Shown piece after piece: positions 1 through 64,000 of a DNA stretch of 64,000 bases. The stretch lies in assembly GCF_027924665.1 (NCBI RefSeq), contig NZ_AP027043.1, forward strand, positions 3,968,001 to 4,032,000, given 5' to 3'. Numbering within the stretch: the first letter of the stretch is position 1; each line of letters opens with the position of its first letter. The notes beneath the pieces were generated by a model. That model was not told the origin of the DNA and searched no databases. It was given only the letters and a program-made list of their open reading frames with translations. This DNA is from Flavobacterium sp. GSB-24. Its GTDB lineage: Bacteria > Bacteroidota > Bacteroidia > Flavobacteriales > Flavobacteriaceae. The position numbers and the translations under genes were made by a program.

Positions 1-543
1 CTTAACATCACCAGGTGACACACCAGCCGGAAGACCATTAGTATTTCCGCCTATAGTAAGCTTTTGAAAAACAGCATTGGTAGTAAGCGATGCATCGAGC
101 ACCATCCCTGGTTTTGACCAAGCATACAAACCATCTGTCGCTAAAAGTATTCCTTGAACATTATTAGAAGAAGTACTTCCTAATGCTGCTTTTAAAGGAA
201 CTGCCCCTGCTGATAATGCAGGAAAATTAGTTCTGTTAATAGTTACAGGTGCTAACTGGTTTGCGCCTGTATTGGAAATTGTTTCACCCCAAGTCTGAAA
301 AGATCCGTCAGAGGTTCTTACAATGGTAGTATGCCAGCTCGAAACAAAGTTATCATACTCTATAGTAGCAGCATTGTTATTTGACGCTGCTCCAAAATTC
401 GATAAGTCTGTATTGGAACAGCCAGCTATAGGCGTAGCACATTGAGCGTTTGAGAGCTCAATGCCAGCAAAAAACACAACAAGTAGATATAGTGTGTTTT
501 TTAAGTCCAATATTTTTTTAAAATTAAAGTAGTTTTTTATCAT
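1..543 (-). CDS. Secreted protein, 3' end beyond window (partial)
   Basis: The reading frame opens with ATG at 543-541 and stays open to the left edge, giving the first 181 residues. The N-terminus (MIKNYFNFKK..., then a hydrophobic stretch LYLLVVFFAGIELSNAQ) is a signal peptide ending in the NAQ-C pattern common in exported flavobacterial proteins. The mature part begins CATPIAGCSNTD and has segments such as TSDGSFQTWGE and LLATDGLYAW, which faintly resemble RCC1/beta-propeller repeats. This is inference; no family can be named. It starts 10 bases after the stop of the upstream gene, so the two are probably cotranscribed. A large cell-surface protein secreted by the type IX system is plausible, but the sorting domain would lie outside the window. 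Confidence 0.6.
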   Translation of the reverse strand, partial: MIKNYFNFKKILDLKNTLYLLVVFFAGIELSNAQCATPIAGCSNTDLSNFGAASNNNAATIEYDNFVSSWHTTIVRTSDGSFQTWGETISNTGANQLAPVTINRTNFPALSAGAVPLKAALGSTSSNNVQGILLATDGLYAWSKPGMVLDASLTTNAVFQKLTIGGNTNGLPAGVSPGDVK

Positions 544-553
544 AAGTAATCGG

Positions 554-1258
554 TTATTTTATTTTCTGCGGCAGGTTATAGGTCTTTACTTCATTATTGA
601 AATCATAAAAATCAAACATTAAATACGTTTCATTGTTTATAGTTCCTGAAACCTTATATTTGAGTGTTTGATTTTTAGCTGTCAAAATAATCTCCTTTTC
701 AACTGGCTCTGCGTTAAGCAATACGCCTATTCCTGCAACTGACATCTTTGGAGCTGGTAATTGGGTAATTGAATTATCTATTGATATAATTTCTGCAGGA
801 ACACTGATTATTAAATCTGAATAATTTTTTCCCCTTTCAAGCTTTTGAGAGAATTTGACTTTTGAAAAATCAAAAGACAGCTTTACAGGCTCTACCTTAA
901 CACGAAATCTTTTTGGAAAAACCGCATGATCACATTCTCCGTCATGTTTTGCGTTTTCCTGAAAGCTTACTTCGTATATACCAGGTTGTTTAAACTGGTA
1001 ATTATTGATTTCGCTGCCATTTAAAAAATTACTGCTGTTGCTTTTAGAATTTGTAATTGTCCAAGTTGCGGCTGAATCAACATTTCCAAAATCAATTTTT
1101 TCATCAAAAGAAATTGTTTTATAAAACTGTTCAGAAACTGTACTTAGATTGTTTTGAGCTGTAGTCTTGTAACTAAAAAACAAGCTGTACAATAAAAAAT
1201 AAATTAAGAGTTTTTCGTTTTTGAAGCTGAATGAATTCCAGTAATTAGTCGATGTCAT
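554..1258 (-). CDS. Hypothetical exported protein
   Basis: 234 residues. The N-terminus has a charged stretch followed by a hydrophobic segment (LLIYFLLYSLFFSY, about residues 18-31) and KTTAQ, consistent with a signal peptide and periplasmic or surface location. The rest is rich in short beta-strand-like segments (YEVSFQENAK, KLSFDFSKVKFSQ, MFDFYDF) and looks like an Ig/PKD-type or adhesin-associated beta-sandwich, but I recognise no named family. There is no other in-frame ATG near the start, so 1258 is taken. It lies 10 bases upstream of the partial secreted protein on the same strand and probably shares its mRNA and function. Confidence 0.55.
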   Translation of the reverse strand: MTSTNYWNSFSFKNEKLLIYFLLYSLFFSYKTTAQNNLSTVSEQFYKTISFDEKIDFGNVDSAATWTITNSKSNSSNFLNGSEINNYQFKQPGIYEVSFQENAKHDGECDHAVFPKRFRVKVEPVKLSFDFSKVKFSQKLERGKNYSDLIISVPAEIISIDNSITQLPAPKMSVAGIGVLLNAEPVEKEIILTAKNQTLKYKVSGTINNETYLMFDFYDFNNEVKTYNLPQKIK

Positions 1259-1864
1259 AAAATGAAAAATTTAGTTACGATAGCTTTTCGCTAACCGGGT
1301 GCGAAAATAAATATCTACATCGGGCCAAATTAGGCCGGCACTTTATCTATTACGTAAAAAGAAAAACATTATATGCTGAAAAAAAACATATAAACCTCGT
1401 TTACAGAACATTAAAAAAGCACATTGTAAAGTTCTTTTTGAAGCAATAAGAGCTGTGAGTATATAGAATTACTGACAAATGCATTCAAAGCAAAGATGCT
1501 GCTTCTCATTTTTTAGTTAATTGATAAAGCTTGAACGCTCAATCAAGAGAATAAAAGTAGTACAGTCGAAAAAGTTTGTTTTTCCCACTCAAAACTATTC
1601 CACAAAATTATTTATAACGTAAAGATTTAATCTTGTGAATAATGCCTAGAATTGACTAACTTATTATAATTTTGACTACTTTAGAACATTGCTGTATTTT
1701 TAAATCTACTAGTATAAATATCTTTCAATAACAGAATCAAAATCTCAAGGATAATTGTAAAAAGTAGATTTCAAAAATTCTTCTAAAATTCTTAAAACAG
1801 CTGTTAAAACAAATAATACCATTGCTATTAGCCTAATTATTTAATATTTACATTACTAATTTAT
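1259..1864. other. Divergent intergenic region, no gene seen
   Basis: About 600 bases of AT-rich sequence between divergent genes. I see no reading frame with a coding look. A TAATTTTG matching the Bacteroidetes -7 motif lies at 1667-1674, but no TTG sits at the right distance, so no promoter is claimed. A small dyad (GGCC, AAATTA, GGCC) is near 1323-1336 on the side of the minus-strand gene. Confidence 0.4.
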
Positions 1865-3439
1865 ATGCACCTAAAATCTTTTTTCATATTTACTATTCTT
1901 ACTATTTTTAATTCTTTCACTTATTCCCAAAATTCAAAATACGATAAGGTTTTCTCGGAAACGGCTCAAGTTTTATTGAGTTCGAACCCAAAGAAAGCCT
2001 TGCATAATACTGACTATCTGTATAAAATTTCGCAAAATAATTTAGAAAGAATTAAAGCCTGCATGTTAAAGGCTACTATCCTGCGCCAATATGGGTTACG
2101 CAATGAAGCAATTTCTTCATTAAAACGAGCTGACAGTCTTGGGCTGATTGATCAAAATTATACAATGCAGGCACGAATAAATGGCTTCCTATCAACTCTC
2201 TACAGAGAAAATGAAATTTACAGTATAGGAAAAATTCATCTCCAGAAAGCAGTGGCTGTCAGCAGAAAAATAAAGGATAAAAACGAGATGTATAAATTTC
2301 AGGGGAATTTATCACAGGAACTTGCCTATTATGAGATGTATGCTTTAAATTATTCAAAAGCAATATCAAATCTTAAAGCAGGAAATCAATTGTTTAAAAA
2401 AGCGGGTGCAAGTATTGATGTCAATTTTCAGACCGCTGTAAACGATGAAATGATAGCTAAAAATTTCCTGCTGTTGAATAAAACTGACTCCTCTCTCACT
2501 TATTATCAAAAGGCATATAAGGAACTTGAAGCATCCCAGTCATCACAAAGCCCGTTAAAAGGTTTTATATATAATGGATTTGCCAGCGTCTATACTGCAA
2601 TAGGAGATTATCCCAAGGCGCTCCTGAATTATCAAAAGGCTGAAGAAATAGCAGAGGCTTCTAATTTTTTCACACTTAAACAGGAAGTATATACCTCTTT
2701 AATGGAATTTTATAAAAAAACAGATAATCAAAAATATATTGAATACAATGAAAGGAATGTAAAACTGACGAAGGATGATGAGTACAATCGCAAAATTATT
2801 GCAGATGATTTAATTAAAACCCTTCATAAAAAGCAGTCAATAAATCAGTCCAATTACAAAAAAAGCACCTATATTATTATTGGGATATGTATCTGCATTG
2901 TTTTACTTACCATAGGAATCTATTTCTATAGAAGAAAACAAGATTATAAAAAATTTAAAAATTTTATTGATAAAAATGCGGCGGCTACATTAAATGAAGA
3001 AAACGATCAAGAAGTATTGAAAGCAGTAACTGCTAAAAAAGATACGTCAAGAGAATATATGTCCGAAGCAACTGAAAATAGTATTTTAAACGGATTACAA
3101 GAGCTTAAAAAGTCAGACTATTATCTTAATAAAGATATCTCACTAAATTCTGTTGCTGCCGAACTTAATATTAACCAACGCTATTTATCTTATGTAATCA
3201 ACAAGCATAAAGCAAAAGATTTTGCTAGCTACATCAATGAACTGCGAATAAATTACATCATCGACCGATTAAAAAATGATGAAAACTACCTAAAATATAA
3301 AATTAGTTATCTTGCCGATCAATGCGGTTTTTCATCACATAGCAGGTTTACAATTACATTTAAAAAAGTAACTGGAGTTTCTCCAATGAACTTCATTACA
3401 TATCTGCAAAAAGAAAATGAAGAGAAAAAAATAAATTAA
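1865..3439 (+). CDS. Membrane TPR regulator with AraC-type DNA-binding domain
   Basis: 524 residues. The order is a signal peptide (to about residue 21, FTYSQ), a tetratricopeptide region (about 25-300, with repeats such as LKGFIYNGFASVYTAIGDYPKALLNYQKAEEIA), one transmembrane helix (about 333-355) and a C-terminal AraC-type double helix-turn-helix (about 415-515). The latter is visible as SLNSVAAELNINQRYLSYVIN and ISYLADQCGFSSHSRFTITF followed by GVSP. The layout implies that the TPR part senses something in the periplasm and the HTH binds DNA in the cytoplasm, so this is a membrane-bound one-component regulator, a type frequent in Flavobacteriia. Ligand and targets are unknown. It has its own terminator and no operon partner. 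Confidence 0.85.
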   Translation: MHLKSFFIFTILTIFNSFTYSQNSKYDKVFSETAQVLLSSNPKKALHNTDYLYKISQNNLERIKACMLKATILRQYGLRNEAISSLKRADSLGLIDQNYTMQARINGFLSTLYRENEIYSIGKIHLQKAVAVSRKIKDKNEMYKFQGNLSQELAYYEMYALNYSKAISNLKAGNQLFKKAGASIDVNFQTAVNDEMIAKNFLLLNKTDSSLTYYQKAYKELEASQSSQSPLKGFIYNGFASVYTAIGDYPKALLNYQKAEEIAEASNFFTLKQEVYTSLMEFYKKTDNQKYIEYNERNVKLTKDDEYNRKIIADDLIKTLHKKQSINQSNYKKSTYIIIGICICIVLLTIGIYFYRRKQDYKKFKNFIDKNAAATLNEENDQEVLKAVTAKKDTSREYMSEATENSILNGLQELKKSDYYLNKDISLNSVAAELNINQRYLSYVINKHKAKDFASYINELRINYIIDRLKNDENYLKYKISYLADQCGFSSHSRFTITFKKVTGVSPMNFITYLQKENEEKKIN

Positions 3440-3443
3440 ATTA

Positions 3444-3472
3444 AAAAGAGCTGTTGGCAAAACAGCTCTTTT
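3444..3472. terminator. Hairpin terminator after the TPR/AraC gene
   Basis: Perfect 12-bp stem AAAAGAGCTGTT / AACAGCTCTTTT with a 5-nt loop, 5 bases after the stop codon. The A and T ends give a U-tract on either strand, so it may serve both the plus-strand gene and the convergent minus-strand operon that ends at 3615. Confidence 0.85.
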
Positions 3473-3614
3473 AGGTTTTTCAAATAGTGTACAAGCTTAC
3501 TAATTCAAATACTTCTAAAATAATAATGAATGAAAAACCAATAATTATAATTAGATCGTTAAACTGTTAAGGTTTCGATTTTACGCTACAGTTATATACT
3601 TTTTGCAGTCAGAT

Positions 3615-5687
3615 TTATTTTTTGAAATTTCTAATCCCCTCTTGCAGCCACTCATAGTAGCCGTTAATATCTGGATTATAAGCAGAGGGTTTGTTAAGAT
3701 CATTTTCTTTATGATCCATTAAAACGTAGTAAGGCTGCGCATTGGTTTTATATTTTAAAATCTGCAGTTCACTCCATTTCTGTCCTGTGTATTTCAAGAC
3801 TTTACCAGTAATTTTAGAAACAACCTGTTCTTCAATTGGAAGTGGTCTTTTATCATCAACATATAAAGAAATCAAAACAACATCGTTATTTAAAACATTC
3901 AAGACTTTAGGATCTGGCCAAACGCGTTCTTCCATTTTGCGACAGTTTACACAGGCATATCCTGTAAAGTCAATCATTATGGGTTTGTTTACTTTTTTGG
4001 CGTAAGCTAAACCTTGCTCATAATCATGAAAAGTAGGAATTCCGTTTGGACCACTTTCCGCGCCTTCTGGTAAAGCTGCTTTTTCTGTGTTTTGCGTTAC
4101 TGCATTTCCAAAACCATTTGGTGATTCGCTGTATTGTTTTGCCGGAGGAAATCCGCTGATATACTGTAAAGGCGCTCCCCAGAGCCCTGGAATCATATAA
4201 ACTACAAATGACAATACGATAATTCCTAAGCTCAATCTTCCAACAGAAATATGAGTTACAGGTGTATCATGCGATAATTGGATTTTCCCGAACAAATAAA
4301 AAGCCAATACAGTAAAAATAGCAATCCAAATTGCAAGGAATACTTCTCTTTCTAATAAATGCAGCTGCAAAACTAAATCAGCATTCGATAAGAATTTAAG
4401 GGCTAAAGCCAATTCTAAAAAGCCTAAAACTACTTTTACAGAGTTCAGCCAGCCTCCTGATTTTGGCAGTGAGTTCATCCAGCCTGGAAATGCTGCAAAT
4501 AAAGCAAATGGCAATGCAATTGCTAATGAAAAACCAAGCATTCCGACAATTGGTGCAATTCCCGCCTGACTTGCTGCCTGAACTAATAATGTCCCAACAA
4601 TTGGTCCAGTACATGAAAATGAAACTACAGCCAAAGCCAATGCCATAAAGAAAATACCAAGAACACCACCAATTTCTGATTTTTGGTCAATTTTGGTCAG
4701 CCATGAACTTGGCAGTACAATTTCAAAAGCTCCTAAAAATGATAACGCAAAAACCAGTAGGAGAAGAAAGAATACGATATTAAAAACAACATTTGTAGCT
4801 AAAGCATTCAGGGCATCTGCACCGAAAATGGCTGTAACCAGACTTCCCAAAATCACATAAATCACGATAATAAAAATACCATACATCACTGCATTTTTAA
4901 TTCCTGCAGCTTTATTTTTACTTTGTTTGGTAAAGAAACTTACTGTCATAGGGATCATTGGAAATACGCAGGGCGTAAACAAAGCCGCAAGACCTCCTAA
5001 AAAGCTGAAGAAAAATAATGTCCATAAGCTTTCATCAGGGGCTGTTTTTCCTGTTGAAGCTTTTTGGGCCGTATTATTTACGTTTTTAGGAATGTCTGTG
5101 CTGGCAATAGAAACAGAATCTGTTGTGTTGTTTGTGGTATCCTGTTTAGCAGTAGATTCATCTGTGGCAGGCGAATCGGTATTTTTTTGAACTGTACTTA
5201 ATGCTGAAGTTTCATTGTTTTGAAACGGCAGATTTGATTTTTTGAATGTGAATTTAACTTCCTTATCGGTTGGAGGCAGGCAGCTGTTATCATTGCAGAC
5301 CATAAAAAATATGCTGGCATTGATGGTAAAAGCATCTGCAGATTTTCGTTCTATATCTTGGGTGAAAACTGCTTTGTCTGCAAAGTATTTAATCCTCATT
5401 TGAAAAACCGGATCATCTACCTCATGTCCCTCTGGTTCAACAACAGCTCCAATAGTTTTAAAATTTTTCGATTTAGGAAAAGTAAAACTTGTGGGTGCCG
5501 GGCCGCCTTTTGGCACATTCTGAGAATAAATATGCCAGCCTTTATCGATCTTGGCCCTTATGATTAGGGTATATTTGTTCTCTCCAATTTCTTTTACGGA
5601 AGAAGTAAACGAAACTGGATCGTAAATTTGGGCAGTAAGATTACTTACCGCAAAGAAAATTGCGATAAAAAGAAATATTTTTTTCAT
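3615..5687 (-). CDS. dsbD: Thiol:disulfide interchange protein DsbD
   Basis: DsbD carries reducing power from cytoplasmic thioredoxin across the inner membrane to periplasmic thiol proteins. The start at 5687 is chosen because it gives a clean signal peptide (MKKIFLFIAIFFAVSNLTAQ); an upstream in-frame ATG at 5753 only adds a charged extension. Order: N-terminal DsbD-alpha domain with a Cys pair (CNDNSCLPP), a low-complexity Thr/Ser linker, an eight-helix membrane core with two conserved Cys (FTPCVFPMIP and FSCTGPIVGT), then a C-terminal thioredoxin-like domain with CVNC at about residue 577. All three redox Cys pairs are present. It closes an operon with a TlpA-like protein and a hydrolase, so it probably keeps that thioredoxin reduced. 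Confidence 0.92.
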   Translation of the reverse strand: MKKIFLFIAIFFAVSNLTAQIYDPVSFTSSVKEIGENKYTLIIRAKIDKGWHIYSQNVPKGGPAPTSFTFPKSKNFKTIGAVVEPEGHEVDDPVFQMRIKYFADKAVFTQDIERKSADAFTINASIFFMVCNDNSCLPPTDKEVKFTFKKSNLPFQNNETSALSTVQKNTDSPATDESTAKQDTTNNTTDSVSIASTDIPKNVNNTAQKASTGKTAPDESLWTLFFFSFLGGLAALFTPCVFPMIPMTVSFFTKQSKNKAAGIKNAVMYGIFIIVIYVILGSLVTAIFGADALNALATNVVFNIVFFLLLLVFALSFLGAFEIVLPSSWLTKIDQKSEIGGVLGIFFMALALAVVSFSCTGPIVGTLLVQAASQAGIAPIVGMLGFSLAIALPFALFAAFPGWMNSLPKSGGWLNSVKVVLGFLELALALKFLSNADLVLQLHLLEREVFLAIWIAIFTVLAFYLFGKIQLSHDTPVTHISVGRLSLGIIVLSFVVYMIPGLWGAPLQYISGFPPAKQYSESPNGFGNAVTQNTEKAALPEGAESGPNGIPTFHDYEQGLAYAKKVNKPIMIDFTGYACVNCRKMEERVWPDPKVLNVLNNDVVLISLYVDDKRPLPIEEQVVSKITGKVLKYTGQKWSELQILKYKTNAQPYYVLMDHKENDLNKPSAYNPDINGYYEWLQEGIRNFKK

Positions 5688-5789
5688 GTTATTGGAATAT
5701 TTAGAATTGCCTTGTGCAGCTTTCAATCCTCCGCAGCCATTGTTAAATTTCAAATCCTGACAATGGCGGGAGAAATGTTTATTAGATAA

Positions 5790-7205
5790 TTATTTTTTAT
5801 ACCTTGACAAAATCCAATTAGAGATGTCCTGCAAAACTTCGGGGGCAAAAACCTCATCGATTTCTTTACTTTCACTCTGCTTGCAGGTTATGCAGTGCTG
5901 ATACATATGATTTAGATTTGGATAGATTTTGGTTGTGACGTCGCTGCTTTTGAGGTATTTTTTAAAACTTTGCAGATTTTCCTGTGCCGGAACTTGAATG
6001 TCTTTATCTCCATTTACAGCCAAAACTGGAATTTCAATTTTTGGCAGATAATCCTTGGGATCGTAATGAATCGAGTAACGGTACCATCTGCGTTCTGCAT
6101 CTTTACCGTAACGGTATATAAAATCTTTCTCGCGTCCGCCCCACATATGAATCTCTTTTAGAGTAGTCGAATCCTGTGTTTTGAGCCACTGGTCCAGTTT
6201 TAGCTGCAGTACCGGTGTTACAGAATCTGTTGGTTTTGTATCGTAAACGGCTTTAAACATGATGTTATACATTTCCATTTGTTTATTCACCACTTTGTCT
6301 GAAAAACCATAATTTTTGAGAATTGCCGTGTTTTGCAGGTTTAGCATTTCAAGTCCGCTTACTGCAACACCTGATAAACTTACCATAAACTTTACATTTT
6401 TATTTCTTGCACTCACAATTGAAGCGATCATCCCGCCTTCGCTGTGGCCGATTAATCCAATATGAGAAGCATCAATATTTTTATCACTTTTTAAGTATGC
6501 AATCTGCGCATCAACATCATCTGCAAAATCTCCTGTTGTTGCATTTTTAAAATCGCCCGACGTCTTACCTATTCCTCTGTCATCAACACGCAGAGAAGCA
6601 ATTCCTTTTCGAGCAAGTTCATCAGCCAGGACTGTAAAAAATTCCCTGCCCATATAGGTGTAGTTTCGGTCATGCTGTCCAGTTCCAGAAATTAAAATCG
6701 CCAGAGGATACTTCTTTTTATCCTGCGGAATTGTTAAGGTTGCTCCGTAGGTTAATTTGGTGCTTTTTCCTAGAAAAGTCATATCAATAACCTGATACGG
6801 ATATGGCTTTTTAGGATGTTGCGCAAAAAACAAAGGCTGTATTTCTTTTTCCTTTTTTAAAACAACTGCTGTATTTGGAATGGAGTAATAATTAAAGATT
6901 CCTGAAATAGCCGTTTTCTCTGGGTTATACTTTCCTTTAAAAGAGAAACCATACATCTCATTTTTAAAAGACAGGCTGTCTCCTTTTATTTCAGTAACTA
7001 CTTTTTTATTGATATCTAATTCAGGAATACTGACACTCAGCGAATCTGTTTGGTAGCTGTCCATATTTCCCGATAAAATAATACGGTACGAATGATGCTG
7101 GCCCTGCCAGATAATTTGTGCAAAACTATACTGGCTGGTCATCATCAAGAAAAATAACGATCTTAAAAGAAGGTTTGTTTTCTTTAAATTAAATAATCCT
7201 TTCAT
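5790..7205 (-). CDS. Exported alpha/beta hydrolase (S9/S33-like peptidase or esterase)
   Basis: 471 residues with a signal peptide ending QYSFAQ. The alpha/beta-hydrolase fold is shown by the oxyanion region ISGTGQHDRN, a DDRGIGKTSGDF segment, and the nucleophile elbow GHSEGG with Ser near residue 255. A candidate Asp lies in VNGDKDIQVP and a His in NLNHMYQ, completing a triad. The family includes bacterial dipeptidyl-peptidase-like hydrolases and esterases; the substrate cannot be told. Its ATG overlaps the stop of the upstream TlpA-like gene by one base (TAATG), so translation is coupled. Confidence 0.8.
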   Translation of the reverse strand: MKGLFNLKKTNLLLRSLFFLMMTSQYSFAQIIWQGQHHSYRIILSGNMDSYQTDSLSVSIPELDINKKVVTEIKGDSLSFKNEMYGFSFKGKYNPEKTAISGIFNYYSIPNTAVVLKKEKEIQPLFFAQHPKKPYPYQVIDMTFLGKSTKLTYGATLTIPQDKKKYPLAILISGTGQHDRNYTYMGREFFTVLADELARKGIASLRVDDRGIGKTSGDFKNATTGDFADDVDAQIAYLKSDKNIDASHIGLIGHSEGGMIASIVSARNKNVKFMVSLSGVAVSGLEMLNLQNTAILKNYGFSDKVVNKQMEMYNIMFKAVYDTKPTDSVTPVLQLKLDQWLKTQDSTTLKEIHMWGGREKDFIYRYGKDAERRWYRYSIHYDPKDYLPKIEIPVLAVNGDKDIQVPAQENLQSFKKYLKSSDVTTKIYPNLNHMYQHCITCKQSESKEIDEVFAPEVLQDISNWILSRYKK

Positions 7206-9211
7206 TATTTTTTCTCTGACTTTAAGTACTCAACAATAATTGAAATTTCATCTACCAATTCGCTTGGGCTTCCAAAATATCCGTTTGACATCCAGCGTAA
7301 TTTTCCATCGGCATCAATAATCATTTTCTCTGGAATACCAGAAAATTTAAATGCTTTCGAGTACTGCTCATATACTAGATCTAACTTTCCTGTTTTAGGA
7401 TTTTTTCCATCATACAGTATATTAAAATCAAATCCTTTTTCTTTGATAAATGCCTGGGTCTGCTCTTTATAATCCTTTATATATTCCTGCGTATCTACAA
7501 AATAGAATTTTACGTTCGCATCTTTTTTGTATTTTTCAACTGCCATCTGCATTCCCGGCATAGCATTTTTACATGGTCCGCACCACATTGCCCAGAAATC
7601 AAGTACTACGATTTTTCCTTTTTGATCAGATAGTTTTACTCTGCCGCCTTTGCTGCTTTCTAAATCAAAACCTGCAATTGGAAGGTTTATCAATTCTGAA
7701 ATTACTTTCTTCTTATGTTGCTCAATATTGCTTAAAGATTTTAAAGATTCTAAGTAAGCCTCAAATCCTGCAGCCGCACCACCTTCTTTTAGGTAAATTT
7801 CTTTTAAAGAAGCCAGCATCTGTGGTGTTACCTGATTTTGTTTTACTGCAAGTGCCATATAATTTTTAGCATCGGCTGTTTGTCCTTTTCGTAACAGCAT
7901 TCTGGTATATACTTCATTGTATACAGCATCATTATAACCGTATAAAGGTTTAATTTTTGCCATATATTTTTCTTCTACATCATAGTTTTTTATTGCTTCA
8001 GCCAATTTAGCATAAGTAAAATATTCTCTTGCCATCATTTGTAAAGCCTGCTCCTGCCATTCTTTCAAAGATAATTTTCCAGCAAACATTTTTGGAACAT
8101 AGGTTAATCTGTTTTCCATTTCTCCCATAAAAATATCTGCATACTTTTTTAAAGTTTCTATAGAAGCTTTTTCAGTTCCTTCGTGATCTCTGTCAAAAGG
8201 AATTGATACTAAGTGCCAGTGATAGTCCAATAAGTTTGTAAAAGAAACTGATTTTACACTGTTAAGAGCATAATTGTAATCCTTATTATTTACGATATAG
8301 CCATAAACGATTGATTTAATCATTTTATCATAATACAAACTTTCTACATCAGTATAAACATCTTCAAATTTGCTTTGCGGAAAGTTTTTATTGAATTCAT
8401 CATATGATTTTACTTTTTTAGAAAAATCAGGTTCTTTAAATATATCCTGAATTTCTTTGTCTCTGGCTAAAACACCAAAAGGATATTTCATTACTAAAAC
8501 CTTTTGAACAGAATCTGTAAATACTTTATTTGTCGAATTATCTAATAAATACAATGTCTTTTGAATATCATATTGTGTTGTATTATCTAGATTTTTTTCG
8601 GCTAATAAACCTCGTAATTCTTTCTTGATAGCTGCAGACTGATCGGTACCAGTTGAAAGCTGTTTTAATTTTAATCCGTAGTAAAAAACTTTTTTGCGGC
8701 TTTCGGGATGGTATTGCAATTCATAGTTGATCCACATCAAACCAACCTGATCTGCAATGTATGCGCTGTCACTTACCACATTTGGAACTTCATTTTGAAA
8801 GGCCCTGCTTCTCAAAATTCCCCAGCCCGTATACGCTCCGGGAACTTGTGCAAACATGTAAGCGTGAGGCATTCTTTGTCCTCTGTCAACTATGGTATCG
8901 GATTTGAAAACGCAGTTAATAAACGAAGCATGATCTGAAAGTTTCATTTTGGCTTCCCATTTTTTATCTCCTGCGGCTTTTAAAGTAATATCATTCGTAA
9001 TCCATTTAAAATTATCATAGGTATACACTACCCCATTTACATACATGGCATTGGCCAGCGGTCCGTCGGCGGCATTATAAGTTATAGTGATCTCATCTCC
9101 TGGATTTGGATGTTCAGGAGACAGAACAATTTTCTGCATCGGTGCTGCATCTTGTGCCAATAAACCTGTTGTGATACTCAGAAAAAATAGTACCAGTTTT
9201 AATTTTTTCAT
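7205..9211 (-). CDS. TlpA-family thioredoxin-like protein
   Basis: 668 residues. A signal peptide (MKKLKLVLFFLSITTGLLAQ) exports it. The N-terminal part (about 25-130) looks like a beta-sandwich; the middle (about 150-500) is helical with TPR-like character (EKYMAKIKPLYGYNDAVYNEVY and neighbours). The C-terminal 150 residues are a TlpA/ResA-type thioredoxin fold with FWAMWCGPCKNAMPG, the CGPC pair near residue 543. It is therefore likely a periplasmic thiol-disulfide oxidoreductase. It lies directly downstream of susC/susD and is coupled to the hydrolase and dsbD. Proteins of this layout often accompany SusCD pairs in Bacteroidetes. Confidence 0.82.
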   Translation of the reverse strand: MKKLKLVLFFLSITTGLLAQDAAPMQKIVLSPEHPNPGDEITITYNAADGPLANAMYVNGVVYTYDNFKWITNDITLKAAGDKKWEAKMKLSDHASFINCVFKSDTIVDRGQRMPHAYMFAQVPGAYTGWGILRSRAFQNEVPNVVSDSAYIADQVGLMWINYELQYHPESRKKVFYYGLKLKQLSTGTDQSAAIKKELRGLLAEKNLDNTTQYDIQKTLYLLDNSTNKVFTDSVQKVLVMKYPFGVLARDKEIQDIFKEPDFSKKVKSYDEFNKNFPQSKFEDVYTDVESLYYDKMIKSIVYGYIVNNKDYNYALNSVKSVSFTNLLDYHWHLVSIPFDRDHEGTEKASIETLKKYADIFMGEMENRLTYVPKMFAGKLSLKEWQEQALQMMAREYFTYAKLAEAIKNYDVEEKYMAKIKPLYGYNDAVYNEVYTRMLLRKGQTADAKNYMALAVKQNQVTPQMLASLKEIYLKEGGAAAGFEAYLESLKSLSNIEQHKKKVISELINLPIAGFDLESSKGGRVKLSDQKGKIVVLDFWAMWCGPCKNAMPGMQMAVEKYKKDANVKFYFVDTQEYIKDYKEQTQAFIKEKGFDFNILYDGKNPKTGKLDLVYEQYSKAFKFSGIPEKMIIDADGKLRWMSNGYFGSPSELVDEISIIVEYLKSEKK

Positions 9212-9229
9212 TTTCTTTTTTTGAATTTA

Positions 9230-9254
9230 GTGCACCCGAAAAAATCGAGTGCAC
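9230..9254 (-). promoter_or_regulatory. Intercistronic hairpin between susD and the TlpA-like gene
   Basis: On the minus-strand RNA a 10-bp stem forms (GUGCACUCGA with UCGGGUGCAC, one G-U pair) around a five-U loop. It is not followed by a U-run, so it is more likely an mRNA processing or stability element than a terminator. It would let susC/susD be expressed at a different level from the genes behind it. Confidence 0.5.
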
Positions 9255-9271
9255 ATTTTTAATTAAATAAA

Positions 9272-10669
9272 TTATGGATTCTGTTGTAAGTTTGGAGCAT
9301 ATTCAAAATAAATTGGAGCAAAAGGCATTTGATAACGATCACTATTTGGGGCAAGTGTGAAGGTTTGTCCTGCAAAATCATGGGTAATGGTTTTGGCAAA
9401 TTCGGGTTCTTTGTTTAAGCGTTTTAAATCAAACCATCTAAAGCCTCCAGTTGCCATTAACTCTCTCCTTCTTTCTGCTAAAACTTTGATTAGAGCGTCT
9501 TTACTGTCTGCTGCTGTCATAGCAGTGTATTGTGAAGCTCTGAATCTTTTTTGTCTTAATTTATTTATTTCTGCAATTGCTAAATCGCCAGAACCTGCTC
9601 TCGCCAGACATTCTGCTTTTATCAGCATCATTTCAGGAACTGTTGGACCTGCATTTCTGCTTTCTCCCGTTAAGCCTTCTTTAGAATATGTTCTTCCTAA
9701 AGTATATTCCGAATTAAAACTGCTTGATGGCTGTGTAAAAAGTACGTAGCGTAAATCATTGGTATCAAACGAATTGATCAACTCATTGCTTAACGATAAT
9801 ATTTGCGGTGCATAAGAGTAAGAACTATATCCATTCCATTTTGATAAAATCAATTCTTTATCAAGTTTTCTTGACGGATAAGCCGCAAATTCATAATCTT
9901 CCAGATTGTTAAGTGTGTTTTGTAATGCTAGTGCTTTTTCGGCATTTTCCAAAGCCAGCGGATAATTACGCATATACAAATAGGTTCTCGCCAAAAGTGC
10001 ATATGCCGCTGCTCTGGATGGAAAGGCCACATTGTTGCCAGAATTTACAGATTTTAACCCTGAATTTACTGCATCATTAAGATCGCTAAGAATTAGATTG
10101 TAAGCATCCTGTACAGAACTTCTTTTAATGTCATCTGAAACAGTTGGTGTTGTAAAAAGAACAATTCCCAGATCTGTAGCCGAAGTATTGGCATCATACG
10201 CTTTTCCAAAAGTATTCACCAGCGTTAGAAAAATAAAGGCACGATGTACTTCTGCTTCACCCTTTATGGCTGCTTTTTCGGCTTCCGTTCCATTTTTACT
10301 TTTCATTACTTCATTGATAACTACATTAACAGTGTATAATGCATTATAAAGATTACTCATATCATAATCCGTCTCACCGTCAAAATAGACAACATCAGAC
10401 CATTTATACAAATTTCTAAAAGGTCGAAGGTAATCTGCAGCGGCTAATGCAGTGGTATGAGCTTCATTTTGAAAACTAATATCATCAGATGCTACATCTA
10501 TACTACCATAAGTTTTGTCTAATGTAGAACTGTTATTTAGAAGATATCTATAATTTGATGTTTCTTCAGGTATTAGTTTCCCTTCTGTTTTGATATCCAC
10601 ATAATTATCACAGCTTAAAACAAGAACTCCCGCTGCAGCAATTGCTATGTATTTTAAATATTTTTTCAT
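9272..10669 (-). CDS. SusD/RagB-family outer-membrane lipoprotein
   Basis: 466 residues from the ATG at 10669. This start is preferred over one 33 bases upstream, inside susC, because it gives a lipoprotein signal with lipobox VLSC (MKKYLKYIAIAAAGVLVLSC). SusD proteins sit on the cell surface and cap the SusC channel, binding the substrate. Typical features are the helical TPR-like scaffold (YALLARTYLYMRNYPLALENAEKAL) and the C-terminal signature LAERRRELMATGGFRWFDLKR. It lies 10 bases after susC. The substrate is not evident. Confidence 0.92.
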   Translation of the reverse strand: MKKYLKYIAIAAAGVLVLSCDNYVDIKTEGKLIPEETSNYRYLLNNSSTLDKTYGSIDVASDDISFQNEAHTTALAAADYLRPFRNLYKWSDVVYFDGETDYDMSNLYNALYTVNVVINEVMKSKNGTEAEKAAIKGEAEVHRAFIFLTLVNTFGKAYDANTSATDLGIVLFTTPTVSDDIKRSSVQDAYNLILSDLNDAVNSGLKSVNSGNNVAFPSRAAAYALLARTYLYMRNYPLALENAEKALALQNTLNNLEDYEFAAYPSRKLDKELILSKWNGYSSYSYAPQILSLSNELINSFDTNDLRYVLFTQPSSSFNSEYTLGRTYSKEGLTGESRNAGPTVPEMMLIKAECLARAGSGDLAIAEINKLRQKRFRASQYTAMTAADSKDALIKVLAERRRELMATGGFRWFDLKRLNKEPEFAKTITHDFAGQTFTLAPNSDRYQMPFAPIYFEYAPNLQQNP

Positions 10670-10679
10670 CTTTAAAAAA

Positions 10680-13600
10680 TTAAAAATTAACATTAAAACC
10701 AATTGAATAAATCGCCGTTGCAGGCAGTTTCATATTAGCTCCTGTATAAGGTAAAAAGTCAGGATCTAAACCATCTTTATTTTTTCTCCAGAAGAAACCA
10801 AGATTTCTAGCTGTAAAATTTACCGAAGCCCCTCTTACAATTCCTCTGTCAATCAGACTTGTCAAATCATATTTTAATGAAAGTTCTCTGAAACGGATAT
10901 GATCTCCTTCAATAATTCTGTCATCTGCAAACATATATCTTACATAACTTAGTCCTGTTGACCCCTGAATTCCCGGTACAGAAGTTGTCGCTTCGTCTCC
11001 TGGATTTCTCCATCTTTGATCGATATCTGTATTTAAATCGTATTGATTAAATCTGCCCTGTCTGTTTACGTAACCTCCATAAGTTGGTTTAAATAATACA
11101 TAATCAAACTTGTAAGTTGCCAAAATATATAATGACAATTTTTTATAATTGAAAGTCTGGCTGAAACTTCCGTAATACGAAGGAATGTTAGTTCCCATGT
11201 ACTTCATGTCCGCAATATCTTTTAGAGAAGTAAAAGAATTTACGATATTACCATCTTTATCATATACCTGAGTTCTTCCAGTTGCGTCTAATCCTGCTGA
11301 CCTAAAAGCAAAAATACTGTTCAACGGGTAGCCTTCAATAGGTGGTGTACCTCCTGAACCATTTAAATACTGGCTGTAGTTTTGGAAACGAGAATCTGTA
11401 ACTTCTGTCTTATTGAAAGAAACTACTAGAGCAGAATCCCATGAAAAATCTTTTGCTTTAAGGATGGTTCCATTTAAACTTAAATCGATTCCATGCCCTG
11501 CTAAAGTTGCTGCATTTTGTACCAACGTATTATTTGATACACCATAAAATGGTGATACAGGGAATTCTACAATTAAATCTTTACTGTCTTTTTTATAATA
11601 TTCTATTGTACCATTTAATCTGCTGTTTAAGAGCGAAAAATCCAATCCAAAATTTAAGATTGCTGTTTTTTCCCAACGCAAATTAGGGTTTGCCGGCTGG
11701 CTGATAAAAGCATAAGGCTGCTGTGAAAAAGTATCTAAATCACTTAAACTTATGTTTGTAAAAGGGAAAACATTTAAGTTGATATTTCCGTTAAATCCGT
11801 AACTCGCTCTGAAAGCTAAATTATTAACTAAGTTTACGTCTTTAAGAAAAGATTCTTCTTTAATATTCCATTTAGCTCCGGCAGACCATAATGGTGTTCT
11901 TCTTAATTTTTTGCTTACTCCAAAATTGTTGTAATCGTCTAATCTTGCGCTTCCTGTAAGTGTGTATTTATTTTTGAATGTATAACCTGCATTTGCATAA
12001 TAAGATAAAAATCTTCTGCGGAAATCTTTATGTACATTACCATTGCTTAGAGTATAATTATATCCGTTAACGTCTACATAATTTTGTGATGGGATATCTA
12101 CAGAAGTCTGCGTTTTTGAATTGTAACCATAAAGTGTTCTCGAATCCTGAGTTTCACCAGTCTCTCTTGCTTCAATACCTCCCATAGCATTAATCAAATG
12201 ATCTTCACCAATGATGCCGTCATAATTTAGCTGTCCTCTCATGGTAGAACTCATTTTTCCGAATGTATTATTTTGAAAAATACCTCCTAATGGAATTCCG
12301 TATACTAAATCACCGCTACTGTTTATTGATGTAGCAGAATTAACCATATCACGAGCGTAATAGGTATTTTCATTATAGATATTGTCACTTGATGAAGTTG
12401 AAGTTTCTACAGAATAAGTACCAACAGCATCTAAGCCTTTTAATAAAGGAAGTGTAGCAGAAATGGTAGCTCCAAAGTTCTGCTCATCCATTGTTCTGTC
12501 CATATTATTTAATTCATCGATGTAATTGTACGTCCAAGGCAGATATCCTTTTTGCTCCAACGGAATTGTTTGTGCAGCATAATAACGACGGTAATAATCA
12601 ACTGAATTACCATTATCTCCAACGATTTGATCGTAAGGCAATAAAGTTGTTGGTGAAGTTCCTAATGGAGAAAGTCCTAAGGCATTATCATTGTATTTAA
12701 AAATCGACCCTCTTAAGCTGGTTGTCATTTTTACATAATTAAAAAGCTTAAAATCCTGATTAGACAGTAAAGTCAAACGCTGTCCGCTATTTCCTTTTGA
12801 CTGAGTTTCCTCTTTAGAATAAGAACCTGACATGAAATAAGAATAATCATTTTCTGCTCCGCTAAAAGACAAATCATAATTCTGGCTTGTTGCAGCTTGC
12901 AGCAAATACTGCTCTGCCTGACCATAAGTATTACGACCGCGTAAAACATCTAACCCGGCATCTCTCTGAGCCTGTGTGATCTGCCCGCGTTTGTACTGAA
13001 ACATTAAATCCATTCCCTGGCTGACCGGCGTAGTAAGCATATAGGTTACACTTGCCGGATCTGTAACCAGATTTTTATCTACAAATTCCTGCTCTAAATT
13101 TAAAACCTGAGACGAATTCATTAGGGGTAATTTTGATAAAGAAGGTTTGTTAGAGAAACTATAATTTTGAGAAAAATTAATTCTGGTTTGTCCTTGTTTT
13201 CCTTTTTTAGTATTAATTACCATAACCCCATTTGCCGCTCTTGCACCATAAATAGAAGCTGCAGCTGCATCTTTTAGAAAAGTAATTTTTTCAATATCAT
13301 TTGGATTTATCGTTCTGATATCCAATTCTGTAGGTGTACCATCAAGCACAACTAATGGCATTGAATTAGTTCCAAAAGAATCAAAAGTAGATTTTCCTCT
13401 AATGGCAACATTATAGCTAAATTTTCCCTGATTACTGCCAAATTTATTTTGATACACAAAAGTATTGTCTGAATCCTGAATATCCAGTTGCAAACCCGCA
13501 ACCTGACCTTCTAATCTGTGTAATACGTTATTAACCGGAACTTTTTCTAAATCTTTTGCCGTAATTACAGCAAAAGAACCTGTAGAACGTTCTTTATCAA

Positions 13601-14270
13601 TATTTTGATAACCTGTAGAAATGATTTTTACTTCATCTAATTTACTTATATCTTCTAGCATGATGGGATTGATAATCAAACTGTCAGAAACTATAACTTC
13701 TAGTTTTTTGTAACCCATATACTCAAAAATCAGTACATCACCTTTTTTGGCCATGATTTCATACGAGCCGTCAAAGTTGGTAACAGCACCATCTTTTGTA
13801 CCTTTTACCCAGACAGTTGCACCAATTAAATATTCTTTTTTTGAATTGGTAACAACTCCCTTAATTTTTACTTTTTCTTCCATTACAGAAGTTTGGACTG
13901 TCTTTACTTTTGGGTTTAGTGCAATAACAATCAGTTTGCTGTTTACAAATTCTGCCTTATAACCCTCACCAATTAATTGTTTAATTACTGCCATAACATC
14001 GGCATTATTGACAGCTATATCAACTCTTCTCTGTGCATCAAAGACATCATCGCTATAGAAGAATTCCACATTGGTCTTGCGGGTAATAGTTTTTAAAACA
14101 GCCGATACAGATTGGTTTCTTGCCTTAATAGTGACTTTCTGCGCATAAGCGAAAGCGACTATATGGGTAAAAAATATTGATAATATTAGGGATTTCTTCA
14201 TAATGGCAAGAAATTTATCCCAAAGAGCGGATTTTACCCCACAATCTTTTGCGGATAGGTTTTTTTTCAT
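10680..14270 (-). CDS. SusC/RagA TonB-linked transporter with STN domain
   Basis: 1196 residues. Order: N-terminal leader and signal peptide (a second in-frame Met at residue 24 could also start; long leaders are usual in this subfamily), an STN domain (about 50-115, NVEFFYSDDVF and VMAVIKQLIGEGYKAEFV), a CarboxypepD_reg-like domain (about 130-210), a plug (LVVLDGTPTELD, SIYGARAANGVMVINTKKG) and a TonB-dependent beta-barrel ending in SIGFNVNF. The STN domain contacts the FecR anti-sigma factor, and here fecR and the sigma gene are immediately upstream. Uptake of the ligand should therefore signal to the sigma factor and induce the operon. Confidence 0.93.
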   Translation of the reverse strand: MKKNLSAKDCGVKSALWDKFLAIMKKSLILSIFFTHIVAFAYAQKVTIKARNQSVSAVLKTITRKTNVEFFYSDDVFDAQRRVDIAVNNADVMAVIKQLIGEGYKAEFVNSKLIVIALNPKVKTVQTSVMEEKVKIKGVVTNSKKEYLIGATVWVKGTKDGAVTNFDGSYEIMAKKGDVLIFEYMGYKKLEVIVSDSLIINPIMLEDISKLDEVKIISTGYQNIDKERSTGSFAVITAKDLEKVPVNNVLHRLEGQVAGLQLDIQDSDNTFVYQNKFGSNQGKFSYNVAIRGKSTFDSFGTNSMPLVVLDGTPTELDIRTINPNDIEKITFLKDAAAASIYGARAANGVMVINTKKGKQGQTRINFSQNYSFSNKPSLSKLPLMNSSQVLNLEQEFVDKNLVTDPASVTYMLTTPVSQGMDLMFQYKRGQITQAQRDAGLDVLRGRNTYGQAEQYLLQAATSQNYDLSFSGAENDYSYFMSGSYSKEETQSKGNSGQRLTLLSNQDFKLFNYVKMTTSLRGSIFKYNDNALGLSPLGTSPTTLLPYDQIVGDNGNSVDYYRRYYAAQTIPLEQKGYLPWTYNYIDELNNMDRTMDEQNFGATISATLPLLKGLDAVGTYSVETSTSSSDNIYNENTYYARDMVNSATSINSSGDLVYGIPLGGIFQNNTFGKMSSTMRGQLNYDGIIGEDHLINAMGGIEARETGETQDSRTLYGYNSKTQTSVDIPSQNYVDVNGYNYTLSNGNVHKDFRRRFLSYYANAGYTFKNKYTLTGSARLDDYNNFGVSKKLRRTPLWSAGAKWNIKEESFLKDVNLVNNLAFRASYGFNGNINLNVFPFTNISLSDLDTFSQQPYAFISQPANPNLRWEKTAILNFGLDFSLLNSRLNGTIEYYKKDSKDLIVEFPVSPFYGVSNNTLVQNAATLAGHGIDLSLNGTILKAKDFSWDSALVVSFNKTEVTDSRFQNYSQYLNGSGGTPPIEGYPLNSIFAFRSAGLDATGRTQVYDKDGNIVNSFTSLKDIADMKYMGTNIPSYYGSFSQTFNYKKLSLYILATYKFDYVLFKPTYGGYVNRQGRFNQYDLNTDIDQRWRNPGDEATTSVPGIQGSTGLSYVRYMFADDRIIEGDHIRFRELSLKYDLTSLIDRGIVRGASVNFTARNLGFFWRKNKDGLDPDFLPYTGANMKLPATAIYSIGFNVNF

Positions 14271-14371
14271 ACTTTTAAATGTTTTGGTTGGTTAATAGAT
14301 TTTGACTTCTTTTTTTCGACTGAACAAATACTCGCCGGGAAATACTCGCAATATTTTCCGGTTTTTTTTAT

Positions 14372-15577
14372 TTACTTAGTTACGGTTACTTCATAATTTT
14401 GGTTTATTTTGGTTATTTTATAATTCACATTCGATGTTTTACTGATAATATCCAGAAGGCGGTCTATAGGTTCTTGTTTTAAAACAACACCCGTAAACTT
14501 GATCTGCTCCAAAGATTTATTCTCAAACTTGACATTAAAGTTGTACCATCTGGACATCTTGGTCAAAATGCTTTTCAGGCTTTCGTTTTCAAAATAAAAC
14601 CTGCCGTCTTTCCATGCCGTGTAAGCCGCAGGATCAACTTCTGTTATTTTGATTTCTTCATTTTTATGATATATTCTTGCCTGCTGTCCTGGTGTTAAAG
14701 CAACAGACGTCTTTTCTGATTCAGTGGAAATACCTGAAACCTTAACTTTCCCTTCTGCAAGAGTTGCTGCAAATAATTGATCTTCTGTATAAGAACTCAC
14801 ATTAAAATGTGTTCCTAATACTGTTACATTACCTGACTTTGTTTTTACAATAAATGGACTGTGTGGATTTTTAGCTACTTCAAAATAAGCTTCTCCTTCA
14901 AGAGTAACTATTCTTTTATCTGAGCTGAATTCAACTGGATATTTCAAGGATGATTTTGAATTTAACCAAACCTTTGTGCCGTCAGAAAGGTTTACGGCAT
15001 AGATACCGCCCACAGGAACTATTAAAGTATTATCCCCCGTTGAAGTTGTTCCGTTTAAATCTTTGGCATCATAAACCAAAACACTATTTACATTAGAGAT
15101 CACACCATTTTTAGAAACAATCTTTTCCTTTTTTGGTTCTAAGGAAACAACTGTCCCATCTGCCAAAACCAAAGTTGGGTTATGGTATACTGGAGCAATG
15201 CTTCGAACTACAACTTCATTTTTTGGATTGTTTTCACTATTTCTAAAAATAAATACAGCAGCAAGTCCAAGCAGGACTACAAAAACTGCTGCGTATTGTA
15301 GAAACTGTCTGTAGTTGAAAAATGAAATTACAGGTGTATGATCCTGCCTGATCTTTTCTCTGACTCTTTCAAAAGCGGCATCTGTATCAATACTGTTGTA
15401 AAATGCCTCTTTGGATTTTAAGGTTTCAAAGCGAATCAGCTTTTGATAATACTGCTGATTTTCCGGCACCGAAAGCCATTGCTGCAGTACAGCATTTTCT
15501 GCCGTAGATAAACCGCCCTCAGAAAGCTCTTTTCTTATAAGATCAGCGATTAGAAATTCTTTTTTTTCTAAAGACAT
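14372..15577 (-). CDS. FecR-family anti-sigma factor
   Basis: 401 residues. The N-terminal cytoplasmic anti-sigma part (about 1-90) is followed by one membrane helix (FLQYAAVFVVLLGLAAVFIF, about 93-112), the periplasmic FecR domain (LNSKSSLKYPVEFSSDKR, LEGEAYFEVAKN, VLGTHFNVSSY) and a C-terminal DUF4974/STN-like domain (about 325-400). It holds the ECF sigma factor inactive until SusC signals. It lies 92 bases downstream of the sigma gene and 101 bases upstream of susC. Confidence 0.93.
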   Translation of the reverse strand: MSLEKKEFLIADLIRKELSEGGLSTAENAVLQQWLSVPENQQYYQKLIRFETLKSKEAFYNSIDTDAAFERVREKIRQDHTPVISFFNYRQFLQYAAVFVVLLGLAAVFIFRNSENNPKNEVVVRSIAPVYHNPTLVLADGTVVSLEPKKEKIVSKNGVISNVNSVLVYDAKDLNGTTSTGDNTLIVPVGGIYAVNLSDGTKVWLNSKSSLKYPVEFSSDKRIVTLEGEAYFEVAKNPHSPFIVKTKSGNVTVLGTHFNVSSYTEDQLFAATLAEGKVKVSGISTESEKTSVALTPGQQARIYHKNEEIKITEVDPAAYTAWKDGRFYFENESLKSILTKMSRWYNFNVKFENKSLEQIKFTGVVLKQEPIDRLLDIISKTSNVNYKITKINQNYEVTVTK

Positions 15578-15669
15578 ATTTTTAATATTAAGTATCTATT
15601 ATTAACACTTTAAGTAAATGTTATATAACTAAGAGTACCAAACACTAAAAAAGGGTGGAAAGATTTAAG

Positions 15670-16191
15670 TTAAATTTTCAAAAAAAATAAAAAAAACAGT
15701 AATTCTGGGTAATTTGTAAGTTTTGTCTTTAACAATTCAATAGCACGTGAACGTTGTGATTTGACAGTGTTTATAGAAATATTAAGCTGGAGTGCAATAT
15801 CTTTATATTTCATTCCTTCTAAACACGAAAGTTCAAAAACTTCTTTACATTTTTCAGGTAGAGAATCTAAGGCAGTGATCAGGACAGCATAAACTTCCTC
15901 TTCGAGAATATTAAAATCAAATTCAAGCGCATTATCAGAAGCTTCATCCTCAAGCTTAACCTTTTTTTGCTGTTCTTTTAAGACTCCTAGAGAACCGCTT
16001 TTGACCATTTTATAGATATACGATTTCACATCATCCACTTTTTCAAATTTCAAACGGTCCTCCCATAATTGCAGCATGACATTTTCAACTACTTCCTCTG
16101 CTTCAAATTTATCTTTCAAATATTTGAAACTATAGCTTACAAGTCTTGGATATAAGGAATAAAAAAGTTCCTTATAGTATTCCTCGTCAAT
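15670..16191 (-). CDS. ECF sigma factor, FecI-like, with non-canonical start
   Basis: Sigma-70 family factor. Region 2 is DKFEAEEVVENVMLQLWED and region 4 is ALDSLPEKCKEVFELSCLEGMKYKDIALQLNISINTVKSQRSRAIELL, the usual HTH. The first ATG/GTG/TTG in frame is a TTG at 16119-16117, but the conserved region 2.1 clearly continues upstream in the same frame (YYKELFYSLYPRLVSYSFKYL) as far as a stop at 16233-16231. No ATG, GTG, TTG or CTG occurs there. ATT at 16191-16189, or at 16197-16195, would give about 173-175 residues, the normal size. The coordinates use 16191; the TTG start would make a 149-residue protein lacking region 2.1. A perfect promoter lies just upstream, so the leader is certainly transcribed from there if it works. 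Confidence 0.75.
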   Translation of the reverse strand: MDEEYYKELFYSLYPRLVSYSFKYLKDKFEAEEVVENVMLQLWEDRLKFEKVDDVKSYIYKMVKSGSLGVLKEQQKKVKLEDEASDNALEFDFNILEEEVYAVLITALDSLPEKCKEVFELSCLEGMKYKDIALQLNISINTVKSQRSRAIELLKTKLTNYPELLFFLFFLKI

Positions 16192-16593
16192 TTTAATATG
16201 TTGCTGCTGTGGATTAATTTCTTTCTGCTTTTATTCTAGCAAATATATATTTTTAATAAACAAAACTGCAATATCTGAAACCAATTGATACAAAACACCT
16301 AAAATCATTGCAAAAAAGCAGGAAAATAAACACTTTTTACGAGATTAATCTAATAAAGAGTTACAATTTAGTATTTACAGTTTAATGCTGTATCATCTTT
16401 GATTGTTTGAATATTACGATTAAGATGAAGAATGAAAAACATATGATTTTTAGTTTTGTTAAAATGTTTCATTATTGACCCCTTTTGTCTCATAAACTTA
16501 TTACAGAAATGAAATCTTTGGATGTAGTTAGACTGCAAAAATATATCTAATAAAGGTTATGTTGTTTCATATTTAATGCCTAAATTGGTAATT
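16192..16593. other. Divergent intergenic region, sigma gene / polyketide operon
   Basis: AT-rich spacer between divergently transcribed operons. The sigma-side promoter is listed separately. On the plus strand TTG at 16518-16520, 21 bases and TATATCTA at 16542-16549 form a weak promoter candidate for the polyketide operon. A TAGTTTTG at 16451-16458 has no TTG at the right spacing. No gene is visible. Confidence 0.4.
16240..16271 (-). promoter_or_regulatory. Bacteroidetes-type promoter for the sigma-fecR-susCD operon
   Basis: Read on the minus strand: TTG at 16271-16269, a 21-base spacer and TATATTTG at 16247-16240, a full match to TTG-N(17-23)-TANNTTTG. Transcription would start near 16233, about 40 bases before the probable ATT start of the sigma factor. 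Confidence 0.6.
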
Positions 16594-17721
16594 ATGAAAA
16601 CAAATTCTGATGTATTAATTATTGGCGGCGGACTAGCTGGTTTAACAGCGGCTATTCATCTATCACAAAAGAATTTGAAAGTAACACTGCTTGAAAAATC
16701 CAATTATCCCAGACATAAGGTTTGTGGTGAATATATTTCAAATGAGATTTTACCTTATCTGGTTTGGCTTGGCGCCGATGTTTCAGAACTTCATCCAACA
16801 AATATTTCTAAATTTGAATTTACTGCTAATAACGGCAAAACTGCAAAGGCGGTACTTCCGTTAGGAGGATTTGGAATCAGCAGGTATTCACTTGACGATT
16901 TCTTATATCATAAAGCATTAGCCAACCACTGCTCTATCCTTAAAGAAAATGTTACTGACATTTCTTTTAGCAATGATATGTTTACGGTTACTACTTCAAA
17001 TCAAATTTTAACGGCTAAAATTCTTTTGGGCGCTTTTGGCAAACGTTCCAATGTAGATCAGGTTTTAGATCGGGACTTCTTTCATAAAAAATCACCCTGG
17101 CTGGCTGTAAAAGCACATTATTCGGGTAATCTTGATAATGATCTTGTAGCGCTTCATAACTTTAAAGGGGGCTATTGCGGCGTTTCTAAAGTAGAGAATA
17201 ATCTCATAAACATTTGTTATCTGGCAGATTACGCCACTTTTAAACAATATAAAAATATTGAGGATTACCAGCAGCATGTACTTTATAAAAACAAACATCT
17301 AAAATCCATTTTTGAAAACAGCAAACTTGTTTTTGATAAACCGCTTACCATAAGCCAGATTTCTTTTGAGAAAAAAAGGGCTGTAGAAAATCATATTATA
17401 ATGATTGGTGATACGGCAGGACTTATTCATCCGCTTTGTGGCAACGGAATGGCGATGGCAATTCACAGCGCAAAAATAGCATCAGAATTGGTTGTAGAAT
17501 ATTTTTCGAATGAATCACTTTCCCGCGAAGGATTAGAAAAAAAATATACAAAAGAATGGAAGAAACATTTTGGAAAAAGATTATTTATGGGAAGAATCCT
17601 CGCACGCATCTTAACCTATAAAACGATTACCAATCTGTTCATTACAATCGCAGCATCATTTCCTGCTCTTTTGAAAGGAATAATTAAACAAACACACGGA
17701 AAACCCATAGCAATTAATTAA
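16594..17721 (+). CDS. FAD-dependent oxidoreductase, geranylgeranyl-reductase family
   Basis: 375 residues from the ATG at 16594; an upstream in-frame ATG at 16576 would add six residues. The dinucleotide-binding motif DVLIIGGGLAGLTAA follows directly, then YPRHKVCGEYIS, the signature of the COG0644 flavoprotein group (geranylgeranyl reductases, some hydroxylases and halogenases). A second FAD motif IMIGDTAGLIHPLCGNGMAMAI lies near residue 270-290. It is the first gene of a seven-gene operon and its stop touches the ATG of the methyltransferase. By analogy with SrsC of the Streptomyces srsABC phenolic-lipid operon it could oxidise the product of the type III PKS; this is inference. Confidence 0.82.
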   Translation: MKTNSDVLIIGGGLAGLTAAIHLSQKNLKVTLLEKSNYPRHKVCGEYISNEILPYLVWLGADVSELHPTNISKFEFTANNGKTAKAVLPLGGFGISRYSLDDFLYHKALANHCSILKENVTDISFSNDMFTVTTSNQILTAKILLGAFGKRSNVDQVLDRDFFHKKSPWLAVKAHYSGNLDNDLVALHNFKGGYCGVSKVENNLINICYLADYATFKQYKNIEDYQQHVLYKNKHLKSIFENSKLVFDKPLTISQISFEKKRAVENHIIMIGDTAGLIHPLCGNGMAMAIHSAKIASELVVEYFSNESLSREGLEKKYTKEWKKHFGKRLFMGRILARILTYKTITNLFITIAASFPALLKGIIKQTHGKPIAIN

Positions 17722-18435
17722 ATGTCCATAAATACCAAATACAGAACTCAGGAAACCGAAATAATGGATGATTTTTCTCTTCAGGGAGAAGAATTAAGGG
17801 CGGCACTTGATCAAATTGCAAACATTAATCAATTACTCGGTGGGAATAAAGTTACACTTCACGGCGTAAAAACATTAGTAAAAAAGCTCGACAAAACTAA
17901 AACAATTATGATAGCTGATATTGGCTGTGGAAATGGTGATATGCTGCGAATGCTGGCAAAATTCGGTCAAAAAAACAAGCTTAATTTACAACTTATCGGA
18001 GTAGATGCTAATGAATTTACTGTAAATTATGCCAAAACATTATCTACAGAATATCAAAATATTGACTATAAATGCATGGATATTTTTAGTGAGGATTTTA
18101 AAGCTTTTAAGTATGATATTGTTCTATGTACCCTTACCCTGCATCACTTTTCAAATGAGGAAATATTAAATATAATTACTATCTTTAATAAGAATGCCGA
18201 AGCTGGAATCATTATCAATGACCTGCATCGAAGTAAAACAGCATACCGTCTTTTTGAACTGATCTGTTTTATTTTTAATCTGAACAGAATGTCGCGCGAA
18301 GATGGACTGGTATCTATTTTAAGAGGATTTAGAAAGAAAGAACTGGAAGAATTCTCTAAAAAAACAAATTTAAAAAACTATACCATAAACTGGAAATGGG
18401 CTTTTCGCTACCAGTGGATAATAACAAACAAATGA
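17722..18435 (+). CDS. Class I SAM-dependent methyltransferase
   Basis: 237 residues. SAM-binding motif I is IADIGCGNGDMLRML (about residues 55-69) and motif II LIGVDAN; the post-core segment YDIVLCTLTLHHFSNEEI is typical. The N-terminal TQETEIMDDFSLQGEEL matches the leader seen in methyltransferases that sit beside type III PKS genes, which supports the start at 17722. It probably methylates a hydroxyl or ring carbon of the polyketide (the SrsB role). ATG follows the previous stop without a gap, and its TGA overlaps the next ATG. Confidence 0.82.
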   Translation: MSINTKYRTQETEIMDDFSLQGEELRAALDQIANINQLLGGNKVTLHGVKTLVKKLDKTKTIMIADIGCGNGDMLRMLAKFGQKNKLNLQLIGVDANEFTVNYAKTLSTEYQNIDYKCMDIFSEDFKAFKYDIVLCTLTLHHFSNEEILNIITIFNKNAEAGIIINDLHRSKTAYRLFELICFIFNLNRMSREDGLVSILRGFRKKELEEFSKKTNLKNYTINWKWAFRYQWIITNK

Positions 18436-19484
18436 GTGTAAAAATAGTAACTGCTTCCAAGCAACTGCCACAATATTCGCGTGAAACGGCCGATATACTT
18501 CCAATGCTGGAGGGCTGGCTTCACGGACAAGACGAACGTTTTATAAAAAAAGTAAAAAAGATATTTGAAGGTGCAGCCGTTGACAAACGTTATTCTATAA
18601 TGGATCCCGCTGAAGTTTTTACTGCAACATCATTTGAAGAAAAAAATGATATTTACACTCGTGAAGTTATAATTTTAGGCGAGCAGGTGCTGCAGAAAGC
18701 GCTCGAAAAAGCAAATTGGGATCCGCAGACGCTTGATTACATTATCACAGTAAGCTGTACTGGAATTATGATTCCCTCATTGGATGCTTACCTCATCAAT
18801 AAAATGAATTTGAGACAGGATATTATCCGTCTTCCTGTTACAGAAATGGGTTGTGCTGCCGGAATATCCGGTATTATTTACGCCAAAAACTTTCTGAAAG
18901 CTAATCCCGGAAAACGTGCAGCAGTTATAGCTGTAGAATCACCAACAGCAACATTTCAGCTTGATGATTTTTCGATGCCGAATATTGTAAGCGCGGCTAT
19001 TTTTGGAGATGGAGCTGCCTGTTGTTTACTTTCTTCTTATGAAGAAGATTACGGCCCGGAAATTTTGAGCGAAGAAATGTATCATTTTTATGAAGCAGAA
19101 CACATGATGGGATTTAAACTGACCAATACAGGCTTACAGATGGTTTTGGATATCGAAGTTCCTGACACGATTGCATCGCATTTTGGTGCTATTATTCACC
19201 CGTTTTTGGAGAAAAATAATTTAGAAATTAAAGATATTGACCACATGATATTTCATCCCGGTGGTAAAAAGATTGTAAACACAGTTGAAACTCTTTTCGC
19301 TGGTTTGGGAAAAAATATTGATGATACTAAAGAAGTTCTCAAACAATACGGCAATATGTCAAGCGCAACTGTATTATATGTTTTAGAACGAATTATGGAT
19401 GGAAATCCTAAACCAGGAGAAAAAGGTTTGATGCTTAGTTTTGGTCCGGGATTTTCAGCACAAAGGGTTTTATTGCAATGGTAA
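18432..19484 (+). CDS. Type III polyketide synthase (chalcone/alkylresorcinol synthase-like)
   Basis: 350 residues from the ATG at 18432, which overlaps the preceding TGA (ATGA); an earlier in-frame start at 18396 lies inside the methyltransferase. The thiolase-fold catalytic triad is complete: Cys near residue 140 in EMGCAAGISG, His near 274 in IFHPGGKK, Asn near 307 in YGNMSSATVLYVL. The C-terminal GPGFSAQRVLLQW matches the family GFGPG loop. Such enzymes extend an acyl starter with malonyl units and cyclise it to resorcinols, pyrones or resorcylic acids. With a dedicated ACP and ketosynthase beside it, the starter is probably a long acyl chain. Confidence 0.9.
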   Translation: MSVKIVTASKQLPQYSRETADILPMLEGWLHGQDERFIKKVKKIFEGAAVDKRYSIMDPAEVFTATSFEEKNDIYTREVIILGEQVLQKALEKANWDPQTLDYIITVSCTGIMIPSLDAYLINKMNLRQDIIRLPVTEMGCAAGISGIIYAKNFLKANPGKRAAVIAVESPTATFQLDDFSMPNIVSAAIFGDGAACCLLSSYEEDYGPEILSEEMYHFYEAEHMMGFKLTNTGLQMVLDIEVPDTIASHFGAIIHPFLEKNNLEIKDIDHMIFHPGGKKIVNTVETLFAGLGKNIDDTKEVLKQYGNMSSATVLYVLERIMDGNPKPGEKGLMLSFGPGFSAQRVLLQW

Positions 19485-19498
19485 TTAGAACATAAATA

Positions 19499-19936
19499 AT
19501 GAAAGCACAAGATATTATAGCGCAGTTACCTTACAGCAAACCTTTTTTGTTTGTTGACGAACTGCTTCATGTTGATGAAAATAGCGTTACCGGAACTTAT
19601 ACTTTTAATGAAAACCTAGATTTTTACAAAGGTCATTTTAAAGATAATCCTGTAACTCCAGGTGTAATCCTGACAGAAACCATGGCGCAAATTGGTATGG
19701 TCTGCCTTGGCATTTACCTGCTGGGTGACAGTTTTAATAAAGATACTGTAATTGCTTTTACCTCTGCCGATATGCAGTTTTTAAAGCCTGTATATCCAAA
19801 CGAGAAAGTAACGGTAACCTCTCAAAAATCATTTTTCAGATTTGGAAAACTGAAATGTGATGTCATTATGAAAAACGAAGCCGGACAAGAAGTCTGTAAA
19901 GGTATTTTGGCTGGTATGATTACTAATAAATTATGA
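19499..19936 (+). CDS. FabZ-like 3-hydroxyacyl-ACP dehydratase
   Basis: 145 residues, single hotdog domain. The active-site helix motif FYKGHFKDNPVTPGVILTE contains the catalytic His, and the acidic partner is the Glu of LTETMAQIG. Members remove water from 3-hydroxyacyl-ACP in fatty-acid-type chain building. It starts 14 bases after the PKS stop and overlaps the ketosynthase by four bases (ATGA). Being outside the housekeeping fab genes, it probably works on the ACP encoded here. Confidence 0.85.
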   Translation: MKAQDIIAQLPYSKPFLFVDELLHVDENSVTGTYTFNENLDFYKGHFKDNPVTPGVILTETMAQIGMVCLGIYLLGDSFNKDTVIAFTSADMQFLKPVYPNEKVTVTSQKSFFRFGKLKCDVIMKNEAGQEVCKGILAGMITNKL

Positions 19937-21207
19937 AGAAACGAGTTGTGATAACAGGATTAGGCGTTGCGGCTCCCAACGGAGTTGGAATTGAAGCGTT
20001 TAGTCATTCCATAAAAAACGGAATATCGGGAATTCGGCATGATGTACAACTACAGGAATTGCAGTTCTCTTGTCAGATTGCCGGTCAGCCTCAAATTTCT
20101 GAAGAACTTAAATCACAATATTTTACAGAACTGGAACTTCGCGGTTTTAACAGCACTGGGATTTTATACGGTGTTATCGCAGGTATGGAAGCCTGGAAAA
20201 ATGCTGGATTATCAATAGAAGTTAATGAAGAACCCGATTGGGACAGCGGTACTATTTTTGGCTCTGGAACATCTGGTATCGATAAATTCCGCGAAAGCAT
20301 TTATAAAATAGACGAATTACAGGTGCGAAGGTTAGGCAGCACTGTTGTAGCACAAACCATGAACAGCGGCATAAGTGCCTATTTGGGTGGAAAGTTAGGA
20401 CTCGGAAATCAGGTTACCACCAACTCATCTGCCTGCGCAACTGGTACAGAGGCTATAATGATGGCCTATGATCGCATACAATCCGGACAGGCAAATCGCA
20501 TACTGGCAGGAAGTACAGGCGACAGTGGTCCTTATATTTGGGCGGGTTTTGATGCCTTACGTGTCTGCAGTTCCAAATATAATGATAATCCGGAACAAGG
20601 GTCACGACCTATGAGTGCCACGGCTGCAGGATTTGTGCCTGGAAGCGGTGCCGGCGCATTAGTAATAGAAGATTTAGAAACTGCTTTAAAACGCGGAGCA
20701 ACTATTTATGCCGAAATATTAGGCGGAAGTGTAAACTCAGGAGGACAGCGCGGTAACGGAAGTATGACAGCTCCCAACGGCACAGCAGTACAGCGATGTA
20801 TTACAACTGCAATTGAAAATTCCGGTATCTCTGCTGATGCTATTGACGCTATAAACGGACATCTTACCGCCACTACAAAAGACAGTTTTGAAATTGAAAA
20901 CTGGACAAAAGCTTTAAACAGAAATGGATCTAATTTTCCGTATATCAATTCTTTAAAAAGCATGACCGGACATTGTCTAAGTGCAGCCGGAAGTATCGAA
21001 AGTGTCGCCGCAGTATTGCAGCTTCATGAAGGTTTTGTTTTTGGAAATACCAATTGCGAAGATCTTCATCCGGAAATTACGGCGCTTATTGATTCCTCAA
21101 AAGTGCCTTCAAAAACAATTACTATAAATCCTAAAATAATTGCCAAAGCAAGTTTTGGTTTTGGCGATGTAAATGCTTGTATAATTTTAAAAAAATTTCA
21201 AAAATAG
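19933..21207 (+). CDS. Beta-ketoacyl-ACP synthase, FabF-like
   Basis: 424 residues, thiolase fold. The Cys-His-His catalytic set of elongating ketosynthases is visible: Cys near residue 166 in SSACATGTEAI, His in INGHLTATTKDSFE and His in SMTGHCLSAAGS. The N-terminal KKRVVITGLGVAAPNGVG is classic FabF. There is only one ketosynthase and no chain-length-factor partner, so this is not a type II aromatic PKS. It should elongate an acyl chain on the local ACP, which could feed the type III PKS. Confidence 0.88.
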   Translation: MKKRVVITGLGVAAPNGVGIEAFSHSIKNGISGIRHDVQLQELQFSCQIAGQPQISEELKSQYFTELELRGFNSTGILYGVIAGMEAWKNAGLSIEVNEEPDWDSGTIFGSGTSGIDKFRESIYKIDELQVRRLGSTVVAQTMNSGISAYLGGKLGLGNQVTTNSSACATGTEAIMMAYDRIQSGQANRILAGSTGDSGPYIWAGFDALRVCSSKYNDNPEQGSRPMSATAAGFVPGSGAGALVIEDLETALKRGATIYAEILGGSVNSGGQRGNGSMTAPNGTAVQRCITTAIENSGISADAIDAINGHLTATTKDSFEIENWTKALNRNGSNFPYINSLKSMTGHCLSAAGSIESVAAVLQLHEGFVFGNTNCEDLHPEITALIDSSKVPSKTITINPKIIAKASFGFGDVNACIILKKFQK

Positions 21208-21211
21208 ATAT

Positions 21212-21466
21212 ATGAACAAAGAAGAACTTATCGCCAAACTAAAACAAATTATAAAGCCTTATACCACAAACACAGAAGCATATGATAACCTTACTGAAAA
21301 TACTGACTTCATTAATGATTTGAGTATCAATTCGGCGAATTTGGTTGACATTGTACTTGATATTGAAGAAGCTTTTGATGTTGTAATTGATAACACCGAT
21401 ATGGAACGAATGCTGGATGTTAAAACTGCGGTAGAAATTATAGAAACCAAACTGGCAGAAAAATGA
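21212..21466 (+). CDS. Acyl carrier protein
   Basis: 84 residues, acidic four-helix carrier. The phosphopantetheine attachment Ser is in DLSINSANLVDIVL (near residue 40), where INSAN replaces the usual DSLD, so it is a divergent carrier distinct from housekeeping AcpP. It lies four bases after the ketosynthase and overlaps the PPTase gene by four bases. Confidence 0.85.
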   Translation: MNKEELIAKLKQIIKPYTTNTEAYDNLTENTDFINDLSINSANLVDIVLDIEEAFDVVIDNTDMERMLDVKTAVEIIETKLAEK

Positions 21467-21999
21467 TTGGCAATGATGTCATAGATATTTTGCAATCCCG
21501 TAAGGAAAGCAATTGGCGGCGCAAGGGTTTTGTAGAAAAAATTTTTACTCCCGAAGAACAGTTGCTAATTGCAGATTCTTTAGATCCGGAAAGCATGGTT
21601 TGGATACTTTGGAGCATGAAAGAAGCTGCTTATAAAGTCTATAATCGCAAAACAAAAATAAGGGAATATATTCCTAAAAAACTTTCCTGCTTTATAGAAT
21701 CACAAAACCATAATTTTATAAGAGGAAAAGTTACTTGTTCTGAAAACACATACTACACTAAAACATTTCTTTCGAAAGACTATATTCATACTATTGCAGC
21801 CTGCGTTTTAGATAACCTCAACCGTGTGATAGAGATTGAAAAGAAATCAATTTTTAAAGACAGAAATAATATTCCTTATTTTATTTCTTTAGAAAATAGG
21901 TTTCAGGATGTCTCAGTAAGCCATCACGGCCGATTTGAAAAAGTGATAACTATAAATATTCAAAAGCAAGAGAGTAATCTCTTCAATAAAGCCTATTGA
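21463..21999 (+). CDS. 4'-phosphopantetheinyl transferase
   Basis: 178 residues. N-terminal MIGNDVIDI carries the Mg-binding Asp, and WILWSMKEAAYKVYNRK is the WxxKEA signature of the Sfp/AcpS superfamily. It moves the 4'-phosphopantetheine arm of CoA to the serine of an acyl carrier protein; its ATG overlaps the stop of the ACP gene, so that ACP is the likely client. It is the last gene of the operon, which ends at the hairpin at 22141. Confidence 0.85.
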   Translation: MIGNDVIDILQSRKESNWRRKGFVEKIFTPEEQLLIADSLDPESMVWILWSMKEAAYKVYNRKTKIREYIPKKLSCFIESQNHNFIRGKVTCSENTYYTKTFLSKDYIHTIAACVLDNLNRVIEIEKKSIFKDRNNIPYFISLENRFQDVSVSHHGRFEKVITINIQKQESNLFNKAY

Positions 22000-22140
22000 T
22001 TTCGTTTATTCTTTGACACATATCGGAAACAACATTTACTTCATAATTACAGTTTATATTCCCCAACTATTCAGTAACAAATCAATTGCAACGATATTCC
22101 TCAAAGATCTTATAAAAAAAGGAAGTATAATTCTTTATAA

Positions 22141-22176
22141 TCAAAAGCCTGCAAATGAATATCTGCGGGCTTTTGA
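22141..22176. terminator. Bidirectional hairpin between convergent operons
   Basis: A 13-bp stem (TCAAAAGCCTGCA with TGCGGGCTTTTGA, one G-U pair) around a 10-nt loop, with T-rich flanks. It lies between the PPTase and the convergent RND gene. Confidence 0.75.
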
Positions 22177-22226
22177 TTTGATGATGAAAGCTTATTATAT
22201 ATTAGCACTTTACTAATAATCTATAA

Positions 22227-25200
22227 TTACTTGTTTTCAATACTTGGCGGAATTAATTTGTACATAACAGGCGTAACAATCCTTGATAATATTGTCGAAC
22301 TGATTAGTCCTCCAATTAAAACAATTGCCAGCGGCGCAATTAAAGGATTTGAATTCAGAGCTATGGGAATTAAACCACAGATTGCTGTAATAGATGTTAA
22401 CACCACTGGCAGAAAACGGGTTTCTCCCGCGATAGAGATGGCTTCATCTATTGAATGCCCTTCCTGCCTTAACTGATTAGTAAAATCAACCAGCAGTAAT
22501 GAATTTTTCACCTGTATTCCCGAAAGACCGATAAAGCCGATAATTGCAACCAGCGACATTGGACTTCCATTTATGAGCAGCAGCACAACACCTCCTAAAA
22601 TTCCTAATGGTATAATAGAAAGTACAATAATGATTCCTTTAAAGGTTTTAAACTGAAGCAGTAATACAGCAATAAATAAAAAGGTGCTTAAAATAATTAC
22701 CGCCAGGAAGTTTCCTCCAAGCGCATCACCTTCCGATTCTTTTTCACCTGATAATTTATAATAATATCCTTTTGGCATTTTCAACTCATCCAGTTTAGGA
22801 ATAATATGAGTCAATAAATCGTTCGCGTAATAACCTTTAGCGGATAAAGCAGTTACTTTTGAAAAACGGGATTTATTAAAATGATTAATTGCAGTTGGCG
22901 AAGTTTCAAAAGAAATTTCAGCAATCTGGTTAAGTGCTATAGGAGTTCCCTGCAGATTATTGACATAGAGATTTTTCAAAGCATCAAGGTTCGAGAATTT
23001 ATCTCTTGGCAATGTCAGCGTTACATTTCTAGCATCTCCCCTGTCATCAATATAATCCCCGACGGTCAGTCCTGCTACTGAAAGGCGGATTACTTTATCT
23101 ACTTCACTGGTCAGGACGCCCAATGTTCTAGCTTTTTCTTTATTAATTTTTATTTTAACGTCCGTTTTATAAGTATTCAACTCGTTGTTGATGTATACGG
23201 TTCCTTCCTGATTTCTTAAGATAGTTTCTACCTCAGAGGAAAGCCTGCGCAAAACTTCTTGATCTTCACCAAAGAGCCTCACCACAATATTGGCTTCTAA
23301 TGGTGTTCCCTGCTCAAAATCTTTTACTTCAACCTTAGCATAAGGCATCGTTTTAAATTTAGTTCGCAATTCTTCGATCAAAGCCGTTTTCTCCGATGGT
23401 TTTGCTTCATCTTCCATTTGGACAAAAATCTGGGCAAAGTCTGGTTTTCTGTCCTGAGGATGTACATTATAGTAAATCTGGGGATTCCCCTTACCCACAT
23501 TGGAGGTATAATACACAATTTCCTTGTGGTTTTTCAACTCCGCTTCTACAATTTTGGTAACGCGGTCACTCTCTAAAATATTGGCTTGAAGCGGTAGTTT
23601 GATATTTACAAGAAACATTGGCTTCTCTGAAGTTGGAAACAACTTAAAACCCGTCACTTTAAAAAGGCCAAAAGCAATAATACTCAAAATTATAGAAATG
23701 GCAATAGTAGTTCGTGGATATTTTAATGCTTTAGGCATGATATCACGATAAGACCTGGTTAGGAATTTCTGCAGATACTGGAGAAAAATATTACCGCCTG
23801 CATGATCATGCGTTTTTAAAAATCGGCTACCTAAAAATGGCACTAAAGTCAGCGCTACAATCATAGAGGCTAATACACTGGTGATAACCGCTATTGGAAG
23901 GCTTCTAATAAACTCTCCCGAAACATCTGGCAGAAAAGCCAGCGGTAAAAAAGCAATAATAAGCGTTGCGGTGCAGCCCACAACTGCAATTCCTATTTGT
24001 TGTGTCCCCTTTAAGACTGCATCCATTTTAGAGTGTCCTTCCCTGAGCCATCGTTCTATATTTTCGACTACCACAATACTGTCATCAACTAGTAACCCCA
24101 AAGCCACTACAAGACCGACAATACTCAGCTGATTTAAAGAAAAACCAAATGCATTCATTGCAATCAAACCCAAGGCGAGTGATAAAGGAATGGAGATCAT
24201 AACGATTCCTGAAGCTCTTAGCCCTAACGGAAGTAAAGTAATGATTACTAAAACAATAGCAAGTGTAAAATCGAATCCCAAATGTCCTAAACGCTGCGAT
24301 ACCATATTAGCCTGATCGAAGCTTTTTACCAGTTTTATGTTTGGAGGTAAATCTTGAGAGAACTCATCTATAATTGGGAGAAATTCTTTCTGTACATCGG
24401 TAATGTTTACATTGTCTTTCATTCCCGCTGTTACCAGTACACATCTATGACCATTGATGCGGGTAATATGGTCTACAACCTGCGACTTGTAACCTACTTG
24501 GGCTACATCCTTCATATAAATTATTTTTCCATTTGCATTGTAAATTACCGTATTGGCTACATCATCAGCATTTTTAAATTTGCCGCTGGTTTTGACATTA
24601 AATATTTTACTATCCAGATCAATGCTTCCTCCAGGAATATCGGCTGCTTCGCTCTGCAGACTTCCCATCACTGCATTTAATGGAATTTTTAGCTGAGCCA
24701 GTTTTTCCATTTGCAAATCTATACGAATTTCCTGCTCTGGAATTCCCGAATATTTTACATCTTTAAGGTTGGTTATTTTCTCAATTTTAGACTTAAGCCT
24801 ATCCGCCTCATCTCGAAGTTTTTTATCTGATGCATTTTCTGAAACCAAAGCAACTTGAAGGATTTTCACATCTGAAGACGCTATTTTTTCGGTTTTAATC
24901 TGATAAATATCTTTAGGAAGCTCACTACTTTTAAGAGCATTCATTTCTGTGGAGATTTCTTGATACTTGTTATCCACATCTACTCCATATTTAAATTTCA
25001 CCTGAAAAGCGGCTACTCCGTCCTCTACCGTAGTTAAGATTTTTTCTATGTTTTCCAGTCCGTAAATTTTATTCTCGATCGGTTTTACGACTTGTTCCTC
25101 CATATCTTTAGGGCTGGTACCGGGATAGATTACCGTAATAAGATACTGAGGAGGATGTGTTGAAGGATCCTCTGCTCTGGGCATTGTAAATAATGTGAGA

Positions 25201-25277
25201 CAGCCTACTACGGCAACCAGTAAAAATATAATCAATGTAAACTGATAATTTTTAACAGCAAAGTTTGTTATTTTCAT
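22227..25277 (-). CDS. RND multidrug efflux permease (AcrB/HAE1-like)
   Basis: 1016 residues, the normal length. TM1 starts at once (YQFTLIIFLLVAVVGCLTLF). The porter segments DPSTHPPQYLITVIYPGTSPKDMEEQVVKPIE and TM4 with the proton-relay Asp pair in GLVVALGLLVDDSIVVVENIERWL are clear, as is the second half (IGFIGLSGIQVKNSLLLVDF). It is the inner-membrane pump of a tripartite exporter, following its adaptor by eight bases. Substrate unknown; a TetR gene upstream suggests induction by a small toxic molecule. Confidence 0.92.
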   Translation of the reverse strand: MKITNFAVKNYQFTLIIFLLVAVVGCLTLFTMPRAEDPSTHPPQYLITVIYPGTSPKDMEEQVVKPIENKIYGLENIEKILTTVEDGVAAFQVKFKYGVDVDNKYQEISTEMNALKSSELPKDIYQIKTEKIASSDVKILQVALVSENASDKKLRDEADRLKSKIEKITNLKDVKYSGIPEQEIRIDLQMEKLAQLKIPLNAVMGSLQSEAADIPGGSIDLDSKIFNVKTSGKFKNADDVANTVIYNANGKIIYMKDVAQVGYKSQVVDHITRINGHRCVLVTAGMKDNVNITDVQKEFLPIIDEFSQDLPPNIKLVKSFDQANMVSQRLGHLGFDFTLAIVLVIITLLPLGLRASGIVMISIPLSLALGLIAMNAFGFSLNQLSIVGLVVALGLLVDDSIVVVENIERWLREGHSKMDAVLKGTQQIGIAVVGCTATLIIAFLPLAFLPDVSGEFIRSLPIAVITSVLASMIVALTLVPFLGSRFLKTHDHAGGNIFLQYLQKFLTRSYRDIMPKALKYPRTTIAISIILSIIAFGLFKVTGFKLFPTSEKPMFLVNIKLPLQANILESDRVTKIVEAELKNHKEIVYYTSNVGKGNPQIYYNVHPQDRKPDFAQIFVQMEDEAKPSEKTALIEELRTKFKTMPYAKVEVKDFEQGTPLEANIVVRLFGEDQEVLRRLSSEVETILRNQEGTVYINNELNTYKTDVKIKINKEKARTLGVLTSEVDKVIRLSVAGLTVGDYIDDRGDARNVTLTLPRDKFSNLDALKNLYVNNLQGTPIALNQIAEISFETSPTAINHFNKSRFSKVTALSAKGYYANDLLTHIIPKLDELKMPKGYYYKLSGEKESEGDALGGNFLAVIILSTFLFIAVLLLQFKTFKGIIIVLSIIPLGILGGVVLLLINGSPMSLVAIIGFIGLSGIQVKNSLLLVDFTNQLRQEGHSIDEAISIAGETRFLPVVLTSITAICGLIPIALNSNPLIAPLAIVLIGGLISSTILSRIVTPVMYKLIPPSIENK

Positions 25278-25285
25278 GATAGCGC

Positions 25286-26404
25286 TTATTTAATGATCTT
25301 GATGGTTGACTGTTCATTAAGATATGCACTGTTAGAGATCACAATCTGATCTGTTTTCTGAAGCCCATCTTTAATAAATACCTTATTGTTCTCGAATTTA
25401 TGGATAGTAACCGGCTGGCGTTTTACTTTATTGTTTTCAACAATAAAAACAAAAGCTTTGTTTCCATCAGCCTCTATTAGTGAATTGTAAGGAATGATGA
25501 CAAAATCCTCAGAATGCTCTGCTTTTATTTCTGCCTTACCGAACATTCCCACGGCTGCCTTGCTTTTTTTAAGACTCAGCTTCAATTCTGCCTGAAAAGA
25601 ACCTAATGCTGCATCTGCCGCCTGTGATTTTCTAAAAACAAAGGCATCAAAACGTTCGTCAGGATATCCATCAAGAGTAACAACAGCTTTCTGCCCTGCT
25701 TTCACAACTGCCCATTCTTTATCTGTTAATCCCACTTTTAGCACATAATTATTATTCTGGCTTGTTTCATTTATAGCCAGAATTGGAGATCCCGGACCAA
25801 CTACTTCTCCCTCATTTGCTATTTTTTTAGATACAAAACCATCGGCAGCAGCATATATTTTAGAATAACGTGCATTAAAAGCAACTGCATCTTTCTGCTT
25901 TCTGGCAATATCAAGCCCCGTTTTTGTGTTTTCAAGCTGCTCTAAAGTATATACACTGTCTTTATAAAGATTACTCGCTCGTTTATAGTCGCGTTCATAT
26001 TTTTTTACGTTCAGATCGGTCTGATTCAAACCTGCATTGATTTCTGTTTCGTCTAAGGATGCTAGAAGCTGACCTTTCTTAAAAAACTGACCTTCTTCCA
26101 CATAGATACGATTTATTATTCCTCCAATTTTAAATCCGTAATTGGCTTGGTTTTCGGTTGTCACCAAACCAGATGCACTGATATTACTGTTAAGTGCCAA
26201 TGATTGGACAGAAGCCGTTTTAACGGGAATAATATCAGCACTTTCAAATGGTGAATTTTCCTTTTTTTCCTCTTTACAGGCATAAAAAAAAGGTAAAGCA
26301 AAAAGTACTATCAGTATTTTTTTACTGTGCGGTATAAAGCTGTTTTTTAGATATTTGTAACCCGAGCCTGAAAGAGGAACGGTTAAATTAATTCTTGATT
26401 TCAT
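25286..26404 (-). CDS. RND efflux periplasmic adaptor (MFP)
   Basis: 372 residues from the ATG at 26404. A longer frame from 26440 would overlap the tolC-like gene and weaken the signal. The lipobox FYAC (ALPFFYACKEEK) makes it a lipoprotein. Order: lipoyl/biotinyl-like hairpin halves (VEEGQFFKKGQLLASLDETE and AAADGFVSKKIANEGEVVGPG) flanking a helical hairpin, then beta-barrel and membrane-proximal domains. It links the permease to the outer-membrane channel. Confidence 0.9.
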   Translation of the reverse strand: MKSRINLTVPLSGSGYKYLKNSFIPHSKKILIVLFALPFFYACKEEKKENSPFESADIIPVKTASVQSLALNSNISASGLVTTENQANYGFKIGGIINRIYVEEGQFFKKGQLLASLDETEINAGLNQTDLNVKKYERDYKRASNLYKDSVYTLEQLENTKTGLDIARKQKDAVAFNARYSKIYAAADGFVSKKIANEGEVVGPGSPILAINETSQNNNYVLKVGLTDKEWAVVKAGQKAVVTLDGYPDERFDAFVFRKSQAADAALGSFQAELKLSLKKSKAAVGMFGKAEIKAEHSEDFVIIPYNSLIEADGNKAFVFIVENNKVKRQPVTIHKFENNKVFIKDGLQKTDQIVISNSAYLNEQSTIKIIK

Positions 26405-26417
26405 GATTTTAAGTTTA

Positions 26418-27749
26418 TTAATTAAAAGTAAAGGTTGCATTAGCTCTTTCTAATTCTGCAAAAGCAATCCACGAATTATAAAGCGATATATTGGTATTGA
26501 GCTGCGCGTTCACCCATTGGTTTTGAGCATCAAGAAGTTCAATATAAATCGCCTGCCCCTGCTTGTATAATTTGGTAATATCCTCATTGTATTTTTTAGC
26601 AGCTACTTTTTGATTTTTATCGGCGTAGAACTGTTCCAAAGCTGACTTCAAATTATGCTGTGAAACCTGAAACTGAAGCAGTAACTGCTGTTTAACATTA
26701 TCAGTTTGAGAACTTATTTTTTTACTTTCTTCTTCGACTTGTTTGAGCCTGTATTTATTTTTATTGCCCGAAAAAATAGTCCACTCTAAAGCTGCACCAG
26801 CGAAATAATATCTGGATTGTTTGTTTACTTCAAAATCAAAATCTTGAATACCGAAGTCAGCAAAACCATTTAGTTTTGGCAGCCAAAACGAGCTGGTAAG
26901 TCTGCTTACATTTTCATTTATTTCTTTTACCTGATTAAGCTTTTGAAGTTCTTCTCTATTTTGGGTATTTTCCTCATTGGCATCAATTGGTGGAGCATCA
27001 TTTTCTTCTGCTTCAATCGCTGTATCGAGTTTTTGATTCAGTAAAAAGTTAAAATATGACTTGGCATTATTACTAGTCTGTCTGGCAGTTTCTAAATTGG
27101 CTTGTATTCTAATTACCTCATTATCGCTTCGTAAAACTGCAGTTCTGTTTATTTTCTCATTTTTGTATAAAGAATGGTTTACCCTTTGATTTTCCTTTAC
27201 CAAGGCCAGGGCATCCTCATAAATTTTGATTCCCTCGACAGACTGCAGGTATTTGTAATAAGCAATTTTTATTTCCTTTACTAACTCTCTTTGATATATG
27301 GCGAGTTCTATTTTTTGCAGTGAAGTCTGCTGGCTCTTAATTCTCTTATTATAAATAATTTCAAAATTCAGCAACGGCATTGTTGTATGAATCTTAGCAT
27401 CATAAAAATTATCAGGATTAATTAAAACAGACTGATTTTCTAAAGCTGGAAAAGCGTTCGAGTTGGTTATCTGGTTTAATGTATTGTAAACTGGATTAAG
27501 CATATCGCCTATTGGTATATCAATTGTTCTTCCCCCCTCCGCTTTCGTGTAAGTCCCGTTTAAGGAAACAGTAGGATAAAATAAAGAATGTGCTTCTTTC
27601 AGAGCGTACATACTTTTGTTGATGTCAAAATTATGCTGCTTGATAACTTCGTTGTTCTTAAGACCAGTCTCTATATAACTGTCGAGCTTGTTCTGTGAAT
27701 ACCCTAAAAATCCCAGAAAGAGTATTGCAAAAGTTAATTTTATTTTCAT
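26418..27749 (-). CDS. TolC-family outer-membrane efflux protein
   Basis: 443 residues with signal peptide (LTFAILFLGFLGYSQ). Two OEP repeats built of long helices are seen (LKEAHSLFYPTVSLNGTYTKAEGG; DAQNQWVNAQLNTNISLYNSWIAFAELERA near the end). First gene of the exporter operon; its upstream region carries one of the two TGAACGTTGTTCA sites. Confidence 0.9.
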   Translation of the reverse strand: MKIKLTFAILFLGFLGYSQNKLDSYIETGLKNNEVIKQHNFDINKSMYALKEAHSLFYPTVSLNGTYTKAEGGRTIDIPIGDMLNPVYNTLNQITNSNAFPALENQSVLINPDNFYDAKIHTTMPLLNFEIIYNKRIKSQQTSLQKIELAIYQRELVKEIKIAYYKYLQSVEGIKIYEDALALVKENQRVNHSLYKNEKINRTAVLRSDNEVIRIQANLETARQTSNNAKSYFNFLLNQKLDTAIEAEENDAPPIDANEENTQNREELQKLNQVKEINENVSRLTSSFWLPKLNGFADFGIQDFDFEVNKQSRYYFAGAALEWTIFSGNKNKYRLKQVEEESKKISSQTDNVKQQLLLQFQVSQHNLKSALEQFYADKNQKVAAKKYNEDITKLYKQGQAIYIELLDAQNQWVNAQLNTNISLYNSWIAFAELERANATFTFN

Positions 27750-27771
27750 TTATTATACATTGTTTATAATT

Positions 27772-27784
27772 TGAACGTTGTTCA
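27772..27784. promoter_or_regulatory. TetR operator candidate, tolC promoter
   Basis: TGAACGTTGTTCA (TGAAC-GTT-GTTCA inverted repeat), 23 bases upstream of the tolC-like ATG. An identical copy lies in the promoter of the neighbouring tetR gene. Confidence 0.75.
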
Positions 27785-27805
27785 TTTTTTTGAGCAAAAA
27801 AAAAT

Positions 27806-28423
27806 TTAAAGCTTTTCTATTATTTTTAAAAATTCATTATATCCATCATATAAAATGGTATCTGGGTTGGTAAATTTCACTCCTTTTGTTCTCTGTCTGA
27901 TTTCAAGACAGCACATACCATGGACTAAGCTCCAAACCATAAAAGACAAACCCTCTACCTCATGATCTTTAAAATGACCCTGATCAATGCATTCTTCGAT
28001 AGTTTTTTTTACGTAATTAAACGTAACGGCACCTTCATCCCAATTCTCATTATCCGAACTTTCAAGAAATTCCATTGGTGCCTTTAAATTAAACATCAAA
28101 TCATACATTTCAGAGTTTTCAAGGGCAAATTTTATATAGGTAAATCCCATTTTTTTTAATCGCTCTTTTGGATCTTCGATTGTAATTAAGTCCTGAAAAT
28201 AACTACCTAATTCCTGAAAACCAATTGAATGCAAATCGTGCAGAATAGCATTTTTATCCTTAAAATAAACATAAACCGTCCCTACACTATAATCAATCTC
28301 TTCTGCTATGTTTCTAATGGTTGTCTGTTCAATTCCTTTTTCAACGAAAAGCTTTTTAGCACCTTTTAATATCAATGCTCTTAACGCTTCTTTTTCTCGT
28401 GCTTTTCTATCTACTGTACTCAT
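27806..28423 (-). CDS. TetR/AcrR-family transcriptional repressor
   Basis: 205 residues from the ATG at 28423, which gives the usual short leader before the HTH; an in-frame start at 28462 would run through the -7 element at 28460. The TetR HTH is ILKGAKKLFVEKGIEQTTIRNIAEEIDYSVGTVYVYFKDKNAIL (about residues 18-60), followed by a helical ligand domain. It is upstream of and codirectional with the RND operon. It probably represses both itself and the pump through the two identical inverted repeats. Confidence 0.9.
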   Translation of the reverse strand: MSTVDRKAREKEALRALILKGAKKLFVEKGIEQTTIRNIAEEIDYSVGTVYVYFKDKNAILHDLHSIGFQELGSYFQDLITIEDPKERLKKMGFTYIKFALENSEMYDLMFNLKAPMEFLESSDNENWDEGAVTFNYVKKTIEECIDQGHFKDHEVEGLSFMVWSLVHGMCCLEIRQRTKGVKFTNPDTILYDGYNEFLKIIEKL

Positions 28424-28459
28424 CCTATTTCTATTGCTCAGCAAAATTATGATTTGAGG

Positions 28460-28491
28460 CAAAGATATAAAATAAAATGAACGTTGTTCAT
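28460..28491 (-). promoter_or_regulatory. tetR promoter -7 element with overlapping operator
   Basis: Minus-strand TATCTTTG (28467-28460) is a perfect -7 motif. ATGAACGTTGTTCAT (28477-28491), the same dyad as in front of tolC, covers the -33 position, where binding would block RNA polymerase. No TTG is seen at -33. Confidence 0.7.
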
Positions 28492-28522
28492 TATTTATAC
28501 AGCAAAATATTTTTTGATTAAA

Positions 28523-29290
28523 TCAAGAACGAAGTTTAGCCACAACACCCTTATGGTTCAATAATTTATAGGCAGCTTTCGGTAAAAATCGGTTCAACCA
28601 GTAAATTGCTTTCGTATCTCCCACGCGTATGGTATAAGTATCGTTTTTTATTGCTTTTATTAAAGCATCAATCAACACATCTGGTGTTATAGATTTGCCT
28701 TCCATATTTTCAGACAAATTTGTTTTTACCAGTGGCGGCAGTAATTCGAATACTTTTAATTGGCTTCCTATTATCTGTAAATGATCTCGCAGCGCTTCTG
28801 TATAGAAACGTACTGCAGCTTTGGATGCTGAATAAGTAGGAACAAGATTAGAGGGCGTGTAACTTAAAATAGAACTTGTATTAATAATTGCCGCTTCCTT
28901 TCTCGATTTCAACATGTCCATAAAAAGATCATTTAATAAAATAACGCCTAAATAATTGGTATTAATTTCCATAGAGGCTTTCTCAAAATGTTTAGAACTG
29001 CTTAGACCTAAATTATCCTGCCCATTCATGATTCCAGCATTATTATAAAGTATGTCAATACCTCCAAGTTCACTGATTTGATTGTACAAACTCAAAGCAG
29101 CCTCCTGACTTGATGCATCGCTATTGATAGTGATTAAAGAAGGATAATTTTTTTTGGCAAGCGCTAATTTTACCTGATCTCTTCCCGTAATAATAACTTT
29201 TGCTCCCTGCTCAATAAATTGCTTTGCAGCTTCTAATCCGATGCCAGCAGAGCCGCCAGTGATTAATATCGTCTTTCCGTTTAATTCCAT
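28523..29290 (-). CDS. Short-chain dehydrogenase/reductase
   Basis: 255 residues from the ATG at 29290; the longer frame to 29374 would run through the operators and promoter. Classical SDR: cofactor motif TGGSAGIGLEAA, NNAG, Ser in INTSSILS and the catalytic YSASKAA. The pattern GxxxGIG with a following basic ITGRD suggests NADP(H). Divergent from an HxlR regulator that probably controls it. Substrate unknown. Confidence 0.88.
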   Translation of the reverse strand: MELNGKTILITGGSAGIGLEAAKQFIEQGAKVIITGRDQVKLALAKKNYPSLITINSDASSQEAALSLYNQISELGGIDILYNNAGIMNGQDNLGLSSSKHFEKASMEINTNYLGVILLNDLFMDMLKSRKEAAIINTSSILSYTPSNLVPTYSASKAAVRFYTEALRDHLQIIGSQLKVFELLPPLVKTNLSENMEGKSITPDVLIDALIKAIKNDTYTIRVGDTKAIYWLNRFLPKAAYKLLNHKGVVAKLRS

Positions 29291-29325
29291 AATTTTTATT
29301 ATAAATATTATTATTTGTATATTTG

Positions 29326-29376
29326 CTTGCAAAATGCAAGTGCAAATATAAAAACATTTACTTGCGAAATGCAAGT
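29326..29376. promoter_or_regulatory. Paired dyad operators in the SDR/HxlR divergent promoter
   Basis: CTTGCAAAATGCAAG at 29326-29340 and CTTGCGAAATGCAAG at 29361-29375, centres 35 bp apart. The SDR promoter lies between and over them: minus-strand TTG 29374-29372, 21 bases, TATATTTG 29350-29343. The second dyad covers -33 and the first covers the start point, so a bound HxlR protein would block SDR transcription. A plus-strand TATATTTG at 29318-29325 also precedes the HxlR gene. Confidence 0.75.
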
Positions 29377-29393
29377 GAATTTAAATTTATTTT

Positions 29394-29813
29394 ATGAAAA
29401 CTCCAAAAAAAAGATCAGACTGTCCTGTAAGTTATTCGCTTGAAGCCTTTGGCGACAAGTGGTCACTGCTCATTGTAAGGGATTTAATGCTGCACAAAAA
29501 ATGCACCTATGGCGAATTGGCAAAATCTGACGAGAAGATAGCAACTAATATTTTAGCAGCCCGCCTTCTTTCATTAGAGGAAAATGGAATTATCCAAAAA
29601 TTGGAACATCCAGAGAGTAAAGCCAAAGTATTATATCAGTTAACACAGAAAGGAATAGATTTAATTCCCATAATTGTTGAAATTAATTTATGGGCGGAAA
29701 AGTATACCGAAATACCCGAGAGTAGAAAAGAATTAGTAGCCCAAATGAATGCTGATAAAGAAGGATTTATTATAAAGAGCATTGATGAACTCACCACAAA
29801 TATCAATTTTTGA
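29394..29813 (+). CDS. HxlR-family transcriptional regulator
   Basis: 139 residues. Winged helix HxlR domain: SDCPVSYSLEAFGDKWSLLIVRDLMLHKKCTYGELAKSDEKIATNILAARLLSLEENGII. The conserved N-terminal Cys (residue 10) is the one used for thiol or electrophile sensing in relatives such as YodB and HypR. It starts 18 bases after the second dyad operator, so it probably also represses itself. Confidence 0.88.
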   Translation: MKTPKKRSDCPVSYSLEAFGDKWSLLIVRDLMLHKKCTYGELAKSDEKIATNILAARLLSLEENGIIQKLEHPESKAKVLYQLTQKGIDLIPIIVEINLWAEKYTEIPESRKELVAQMNADKEGFIIKSIDELTTNINF

Positions 29814-29845
29814 ATACAAAAAATTAATACACAATTAAAATTATG

Positions 29846-29881
29846 AAAAAGCCAGAAAATTTAGATTCTCTGGCTTTTTTT
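29846..29881. terminator. Hairpin terminator between hxlR and mnmE
   Basis: 11-bp stem AAAAAGCCAGA / TCTGGCTTTTT with a 12-nt loop and a T-run on the plus strand; the A-rich left side gives a U-run for the minus strand too. Confidence 0.85.
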
Positions 29882-29932
29882 ATTCTTAAAAATTTATTGT
29901 CAAATGTTAAACTTTGTATTTCTTTGTACCTT

Positions 29933-31333
29933 CTACTTACCGATGCAAAAGTTAGCAAAGATATTCCCCAGTAATTCATCATTTGAAACTTGACCTGTAA
30001 TCAGCCCGAATTGATATAAAGCTTCACGAATATCAAGCGCCATAAGATCGCTTGAAAGACCAGATTCTAATCCGAATTTTACTTTTTGAATCTCATCTAA
30101 CGCTTTTAATAACGAATCATAATGCCTTGTATTAGTAACAATTGTTTCGTTATTTCGAAGCGCGCCTGTATTTACAAAAGACAATAACTCATTCTTTAAA
30201 TCCTCTACCCCAATTTTTTCTTTAGCTGAAATTAAAAGAAGTTTTGCATTTAGATTTTCAAGTTTAGTTGTAATGTTTTGTACTTCTTCTTCAGATAAAA
30301 TATCTTTTTTATTAACTACAATAAGCAAAGGTTTTAATGGATATTTATTCTTGATTTGTTCAATTTCTGAAACAAAATCAGAACTTGAAGTTTGGAATTT
30401 TAATCCATCAAACAAATAAATTACCACCTGAGCCTGCTCTATTTTCTCAAAAGTTTTTTTGATACCAATGCTTTCTACAACATCTTTTGTATCGCGTATT
30501 CCAGCAGTATCAATAAATCTAAATCCGATACCGCCAATTACCAATTCATCTTCAATTGTGTCACGAGTTGTTCCTGCAATGTCCGAAACAATCGCTCTTT
30601 CTTCATTCAGTAAAGCATTCAATAAAGTCGATTTTCCAACATTTGGCTCGCCGACAATAGCAACTGGTATTCCGTTTTTAATTACGTTCCCAACTGCAAA
30701 CGAATCAATTAAGCGTTTTAAAACAAATTCAATTCGGTTTAACAATTCATGAAACTGCGTTCTATCAGCAAACTCCACATCTTCTTCAGCGAAGTCTAAT
30801 TCTAATTCAATTAAGGAAGCAAAATTCAAAAGTTCTTCACGAAGTTTTGCAATTTCATTACTAAATCCCCCGCGCATTTGCTGCATGGCAATTTGGTGAG
30901 AAGCTTCATTATCAGAAGAAATTAAATCGGCAACTGCTTCTGCTTGTGACAAATCTAGTTTTCCGTTTAAAAAAGCACGAAGTGTAAACTCCCCTGCATC
31001 GGCCATTCTACAGCCATTTCGAAGTAATAACTGAATAATCTGCTGTTGAATATAAGTTGAGCCGTGACAAGAAATCTCAATTGTATCTTCTCCTGTATAG
31101 GAATTCGGACCTTTAAATACCGAAACTAAAACTTCATCTAGCGTTTTACTTCCGTCTACAATATGTCCTAAATGCAGTGTATGTGTTTTTTGTTTGGTTA
31201 AATCTTTATTTTTAATTGATTTAAAAACTGAATTACCTATCGTAATAGCCTCAGCTCCCGAAATTCGAATTATGGCGATAGCCCCAGCTCCAGAAGGTGT
31301 AGCCAAAGCAACTATAGAATCTTGATTTATCAT
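29933..31333 (-). CDS. mnmE: tRNA modification GTPase MnmE
   Basis: 466 residues, full length. MnmE with MnmG makes the 5-carboxymethylaminomethyl group on wobble U34 of some tRNAs. The tetrahydrofolate-binding N-domain (SIVALATPSGAGAIAIIRISG), helical domain, inserted G domain (GEPNVGKSTLLNALL, DTAGIRD, NKKD, SAKE) and the C-terminal CIGK with the catalytic Cys are all there. A -7 element TACCTTTG (31345-31338 on the minus strand) is five bases from the ATG, so the mRNA may be nearly leaderless. Confidence 0.97.
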   Translation of the reverse strand: MINQDSIVALATPSGAGAIAIIRISGAEAITIGNSVFKSIKNKDLTKQKTHTLHLGHIVDGSKTLDEVLVSVFKGPNSYTGEDTIEISCHGSTYIQQQIIQLLLRNGCRMADAGEFTLRAFLNGKLDLSQAEAVADLISSDNEASHQIAMQQMRGGFSNEIAKLREELLNFASLIELELDFAEEDVEFADRTQFHELLNRIEFVLKRLIDSFAVGNVIKNGIPVAIVGEPNVGKSTLLNALLNEERAIVSDIAGTTRDTIEDELVIGGIGFRFIDTAGIRDTKDVVESIGIKKTFEKIEQAQVVIYLFDGLKFQTSSSDFVSEIEQIKNKYPLKPLLIVVNKKDILSEEEVQNITTKLENLNAKLLLISAKEKIGVEDLKNELLSFVNTGALRNNETIVTNTRHYDSLLKALDEIQKVKFGLESGLSSDLMALDIREALYQFGLITGQVSNDELLGNIFANFCIGK

Positions 31334-31448
31334 GCTGCAAAGGTATAAAAAAAGGCAGAATGTATCTTAATTTCTAATTCAGCCTCAAATCACCAAATTA
31401 AGAATTATTAACAAATCATTAAGTGTTAAAATACTGATAATTATCAGG

Positions 31449-31477
31449 TTGTTTTACTGCTAGAATGAGTAAATTTG
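31449..31477 (+). promoter_or_regulatory. Promoter of the universal stress protein gene
   Basis: TTG (31449-31451), 18-base spacer, TAAATTTG (31470-31477): full match to the Bacteroidetes promoter, 25 bases before the ATG. Confidence 0.75.
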
Positions 31478-31502
31478 AGAGACAAACCATAATCCTAATA
31501 AA

Positions 31503-32336
31503 ATGAAAAAGATACTATTCCCTACCGATTTCTCTGATGCTGCAACAAATGCATTTGTCCATGCTTTAGAATTTGCTAAAATTGTAAAAGCCGAATTAAT
31601 CTTGCTTCATACATTTGAGATTCCAGTTTACGACAGCCAATTTTTTCCAGAGAATTACGCTTCTATATATAGTTCGATCGAGTTAGCCAAATTTGAAATG
31701 TTCAAAGATGAAATTCCAAAATTAAGAGCTATCGCTGCCGAACGTAAATTAGATGATATTGTGATCAGACACCGTTTAATGGACGGCGATCTTATATACA
31801 ACCTTAAAAATGCGGTTAAAGAAGACAACGTAGATTTTGTAATAATGGGAACAAACAGCGTTTCTGATTGGACTAAATTTTTTACTGGATCTAATACCGA
31901 ATCAGTAATTTCGGGAGTTGAGGTTCCTGTATTGTGCGTTCCAGTTGAGGCAAAATTCAAGAAAATAAAAACTATTGGTTTTACCACTCGCTACCGTGAA
32001 AAAGATAAAAAAGAACTTAAAAAAATCTTGAAAATAGCGAAGAAAACAGATGCTAAAGTGAAAAGTTTATATGTAAAAACTTCCAATTCAGACGTGGCAG
32101 ATACAACTATAAAAGAATGGGAAAACGAATTTGCCAATGACAATGTTGAATTTTTAGTATTGCCAAGTGATGAGGTTAAAGAAACAATTATAGATTTTAT
32201 TCTTTATAAAGACATTGATATCTTGACCACTATCACACATAAAAGATCTTTCTTTGAAAGTCTTTTCGATTCAAGTTTTAGTAAAAAAATATCAAAAGAA
32301 GTACCAATTCCTGTATTAGTTATGCACGAAGATTAA
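31503..32336 (+). CDS. Universal stress protein, two UspA domains
   Basis: 277 residues with two Usp modules. The first (1-150) begins MKKILFPTDFSDAATNAFVHALEFA and ends DFVIMGTNSVSDWTKFFTGSNTESVISGVEVPVLCVP, the usual ATP-binding G-x(9)-G-S/T pattern. The second (about 155-277) begins KIKTIGFTTRYREKDKKEL and is more degenerate. Cytoplasmic stress or survival protein; specific role unknown. Monocistronic judging from its own promoter and the promoter-like element before the next gene. Confidence 0.88.
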   Translation: MKKILFPTDFSDAATNAFVHALEFAKIVKAELILLHTFEIPVYDSQFFPENYASIYSSIELAKFEMFKDEIPKLRAIAAERKLDDIVIRHRLMDGDLIYNLKNAVKEDNVDFVIMGTNSVSDWTKFFTGSNTESVISGVEVPVLCVPVEAKFKKIKTIGFTTRYREKDKKELKKILKIAKKTDAKVKSLYVKTSNSDVADTTIKEWENEFANDNVEFLVLPSDEVKETIIDFILYKDIDILTTITHKRSFFESLFDSSFSKKISKEVPIPVLVMHED

Positions 32337-32397
32337 TTCTAATATCTGATGATTTTGTCACTTAAAAGCTATATTTGTATTTCAGTAAATTATTCTA

Positions 32398-34170
32398 ATG
32401 AAAGCATATCAGGACAAAGTCAGCACGTATTCAGAACTATATAATAAAACCAACAAAAAATATAACAGCATAAGCCTTTTGAGGTTATTGAGTATTTTTC
32501 TTTTATTGTTTTTTATGTTTTACTACATCAAAACAAACGAAATACTTTATGTGATTTTAGCTGTTCTGTCTTTTGCTGGTTTTATCATTTTGATGAGAAT
32601 ACATTCTCGTTTGTCTTTTCAAAAACTATTCGCAGAAACACTGCTTAAAATCAATCAAAACGAAATTTCTTTTTTACAAAGAGAAAAAACGCCTTTTGAA
32701 AATGGTGCTGAATTTATCGATTTTCATCATCCGTATGCGTATGATTTAGATATTTTTGGAGAACATTCTTTATTTCAAAATCTAAACAGAACGGCATCAT
32801 ATATCGGAAAAAAAACACTTGCCGATTTATTACTTCATACTCTTCCTGAAACTGCAATTTTAGAAAACCAGGAAGCTGTTAACGAACTAAAAAACAAAGT
32901 AGACTGGAGACAAGAATTTCAAGCTTTAGCAATTATTAGCGAAGATTCTAAAGCATCTTTTGAAGCTATAAAACATTGGATTTCTTTTAAAAATAATACT
33001 TTACCTAAAGTTTTAGTTGCGCTTTCCATTATTCTTCCAACATTATTCTTTGGAGTTTTAGCAGCCTATTTTATCACTTCAAAAACTATTTTACTTTCAT
33101 ACCTGACTTACATTTTTATTGCCAATTTAATTGTTTTAGGAAGGTCATTAAAAAGGATTCAGGGAGAAATAGCAAAGGCAGATAATATTGATAAAATCAT
33201 CAAACAGTATAGTTTATTGTTGGAAAAAATCGAAAAAGAATCTTTTCAATCTAAAAAATTAATCCGCTTACAAGAACAGCTAGTTTATAAAAATGCCAAA
33301 GCAAACCAGCATTTGAAACAGCTTTCAGAACTATTTTCAAGAATGGATACGATCAGTAATTTTGTTACTGCGATTCTTTTTAACGGAACATTCTTGTTCA
33401 ACCTTCATGTTTTAAGATCACTTTTAAAATGGAAAGAAAATTACGCTTCTGAAATCGATAATTGGATTTCTATAATTGGCGAAATGGAAGCTTTAAATAG
33501 TCTTGCCAATTTAGCTTACAACAATTCTGATTTTGTTTTCCCTGAAATTAATTCTGAATATAAAATTGAATTCAAGAATCTAAGTCATCCGTTATTAAAT
33601 CCTGCTACACGAATTGGAAACGACACTAATTTTCACCCGCTTTCTTTCGTGATTTTGACTGGTTCTAATATGTCGGGAAAAAGTACCTTTTTAAGAAGCT
33701 TAGGGATTAATATGGTGCTTGGCGGAATAGGTTCAGTTGTTTGTGCTTCAGAAGCTAAAATACATCCACTTCCAGTATTAGTTTCAATGCGATTATCTGA
33801 TTCTTTATCAGACAGCGAATCTTACTTTTTTGCTGAAATTAAACGTTTAAAACAGATCATGGATGCTCTTGAAAATCAGCCAGCTTTTGTTCTATTAGAT
33901 GAGATTTTAAGAGGAACAAATTCGGATGACAAAAGAAACGGAACAATTGAAGTCGTAAAGAAAATAATTTCTAAAAAAGCCGTTGGCGCAATCGCTACAC
34001 ATGACATTGAAGTCTGCTTAACAACAAACGAATATCCTGAAATTTTAACCAATCAATGCTTTGAAGTCGAAATCCAAAATAACGAACTGCATTTCGATTA
34101 TAAACTTAGAAACGGTATCTGTAAAAATAAAAGCGCTACTTTCTTAATGCAGAAGATGGGGGTTATTTAA
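32398..34170 (+). CDS. Membrane-associated MutS-family ATPase
   Basis: 590 residues. The C-terminal half is a MutS domain V ATPase: Walker A TGSNMSGKSTFLRSLG (near residue 420), Walker B PAFVLLDEILRGTNSDDK and the switch segment AIATHDIEVC. Ahead of it are MutS core-like helices (about 250-400). Unlike MutS1/MutS2, the N-terminal part has two hydrophobic pairs (about 25-65 and 200-245) that look membrane-spanning, and there is no mismatch-recognition domain or Smr domain. Such short membrane MutS homologues recur in Bacteroidetes; the function is not known. A TATATTTG (-7) at 32370-32377 precedes it. Confidence 0.85.
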   Translation: MKAYQDKVSTYSELYNKTNKKYNSISLLRLLSIFLLLFFMFYYIKTNEILYVILAVLSFAGFIILMRIHSRLSFQKLFAETLLKINQNEISFLQREKTPFENGAEFIDFHHPYAYDLDIFGEHSLFQNLNRTASYIGKKTLADLLLHTLPETAILENQEAVNELKNKVDWRQEFQALAIISEDSKASFEAIKHWISFKNNTLPKVLVALSIILPTLFFGVLAAYFITSKTILLSYLTYIFIANLIVLGRSLKRIQGEIAKADNIDKIIKQYSLLLEKIEKESFQSKKLIRLQEQLVYKNAKANQHLKQLSELFSRMDTISNFVTAILFNGTFLFNLHVLRSLLKWKENYASEIDNWISIIGEMEALNSLANLAYNNSDFVFPEINSEYKIEFKNLSHPLLNPATRIGNDTNFHPLSFVILTGSNMSGKSTFLRSLGINMVLGGIGSVVCASEAKIHPLPVLVSMRLSDSLSDSESYFFAEIKRLKQIMDALENQPAFVLLDEILRGTNSDDKRNGTIEVVKKIISKKAVGAIATHDIEVCLTTNEYPEILTNQCFEVEIQNNELHFDYKLRNGICKNKSATFLMQKMGVI

Positions 34171-34406
34171 TTGTGAATGGTGAATTGTTAATGGTGAATT
34201 ATTATGGTTAATGGTTGATAGTTGATAGTTGATGGTTAATGGTTGATGGTGAATTATTAATTGTTGATGGTAATAGTTAATGCTTGATGGTGAATTAAGA
34301 ATTATTCTTTATATAAAGCTCATTCACAACTCACAATTCACAATTCACAACTCACAATTCACAACTCACAACTCACAATTCACATTTCACAATTCACAAT
34401 TAAAAA
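34171..34406. repeat. Simple-sequence tract between convergent genes
   Basis: The left half (34171-34300) is built of imperfect GTTGATGG / GTTAATGG / GGTGAATT units; the right half (34318-34402) of imperfect ATTCACA / ACTCACA units. The left half read in reverse complement resembles the right, so the tract can fold on itself in the transcript. It fills the gap between the stops of the MutS-like and antiporter genes, with no separate terminator seen. No coding potential. Confidence 0.75.
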
Positions 34407-36011
34407 TTAATTTTCCTCATACATTTCCATCCACAAACGGGTTTCTTCTAAATCAAGTTCTTTTTCAATTTTGCGAAAAATCTCTTCGTTTACTAATCCT
34501 TTTTTGTGCATACTTTCTAATTTATTGCGTTCAACGTTCAAAAGATCAATCTGAACTTTGGTAAACTCATTAAAAATTTGTCCACCCAATACTTTTCCAT
34601 TTCCGAAAAAATTAGCCGGAAGTTCTGTCTTTTGGAGTCGGTTAAATTTTACTTCATACTTGCTTTTAATGTTATGGAGTAATTCATCATCTAGTAAAGA
34701 AAAATTATCTTCGATATGTGCGATTGTCTCAGAAACTATTTTATTTCGGATTTCATATTCTTCTGCCAAAATAGAATAACGCTCGATTTTTAGTTTTTTA
34801 ATTAGCCAAGGAAGTGTAAGCCCTTGAATAACCAAAGTGGATAGTATTACGCAAAAAACCAAGTAAATAATCAAATTACGAAGCGGGAATGCTTCTGTTT
34901 TATTCAACATTAAGGGAAGTGCCAAAGCAGCTGCCATGGAAACTACACCACGCATTCCAGACCATCCGAAAATGATCATATTTCGATAATCAAATTTTTC
35001 TTTTTCGCGGATCTTTTTACTTATTATTCTCGGAAGAATCGCAGCTGGAATAACCCATAAAAAACGAACCAAAATAACCACAATGCTGATAACAGCTCCC
35101 CAGATAAACAACGAATTTCCAGAGTAATTACTGATGCCTGCGATAATCTGCCTTAACTGAAGTCCGATTAAAATAAAAATCAAACCGTTTAGAATATTAT
35201 TTAGAACATCCCAAATTGTATTTGTCATAATTCGGCTTTCATGAGAAAATATGGTTCCCGATCTCGCAGCTAAAAAAAGACCTGTTGTTACGACAGCCAA
35301 AACTCCCGAACCTTCAAAATGTTCTGCAAGTAGATAAGAAGCAAATGGTGTCAATAATGTGAGCGTTACTTCGATAATATCATCACAAACAAATCTCTTA
35401 TGAATATAATACATGATATAACCAACAGCTAAACCTATGGCTATGCCTAAAACCGACATTAAAACAAAATTTAATCCCGCCTGCCATAAAATAAAATTTC
35501 CTGCTGTAATCGCAGTAAGAGCATATTTGTACGCTACAAGACCACTTGCATCGTTTACTAAACTTTCTCCCTCTAGAATGGCAATTAATCGTGGATTTAG
35601 TCCTAATCCTTTTGTAATAGCAGTTGCAGAAACCGCATCGGGAGGCGAAACAATAGCACCAAGTAAAAAGGCTAACGGCCAAGACATATCATTAATAAGC
35701 CAATGTGCAAAAACAGCAACTAATCCTGTAGTAAAAAACACCAAACCAACGGCGGCAAAAGTTATCGGACGTATGGATTGTTTAAAGTCTGACCAGCTGG
35801 TATGCCACGCGGCATGATACAAAAGAGGTGGAAGAAATACGATAAATACTATTTCTGGACTTAAAGCAATTACAGGAAGTCCTGGAACAACACTAATGAC
35901 AACACCGCATAAAACCAAAACAATTGGAATCGGGAAATTATATCTTTTACTAACAAGGCTAAGAAAAGCCACGCCAAAGAGTAACATTATAATTACTGTG
36001 ATATTTTCCAT
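34407..36011 (-). CDS. Na+/H+ antiporter, CPA1 (NhaP) family
   Basis: 534 residues with about twelve membrane helices. The CPA1 signature GAIVSPPDAVSATAI and ILEGESLVNDASGLVAYKYA (ion-binding Asp and Asn) are plain, as is GWSGMRGVVSMAAALALPL. The C-terminal 130 residues are a charged cytoplasmic tail. It exchanges Na+ (or K+) for H+ for pH and salt control. Confidence 0.92.
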   Translation of the reverse strand: MENITVIIMLLFGVAFLSLVSKRYNFPIPIVLVLCGVVISVVPGLPVIALSPEIVFIVFLPPLLYHAAWHTSWSDFKQSIRPITFAAVGLVFFTTGLVAVFAHWLINDMSWPLAFLLGAIVSPPDAVSATAITKGLGLNPRLIAILEGESLVNDASGLVAYKYALTAITAGNFILWQAGLNFVLMSVLGIAIGLAVGYIMYYIHKRFVCDDIIEVTLTLLTPFASYLLAEHFEGSGVLAVVTTGLFLAARSGTIFSHESRIMTNTIWDVLNNILNGLIFILIGLQLRQIIAGISNYSGNSLFIWGAVISIVVILVRFLWVIPAAILPRIISKKIREKEKFDYRNMIIFGWSGMRGVVSMAAALALPLMLNKTEAFPLRNLIIYLVFCVILSTLVIQGLTLPWLIKKLKIERYSILAEEYEIRNKIVSETIAHIEDNFSLLDDELLHNIKSKYEVKFNRLQKTELPANFFGNGKVLGGQIFNEFTKVQIDLLNVERNKLESMHKKGLVNEEIFRKIEKELDLEETRLWMEMYEEN

Positions 36012-36404
36012 TATTTACTGCGGGTATTTATTGGTTTGGGATTATAATTTCTGGCACTAAATTAATATATTATGATAATTAAATTAAAATAACACTAAAA
36101 AAGAATTGTCAATTTATTGACTTACATTAAACTCAGGAAATTTGAGATGGTTGAAGTTTATGGTTTAGTTTTTTTTTAAACACATAGAGACCTAGTATTT
36201 TGATTTGTTTGTAAAGAATTAAAAAAGAACGCTTTTACACATAGCCTGCTAGGTTTATTAATACAAAGTAAAATGCCTTTTTTAGCGTTCTAAATCTAGA
36301 GGAGATGTCTCCTCTGTCGACATAACAAGCAGTACAGAAATAAAAAATCTATTAAATCTGCCCAAATCTTTTAAAATCTGCGTGAAACTCTCAGCAACAA
36401 TAAA
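36012..36404. other. Intergenic region with decayed repeats
   Basis: No gene. It holds the dyad AGAGGAGA-TG-TCTCCTCT (36298-36315), an inverted pair AGAACGCT (36226-36233) / AGCGTTCT (36284-36291), and at 36340-36390 degenerate AAATCTG-type repeats (AAATCTGCCCAAATCTTTT, AAATCTGCG) that recur in altered form at 48120-48180. Confidence 0.5.
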
Positions 36405-36434
36405 AAAGCCGAATCTAAAATAAGATTCGGCTTT
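36405..36434 (-). terminator. Terminator of nrdBA
   Basis: Perfect 12-bp stem AAAGCCGAATCT / AGATTCGGCTTT with a 6-nt loop, seven bases after the nrdA stop, followed by a U-tract on the minus strand. Confidence 0.9.
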
Positions 36435-36440
36435 GCTTTT

Positions 36441-38135
36441 TTATGATTCGCAACTGCTGCAGGAAACAAGACTTGTTACTAATTCTTTAGAAACACTCTG
36501 GCTTCTTTGGTAGTATAAACTTTTAACTCCTTGCTGCCAAGCTTCGATCATTAAACGGTTCACATCTTTAATTGCCAATTCTGCTGGAATATTAAGATTT
36601 AAACTTTGTCCCTGATCCACAAATTTCTGGCGGATTCCTGCCTGCTGTACAATTTCTAACTGGCTGATTTCTTTAAATGTTTTAAATACATCTTTTTCCT
36701 GCTGAGTCAACTGTTCCATATGCTGAACACTTCCGCCATTCAGCATAATTCCTCTCCAAACTTCTTCATTATCTAAACCTTTTTCTTCCAACAGTTTTTT
36801 AAGGTATTTATTTTTACGCATAAAATTACCTTTACTCAATCCAGCTTTATAATAGTTACTGCTAAAAGGCTCAATTCCTGGAGAAGTTTGTCCTAAAATT
36901 GCAGAAGAAGATGTTGTTGGTGCAATTGCCATTGTGGTTGTATTACGTCTTCCGTAACCTTTTAACAATTCCGGCTCTCCGTAAATTCTAGCTAATTCTT
37001 GACTTGCTTTATCTGCTTTATCGCTAATATGTTTAAAAATCTCTGTAGTTTTCATTTTAGCTTCCATTCCTTCAAACGGAATCATATTTTTCTGTAAATA
37101 AGAATGCCATCCTAAAACGCCTAAACCTAATGCACGGTGTCTTTTAGCAAATTTATTAGCTGCAGAAAGATAATAGTTCCCTTCAGTTTTTTCGATGAAT
37201 TCCTGTAAAACAGCATCTAAGAAAAAGATTGCCAGTTTTACCGCTTCAGTATCTTTCCATTCTTCATATAGCTCCAAGTTCATTGAAGATAAACAGCAGA
37301 TAAATGATTCATCATGAGTTGATGGAAGCATAATCTCACTGCACAAGTTACTGGCATTGATTCTTAAGTTTTGATCTTTATAAACTTGTGGTTTGTTTTT
37401 ATTTACGTTGTCACTAAAGAAAATATAAGGCAAACCTTTTTGCTGACGGCTTTCTAAAACTTTCGCCCAAATTTGTCTTTTATCAGCATCTCCATCAATC
37501 ATTTCCTGCATCCAATAATCTGGCACACAGATTCCTGTAAACAAATTCTGAATTGGGTTTCCGATACTTTTAATTTTCAAAAACTCCTCGATATCCGGGT
37601 GGTCAATATCTAAATAAGCTGCAAATGCGCCACGACGAACTCCGCCTTGCGAAATTGTATCCATTGCAGTATCAAAAAGTTTCATAAAGCTTACGGCTCC
37701 ACTACTCTTTCCGTTATCTGTTACGGCACTTCCGCGCTCGCGTAATTCACCAAAATAACCAGAAGTCCCGCCTCCGATTTTAGTCTGCATAATTACCTCG
37801 CCCAATTTATGGGTGATTCCTTCAATTTTATCTGGAACGTGTACATTAAAACAAGAAATTGGCAAACCTCTTTCTGTTCCCATATTTGCCCACACAGGCG
37901 AACTAATACTCATCCAGCCTCTTTCGATCATTTCAACAAAAGATTCTTTTAATTCTGGTTTGTAAAGTCTTTTAGCGGCAGCGGTACAAATTCGATCGAT
38001 TGCACCTTCAACCGTTTCACCTTTTAAAAGGTATCCGCGATTTAAAATTTGCTCACTTTCAGAGTTCTTCCACCACATTTTACTATCGTTCTGTGATTCA
38101 AAATTATTTACTGGGTTTGTGTCTATCGTATTCAT
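36441..38135 (-). CDS. nrdA: Class I ribonucleotide reductase, alpha subunit (no ATP-cone)
   Basis: 564 residues. Catalytic residues are all visible: Cys of the redox pair in PISCFNVH, NLCSEIMLPS (substrate Asn, radical Cys, Glu), second pair Cys in FICCLSSMN, the tyrosine pair in KSLYYQRS and the C-terminal swinging CSSCES. The protein is much shorter than E. coli NrdA because it begins directly at the helical domain (ILNRGYLLKGETVEGAID); no N-terminal ATP-cone is present. It follows nrdB by 18 bases. It reduces ribonucleoside diphosphates using the radical made by NrdB. Confidence 0.93.
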   Translation of the reverse strand: MNTIDTNPVNNFESQNDSKMWWKNSESEQILNRGYLLKGETVEGAIDRICTAAAKRLYKPELKESFVEMIERGWMSISSPVWANMGTERGLPISCFNVHVPDKIEGITHKLGEVIMQTKIGGGTSGYFGELRERGSAVTDNGKSSGAVSFMKLFDTAMDTISQGGVRRGAFAAYLDIDHPDIEEFLKIKSIGNPIQNLFTGICVPDYWMQEMIDGDADKRQIWAKVLESRQQKGLPYIFFSDNVNKNKPQVYKDQNLRINASNLCSEIMLPSTHDESFICCLSSMNLELYEEWKDTEAVKLAIFFLDAVLQEFIEKTEGNYYLSAANKFAKRHRALGLGVLGWHSYLQKNMIPFEGMEAKMKTTEIFKHISDKADKASQELARIYGEPELLKGYGRRNTTTMAIAPTTSSSAILGQTSPGIEPFSSNYYKAGLSKGNFMRKNKYLKKLLEEKGLDNEEVWRGIMLNGGSVQHMEQLTQQEKDVFKTFKEISQLEIVQQAGIRQKFVDQGQSLNLNIPAELAIKDVNRLMIEAWQQGVKSLYYQRSQSVSKELVTSLVSCSSCES

Positions 38136-38153
38136 AAGTATTCTGGGCTTGTA

Positions 38154-39128
38154 TTAGAAAAGATCGTTTGCGGTAATGCTTTTATCATGTTTCGTATATT
38201 CAACAGGACGTTTGGCAAAGAAATCGTCTAAACTGTTTGCAAAAACTTCTTCTTCAAACCAAGTCATTTTTGAATATTCGTCTGGAGAAACATTAAAGAT
38301 CGTTTCAATATTTATTTGTTTTAAACTTTCATCAATTCTAAATTTCATGAAGTTCACTAAGTCTTCTTTATTAATAGTTTCGATCGCTCCGTCTTCAAAA
38401 ATCCAATCTAAAATATCGGCTTCAACAGTTATAGATTCTTTAACTGTTTCTCTAATTAATTCTAATGTTTCAGCATTGAAATATTCGGGAAATTCTTCAC
38501 GGATTTTATTAATAATATAAATTCCACCATTCGCATGAATTTGTTCGTCGATAGATGTCCAAGCAATAATGTTGCTCACATTTTTCATATAGCCTTTGAA
38601 TCTTGTGAACGACAATAAAATTGCAAACTGACTGAACAAAGAAACATTTTCGATTAAAATACTGAATAAAATCAGCGAAACCATGTATTTTCTGTTGTCC
38701 TGAGATTTGGTATCCTTTAATACATTAGAAAGATAATCTACACGTCTCCGTACTACAGGAACATCTAAAAGTTTTTCGAATTCATCATTGTAACCTAAAA
38801 CTTCTAATAAACGAGAATATGCTTCAGAATGTCTGAATTCACATTCTGCAAAAGTAGTTCCCAATCCGTTGAATTCTGGTTTTGGAAAATGCTCGTATAT
38901 ATTTCCCCAAAAGCTTTTTACAGCTACCTCAATTTGTGCAATAGCCAATAAACTATTTTTAATTGCGGTTTTTTCAGCCAGATTTAAATGGGCATGAAAA
39001 TCTTGTGTGTCGGCAGTAAAATCTACTTCGGTGTGCACCCAGTAGGCTTTATTAATTGCTTCAGTAAATTGGAGAACCTCAGGATATTCAAAAGGTTTAT
39101 AATTGATTCTTTTATCGAAAATTGACAT
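38154..39128 (-). CDS. nrdB: Class I ribonucleotide reductase, beta subunit
   Basis: 324 residues. Metal ligands and radical site can be aligned: Asp in VDFTAD, EFRHSEAY supplying E-x-x-H and the tyrosyl-radical Tyr (near residue 104), Glu in LIENVSLF, and DEQIH giving the second E-x-x-H. So it looks like a di-metal, tyrosyl-radical enzyme, not one of the radical-Tyr-lacking subclasses. It has no N-terminal ATP-cone. First gene of nrdBA, downstream of the TTATCAACA cluster. Confidence 0.93.
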   Translation of the reverse strand: MSIFDKRINYKPFEYPEVLQFTEAINKAYWVHTEVDFTADTQDFHAHLNLAEKTAIKNSLLAIAQIEVAVKSFWGNIYEHFPKPEFNGLGTTFAECEFRHSEAYSRLLEVLGYNDEFEKLLDVPVVRRRVDYLSNVLKDTKSQDNRKYMVSLILFSILIENVSLFSQFAILLSFTRFKGYMKNVSNIIAWTSIDEQIHANGGIYIINKIREEFPEYFNAETLELIRETVKESITVEADILDWIFEDGAIETINKEDLVNFMKFRIDESLKQINIETIFNVSPDEYSKMTWFEEEVFANSLDDFFAKRPVEYTKHDKSITANDLF

Positions 39129-39228
39129 ATATATAGAATTTTAAGTGACTATTTTGAAATAAAAAATCGAGCGCTCTTTTGCAGGTGGTATCGGCGTGAT
39201 TTTTTATAATTACAAATTTAGCCCACAG

Positions 39229-39438
39229 TTATCCTTTTGTCCAGTTTTAGATGTTAAAAATATCTCCAATTATCAACAGTTTGAAAACTTTAAAAATTGG
39301 AGTTTCTGCAAATTTTATCAACAGGAAAATAATGTCTTGTAATTCTCAATGAACTAACTGTTTCCCTAAAATTAATAGTAAGTTATCAACATCTTAAAGT
39401 GATATTTTTTGAGGTATGGAGCTAAGCAGTTATCAACA
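39229..39438 (+). promoter_or_regulatory. Cluster of four identical DnaA-box-like 9-mers
   Basis: TTATCAACA occurs exactly at 39270-39278, 39315-39323, 39383-39391 and 39430-39438, all on the plus strand, 45, 68 and 47 bases apart; a partial TTATCC is at 39229-39234. Each is one base from the DnaA consensus TTATCCACA. That they bind DnaA is inference. Confidence 0.6.
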
Positions 39439-39830
39439 GTTGATTTGGAAAAAGATTAATTTTAAAATCAATTTCAAAATAAAAAAACGCTAGTTATTAA
39501 TAATTATTCTAAATAATATTGTACTACTAAAAAACATAACATTTTTTATAACAGATAATTAGACTAAAAAACACTTTTAAAATTGATGTGAAGTATATTC
39601 AAAAAAGGACAACAATTGCTTTTAACAGGAAAGATTGGTAAAAACATTATTCAAGGTAAATAGATTCAAAAAATATATAGTTTTTATCTAAGAAACTACT
39701 CTGATCTTAATAGTTTCAAATATCAATTATCTAAAGGATATTGTTTGGATATAAAAATTAAAATCAGCTTAAGACATTCTTAAAATTCCGAAATACTAGA
39801 TTAAAAATCCGTTTTAACAACAAATTTGTA

Positions 39831-39860
39831 TTGATTTAAAAATATTAATCTTTACATTTG
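39831..39860 (+). promoter_or_regulatory. Promoter of the ankyrin-DUF2271 operon
   Basis: TTG (39831-39833), 19 bases, TACATTTG (39853-39860): full match to the Bacteroidetes promoter. The leader to the ATG at 39951 would be about 85 bases. Confidence 0.7.
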
Positions 39861-39950
39861 CTTTATTTTTATTTATTCTAAATAGAGTAAAATACATATC
39901 TGAAAATAAATTTAATCTTGAATAATTCTATAACCATAAATTATCAAAAC

Positions 39951-41447
39951 ATGAAAAAGAATCTTTTCGCTTCTTTTGCATTTGCTGTTACGCTTTTTGT
40001 AAGTGCTCAGCAAAAAAATACTCTTTTAGAACAATCTTTTTGGAAAACCTCTCCAGATATCGAAACTGTTAAGGCTGAAATAGCAAAAGGAAATAATCCT
40101 TCAGAGGCAAATGCCAATGCTTTTGATGTTACAACGCTGGCAATTAATAATGATGCGCCTGTTGCAACTATTAAATTTTTAATTGAACAGCCAGGAAATT
40201 CGGTTATGAAATTAACGCACGATAATCGTATTTATTTGCATTGGGCGGCTTATAGAGGAAATACAGAATTAGTAGAATATCTTATTAATAAAGGTTCTGA
40301 TGTAAATTTTGAAGACAGCCACGGAACTACTCCTGCAGATTTCGCAGCATCAAACGGGCAGTCGAGTCCTGCGATGTATGATGCATTTTTTAAGGCTGGA
40401 GTAAATCCGACAAAAAAATATACAAATGGAGCAAACCTTTTACTTCTGGCAATTGCGTCAGATAAAGATTTAAAAGCTGCAGAATATTTCGCAACTAAAG
40501 GAATGTCTCTTAAAGATGTTGATAATGATGGAAATACTGCTTTTACATACGCTGCAAGATCTGGAAATATTCCACTTTTGAAAAAACTTTTAGAAAAAGG
40601 AATTAAACCAACAGAAACTGCACTTTTGATTGCTGCACAGGGAAGCAGAAGAGAAACTAATACAATCGAAACGTACAAATATTTGGTTGAAGAAGTAAAA
40701 ATAAAAGCAGCTGCCCAAAACAAAGCAGGACAAAATGTATTACATATTTTAGCTGGAAAACCCAATCAAACTGAAATTATCAAATACTTTTTAGGAAAAG
40801 GTGTTGATGTTAACAAAGTTGATAAAGAAGGAAATACGCCAGTTATGGCTGCTGCATCTGCAAGAGAAACTGCTGCTTTAGAACTTTTTCTTCCTAATGC
40901 AAAAAATATCAATGCTCAAAACGTAAAAGGAGAATCTGCTTTGACATATGCCGTAAGATCTGGAACTCCAGAAGCTGTAAGTCTGCTTTTAGCGAAAGGT
41001 GCAGATATTAATGTAAAAGACAAAGACGGCAATAATTTAGGAGTTTATTTAGTACAGTCTTATCGTCCTGCGGGAAAAGATAAAGATGCTCCTAAACAAG
41101 ATCCTTTTGATGCAAAAGCAAAATTACTTCAGGATAAAGGATTAAATTTGGCGGCAGCACAAAAAGACGGAAACACTCTATATCATTTAGCAATCACTAA
41201 AAATGATGTTTCTCTCCTTAAAAAAATTACTGATTTAAAAGTAGATGTAAACGTTAAAAACAAAGATGGTTTAACTGCACTGCACAGAGCGGCTATGACT
41301 TCTAAAGATGATTCGATTTTAAAATATCTTGTTTCTGTTGGAGCCAAAAAAGACATCAATACAGAATTTGACGAGACAGCTTACGCTTTGGCAAAAGAAA
41401 ATGATCTGCTTACAAAAAACAATATTTCGGTTGAATTCTTAAAGTAA
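39951..41447 (+). CDS. Exported ankyrin-repeat protein
   Basis: 498 residues from the ATG at 39951, which opens a signal peptide (MKKNLFASFAFAVTLFVSAQ); the frame can extend to a TTG at 39918 but that hides the signal. Around ten ankyrin repeats follow to the end, for example YLHWAAYRGNTELVEYLINKGSDVNFED, TAFTYAARSGNIPLLKKLLEKGI and TALHRAAMTSKDDSILKYLVSVGA. Ankyrins mediate protein contacts, so it may be a periplasmic scaffold. First gene before DUF2271, the PepSY reductase and apbE; a link to that redox system is inferred from position only. Confidence 0.88.
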   Translation: MKKNLFASFAFAVTLFVSAQQKNTLLEQSFWKTSPDIETVKAEIAKGNNPSEANANAFDVTTLAINNDAPVATIKFLIEQPGNSVMKLTHDNRIYLHWAAYRGNTELVEYLINKGSDVNFEDSHGTTPADFAASNGQSSPAMYDAFFKAGVNPTKKYTNGANLLLLAIASDKDLKAAEYFATKGMSLKDVDNDGNTAFTYAARSGNIPLLKKLLEKGIKPTETALLIAAQGSRRETNTIETYKYLVEEVKIKAAAQNKAGQNVLHILAGKPNQTEIIKYFLGKGVDVNKVDKEGNTPVMAAASARETAALELFLPNAKNINAQNVKGESALTYAVRSGTPEAVSLLLAKGADINVKDKDGNNLGVYLVQSYRPAGKDKDAPKQDPFDAKAKLLQDKGLNLAAAQKDGNTLYHLAITKNDVSLLKKITDLKVDVNVKNKDGLTALHRAAMTSKDDSILKYLVSVGAKKDINTEFDETAYALAKENDLLTKNNISVEFLK

Positions 41448-41495
41448 ATAGTTTTAAACTTCAAAAATAAAATTCCAAATTACAATTAAAAAAAT

Positions 41496-41978
41496 ATGAA
41501 ATCTATATTTAAAATTGCTCTTACAAGCGCATTTGTTTTTTTACTTTCTCTTCAATCTAATGCGCAGTCAAGCAAATATAAATGCATGCTGCAGATGAAT
41601 AATTATATGGGAGAAGGTGCATATATTGTAGTTTCACTCGTTAATGGAAACGGCGAATACGAAAAAACACTTTATGTAATGGGCGATGATAAAAAGTGGT
41701 ACAAATCATTAAAAGAATGGAACAAATTCCATACTCAAAAAAATGATGATATCAGTGCAAAAACAGGGGCATCTGTTACTGGCGGAGATCGCAGTGTGAC
41801 AACAATAGAAATTGAAAATTCTAAAATTAACAAAGGCTACAAACTACGTTTTGAAACAGCTGTTGAAGATCAAAAGTATTATGTAAGCGATCTTGAAATT
41901 CCGCTTACAACAGAAGGTTTGGCTGCTAAAACAGATGGGAAAGGCTATATTAAATACGTAAGGTTAAGCAAAATTTAA
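41496..41978 (+). CDS. DUF2271 periplasmic protein, probable FMN carrier
   Basis: 160 residues with signal peptide (ALTSAFVFLLSLQSNAQ). The body matches DUF2271 (YIVVSLVNGNGEYEKTLYVMGDDKKWYKSLKEW). Near residue 90 it has DISAKTGASVTGG; TGAS resembles the [ST]GA[ST] motif to which ApbE attaches FMN through the Thr/Ser, although the usual Asp three residues before is displaced. With apbE and a flavodoxin-reductase in the same cluster it is probably a flavinylated extracytosolic electron carrier. It lies 48 bases after the ankyrin gene. Confidence 0.8.
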   Translation: MKSIFKIALTSAFVFLLSLQSNAQSSKYKCMLQMNNYMGEGAYIVVSLVNGNGEYEKTLYVMGDDKKWYKSLKEWNKFHTQKNDDISAKTGASVTGGDRSVTTIEIENSKINKGYKLRFETAVEDQKYYVSDLEIPLTTEGLAAKTDGKGYIKYVRLSKI

Positions 41979-42048
41979 TATTCAGCATATTATTTTTTAA
42001 CCTCTATAAGCATGAATTCTATTTTTTTCTGCTTAAAATTGAAATCTG

Positions 42049-42081
42049 AGCTTTGTCAAAGTTTTTAACTTTGACAAAGCT
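42049..42081 (+). terminator. Strong hairpin inside the redox cluster
   Basis: Perfect 15-bp stem AGCTTTGTCAAAGTT / AACTTTGACAAAGCT with a three-T loop, 70 bases after DUF2271. Only a short T stretch follows, so it may terminate partially (attenuation) or stabilise the upstream mRNA. Confidence 0.6.
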
Positions 42082-42101
42082 TTAAACATTTATTACTTTT
42101 A
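42071..42101 (+). promoter_or_regulatory. Possible internal promoter before the PepSY reductase
   Basis: TTG (42071-42073), 20 bases, TACTTTTA (42094-42101), one base off consensus. The TTG is inside the right arm of the hairpin. Transcripts would be almost leaderless, with the ATG at 42111. Confidence 0.4.
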
Positions 42102-42110
42102 ATACATTCA

Positions 42111-44294
42111 ATGACTCTTTCTTTCTGGCGTTACGCACACTTGGCCCTGGCCTTATTTTCTTCTATTTTTTTGTTTTTAGCCACGGTAACCGGAATTATT
42201 CTGGCGGTCGATGCAGTGCAGGAAAAAACTCTTCCGTACAAAACTGAAAATTTTAATGAAATAACTTTAGGAGAAACTCTTCCTATTCTAAAAAAGGCTT
42301 ACCCAGAAATTACAGAATTAAGTGTTGATTACAATCAGTTTGTAACGCTTCAGGCAATTGATCAAGACGGAAATGATGTTAATGCTTATGTTGATCCCAA
42401 AACGGGAAAAGCTTTAGGAACTCCTGTAAAAAAAAGCGAATTTATTCAATGGGTTACAAGTTTTCATCGCTCGTTGTTTCTTCATGAAGCAGGACGTTTT
42501 TTTGTCGGCATAATTTCTTTTTGTTTATTACTAATTTCGCTTTCGGGTTTTGTATTGGTATTAAAGAGACAACGCGGTATTCGAAATTTCTTCTCCAAAG
42601 TAATCAAGGAATATTTCGCCCAGTATTATCATGTTGTTTTGGGGCGATTGGCTTTAATTCCAATTCTAATTATTGCATTAACAGGAACCTATTTATCGTT
42701 GGAACGATTTAACTTTTTTATGGGTGAAGAAAAAGCGAAACCTGTAAAATCTGAACTTTCAGAAAAAGACAAAACGACTTCTATATTTAAAACTACTTTA
42801 CTTTCTGATGTAAAAAAAATTGAGTTTCCTTTTACAGATGATCCTGAAGAATATTATATCATTGAATTAAAAGATCGCGAGATCGAAGTTAATCAGGTTT
42901 CTGGTGCTGTTATTTCAGAAAAACTTTCGCCGGTAACCAAACAATTTGCTGCTTTGAGCCTTGATCTTCATACAGGTAGAATTAACGGAGTCTGGGCTGT
43001 AATCTTAGCAATAGCTTGCATCAATATTTTATTCTTTATTTATTCTGGTTTTGCGATTACTTTAAAAAGAAGATCAAGCCGAATTAAAAACAAATTCACA
43101 TCTCAAGAAAGTACTTTTATTCTCTTAGTTGGCTCTGAAAACGGAAGTTCTTTTAGATTTGCTAATGCTATTCTGAAACAATTAACCGATCAAGGCTACA
43201 AGGCTTTTATTACCGAACTGAATCGTTTTTCGGTATATCCAAAGGCAGAACATATAATTGTCTTTACTTCTACTCATGGTTTAGGTGATGCGCCTTCTAA
43301 CGCAAAAAAATTCAAAGCTGTATTAGAAAAGCAAAATCAGGATCAGAAAATTAATTTTTCTGTCGTTGGTTTTGGCTCTAAAGCGTACCCAGATTTCTGT
43401 CAGTTTGCGATTGAGATCGATCAGCTTTTAGCGGCTCAAAACTGGGCAGAACGTTATTTAAGTTTACAAACCGTTAACGACAAATCGGCTGTTGAATTTG
43501 TAAACTGGATAAAATTATGGAGTGCTAAAACGGGAATTCCTTTGGCGACAACTCCTTCATTATACAATCACGTACCGAAAGGACTGCAGAAATTAATGGT
43601 TTTAGATAAGACGCCGATTTCTGATACCGAACATACTTTTATACTAACATTACGCGCTAATTCTAGGGCTAAATTTGTTTCTGGTGATTTACTGGCAATT
43701 TATCCTGCTAATGATTCTAGAAAACGCCTCTACTCTATTGGAAATCATTCTGGAAACATACAATTGGTTGTAAAACTGCATGAAAACGGATTGGGTTCTG
43801 GCTTTTTAAATAATTTGGAACCTGGAAATACGATAAAAGCTAGAATTCTTAAAAACCCTACTTTTCACCTTCCAAAGAAAGCACCAAAAGTGGCTCTCAT
43901 CTCTAACGGAACTGGAATTGCTCCTTTCCTGGGAATGATTGAACAGAATAAAGCTAAGAAGGAAATACATTTGTACAGCGGTTTTAGAATGGTAACTCCA
44001 ACGCTTTTGGCTTATAAAAAGTTTGCAAAAGTGATGATTCAAAAACAACATCTGGATCGCTTTCACGTAGCATTATCTCGTGAAGGAGCAAATATTTATG
44101 TTATGGATTTGATTCAAAAAGATGCTTCTTTTTTTATGAATTTATTAAAAGAAGGCGGTGTAATCATGATCTGTGGTTCGCTTGCCATGCAGAAAGATGT
44201 TGAAGCTGTTTTGAATGGATTGTGTCTGGAAAATGGAATTAAAAGTCTTTCTGAATACAAAGAAAATGGTCAATTATTAACGGATTGCTATTAG
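42111..44294 (+). CDS. PepSY membrane - flavodoxin - FNR fusion reductase
   Basis: 727 residues. The N-terminal 330 are a PepSY-associated membrane unit with four helices (LALFSSIFLFLATVTGIILAV; FFVGIISFCLLLISLSGFVLVL; LALIPILIIALTGTYLSL; AVILAIACINILFFIYSGFAI) and conserved His residues (FHRSLFLHEAG, YYHVVLGR, DLHTGR) that may bind haem. Then a flavodoxin domain (about 343-480, LVGSENGSSFRFANAI, STHGLGDAPSNA) and a ferredoxin-NADP reductase-like part (about 500-727, RLYSIGNHSG, NGTGIAPFLGM, MICGSLAMQKDVEAVL). It should take electrons from NADPH through flavins and pass them across the membrane to outside acceptors such as the DUF2271 carrier. Confidence 0.9.
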   Translation: MTLSFWRYAHLALALFSSIFLFLATVTGIILAVDAVQEKTLPYKTENFNEITLGETLPILKKAYPEITELSVDYNQFVTLQAIDQDGNDVNAYVDPKTGKALGTPVKKSEFIQWVTSFHRSLFLHEAGRFFVGIISFCLLLISLSGFVLVLKRQRGIRNFFSKVIKEYFAQYYHVVLGRLALIPILIIALTGTYLSLERFNFFMGEEKAKPVKSELSEKDKTTSIFKTTLLSDVKKIEFPFTDDPEEYYIIELKDREIEVNQVSGAVISEKLSPVTKQFAALSLDLHTGRINGVWAVILAIACINILFFIYSGFAITLKRRSSRIKNKFTSQESTFILLVGSENGSSFRFANAILKQLTDQGYKAFITELNRFSVYPKAEHIIVFTSTHGLGDAPSNAKKFKAVLEKQNQDQKINFSVVGFGSKAYPDFCQFAIEIDQLLAAQNWAERYLSLQTVNDKSAVEFVNWIKLWSAKTGIPLATTPSLYNHVPKGLQKLMVLDKTPISDTEHTFILTLRANSRAKFVSGDLLAIYPANDSRKRLYSIGNHSGNIQLVVKLHENGLGSGFLNNLEPGNTIKARILKNPTFHLPKKAPKVALISNGTGIAPFLGMIEQNKAKKEIHLYSGFRMVTPTLLAYKKFAKVMIQKQHLDRFHVALSREGANIYVMDLIQKDASFFMNLLKEGGVIMICGSLAMQKDVEAVLNGLCLENGIKSLSEYKENGQLLTDCY

Positions 44295-44583
44295 GATTAG
44301 ATTTTAGATTATAGATTGTAGATTGTAGATTTTGGATTTTGGATTTTGGATTTTAGACTGTAGTCCCGAAGCCTCGGGATAGATTATAGAATTTAGATCG
44401 CAATTATAAATGAATCCCAGAGGGATGACATATTTATAGATTACATTTGGTTCACACAAAGTCAAAGCTCCAGCGGAGCGACATATACAAACTACATATC
44501 GCTCTGGCGAAGCTTTAATTTGAAACGTCTAAATTATAACTATAAATATTTCGCTCCAGGGGAGCTCTAAAAAATGATTTTTT
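44295..44583. repeat. Mixed intergenic repeats incl. palindromic REP-like units
   Basis: 44300-44355 holds tandem TTTTGGA / TGTAGAT units. TCCCGA-AGCC-TCGGGA (44364-44379) is a hairpin. From 44461 three related palindromic units, AGCTCCAGCGGAGCG, CGCTCTGGCGAAGCT and CGCTCCAGGGGAGCT, stand in opposite orientations. Such elements look like dispersed intergenic repeats. No gene. Confidence 0.65.
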
Positions 44584-45576
44584 ATGCAAAAATCAATTAT
44601 AAATAAACTTTTAATTCTTTTCGTAACGGTTCAATGCTTTACAGGCTATTCGCAAGTATTACGAAAAAGAGCAACGCTCTTAATGGGCGGCCGTTTTGAT
44701 ATTAGTATTGTCGATAAAGACTCGCTTTCAGCTGAACAAAATATCGATATTGTGATTGCTGAAATTACTAGAATAGAAAACCTAATTTCGGACTGGAAAG
44801 CCGATTCTCAAATTTCTGCAGTGAATCAGAATGCGGGAATTCAACCTATAAAAGTAGATCGAGAAGTTTTTGAACTTGCCCAAAGAGCTGTTAAACTTTC
44901 TGAAATAACAAATGGCGGATTTGACGTCAGCTTTGCTGCAATGGACAGAATCTGGAAATTTGACGGTTCGATGATGGAAATGCCTTCGGCGGAAGCCATA
45001 AAAAAATCGGTTGAAAAAGTGGGTTACAAGAATATTATTTTGGACAGCACAGAATCGACTATTTTTTTGAAATTAAAAGGCATGAAAATCGGATTTGGTG
45101 CTCTCGGCGAAGGTTACGCCACTGATAAATGCCGTGCCATGATGATTGAAAAAGGCATTAAAGCCGGAATTATCAATGGTTCTGGCGATATGAGCACCTG
45201 GGGAAAACAACCCAACGGAAAGGACTGGAAAATCGGTATTACGAATCCGTTTAAACCTGAAAAAATTTTAGCTGTTGTTCCTTTAAAAGAAGGCGCTGTC
45301 ACTACTTCTGGCAGTTATGAAAAGTTTGTTGTTTTTAATGGAAAACGCTACTCCCATATTATAAATCCTGCAACTGGGTATCCCGCAATTGGTTTGTGCA
45401 GTGTAACTGTCTTTGGTCCAAACGCCGAAACGGCAAACGGATTAAGTACTTCAATGATGGTTTTAGGTCTAAAAGAAGGCTTACTGCTGCTCCAAAAATT
45501 CCCAGAATACAGCTGCGTAATAATTACTGATAAAGGAAAAGTGGTTAAGTCTAAAAATTTCTCTTATAAATTGTAA
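44584..45576 (+). CDS. apbE: FAD:protein FMN transferase (ApbE family)
   Basis: 330 residues with an N-terminal signal (LLILFVTVQCFTGYSQ), so it acts in the periplasm. ApbE motifs: MGGRFDI near the start, GFGALGEGYATDKC, NGSGDMSTWG, TTSGSYEKF and the signature YSHIINPATGYP with metal/FAD-binding residues. It transfers FMN from FAD to Thr/Ser of target proteins. The nearest candidate target is the DUF2271 protein three genes away. A repeat tract of 289 bases separates it from the PepSY reductase, so it may be transcribed separately. Confidence 0.92.
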   Translation: MQKSIINKLLILFVTVQCFTGYSQVLRKRATLLMGGRFDISIVDKDSLSAEQNIDIVIAEITRIENLISDWKADSQISAVNQNAGIQPIKVDREVFELAQRAVKLSEITNGGFDVSFAAMDRIWKFDGSMMEMPSAEAIKKSVEKVGYKNIILDSTESTIFLKLKGMKIGFGALGEGYATDKCRAMMIEKGIKAGIINGSGDMSTWGKQPNGKDWKIGITNPFKPEKILAVVPLKEGAVTTSGSYEKFVVFNGKRYSHIINPATGYPAIGLCSVTVFGPNAETANGLSTSMMVLGLKEGLLLLQKFPEYSCVIITDKGKVVKSKNFSYKL

Positions 45577-45579
45577 GTT

Positions 45580-45620
45580 GGTTGGTGGTTGGTGGTTGAT
45601 GGTTGGTGGTTGATGGTCAT
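45580..45620 (+). repeat. GGTTGGTGGTTGATGG tandem tract
   Basis: Imperfect tandem repeats of GGTTGGTGGTTGATG right after the apbE stop, similar to the GTTGATGG units at 34200-34270. Confidence 0.6.
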
Positions 45621-45726
45621 GGGAAGCAGATTTTGTCGAGATGATTACTTAGTCTGTTCGCTATTGCTTGAGTCTTCGGTGAAATTATAAAGGGTATGAA
45701 ATAATGATAACTCATTATTTAAATTG

Positions 45727-45766
45727 AACATTCCGCTTACTGTAAATAGAAGCGGAATGTTTTTTT
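45727..45766. terminator. Hairpin terminator after apbE
   Basis: 12-bp stem AACATTCCGCTT / AAGCGGAATGTT with an 11-nt loop and a run of six T on the plus strand; also just behind the stop of the convergent NmrA-like gene. Confidence 0.88.
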
Positions 45767-45768
45767 GA

Positions 45769-46644
45769 TTAGAATTTTGAAGCAAACTCTTTTGCAAAAT
45801 CTTCTAGTTTGATTTTTCCTTGAACTTTTCCATCAGTGTTTAGAAAATCTGCTGCAATGGTTTCGTTGCGAAGTCCGCTTCCCATTTCGGTATATAAACC
45901 AGCCATTTCTTCTGGAACTCCAGCTTGCGTCATTCCTCCTAAATATTGTTCATCAGTAAATTCAACCCAAGGAAGTTCTGTTTTTCCAATTGCTGCTCCG
46001 AATGTTTTTGCAATTTCTGAAGGCGTGCGAACATCACTAATAATATATCGCACATTTTTTCCTTCTGGTAATTTTTGTAATTCTTCTGCGGCAGCCCATG
46101 CAATATCTTCTGGATGCACTAACGGAATACGATTTCCTGCTGGAATATTTGCTCCCATAATCCCTGCTCCTTTTATCATCGGAATATCGTTGAAGAAGTT
46201 AATGTAGAAATATCCAGCTCTCAAAAATGTAATTGAAGTATTTAGTTTCTCATAAATCTTCTCAATATTGTACAAACCCGCAATTGGTCCGTTTCCTGTT
46301 GGTAAATCAGCTCCAATACTGCTTAGCATTACTACTCTTTTAATGTTGGCATTCTGAATCGCTTTCGCGAAAGCGGTACCAGCATCTGTAGTGTTTTGAA
46401 TAATATTTACACCGCCCATATTTGGAGGCGTCATAGCGAAAAGGGCATCTGCACCTTTAAAAGTTTCTGAAAGAAAATCGGCATCACTAACCGATCCTAT
46501 TACTGCTTTCGCACCAAGATCTTCAATCGCTGCTTTTCGATCTGCATTGCTGCTGATAACTGTTACATCGTGTCCTGATTTTACTAATTGAGCCGTTAAA
46601 GGCTTTCCGATATTTCCTAACGAACCTGAAATTATAATTTTCAT
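45769..46644 (-). CDS. NmrA-like NAD(P)-binding protein
   Basis: 291 residues from the ATG at 46644, which places the Rossmann motif ISGSLGNIGKPLTAQL directly at the N-terminus; the frame to 46701 would cross the promoter. Members of this atypical SDR group (NmrA, QOR2) bind NAD(P)H and sense redox or reduce quinones. VVMLSSIGADLPTG and the C-terminal half with DEQYLGGMTQAGVPEEMAGLY fit. It faces an HxlR regulator that probably controls it. Confidence 0.85.
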   Translation of the reverse strand: MKIIISGSLGNIGKPLTAQLVKSGHDVTVISSNADRKAAIEDLGAKAVIGSVSDADFLSETFKGADALFAMTPPNMGGVNIIQNTTDAGTAFAKAIQNANIKRVVMLSSIGADLPTGNGPIAGLYNIEKIYEKLNTSITFLRAGYFYINFFNDIPMIKGAGIMGANIPAGNRIPLVHPEDIAWAAAEELQKLPEGKNVRYIISDVRTPSEIAKTFGAAIGKTELPWVEFTDEQYLGGMTQAGVPEEMAGLYTEMGSGLRNETIAADFLNTDGKVQGKIKLEDFAKEFASKF

Positions 46645-46670
46645 CTTTAAAGTTTTTTTATTTAACAAGA

Positions 46671-46718
46671 CAAAGGTATCTTTGTACTTACTTTTATACA
46701 AGTACTTACCCTAAAGTA
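46671..46718. promoter_or_regulatory. Divergent promoter with HxlR-type dyads
   Basis: For the NmrA-like gene (minus strand): TTG 46701-46699, 20 bases, TACCTTTG 46678-46671, a perfect promoter. A plus-strand TATCTTTG overlaps it at 46677-46684. Dyads GTACTT-N10-AAGTAC (46684-46705) and TACTT-N6-AAGTA (46703-46718) cover the spacer and -33; the second resembles operators of thiol-sensing HxlR proteins. Confidence 0.6.
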
Positions 46719-46724
46719 TGTATT

Positions 46725-47090
46725 ATGACAGCAATTAAAGAATCGTCAACTATTCAGGAAAACAAGCAGTATGCGTTGGAACAATGCCCTGTAACTTTCG
46801 TTATGGAAAAAATTGGAGGCTACTGGAAACCCATTATTTTATATCATTTATCGACTGGAGATAAACGTTACAGCGAATTGAAAAGAGCAATTCCGGCTGT
46901 AACAGAGAAGATGCTTATTCAGCATTTAAAACAATTAGAAGCAGATGGTTTGGTGATTCGCGAAGCAAAACCTGTCGTTCCTCCTTTTGTGACTTATAAA
47001 TTAAGTGATGCTGGAAAGGGATTATTACCCGTTATTGATGCAATGGCTGCGTGGGCTTTTAAAGTAAAAGACGGCATCTATAGCGTTTAA
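46725..47090 (+). CDS. HxlR-family transcriptional regulator
   Basis: 121 residues, one winged-helix domain: CPVTFVMEKIGGYWKPIILYHLSTGDKRYSELKRAIPAVTEKMLIQHLKQLEADGLV. The conserved Cys near residue 21 fits redox or electrophile sensing. Divergent from the NmrA-like reductase, whose promoter carries dyads, so it is probably its repressor. It differs clearly in sequence from the HxlR protein at 29394. Confidence 0.88.
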   Translation: MTAIKESSTIQENKQYALEQCPVTFVMEKIGGYWKPIILYHLSTGDKRYSELKRAIPAVTEKMLIQHLKQLEADGLVIREAKPVVPPFVTYKLSDAGKGLLPVIDAMAAWAFKVKDGIYSV

Positions 47091-47147
47091 TAGACACCGC
47101 CTTTTCAAACAACAAAAAACTAATTAACTTATTTTTAATTGCTTTGT

Positions 47148-48101
47148 TTAATTCTGTTTGATAAAAAACAAAGCTTCTTTGTAATTGGCAATTTCTGTTA
47201 AGGCATTATAAATATATTTTGAAACCAAAGCACCTCCATCAGAATTAATGAGGTCTATATCATCTTCTGGTGTATGATACTGCGGATGTCCGCCGGTATG
47301 AAAACCAACTGCAGAAATAGATTCTTTATAAAAAGAAACATGATCGGAACCGCCAACATCTCCTGCGTGAATAACTGGGTTTAATCCTGAGTTTTCCTGC
47401 AGTTTTTGCATCAGTTCGACTCCATTTGGGAAAGTTCCAGCACCGCCCATATAAAGCTCTTTTTTCTCATTCAATCTTCCAACCATATCCATATTGAGCA
47501 TTACTTTTACGGATTCTTTTGGAACTGGCAGATGGGTTACGAAGTATTTAGAACCTAATAATCCTTCTTCTTCTCCGCTGAACGAAATAAAAATGATGCT
47601 TCTTTTTGGTTTGATTTTTTGTTTTGAAATTTCTTCTAAAATGCAAAGCAGCGCCGAGACACCAGAAGCATTATCATCTGCACCGTTATGAATGGCAAAC
47701 GCTTCTTTCTTTTTACTTCCAGAACCTGGCCCGCCCCAGCCCCAATGATCGTAATGTGCTCCTATTACAATATATTCATTTTTTAAAACCGGATCAGATC
47801 CTTGGATAAAACCCAAAACATTTTGAGTTGCAGCACTATCTGATTTCATCTTATTGATGCCTTCTTTTACAAAAACTTTAAAAGGCTGATAATAGGAATT
47901 ATTGAATTCTTTTAAACCATATTTTTTAAAATACTTCTGAATATAAGCTGCTGCTTTATTATTTCCTTTTGTACCCGGAAAACGGCCTTCCAATTTATCT
48001 GATGATAGATATTTATCATGTTTATAAAAGGTTTTGGAAATTTGTGCATTCACGAAAGTGCAGCAAAAAAATACGGTCGTAAAAAAAAGTTTTAATTTCA
48101 T
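47148..48101 (-). CDS. Exported M28-family metallopeptidase
   Basis: 317 residues with signal peptide (LFFTTVFFCCTFVNAQ). Two-zinc M28 fold: GAHYDHWGWGG (His), NGADDNASGVSALL (bridging Asp), SFSGEEEGLLGSKYF (catalytic Glu pair), LNMDMVGRL (Asp) and a late His in HTGGHPQYHTPED. It probably trims amino acids or dipeptides from exported peptides. Single gene, no partner evident. Confidence 0.9.
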   Translation of the reverse strand: MKLKLFFTTVFFCCTFVNAQISKTFYKHDKYLSSDKLEGRFPGTKGNNKAAAYIQKYFKKYGLKEFNNSYYQPFKVFVKEGINKMKSDSAATQNVLGFIQGSDPVLKNEYIVIGAHYDHWGWGGPGSGSKKKEAFAIHNGADDNASGVSALLCILEEISKQKIKPKRSIIFISFSGEEEGLLGSKYFVTHLPVPKESVKVMLNMDMVGRLNEKKELYMGGAGTFPNGVELMQKLQENSGLNPVIHAGDVGGSDHVSFYKESISAVGFHTGGHPQYHTPEDDIDLINSDGGALVSKYIYNALTEIANYKEALFFIKQN

Positions 48102-48256
48102 AATTGTTTTTCTATAGAATGGAACGCGGATGAAACGGATTTGCTTTGCAAAAACGCGGATAAACGCAGATATTATAAAAAATTAATCAAATAAAATCGT
48201 AAAATCAGCGTCTTTACGAAGTAAATGAATGTCATCTGCGTACCATCATTCAAAGA
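48102..48256. repeat. Decayed ACGCGGAT-type repeat
   Basis: Imperfect copies of AACGCGGATGAAACGGATT and ACGCGGATAAACGCAGAT at 48122-48171, with a remnant GTCATCTGCG near 48230. The same family is seen, more decayed, at 36340-36390. No gene. Confidence 0.5.
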
Positions 48257-49303
48257 TTATAAATCAAAAGAGGTATGTTTAATGTATTTTCGATCATAAG
48301 TATACAGTACGTGTACTTTCTTGTCTGTGGTTTGAATTATTGCTGGGTAACTGAACTCTCCTTTTTCCTGATTTTCCAAATCAAATAACTTTCTCCAGTT
48401 CAAACCATCTGTGGAATATTCAACGTCTAAAATATTGCGGCCGTTAAACCAGTCTTTTCCCTGCGGGAGCGGATTATTCACTAATAAAAAAAGATTTTTA
48501 TTTACGGTTAAAGCATCTATTCCTGAATTTGAATTAACCACATTAATCGTATTGGTTCTTATCCAGCTTTTTCCGTTATCTCCAGACCAGCTTGCAACTA
48601 CTCTATTGTGTTTGCTACGGGACAGCATCTCAATATCACTTTCACTATGAACTAAAAATGTAGGCTGAATGACATTTAATTGTTTATTGTTTTCAACTTC
48701 AATTTTTTTCCAAGAATCGTCAGCTTCTGTGTAAGTTTCAACATGAATTCTCCATTCGTCTTTATCAACACTTTCTGTACTGCTACCGCAGAGAATTAAG
48801 CCCGGCGTAGTTTCGATTGGTTTGTTTCGAATTGGTCCGTAAAATCCTTCTGGAAGATATTTTGGTTCGCCCCAAGTTGTTCCATTATCTTTTGAAACAA
48901 TCATAGCACCAAACCATTCTCTTGGATTTTTTCCGACTTTGTAAAACAAATACAAATTCTGGCTTTTGCTTTTAAACAATACCGGATTCCAACAAGGAAG
49001 CGTATCACCGTTTTTGATTAATGGCTGAATAAGCTCTTTTGGGGTTGACCATTTTTTATCTTTATAATCGGAAATATAAATTCCGACATCTTTTGCACCT
49101 TCGTATTTACCGCCAAACCAAGCTGCCATAATCTCATTTGGTTTATATTCAACCAATGTAGATGCGTGACTGTTGGCTGTAACAGGCGGATCTGCAATAT
49201 AACTGCTTTCAATATTCACAGCTTTAGTTTGTGCTTTTACTGAATTGGAAAAAACAATTACCATCAATAATGCAGCTGTAGTATATCTCTTTTTTAAAAT
49301 CAT
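48257..49303 (-). CDS. Sialidase-fold (BNR/Asp-box) exported protein
   Basis: 348 residues from the ATG at 49303, which opens the signal peptide (MILKKRYTTAALLMVIVFSN); a frame from 49348 adds only lysine-rich residues. Asp-boxes mark a six-bladed propeller: SKDNGTTWGEP, SGDNGKSWIRT, STDGLNWRKL. The opening ANSHASTLVEYKPNEIMAAWFGGKYEGAKDVGIY is typical of the BNR_2 group, often named exo-alpha-sialidase. The arginine triad of true GH33 sialidases cannot be confirmed by eye, so the substrate may be another sugar. Last gene of the glycan locus. Confidence 0.78.
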   Translation of the reverse strand: MILKKRYTTAALLMVIVFSNSVKAQTKAVNIESSYIADPPVTANSHASTLVEYKPNEIMAAWFGGKYEGAKDVGIYISDYKDKKWSTPKELIQPLIKNGDTLPCWNPVLFKSKSQNLYLFYKVGKNPREWFGAMIVSKDNGTTWGEPKYLPEGFYGPIRNKPIETTPGLILCGSSTESVDKDEWRIHVETYTEADDSWKKIEVENNKQLNVIQPTFLVHSESDIEMLSRSKHNRVVASWSGDNGKSWIRTNTINVVNSNSGIDALTVNKNLFLLVNNPLPQGKDWFNGRNILDVEYSTDGLNWRKLFDLENQEKGEFSYPAIIQTTDKKVHVLYTYDRKYIKHTSFDL

Positions 49304-49404
49304 TTTCTTTTTTTTGTTTTTGCTTTTTTTTTTAGATGAAAGAAGCAAGAAGCAAGATTTTGAATTTACTTTTCAATATGAAAAATGTCTCTTTGATATA
49401 GCTT

Positions 49405-49480
49405 TAAATCCTACATCATACATCTTACATCTTACATATCACATATCACATCTTACATATCACATCTTACATCTTTCAGA
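49405..49480. repeat. TACATCTTACATATCACATC tandem tract
   Basis: About eight imperfect copies of a 7-9-base unit (CTTACAT / ATCACAT) fill the gap between the sialidase-fold and transporter genes. Units too short and irregular for CRISPR. Confidence 0.7.
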
Positions 49481-49489
49481 TAAAAAAAT

Positions 49490-50824
49490 CTAACTCTTCT
49501 TCAACCCCACTTTATGTCCTGAAATCGCATAGTAAAGGATAATAATATAGCAAGGAAGTAAAATCCAATATCCTTTTGTTGAGGCTGCTGCTGTTGCGTT
49601 AACTTCGCTAATTCCCTGCGCGATCAGATCGGCTTTTGTTCCGTCTACAAATTTCCCATATAGAGGCGGAATAACTGCTCCTCCAGAAATTGCCATTACT
49701 AATAATGCTGCTCCTGTTTTCGTAAATTTTCCTAAACCGTTAAGTGTAAGAGGCCAGACTGCAGGCCACACTAATGCATTTGCGATTCCTAATCCAGCAA
49801 CGAATAAAACAGAAGTAAATCCGCTAGAAAACACAATGCAGAATGACAATATAATTCCTAAAACCGCACTCACTTTTAGAGCCAAAGCCTGCGTAATATA
49901 TTTCGGAATCAAAAATGCTCCCAAAGCATAAGTAGCTACCATCGCTAATAAGGTAAATGTTGTAAAGAATTTGGCATCGCCTGCAGGAAATCCTAACGCG
50001 ATTCCGTAAGCTATAATCGTATCACCAGCAATAACTTCTACTCCAACGTACATAAACAAAGTTAGTACCCCAAGCCAAAGATGCGGAAACTGAAAAATAC
50101 TTGTTTTTGCTGTTTCTCCCTCTTTTGTTTCTTCGATTGGCGCGGCTTCTACATTTGGCAACGGTGCTTTACGAATCAGCAATCCTAAAATAAACAAAAC
50201 CACTGCCATTGAAATGTAAGGAACTACAACACTGTCTGCCATATTATTTAGTAATGTATTCTTTTCAGAAACGCTTACTACAGCCAGTTTTTCCTGAATT
50301 TCATCTATTCCTGACAATAAAATAGATCCGAAAATAAGCGACCCTAAAGCTCCAGCGATTTTATTACAAATTCCCATAATAGAAATTCTTTTTGCTGCGC
50401 TTTCAATTGGTCCTAAAATAGTGATATACGGATTAGATGCTGTTTGCAATAAAGTCATTCCGGCTCCCTGAATAAAAATTCCTGTAAGGAACATCCAATA
50501 GGTTCTCGCTTCGGCTGCAGGAATAAAAATTAAGGCTCCGAAACCCATAATGAATAATCCCAAAGACATTCCTTTTTTATAGCCGATTTTAGCTAAAATA
50601 TAAGAGGCAGGAAGTGCCATTACAACAAACGAAATATAAGATGCCGACGCAACTAATAAAGACTGCGCTGAAGTTAATTCGTTAATTGTTTTCATAAACG
50701 GGATCAAAGCTCCGTTGATCCAGGTAACAAATCCAAAAATAAAAAACAGACTTGCTATTATTAAAATTGGAACTAATGTGGTTGGTTTGGTTTGTGAGGA
50801 GTTAGTGGTATTTGTATCAACCAT
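49490..50824 (-). CDS. MFS sugar:H+ symporter (FucP/GluP-like)
   Basis: 444 residues, twelve helices. N-terminal FFIFGFVTWINGALIPFMK is the FucP/GluP signature, with FMTGIFIQGAGMTLLQTASNPYITILGP following. The family moves L-fucose, glucose, galactose or related sugars with H+. Its place behind SusCD and four exo-glycosidases, one an alpha-fucosidase, suggests it takes up a monosaccharide they release. It is separated from susD by a terminator and has a possible operator of its own. Confidence 0.9.
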   Translation of the reverse strand: MVDTNTTNSSQTKPTTLVPILIIASLFFIFGFVTWINGALIPFMKTINELTSAQSLLVASASYISFVVMALPASYILAKIGYKKGMSLGLFIMGFGALIFIPAAEARTYWMFLTGIFIQGAGMTLLQTASNPYITILGPIESAAKRISIMGICNKIAGALGSLIFGSILLSGIDEIQEKLAVVSVSEKNTLLNNMADSVVVPYISMAVVLFILGLLIRKAPLPNVEAAPIEETKEGETAKTSIFQFPHLWLGVLTLFMYVGVEVIAGDTIIAYGIALGFPAGDAKFFTTFTLLAMVATYALGAFLIPKYITQALALKVSAVLGIILSFCIVFSSGFTSVLFVAGLGIANALVWPAVWPLTLNGLGKFTKTGAALLVMAISGGAVIPPLYGKFVDGTKADLIAQGISEVNATAAASTKGYWILLPCYIIILYYAISGHKVGLKKS

Positions 50825-50895
50825 TTTTATTATGTTTTTGTGGTTTGATGATTTGTTAAATTGGAGAAAATCATCAGTAGTTAAAAGAAATTTTG

Positions 50896-50917
50896 TATGT
50901 CAAAAATTACTGACATA
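50896..50917. promoter_or_regulatory. Possible operator before the sugar symporter
   Basis: Perfect inverted repeat TATGTCA-N8-TGACATA, 72 bases upstream of the symporter ATG and just after the susD terminator. Its size fits a dimeric regulator site (GntR- or Crp-like); no regulator is encoded nearby in the window. Confidence 0.45.
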
Positions 50918-50926
50918 TGGATAAAA

Positions 50927-50952
50927 CAAAAGGAGAGTTACCTCTCCTTTTG
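50927..50952 (-). terminator. Terminator after susD
   Basis: Perfect 11-bp stem CAAAAGGAGAG / CTCTCCTTTTG with a 4-nt loop, followed on the minus strand by TTTTAT. It separates susCD from the symporter. Confidence 0.75.
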
Positions 50953-50995
50953 AATTTTAAGTAAGGATTGTGTCGATCATTACTCACCAAATTAA

Positions 50996-52582
50996 TTATT
51001 TTGTGTCCCACCAAAGTCTAGTTCCACCTGAATCTGCACCGCCTAATTTTGCGATACCATCATCAACTGCTTCTTTGTTAGAAGAATACTCATTTGTAGT
51101 ATAAATGATTCTCTTCATTAGAGATTTTCCAACTCCTGGGTCTGGGTTATCTGTGTTTAATACAGGATAAATAACTTTAGCATCGCTTCTACGTAAATCT
51201 GCCCAAGCTTCCCAAGATTCTGGGAAAATTGCTAAGTATTTTTGAACTGCAATCTGTGTACGTTGATCAGCAGTAGATGCAGACCAAGCTACTGGCAATT
51301 TAACAGGGATATCTCTTAAGTCTAAAGTAGGGTAAACTGTTAAGATATTTGGTAAAGTTGGCAATGATGAACCATTGATGTATGCATCTACTTCAGCAGC
51401 ATTTGTAATTCCCCATTGTGCTAGAGATAATCTAATACCTGTTTCATACAAAGTTTTAGCATCTCCGCCCATGTTCCATCCATTCAATGCACCTTCTGCT
51501 CTGCTCAAATAGTTTTCAGAAGCCATGAAGATTTCGATATTTTTAGTTTCACTAAGGTTGTTAGTGGCACCATTACCCATTACGTCATTATTGAAAGCAG
51601 AGAATTTAGTAGTTCCAAATTGATCTTCTAAACCTCCAACAGGGTTACCTCTATAAACTCCAGTATCGATTGGGGCAAACCATTTTGATAAACGTGGATC
51701 GTTGTATCCTACTAAGATACTTTCCATAGAAGCTGTCATTACATAACCCCAGCTGTTTACAATCATGTTTAAATTGTTTGGAGTAATGTTACTTGCTTTA
51801 AAGAATGCACTTTGATCATTTGTCTGCATAACTCCTGCAGCTACAGCAGCTTCAGCTTGAGTTTTTGCTTTTCCTGGATCTTTATCCGAAATTCTTAAAG
51901 CTAAACGCAATCTCATACTGTTTCCAAAAATTCTCCATTTGTCAACACTTCCTGAATAAACTCTATCATTTGGGGCAAGAGAGGCTACAGATGCAGTAGA
52001 AGAAGAACTCAATACTGCGTTTGCTTCATCTAACAATTTAAAGAAATCTTCATAGATGAATTCTACGCTGTCATAAGGAACTTTTTCTTTACCATTACCT
52101 GCTTCAGTGTAAGGAATTGGTCCGTAAGCATCAACCATTTGGTTGTACATGAAAACTTTCCAAATTTTAAGAACTGCTAAAGCTTCAGCATTTCCTTCAG
52201 ATGCTTTGAAAGCATTTGTCAAAGCTGGCGCAGCAACTGTATAAAATCTTGTCCATCCTCTTCCTTCGTATCCGTTAACGAAAGCATTTCTTTCCGTTCC
52301 GTATCCACAATTTAAGTAGTGAATAAAAGTTGAAGACAAAATACCTGTTGCAATACCCCAAGTACCTTGATCATCTACACCTGGAGAAGAATAAGATCCG
52401 TTGTGGATACCTGCGTATAACGCAGATGCAAATGCAGGACCAGCAAGAGTTGGATCTAACTGACTTTCTGTAAGCGAATTTGGATCCGTATTTATTTCGT
52501 CGAAGTCCTTTGTACAACTAGAAAAAGTAGATAGCATCGCTACAGCGACTCCTAGTGTTTTTATTTTAAAACTATATTTCAT
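50996..52582 (-). CDS. SusD/RagB-family nutrient-binding lipoprotein
   Basis: 528 residues. Lipobox FSSC (VAMLSTFSSCTKDFDEINTDPN). It belongs to the longer SusD-like_2 type, with AEGALNGWNMGGDAKTLYETGIRLSLAQWGI and a late KYLAIFPESWEAWADLRRSDAKVIYPV. It binds glycan at the surface and lids the SusC barrel; it lies 16 bases after susC. Confidence 0.92.
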   Translation of the reverse strand: MKYSFKIKTLGVAVAMLSTFSSCTKDFDEINTDPNSLTESQLDPTLAGPAFASALYAGIHNGSYSSPGVDDQGTWGIATGILSSTFIHYLNCGYGTERNAFVNGYEGRGWTRFYTVAAPALTNAFKASEGNAEALAVLKIWKVFMYNQMVDAYGPIPYTEAGNGKEKVPYDSVEFIYEDFFKLLDEANAVLSSSSTASVASLAPNDRVYSGSVDKWRIFGNSMRLRLALRISDKDPGKAKTQAEAAVAAGVMQTNDQSAFFKASNITPNNLNMIVNSWGYVMTASMESILVGYNDPRLSKWFAPIDTGVYRGNPVGGLEDQFGTTKFSAFNNDVMGNGATNNLSETKNIEIFMASENYLSRAEGALNGWNMGGDAKTLYETGIRLSLAQWGITNAAEVDAYINGSSLPTLPNILTVYPTLDLRDIPVKLPVAWSASTADQRTQIAVQKYLAIFPESWEAWADLRRSDAKVIYPVLNTDNPDPGVGKSLMKRIIYTTNEYSSNKEAVDDGIAKLGGADSGGTRLWWDTK

Positions 52583-52598
52583 GATATCTCTTTTTTAA

Positions 52599-55500
52599 TT
52601 AAAATCCGAATTTAACATTAACTCCATAATCTCTAGTTGAAGGAATGTTGAAAGATTCTATCCCTTGTAAGTTACCTGTACCTGCTCCAGCTTCTGGATC
52701 AAAGTGTTCTGCTTTGTTTAAGAAGAAGAATAAGTTTCTACCCACTAAAGAGAAGTCAATACTTGAAAATCCTGAACTACCTAATAAACGTTTTGGTAAA
52801 GAATAACCAAAAACAAGTTCTCTTAATCTGATGTTTGTAGCATCATAAATAAATGGTTCTGCAATTGGAGTTCTTTGCCCAATAGCTGTCCAGTATTGTT
52901 CTGCTGTAATACTTGTAGTATTTGGAGTGTATGTACCATTTCCTGCAGCAACAACACCATCTACAATAATTCCGCCTTCTCTTCCAGCAAGTGTAACATC
53001 ACTTACCCCTAAACCAGCTTGTCTTGCTTGAGTGTATGAAATAACTTCTCCACCAATTCTAAAATCAACAAGGAAGCTTAAAGAGAAATCTTTGTATTTG
53101 AAATTATTTTTGAAACCTGCTGTCCAGTCTGGGTTAAAGTTTCCAGCACGAACATCGAAACCATTTGTTGCCAATGGAATACCAGCACTGTTTACAATAA
53201 TATTTCCGTTTGGATCTCTTTGGAAACCTTTAATATATAAATCTCCGTATTCACCACCTTGAACAACTTTACTTCTAACTAAACGTCCTTCACCTAGAAC
53301 TAACTCATCTCTTCCTTCAAAGATAGACTTAACTTTTGATTTATAAGAAGCATAGTTTGCTGTAATATCCCAAGTAAAGTTTGCAGTTTGAATTGGAGTT
53401 GCAGTAAGCGTAAGCTCAATACCTTTATTTTCAATATCTCCACCATTTACGATTGCTCTAGAATATCCAGAAGATTCAGGAGTGTTAATATAGAAAATCT
53501 GATTGTCTGTTAATGTATTGAAATATGTAAAATCTAAACCTAAACGGTTATTAAAGAATCTAACATCTGCACCAAACTCTGTAGAAGAAGAAATCTCAGG
53601 CTTTAAGTTTGGATTAGCTTTTGTGCTTTGTCCGTACAACATACCACCATTTCCTCCAATATATGAGAATCTTTGTTGTGTTTGGTATGGATCTGTATCG
53701 TTACCAACTTGTGCATAAGAACCTCTAATTTTTGCAAAGCTGATTACTTCTGGCAATGTAAACATGTCAGAAAGAACTGCAGAAAGACCAAAAGATGGGT
53801 AGAAATAATCTGTTGGTAATGTAGAAGACCAGTCATTTCTAGCTGTTACGTCTAAGAATAAATAGTTTCTATAACCAATTTGACCAAATCCGTAAACTGA
53901 ATTGATTCTTTTTTCTGAAGCAGTAGATGTAGATTGAACTGTCTGCACATTAGATAATGCGAAGAAGTTTCTTTTACTTAAAACACCACCAGAATTTAAA
54001 GCTGAACTATTTTGTTGCAATGAGTTTGCACCAGCATTAAGTCCGATAGAAAAATCACCAAATTTCTCATTGTAAGAAAGTAAAGCATCAACGTTTAATT
54101 CGCTCACTGTTTCATAAGACTCGCTGTATGAACCCATGTTGCTGTTAAATGCATTTGTTGCATATCTGTTTCTTACGTTTTTGTTAGTCATTTGGTCTAA
54201 ACCAGCTCTACCTTGTAAGCTTAACGTTTTTGTAAACTCATATTTAAGAGACGCTAAACCAATAAATCTGTTTCTTTTATCTGTACGAGCATCATCTCTT
54301 AATGCAGACCAAAATGGGTTTCCACCTGGAGCTCCAGTTTCGTCAAGGAAATAGTTTACTTGTCTTTGTCCTGCAGCATCAAAATATTCGAAATTTTTGT
54401 AATCGTTGTATGCGATACTACGAGGTAATAAATATGCAGATGTACCAATAGACTCTTCACCAGTTCTCAATAAGTTATCAATATCTTGAACGATGTAGTT
54501 TGTTTTTACATCTAATGATAATTTATCAGAGATTTTGCTCGTCAATCTTAAGTTAAGATTGTGTCTATCCATTTGGTTTCCTCCAACGATACCTTCAGCA
54601 CGTGTGTTGGTATAAGAGAAATAACCTTGCGCTTTTTCGTTACCAGCAGTTACAGTTAATGTATTTGCTAAGTTGTAACCTGTTTTGTAAAAATCAATAA
54701 CGTTATTAGGCTGTGGAGAATAGCTTTGTGTAGCTGGTCCAGCATAATTTGGGTTACGAACTAACTGCCAGTTTGAAACTTGGCTTCCGTCTAATTTTCC
54801 TCCCCAGCTTGAAGATGAGTTTGGAACATACACTCCATTCGTACCTTGACCGTATTCGTTTTGTAAATTCATCAAGTTATAAGCTGAAGAAGCCATAAAG
54901 TTAGATGATAACGAAACTGAGGTTTTTCCTGCTTTACCAGATTTTGTTGTAATAACGATTACACCATTTGATGCTCTAGAACCATAAAGTGCTGCTGCAG
55001 AAGGTCCTTTAAGAACAGTCATCGAAGCAATATCTTCTGGGTTAATGTTAGAAATACCATCTGGCTGTGTAGTTCCCCCTGTATCAATATCAGGATTTGT
55101 TGTTGTTGTTCCGTTACTAATTGGCACACCATCTACTACATAAAGAGGCTGGTTGTTTCCATTAAGAGATCTGTTACCTCTTAAAGTAATTCTGGAAGAA
55201 GAACCAACACCATTTGAAGTAGTCGAGAAGTTAAGACCTGCAACTTTACCAGAAAGAGAGTTGGCAACGTTTAATGATCTAGCTTCAGAAAGTTCATCTA
55301 CTGAAACGTTTTGTGCAGAATACGTAATGGCTTTTTTCTCTCTTTTAATACCAAGAGCCGTAACCACTACTTCTCCCAACTGCTGGGTGTCTGCACCTAA
55401 AGCTACATTAATAGTAGTTTGAGATCCTACAGCAACTTCTTTTGTAGCAGATCCTACATAAGTAAAAACTAAAACTGCTGATTGATTTGGAACACTAATG

Positions 55501-55685
55501 CTGTATTTACCATCAAAATCTGATGAAGCACTTGTTTTTGTTCCTTTAACAATAATATTTGCCCCAGGAATCGGAATTCCAGTAAGAGCATCTGTTATCG
55601 TTCCTTTTACTGTAGTCTGCGCTTCAAGGCTTTGGAATCCGAAAAGGCATATGACCAACAGTAATTTTAGTACGTTTTTAATCAT
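52599..55685 (-). CDS. SusC/RagA TonB-linked outer-membrane transporter
   Basis: 1028 residues with signal peptide (LLLVICLFGFQSLEAQ). Order: carboxypeptidase-like domain (TVKGTITDALTGIPIPGANIIVKGT), the motif GEVVVTALGIKREKKAITYS, plug (PLYVVDGVPISN; AALYGSRASNGVIVITTKSG) and beta-barrel ending in YGVNVKFGF. It has no STN domain, so unlike the first SusC it is not wired to a FecR relay. It imports oligosaccharides in a TonB-dependent way. Confidence 0.93.
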   Translation of the reverse strand: MIKNVLKLLLVICLFGFQSLEAQTTVKGTITDALTGIPIPGANIIVKGTKTSASSDFDGKYSISVPNQSAVLVFTYVGSATKEVAVGSQTTINVALGADTQQLGEVVVTALGIKREKKAITYSAQNVSVDELSEARSLNVANSLSGKVAGLNFSTTSNGVGSSSRITLRGNRSLNGNNQPLYVVDGVPISNGTTTTNPDIDTGGTTQPDGISNINPEDIASMTVLKGPSAAALYGSRASNGVIVITTKSGKAGKTSVSLSSNFMASSAYNLMNLQNEYGQGTNGVYVPNSSSSWGGKLDGSQVSNWQLVRNPNYAGPATQSYSPQPNNVIDFYKTGYNLANTLTVTAGNEKAQGYFSYTNTRAEGIVGGNQMDRHNLNLRLTSKISDKLSLDVKTNYIVQDIDNLLRTGEESIGTSAYLLPRSIAYNDYKNFEYFDAAGQRQVNYFLDETGAPGGNPFWSALRDDARTDKRNRFIGLASLKYEFTKTLSLQGRAGLDQMTNKNVRNRYATNAFNSNMGSYSESYETVSELNVDALLSYNEKFGDFSIGLNAGANSLQQNSSALNSGGVLSKRNFFALSNVQTVQSTSTASEKRINSVYGFGQIGYRNYLFLDVTARNDWSSTLPTDYFYPSFGLSAVLSDMFTLPEVISFAKIRGSYAQVGNDTDPYQTQQRFSYIGGNGGMLYGQSTKANPNLKPEISSSTEFGADVRFFNNRLGLDFTYFNTLTDNQIFYINTPESSGYSRAIVNGGDIENKGIELTLTATPIQTANFTWDITANYASYKSKVKSIFEGRDELVLGEGRLVRSKVVQGGEYGDLYIKGFQRDPNGNIIVNSAGIPLATNGFDVRAGNFNPDWTAGFKNNFKYKDFSLSFLVDFRIGGEVISYTQARQAGLGVSDVTLAGREGGIIVDGVVAAGNGTYTPNTTSITAEQYWTAIGQRTPIAEPFIYDATNIRLRELVFGYSLPKRLLGSSGFSSIDFSLVGRNLFFFLNKAEHFDPEAGAGTGNLQGIESFNIPSTRDYGVNVKFGF

Positions 55686-55808
55686 ATTAGTTGTTTTTTT
55701 AGAGTTAATAACATGTTAAATTTAAGAATACGTTTTGTTAACAATACATAATTTCGACAAATGACAATTTTGAAAAGGTGTTGGTGAAAGTTTCGCGTTT
55801 TATTGAAA

Positions 55809-55820
55809 GAAAACGTTTTC
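55809..55820. promoter_or_regulatory. LacI-type palindrome upstream of susC
   Basis: GAAAACGTTTTC, a perfect 12-bp palindrome with the central CG typical of LacI-family operators, 124 bases upstream of the susC ATG. A shorter AAACGTTT lies at 55916-55923. Confidence 0.4.
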
Positions 55821-55847
55821 ATTTGTAATCTAACTCTTCCTTATTTT

Positions 55848-55886
55848 AAAGGCCAAAATCTATTAATCTAATAGATTTTGGCCTTT
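55848..55886. terminator. Long hairpin between GH3 gene and susC
   Basis: Perfect 18-bp stem (AAAGGCCAAAATCTATTA and its complement) with a 3-nt loop, 62 bases after the GH3 stop, T-tracts on both sides. It ends the glycosidase operon and makes susCD a separate unit. Confidence 0.85.
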
Positions 55887-55947
55887 TTCAATTGTATTCT
55901 TTTTTTTATCGAAAAAACGTTTAAAATTATTCTGCGTTTAAGCGATT

Positions 55948-58593
55948 TTAGTTCGAAACCTTAAATTTAGTTTTTAGTAAATCTGTCGAATTTCCGCCAA
56001 CCATAACTTCGAAATCTCCAGGCTCTACAACGCTCTTCATTTCTCTGTTCCAGATAGATAACTCATCTGATGTAAGTGTAAATTCAACATTTTTTATTTC
56101 TCCTTTTTTAATATTCAATCTTTTGAATCCTTTTAACGTTTTTTCTGGAGTGGTAACAGAGCTGTAAACATCATTAATATATAATTGTACAACTTCATCT
56201 CCATCAAGATTTCCAATATTTTTAACATCAACAGAAACTTTCAATTCTCCGTTTGGTTTAATTTCAGTTGCACTGATTTTAAGATTTGAATATTCAAACT
56301 TCGTGTAACTCAATCCAAAACCGAATGAATATAAAGGATGTTCGCTTTCTGCTACATATTTATGTATCGCAGATGGTTTTTGGTTATAATATATAGGTAG
56401 CTGCCCAACCGATTTTGGAACCGTTATTGGTAATCTTCCTGCTGGATTGTAATCTCCAAATAAAACATCTGCAACAGCTCTTCCTCCAAATTCTCCTGGG
56501 AACCATCCTTCAATTACCGCCGGAATATTTTCTGCAATCCAATTTGTAGAAAGCGGGCGACCATTTAATAATACACAAACTACAGGTGTTCCTGTTTTTT
56601 GGATCTCTTCAATCAATTGCTGTTGTATTCCAAATAAGTCTAAAGATGCAACGTCTCTGTTTTCTTCTACCAATTCGTTAGATTCTCCTAAAACCACAAT
56701 GGCAACATCTGCTTTTTTAGCAGCTTCGATTGCCGGCTGTAAGTTTACTTTTTCTAAATTCCAACGGAAATGCGCTCTGGCACCCCAGCCTCCTTCCCAC
56801 ATTTCAATGCGGACTTTGTATTTTTTACCTTTTTCAATATTTTTTGGAACTGTAACCATGCTTGTCGCACCTTTAGTCCAGTTGTCAATTACTAATTGGT
56901 CATCGATATACATTCTAATTCCGTCATCAGAACTTAAACCTAACCATCCGTCAAGTGCTTGATCTGATTTTAAGAATCCTGTCCATCTAATAGAAAAATC
57001 ATCCACATTTACGCCGTCTCCAGGCGCCCAAGGCCAGTCGAACTCTAATTGACTGTCGATACGAGTCAATGCTGGAGTTCCTTCCAGGTTTCTGTTATTG
57101 AAATATTCTCCTTTTAATCCGTTTTGAGATTCGTCTGGCGTAAATAAATATTTAGATGGAATAATTTGTCCTTTTACAATTAAAGGAACACCTTCTTCGT
57201 AAACTACATTGGCAGTTTTTCCAACAATTTGCTGTATACCCTCGAAAACTGTTGTTCCAACACTATTTTTAGGAGCATAACCTCCCATTCTTGAAGCGTT
57301 TGCATTTGGTCCTATAACGGCAATGTTTTTAATACTTTTACTCAACGGTAAAATATTATTGTCATTTTTCAGCAAAATCATTGATTTTTGAGCAGCTTCT
57401 AAAGCAACAGCTTGATTTTCTTTAGTATGAAAACGCTCTTTAATCAGATTTTTATCTGTGTACGGATTTTCAAATAATCCTAATAAAAATTTCAAACGTA
57501 AAACTGCTCCCGCCGCACGGTCGATATTTTCCATTGTCAATTTTTTTTCATTTACCAATTCAATAACAGTATTTTGCCAGAACTCGTTTGAAAAATCATA
57601 AAACTGCATATCAACACCTGCAGAAACTGCTTCTCTAATAGCATCTTTTGGAGAATCAGCAACTTTGTGAGTCGTCTGAATGTATTTTATTGCTCCTAAA
57701 TCTGAAACTACAAGCCCTTTAAATCCCCATTCTTTTCTCAAAACATCCGTCAATAGCCAATGATTTGCTGCACAAGGAATACCGTCTAACTCAGAATATG
57801 CGCACATTGTTCCCAAAGCACCGCCTTTTGTAAATGCTTTTTGAAAAGATGGTAAATGGTCTTCTCTTGCTGAACGTTCTCCAACCAAAATTGGCGAAGA
57901 ATTTCCTCCCGCCTGCGGAATACCATGAACGGCAAAGTGTTTAGGCTCTGCAATAATAGATCGATCCGATTTTAAATCATCTCCCTGTAATCCTTTAATG
58001 AATGCTAAACCAATTTCACTATTTAAAAATGCATCTTCTCCGAAAGTTTCAGCAACTCTTCCCCATCTTGGTTCGCGTCCTAAATCTAAGTTTGGACCAA
58101 AACCAAAATGAACTCCATGCGCTCTGGCTTCCATACCAATTACTTTTCCAACTTTATCCATTACGGCAACATCCCAAGTTGCTCCAAGTCCGATGTTCAT
58201 TGGAAAAGCTGTACTTCCTTCGTCTAAATAACCATGAAGCATTTCACACATAATAAGCGCCGGAATTCCCCAACGGTTTCCTTTGATTACATTGGTTTGC
58301 AAATCGTTGATCATTTTCGCTGAACGCGGATAAAGATCATGAATAGCTCCAATTCCTAAATTCCCGATTTTTTCTGCCGATTTAGATTTCGCGAAATCTT
58401 CTTTATCTTTAAAAAAATCTCCTCTATACATATCCATCTGACGTACTTTTTCTTCAAGTGTCATACGGCTTAGCAAATCCTGAACTCTTTCTTCTACTGG
58501 TAATTTTGCATCCTGGTACGGATACTTTTTCTGTGCATGGCTTTGGTTAAAAAAACCAACAGCCATTACAAAAATAATGGCCGTTTTCTTCAT
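55948..58593 (-). CDS. GH3 beta-glycosidase with PA14 insert
   Basis: 881 residues from the ATG at 58593, which opens a signal peptide (MKKTAIIFVMAVGFFNQSHA); another ATG lies 15 bases upstream. GH3 N-domain with nucleophile Asp in GLVVSDLGAIKYI (about residue 300), GH3 C-domain (NIAVIGPNANASRMGGY) interrupted by a PA14 domain (about 480-620, GLKGEYFNNRNLEGTPAL, LGLSSDDGIRMYIDDQLVIDNW) and a C-terminal FnIII-like domain. PA14 in GH3 enzymes shapes the active site for longer substrates. Probably a beta-glucosidase; beta-xylosidase is possible. Confidence 0.9.
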   Translation of the reverse strand: MKKTAIIFVMAVGFFNQSHAQKKYPYQDAKLPVEERVQDLLSRMTLEEKVRQMDMYRGDFFKDKEDFAKSKSAEKIGNLGIGAIHDLYPRSAKMINDLQTNVIKGNRWGIPALIMCEMLHGYLDEGSTAFPMNIGLGATWDVAVMDKVGKVIGMEARAHGVHFGFGPNLDLGREPRWGRVAETFGEDAFLNSEIGLAFIKGLQGDDLKSDRSIIAEPKHFAVHGIPQAGGNSSPILVGERSAREDHLPSFQKAFTKGGALGTMCAYSELDGIPCAANHWLLTDVLRKEWGFKGLVVSDLGAIKYIQTTHKVADSPKDAIREAVSAGVDMQFYDFSNEFWQNTVIELVNEKKLTMENIDRAAGAVLRLKFLLGLFENPYTDKNLIKERFHTKENQAVALEAAQKSMILLKNDNNILPLSKSIKNIAVIGPNANASRMGGYAPKNSVGTTVFEGIQQIVGKTANVVYEEGVPLIVKGQIIPSKYLFTPDESQNGLKGEYFNNRNLEGTPALTRIDSQLEFDWPWAPGDGVNVDDFSIRWTGFLKSDQALDGWLGLSSDDGIRMYIDDQLVIDNWTKGATSMVTVPKNIEKGKKYKVRIEMWEGGWGARAHFRWNLEKVNLQPAIEAAKKADVAIVVLGESNELVEENRDVASLDLFGIQQQLIEEIQKTGTPVVCVLLNGRPLSTNWIAENIPAVIEGWFPGEFGGRAVADVLFGDYNPAGRLPITVPKSVGQLPIYYNQKPSAIHKYVAESEHPLYSFGFGLSYTKFEYSNLKISATEIKPNGELKVSVDVKNIGNLDGDEVVQLYINDVYSSVTTPEKTLKGFKRLNIKKGEIKNVEFTLTSDELSIWNREMKSVVEPGDFEVMVGGNSTDLLKTKFKVSN

Positions 58594-58621
58594 TCTTAAT
58601 TGTAACATAGTTGTGTTGTGT

Positions 58622-60865
58622 TTAGTTTTGAATCACTTTTAGCTTTGTTCCATTCACAAAATCGTCGTGCGAAATAAAAAAGCTGTTAAGTGTTTTTCCG
58701 TTTAGCTCAATCGAATTGATTTTCCCGTCATTATTGATTTGTCTTTCAATTACAATGCTCTCTTTTTTATAATATCTTGGATCTAATTTAATAGTCACTC
58801 TATGAAACATTGGCGCAGTAATGGTGTAAATTGGATCTCCCGGCGATATTGGATAAATTCCCATCATCGAATAAACTAACCAGGCCGACATGGTTCCGGT
58901 ATCGTCATTTCCGGGTAATCCTTTTGGCTCATTTTTGAAATATTCGCGAACCAATTTCTTTACCATTTCCTGAGCTTTATACTCCTCACCTTTTACATAA
59001 TTAAACAAATACGGATTGGCAATATCTGGTTCGTTTGCCATATCAAATTGTTTTATATCAAAGATTTTCTGCAATTGCGCCGAAAAAGCTTGATCGCCAC
59101 CCATTAATTTCTTTAATCCGTTAATATCGTGCGGAACCATAAATGCATACTGCCAAGCGTTTCCTTCGATGAAGCCAACATTTTCTTCAAAATTAGCTCC
59201 AGAAGCAGGATCAAATGGCTCGTACCATTTTCCGTCAGCCGTTCTTGGTCGAAGCAGATTTAAGTTTTTATCAAATAATTTTCTATAGGATAATGAACGT
59301 TCTTTAAAACGTTTTACATTGTCTTTGTCCCCGAATTCGTTGGCCATAAGCGAAATAGAATAATCTGAAATATTGTATTCCTGAGTTGTAGAAACTGGAC
59401 CTTTATTGTCGGTTGTTAAATAGCCTTTTTTGATATAATCTTTCAATCCTGGACGAAGCGGATTATTTTCAATATTATCTGCGCCTTTCAACATCGCATA
59501 ATAGGCTTTATTAACATCATAATCACGAACTCCTCTCATATAAGTATCTGTAATTACAATACTTGCAGGGTCTCCAACCATGGTAAAAGTTTCAGTCGAA
59601 TTCAGTTCCCATTTGGGTAACCAGCCGTTTTCATCAAACATAGTCAACATGCTTTTTACCATATCAGATTGCTGTTTTGGATAAACCAAAGACATCAATG
59701 GATGTACATTTCGGTACGTATCCCATAAAGAAAATACGGTATAACGGGTGTCATCAGTTTTAGCAATTTTACTTCTTTTGATTACGGGATATTGTCCGTT
59801 AATATCATTTAAAATATTGGGATGAATTAGAGTGTGATACAAAGCCGTATAGAAAATCGTATTGTCATCTTTTGAACCGCCTTCAACTAAAATTTTAGAA
59901 AGTTCTTCATTCCATTCGTTGTAGGTTTCTTTGTAAATTGCGTCAAAAGATCTGTTACCTACTTCTTTTGCTAAATTTTCACGGGCATTTTCGATACTTA
60001 CGTACGAAATTCCGATCTTCACTTCAACTGTTTCTTCTTTTTCGAATTTATAAGTAAAATAACTTCCTATACTATCACCTACAACGGTTTTGATTGTATT
60101 CTCCATTATTCTCGCTTTTCCATTGTAACCCATCCATTGTGCTTCAACACCGTTGTATTTTGAAGTTTTTTTCCAAACACCAAATTTAGCCGCAGGTTTC
60201 GAAAATTGAGCTACAAAGTAAACTGGATATGCATCTTCTGGACTGTTATAACAAAAGGATCCAACAGATCGCATTCCTTCAATTTCTGTAGAAGAAACTA
60301 CTTTTACCATTGCACCTTCTTCGTTTGTCAATCCCAATCCAAGATTTAATAAAATATTAGATTGCCCTTTCGGGAAAGTAAATCTGCTTACTCCCACTCG
60401 TTTTGAAGCTGTAAACTCTCCTTTTACTTTATACTTGTCGATGTTTACGCTATAATAGCCTGCCTTAGCTACTTCATTAGAATAAGTCGAACCATATTTT
60501 AAATGATCGATTTCTACTGTTCCAGTCGTTGGCATCAATAAAATAACGCCCAATTCTGGACAGCCAACACCGCTTAAATTCACTTGACTAAATCCTGTCA
60601 AAAAGGTATTCTCATTCACATACGGATTCGAAAGCCACTGACTATCTTTTTCCATAGGAGTATTTTTTACTCCAGCCACATTAAACGGACTAATACTTGC
60701 CATTCCGCGTGGTGCAATTGGTCCTGGATAAGCCGCCCCATAATTGGAAGTCCCAATAAACGGATTTACAAAATCGGCAGGCTCCTGTGCAAAAATTGTT
60801 ATGCTAAAAAACAGCATGTATAAAATACATGCTGTCTTAAATTTATTTTTAGTATTTAAAACCAT
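58622..60865 (-). CDS. GH92 alpha-mannosidase
   Basis: 747 residues with signal peptide (ILYMLFFSITIFAQ). GH92 marks: DFVNPFIGTSNYGAAYPGPIAPRGMASISPF at the N-terminus, SLWDTYRNVHPLMSLVYP, and near the end GNDDTGTMSAWLVYSMMGIYPISPGDPIYTI with the catalytic acid/base region. These calcium-dependent enzymes remove alpha-1,2-, 1,3- or 1,4-mannose from high-mannose N-glycans or mannans; the linkage is not readable here. Starts 11 bases after the GH29 stop. Confidence 0.92.
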   Translation of the reverse strand: MVLNTKNKFKTACILYMLFFSITIFAQEPADFVNPFIGTSNYGAAYPGPIAPRGMASISPFNVAGVKNTPMEKDSQWLSNPYVNENTFLTGFSQVNLSGVGCPELGVILLMPTTGTVEIDHLKYGSTYSNEVAKAGYYSVNIDKYKVKGEFTASKRVGVSRFTFPKGQSNILLNLGLGLTNEEGAMVKVVSSTEIEGMRSVGSFCYNSPEDAYPVYFVAQFSKPAAKFGVWKKTSKYNGVEAQWMGYNGKARIMENTIKTVVGDSIGSYFTYKFEKEETVEVKIGISYVSIENARENLAKEVGNRSFDAIYKETYNEWNEELSKILVEGGSKDDNTIFYTALYHTLIHPNILNDINGQYPVIKRSKIAKTDDTRYTVFSLWDTYRNVHPLMSLVYPKQQSDMVKSMLTMFDENGWLPKWELNSTETFTMVGDPASIVITDTYMRGVRDYDVNKAYYAMLKGADNIENNPLRPGLKDYIKKGYLTTDNKGPVSTTQEYNISDYSISLMANEFGDKDNVKRFKERSLSYRKLFDKNLNLLRPRTADGKWYEPFDPASGANFEENVGFIEGNAWQYAFMVPHDINGLKKLMGGDQAFSAQLQKIFDIKQFDMANEPDIANPYLFNYVKGEEYKAQEMVKKLVREYFKNEPKGLPGNDDTGTMSAWLVYSMMGIYPISPGDPIYTITAPMFHRVTIKLDPRYYKKESIVIERQINNDGKINSIELNGKTLNSFFISHDDFVNGTKLKVIQN

Positions 60866-60876
60866 AGGCTTCGTTC

Positions 60877-62361
60877 TTATCTGTTGATCGCTTCAATTTT
60901 TAAAGTCCAAGCTTCTTTTGCAGGAAGATTGTTTCTTAAACTTTCCGGAATAATTACTTTAAATCCGTTTCCTTCTTTTGTCCATTTTAAAGAAGTTTTA
61001 GAACCTAACATGGTAATTTTTGTTCCTTTTTTAGGACTGATAGATTTTACAGTAACTTCAGCAGGAATTTTATCTTCCCCGTCTTTAGCTAAATAAAATG
61101 CAAATACATTACCCGCTTTATTTTGTGTAAAACAAATGTTTTCTTCTTTGTAAGGTTCGATTGGTTTTGTGTTGTAAATCGCTGTGCTGTTTACTTTCAT
61201 CCAATCACCGTAAGCCTGCAATAAATCGTAAGCACCTTTATCCCATTCTCCTTCTGGACTTGGCGCAATATTTAATAATAAGTTTCCGCCTTTTGCCACA
61301 ATGTCAACTAACATGTGAATACCTTGTCTTCCAGTCATGTAAGTAGCGCCTGGAGAATAAGACCATCCACCGCCTGCTGGAATACAAGATTCCCAAGGAT
61401 AAGGCAAAGTCTTAGCAGGAACACGTCCTTCTGGAGTTAAGTAGTTTTGGTTTTTACCGTGAACCGCTCTATCCACCACAATTAAACCTGGTTGTTTTGC
61501 ACGTGCTTTTGCTACCAATTCGTCCATTTTTGGATCTTGGTCTACCACTCTGTGTTTGATGAAACCGTTTTTAGATTCGTTTTCAGTAAATTTCTCGTCG
61601 TAGTTTTCTTTGATGTTTACTTGATCTCTTTTACGAACCCATCCTCCGTCTAACCAAAGAATATCCACTTTACCATAATTAGTCAAAATTTCTAAAATCT
61701 GGTTGTGTGTAAAGTCAACATATTTCTGCCATTTTTCTGGATACAAAGACGGATCGTAGTTTACGTTTCTGTCAAATGGCGGAAAATAAGGATCCCAGTA
61801 GTTTTCGTTGTGCCAGTCTGGTTTTGAAAAGTAAGCTCCTGTAGAAATACCTTCGCCTCTAAAAGAGTTGAAAATCTCTTTTAAAACATCTGCTTTTGGA
61901 TTTGTATGAAAAGGAACATCTTTACTAGTTATCTTATAATCAGAATATTTAGTATCATACATATTAAATCCGTCATGGTGTTTTGTTGTAAAAACCATGT
62001 ATTTCATTCCAGCATATTTCGCTGCTTTTGCCCATTTTTCTGGATCGAATTTTACTGGATTAAATGTTTTTCTTAACCCTTCGTAATCTTTTATATAATC
62101 ATTATAATTAGATGGATTACTTCCTTTTTTACGTTCACACCATCCGTAATCTTCAGGACAAATAGACCAAGATTCTACAATACCCCATTGGCTGTAAGTT
62201 CCCCAGTGCATTAGCAGACCAAATTTTTTGCCTTGCCATTCATCTAAGTTTTTTAATACTGCCGGATCTGTCTCTGGTACGTATCTTTCATCTTCATATA
62301 TCGCCTGCGCGAATATCTGAGCTGAAAATAAAAGGGCGATAATGAATATTCCTCTTTTCAT
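60877..62361 (-). CDS. GH29 alpha-L-fucosidase
   Basis: 494 residues with signal peptide (MKRGIFIIALLFSAQIFAQ). GH29 marks: KFGLLMHWGTYSQWGIVESW, FTTKHHDGFNMYDTKYSDY and the nucleophile Asp in VDILWLDGGWVRK; a beta-sandwich C-domain follows. It removes alpha-linked L-fucose by a retaining mechanism. Part of the minus-strand operon with GH35, GH92 and GH3. Confidence 0.92.
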   Translation of the reverse strand: MKRGIFIIALLFSAQIFAQAIYEDERYVPETDPAVLKNLDEWQGKKFGLLMHWGTYSQWGIVESWSICPEDYGWCERKKGSNPSNYNDYIKDYEGLRKTFNPVKFDPEKWAKAAKYAGMKYMVFTTKHHDGFNMYDTKYSDYKITSKDVPFHTNPKADVLKEIFNSFRGEGISTGAYFSKPDWHNENYWDPYFPPFDRNVNYDPSLYPEKWQKYVDFTHNQILEILTNYGKVDILWLDGGWVRKRDQVNIKENYDEKFTENESKNGFIKHRVVDQDPKMDELVAKARAKQPGLIVVDRAVHGKNQNYLTPEGRVPAKTLPYPWESCIPAGGGWSYSPGATYMTGRQGIHMLVDIVAKGGNLLLNIAPSPEGEWDKGAYDLLQAYGDWMKVNSTAIYNTKPIEPYKEENICFTQNKAGNVFAFYLAKDGEDKIPAEVTVKSISPKKGTKITMLGSKTSLKWTKEGNGFKVIIPESLRNNLPAKEAWTLKIEAINR

Positions 62362-62418
62362 CTTTAATCTATTTATTAGGTTTTATTTATTCTTTTGTTT
62401 TTTGTGTAATAGGTAATC

Positions 62419-64000
62419 TTAATTTAATTTTTCAAGTATAGGCTGATCCGTAAAAGTCAATTCTGTTTTACTGTTTTCATTAAGCTGCTCCAATACAACA
62501 AACTTATTCTCGCCTGCTTTCAACCAACAACCTGGTACATAAAGCGTTTGCTGCGGTCCAACTTTCCAGTAACGTCCAAGATTGTGTCCGTTAACAAATA
62601 CAATTCCTTTTCCCCAACCTGTCATATCCAGAAAAGTATCAGCAGGTTTATCTATGCTTACAGTAGATTCATATAAGACGGGACGTCTAGGTTTTATCGT
62701 TTCATTTTTAACAGCTGGAACTTCATTCATTGGCATTTTATACATTTCCCATCCGCCGCTAATTTCAAATTCATTTAAATATACTGGAGTAATAATTCCT
62801 TTAGTATTATGTACGATTTCGGCACCGTAGTTAATGCGCCCCATATTTTCAACTAGAATTTCTAAAATACCGTTAAAAGGAATCGTAACTGTCAACTCGT
62901 AGTTTTTGAAAACTCTATTCAACTCACCTGCTTTAACCCCGTTTACATAAACTGTAGCAAAGTCTCTCAATCCTTCAATTTTTAATTTACCAGAAATAGG
63001 CTGCGTAAATCTTTTTCGATACAAAACATATCCATGTCCTTGACCTAATTTTTCAAATGTTAAAGGCTGGTCATTTACAACTGGTTTTTCTTTTTTTATC
63101 CAACTTAAAACATCCATGCTTGATTTGATAGCCTGATTAGGATATTTTGCAACTGGTATTTTGGCTGGAATTGAGGCTAATTTTGTTTTAGAATACTTTT
63201 GCATTACTTCACGTATAGCCATAAATTTTGGTGTTGCCCAACCTGCTTCGCTAATAGGAGCATCATAATCATAGCTCGTAATATCCGGCTGAATATCCAT
63301 TTCTTCATTATAATTTGCCCCCGAGGTAAATCCAAAATTAGTACCGCCGTGTACCATATAATAATTAAAAGAAACACCTGCATCAAGGTACTTTTTAGTT
63401 TGACTTGCAATCTCCTCAGATCCAATTTTAATAAATGGTTCTGCCCAATGATCCAACCAGCCAGAATAAAACTCTGCGACCATGTAAGGTCCTTGTCCGT
63501 TATGGTATTTATCAACCTGTTTTTTTAGATTATCTATATTTGATTCCCCATTTGCAGTCGGTAACGCGCCTTCTACCATACCACCTTCAAACAACCAGGC
63601 ACCGTCAGAAGTAAAAAAAGGCTCTGGGAATCCCGTTTGTTTAAGTATATTGTAAATTGCAGTTTTGTAGGCTTTATGATCCTCAGCACTAATATCGGTT
63701 CTTTGAGAAACATAAGAACCAAATTCATTTTCAGCCTGAACCATAATAATAGGTCCGCCTTGATTAGCAAAAAGTCCTTTTACCTCTCCATACAAATGTT
63801 CTAGATACGTTTTACAAGCGTCTAAAAATGCTTTGTTATTGGTACGAATTACTAAATCTGGATTATTTTGCAGCCACCAAGGGTATCCTCCAAATTCCCA
63901 TTCGCCACATGCATATGGACCTGGCCTAAGAATTACATATAAGCCTTCACTTTTGGCAATACGTAAAAATTCTGAAAGATCTCTATTTCCTGTTTTAAAA
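62419..64000 (-). CDS. GH35 beta-galactosidase, 5' end beyond window (partial)
   Basis: The frame is open to the right edge; the Met at 63795 is internal, because family sequence continues upstream (AKSEGLYVILRPGPYACGEWEFGGYPWWL, a GH35 hallmark). Acid/base Glu is in QAENEFGSY and the nucleophile Glu in MVAEFYSGWLDHW. The C-terminal half has the jelly-roll domains (YRKRFTQPISGKLKIEGLRDFATVYVNGVKAG; GKGIVFVNGHNLGRYW). It removes terminal beta-galactose. First visible gene of the glycosidase operon. Confidence 0.9.
   Translation of the reverse strand, partial: FKTGNRDLSEFLRIAKSEGLYVILRPGPYACGEWEFGGYPWWLQNNPDLVIRTNNKAFLDACKTYLEHLYGEVKGLFANQGGPIIMVQAENEFGSYVSQRTDISAEDHKAYKTAIYNILKQTGFPEPFFTSDGAWLFEGGMVEGALPTANGESNIDNLKKQVDKYHNGQGPYMVAEFYSGWLDHWAEPFIKIGSEEIASQTKKYLDAGVSFNYYMVHGGTNFGFTSGANYNEEMDIQPDITSYDYDAPISEAGWATPKFMAIREVMQKYSKTKLASIPAKIPVAKYPNQAIKSSMDVLSWIKKEKPVVNDQPLTFEKLGQGHGYVLYRKRFTQPISGKLKIEGLRDFATVYVNGVKAGELNRVFKNYELTVTIPFNGILEILVENMGRINYGAEIVHNTKGIITPVYLNEFEISGGWEMYKMPMNEVPAVKNETIKPRRPVLYESTVSIDKPADTFLDMTGWGKGIVFVNGHNLGRYWKVGPQQTLYVPGCWLKAGENKFVVLEQLNENSKTELTFTDQPILEKLN

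Follow-up and report, generated by a model that had tools for sequence, protein, structure and literature searches.

Which acceptor would be served by an electron relay that is encoded beside an exported ankyrin-repeat protein, and what would that protein do there? The question is raised by a locus of Flavobacterium sp. GSB-24 lying in a window of 64,000 nucleotides (the whole stretch of DNA that was analysed, contig NZ_AP027043.1). At positions 39951-45576 of this window, four open frames follow each other on the same strand:

39951..41447, + strand: ANK, exported ankyrin-repeat protein, 498 aa from the ATG (Pfam Ank_2, E 1e-50)
41496..41978, + strand: DUF2271, predicted periplasmic FMN carrier, 160 aa (PF10029, E 1e-37)
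42111..44294, + strand: PepSY_TM + Flavodoxin_1 + FAD_binding_6 + NAD_binding_1 fusion, 727 aa (Pfam)
44584..45576, + strand: ApbE, exported FAD:protein FMN transferase of the cassette clade, 330 aa (PF02424, E 7e-78)

The listed frame of ANK starts with a TTG at 39918, the coordinates used here being counted from the ATG at 39951. Judged by eye, the hydrophobic N-termini of ANK, DUF2271 and ApbE resemble signal peptides. Frames and Pfam matches bear out the first-pass annotation, which had described an ankyrin protein, DUF2271, a PepSY-flavodoxin-FNR protein and ApbE as consecutive on one strand. The locus includes a PF03929 protein, a DUF2271 protein and an ApbE in one cluster, the combination by which PepSY-like flavinylation clusters are recognized.

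That annotation had named a lack of conserved co-occurrence as what would refute its reading, and the search for such a lack gave the opposite result. All 80 named loci, almost exclusively from Flavobacterium and mutually close kin, keep the order ANK>DUF2271>PepSY-Flv-FNR; ApbE is found in each of them and is the next listed open reading frame in 78. The search was also run on 39 fetched DUF2271 regions (G531 being left out), made up of 27 stand-alone DUF2271s, five ApbE fusions, six with a T9SS tail and L063, left unclassified as phmmer had missed the DUF2271 frame there. The 27 stand-alone loci come from several families; the ANK family adjoins DUF2271 in 23 of them and PepSY-Flv(-FNR) in 26. 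Three shorter ANK-like frames take the place of ANK in L059, the L049 locus, with no adjoining ANK, begins at a contig end, and ANK is absent beside DUF2271 in L048 and L062. The gap between ANK and DUF2271 ranges from -4 to 135 bases, the genes overlapping in L053, L055 and L061. Since the gene order is kept across related loci, the four-gene row is not a product of chance.

The sequence of the fusion is consistent with the electron path proposed earlier, with haem probably in the PepSY unit. Its PepSY_TM domain is assigned to PF03929 (E 1e-36), and four histidines (H10, H119, H174 and H287) are invariant in 27 of 27 PepSY domains. The PepSY profile weakly matches PDB 7abw, which we take to be FoxB (E 7.5e-4): H119 and H174, two of the four invariant residues, fall on histidines of 7abw within the significant stretch, H287 aligns only in a non-significant stretch, and H10 lies outside the alignment. 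By analogy with its family, the PepSY_TM part would bind haem. The C-terminal half of the fusion resembles NADPH-P450 reductases (E 2e-21).

The reading favored here, with a probability of about 0.7, is that the cassette is a flavin-based reductive iron-uptake unit, i.e., an NADPH-driven relay reducing ferric siderophores. In the diflavin part of the fusion, electrons from cytosolic NADPH would reach the FAD first and the FMN next. They would cross the inner membrane via haems held by the conserved histidines of the PepSY_TM part and reach an FMN that ApbE would have attached covalently, at Ser93, to DUF2271, a small protein of the periplasm. This protein would pass them on either to iron that has just left a ferric siderophore or to the ferric siderophore itself, which a TonB receptor system of the XusA/XusB type presumably brings to the periplasm, and the reduction would set Fe2+ free. 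The periplasmic ANK would most likely dock DUF2271, perhaps through the flexible loop before its motif, close to the PepSY domain or on the receptor side, and low iron would turn the operon on.

A ferric siderophore is the likely acceptor, as suggested by XusA/XusB-like neighbors at many related loci and by a Fur-like box. XusABC is a xenosiderophore system of Bacteroides. An XusA-like TonB receptor lies near the cassette in 40 of the 80 named loci and a DUF4374/XusB-like lipoprotein in 39, the pair being absent from half of these loci within the stretch examined. For the neighboring receptor, the match to 9gbc_A, a TonB-linked receptor, is full-length (E 8e-83). Taken alone, the lipoprotein matches no Pfam family above cut-off and no PDB chain; its profile leads to a DUF4374 protein (hhalign probability 97) that itself matches XusB 9hqe. 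Of 11 copies of this lipoprotein in 40 genomes, six are within 10 kb of DUF2271. When any matched TonB receptor is counted, 10 of 27 cassettes have one nearby versus 3 of 20 control stretches, a comparison that is not decisive and in which several query receptors were taken from those same loci. At the window locus, the matching receptor is absent, as is the receptor and lipoprotein in one operon that characterizes XusABC, and the cassette-type lipoprotein was not found in the window genome. This genome does include a receptor relative (33% identity), with a plain PepSY_TM protein and a DUF4374 protein as its neighbors.

The same electron path could end on free Fe3+, haem, copper, peroxide or a quinone, with iron regulation of all these genes as the only reason for the receptors being neighbors. 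This alternative, to which we give a minor share of the likelihood, gains from the missing receptor at the window locus, from the four annotated Proteobacteria plasmid cassettes that have no TonB receptor within 5 kb, and from a VIT1/CCC1 gene and a CusA/CzcA gene near the Citrobacter and Janthinobacterium cassettes, respectively. It accounts poorly for two facts: one specific receptor-lipoprotein pair recurs by the cassette in roughly half of the 80 named loci as well as in the three families f1, f3 and f5, and another PepSY_TM gene lies near three of the eight pairs found elsewhere. Siderophore reduction is also consistent with elements found upstream of ANK:

39494..39516 (G000:C1:4007494-4007516), no strand: Fur-like palindrome 1, 2 mismatches to TTATTTAGANTNNTTCTAAATAA, both strands
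39863-39885, no strand: Fur-like element 2, 3 mismatches
39873-39890, no strand: 18-base palindrome TTATTCTAAATAGAGTAA, overlapping Fur-like element 2, 60 bases before the ANK ATG

The name Fur is suggested by some of the genes sharing the pattern; in the window genome, other genes preceded by it include hemA and five TonB receptors. The pattern gives 35 matches versus 15 in the control, and 11 of the 21 places read are inside a gene or before genes without an evident tie to iron. A TCTAAAT core, selected after inspection of the data, occurs no more than 250 bases before ANK in 79 of the 81 copies from the 80 named loci and in 16 of 24 diverse ones, versus 14 of 130 control genes; a 9-base form of the core precedes ANK in only 12 of the 81. 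The cassette operon may carry a Fur site. Together, neighbors and iron-type operator point to an acceptor for the DUF2271/PepSY relay in Bacteroidota, a group with tractable laboratory species; all members of the cassette are present on the johnsoniae contig L094, from a laboratory Flavobacterium.

The ankyrin protein is a near-constant partner of the cassette in the Bacteroidota sampled. In 395 genomes of the class, 16 ANK orthologues were found (E below 1e-130), each adjoining DUF2271; the survey scored the first three candidates per genome with a profile built from cassette ANKs, so that a diverged copy elsewhere could be missed. The structure model (pLDDT 91.5) is helical over residues 28-489. 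No ankyrin is annotated beside the four annotated Proteobacteria plasmid cassettes, and ANK is most likely a docking partner characteristic of the cassette as it occurs in Bacteroidota. An exported ankyrin protein thereby gains a defined partner. AnkB of Pseudomonas, a periplasmic ankyrin of the redox-stress or catalase type, and a glutathione peroxidase gene about 5 kb from DUF2271 in a Spirosoma plasmid locus would fit a redox-stress role for ANK instead of a part in an iron reductase. Such a role is improbable in view of the 16 orthologues all adjoining DUF2271; moreover, catalase is absent among the named neighbors, which are only a small share of all neighbors.

Docking by ANK would concern a protein whose predicted flavinylation, proposed in the first-pass annotation, is well supported. 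DUF2271 matches PF10029 (E 1.1e-37; 129 bits, the cut-off being 27), and its residues 90-93, TGAS, fit the [S/T]GA[S/T] motif by which published DUF2271 flavinylation sites are defined (PMC8238504). Among the 27 stand-alone DUF2271s, 24 have this motif, as does the window protein, where Ser93 is the predicted FMN acceptor. A different DUF2271 from another species was shown to be flavinylated by its cognate ApbE, and the link of DUF2271 and PepSY proteins to flavinylation that the first-pass annotation had mentioned is borne out by the same source (PMC8238504). The model of DUF2271 consists of beta-strands (pLDDT 76), with values under 50 across residues 65-90, just ahead of TGAS; no solved relative was found by sequence, and no strong fold match. 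That DUF2271 of the cassette clade would be a flavin-free binding protein because its motif lacks the Asp, replaced by Ser or Ala three positions before the Thr of TGAS in 16 of 17 cassette-linked copies, is very improbable given that all 17 retain TGAS, that each has a linked ApbE of a single clade, and that [S/T]GA[S/T] is the definition of published sites (PMC8238504).

These 17 cassette ApbEs form one clade (support 100/100) placed near DUF3570-type ApbEs. It is tentatively proposed, at less than even odds, that a relative of the latter was recruited once in Bacteroidota into the ANK-DUF2271-PepSY cassette while the acceptor motif changed from a DxxTGAT-like form to SxxTGAS. The outcome would be a private flavinylation pair working beside, not through, the other ApbEs of the cell, in which ANK would be reserved for holding the flavin carrier. 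It may be an instance in which a post-translational enzyme changed in concert with the motif that it targets.

Several known systems share parts of the cassette. The FoxB-type siderophore reductase (7abw) weakly resembles the fusion in its PepSY_TM membrane part, whereas its 382 aa leave no room for a cytosolic reductase. NADPH-cytochrome P450 reductase and CysJ have the same flavodoxin and FAD/NAD(P)H domains (E 2e-21), which in the fusion stand behind a PepSY_TM membrane domain. In XusABC (PDB 9hqe, named XusB; 9gbc, a TonB-linked receptor with a DUF4374 protein), the same receptor and lipoprotein families adjoin a PepSY_TM protein, and one XusABC-like operon of receptor, lipoprotein and PepSY_TM is present in the window genome. 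XusC-type proteins are PepSY_TM alone; in the cassette, a fused diflavin reductase, DUF2271, ApbE and ANK replace them. The flavinylation core is already known from the survey of Meheust et al. 2021 (PMC8238504), where PepSY clusters are described as frequently including DUF2271 (2833 clusters), a subset with NAD-binding domains and a few with TonB receptors. An iron role was proposed there for PepSY/DUF2271 clusters, reported to be Fur-repressed in two species, and the discussion proposes that flavinylated relays make up a third class of electron carriers outside the cytosol. Its main text never names "ankyrin", and no test of the acceptor of these systems was found in it (PMC8238504). As described there (PMC8238504), such clusters share with the cassette the PepSY membrane protein, DUF2271, ApbE and, in some, NAD-binding domains, whereas the cassette adds a near-constant ANK, a cytosolic flavodoxin with FAD/NAD(P)H reductase, a recurring XusA/XusB-like pair and linked ApbEs of a single clade. 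What is new is the linkage of ANK to DUF2271, the XusA/XusB-like neighbors, the Fur-like pattern and an ApbE clade going with an Asp-less DUF2271 motif.

The four-gene row claimed by the first-pass annotation is confirmed, all of its members lying on the plus strand of the window:

39951-41447, +, ANK, an exported ankyrin protein
41496-41978, +, DUF2271
42111-44294, +, PepSY_TM joined to flavodoxin and FAD/NAD(P)H reductase domains in one protein (PepSY-Flv-FNR), 727 residues
44584-45576, +, ApbE, exported

The window genome holds this one DUF2271, four ApbEs (the cassette copy counted) and five PepSY_TM proteins above the cut-off. Its nearest relatives place the genome in Flavobacterium; one of them, locus L070, carries a DUF2271 with 99% identity.

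PF10029 searches placed 22 of 296 genomes of a phylum sample and 31 of 395 genomes of a class sample above the cut-off, and 39 DUF2271 regions were fetched, of which 27 contain a stand-alone DUF2271. The comparison of DUF2271 neighbourhoods across Bacteroidetes that had been proposed as a check bore out the association, as ANK adjoins the stand-alone DUF2271 in 23 of these 27 loci (spaced from a 4-base overlap up to 135 bases), a PepSY fusion gene lies nearby on the same strand in 26, and ApbE stands beside the cassette in 16. The fusion of L059 is devoid of the NAD part, and in L033 one extra ORF of 228 aa (9091-9777, same strand) separates DUF2271 from the PepSY fusion. DUF6607 directly precedes ANK in L053 and L054, and in L124 the receptor and lipoprotein genes precede another ANK and another DUF2271, which make up a tandem second cassette.

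A profile built from cassette ANKs, with three candidates scored per genome, matched 19 genomes of the 395-genome sample at 1e-30. For 16 genomes, E was below 1e-130 and every match adjoins DUF2271 by coordinates; 15 of these matches span nearly the whole model, and that of G580 spans positions 3-350. Weaker matches are found in G323, whose cassette includes shorter ANK-like ORFs, and in G380 and G489, which are outside the set of DUF2271 genomes. Strong stand-alone DUF2271s (E < 1e-28, reading frame shorter than 200 aa) occur in 18 genomes of the class sample, accompanied by ANK in 16, by the short ORFs in G323 and by none in G436. Among 80 named loci, nearly all from Flavobacterium and close kin of one another, the order ANK, DUF2271, PepSY-Flv-FNR is always kept and ApbE is always present, being the next listed ORF after the fusion in 78.

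Together with that of the window, the 16 ApbEs adjoining cassettes (on the same strand in 12) form a single clade of 17 with support 100/100. Its nearest relatives are the ApbEs of DUF3570 operons, far from those of NQR-like operons, the operon labels being our own, from ORF sizes and positions, with DUF3570 confirmed by Pfam on one protein. In the fusion-protein tree, one branch (support 100/99) splits these 17 linked cassettes from the 10 unlinked ones, i.e., those without an adjoining ApbE, which include other genera of the window's family. The motif Asp is found in one of the 17 linked DUF2271s versus all 11 unlinked ones (L048 counted). This split, with its difference in motif Asp, is one evolutionary event and not many. 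In 15 DUF3570 operons (L207-L222 minus L215, the window genome among them), the DUF3570-type proteins beside ApbE display [ST]GGxG[ST][EQ] in 14 (exception L219) and no [S/T]GA[S/T] in 14 (exception L211), unlike the DUF3570 described in PMC8238504 with two [S/T]GA[S/T]-type motifs.

In the four plasmid cassettes read outside Bacteroidota, from Citrobacter, Hoeflea, Shinella and Janthinobacterium, a PepSY gene comes after DUF2271, and one or two genes upstream lies the gene of a small PepSY protein. The PepSY_TM-flavodoxin-NAD fusion architecture was verified for two of the PepSY proteins; in Janthinobacterium the PepSY gene after DUF2271 is short and lies ahead of an IS66 element, and in Hoeflea it adjoins ApbE. 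The gene tables of these four Proteobacteria plasmids, self-described as incomplete, list no annotated ANK within 5 kb of the cassette; a fifth record, from Cupriavidus, is without annotation and stands outside this comparison. A plasmid of Spirosoma (Bacteroidota) carries a TonB receptor, ANK, DUF2271 and PepSY, with ApbE 4 kb further on. Therefore, DUF2271 and the PepSY fusion look like an old core to which ANK was added in Bacteroidota.

Many cassettes are flanked by a receptor of the family of PDB 9gbc_A (E 8e-83) and by a lipoprotein assigned to the DUF4374/XusB family through profile comparison only, with no direct match. Within the stretch read around the cassette, the receptor is found in 40 and the lipoprotein in 39 of the 80 named loci, and six of the 27 diverse loci, representing three families, contain both. 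The lipoprotein gave 11 matches in 40 DUF2271 genomes, six of them within 10 kb of DUF2271, and was found in 10 of the 395 class genomes, in the cassette for three. Of eight pairs read away from the cassette, three have a PepSY_TM gene nearby (L150, L153, L155). Any matched TonB receptor was found in 10/27 cassette loci versus 3/20 control stretches, several query receptors being drawn from the tested loci, and this count is weak evidence of linkage. Elsewhere, the window genome also includes a XusABC-like operon (L206, G000:C1:4266001-4277000) made of a TonB receptor, a DUF4374 lipoprotein and PepSY_TM, next to which an AraC-type regulator is divergently encoded.

The ANK start is preceded, at a distance of 60 bases, by an 18-base palindrome. 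Its TCTAAAT core, picked post hoc, is found upstream of 15/25 TonB receptors like the query ones, 16/24 diverse ANK genes, 79/81 ANK genes of the named loci and 14/130 controls; for the 9-base form, the counts are 14/25, 10/24, 12/81 and 1/130. Searching the window genome for the double half-site, as a separate test, gave 35 matches at 25 places versus 15 matches for the reversed pattern. Among 21 places read, one is the window's own and five head TonB receptor genes, including a XusA-like gene whose listed frame contains the site, immediately ahead of an internal ATG. Other genes fronted by the site encode HemA, a sigma factor, DUF4198, DUF6607 and a class-V aminotransferase that we read as SufS-like; 11 of the 21 places are inside a gene or without evident iron tie. 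Two places lie upstream of ANK, and, by coordinates, all four PepSY_TM loci have one within about 4 kb upstream. We infer that the double half-site may be a Fur box. In this genome (L257), DUF6607 and a TonB receptor are divergently encoded, and a Fur-like box separates the two. The second-best 18-base palindrome match (L159, G000:C1:4514407), just after the DUF3570 gene of another ApbE operon, is possibly due to chance.

The diflavin half of the fusion resembles NADPH-P450 reductases. Its PepSY half contains four invariant His and is weakly similar to 7abw, which we take to be the siderophore reductase FoxB, H119 and H174 aligning with His of 7abw. The DUF2271 model consists of beta strands with a loose stretch directly before the motif, and that of ANK of helical repeats over its full length. 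Electrons would likely pass from NADPH to FAD, FMN, haem, the FMN on DUF2271 and then a ferric siderophore, with ANK as a putative docking part, judging from its constancy and kind of fold.

The window DUF2271 has TGAS at residues 90-93, and [S/T]GA[S/T] is kept in 24 of the 27 stand-alone DUF2271s, the exceptions being L048, L054 and L061. In L048 (9784-10275), the second DUF2271 of G182 has VGET instead, no PepSY partner and an adjoining DUF6607, and is likely a diverged paralogue. Six DUF2271-like proteins of 262-283 aa (L064-L069, e.g., L064:9709-10497 and L069:9712-10533, the latter scoring just below the Pfam cut-off) all combine an [S/T]GAT motif with a C-terminal tail for type IX secretion, and each is encoded either beside the sole ApbE of its genome or one gene away from it, which suggests flavoproteins delivered to the cell surface by the T9SS. 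ApbE-DUF2271 fusions, also mentioned in PMC8238504, precede a PepSY_TM_like_2-type gene in L043, L045, L057, L058 and L060 (Pfam was run on L043); their motif is variable, with an AT ending in all five.

The proposed flavinylation and electron-transfer reading is supported. The core matches the DUF2271/PepSY clusters described by Meheust et al. (PMC8238504). This core is already known in print because, according to that paper, the Amantichitinum DUF2271 is flavinylated by its cognate ApbE, replacement of the acceptor Thr by Ala abolishes flavinylation, and PepSY clusters are linked to iron. A keyword search of its main text returned no "ankyrin", and the form seen in Bacteroidota constitutes a novel variation on the DUF2271/PepSY core.
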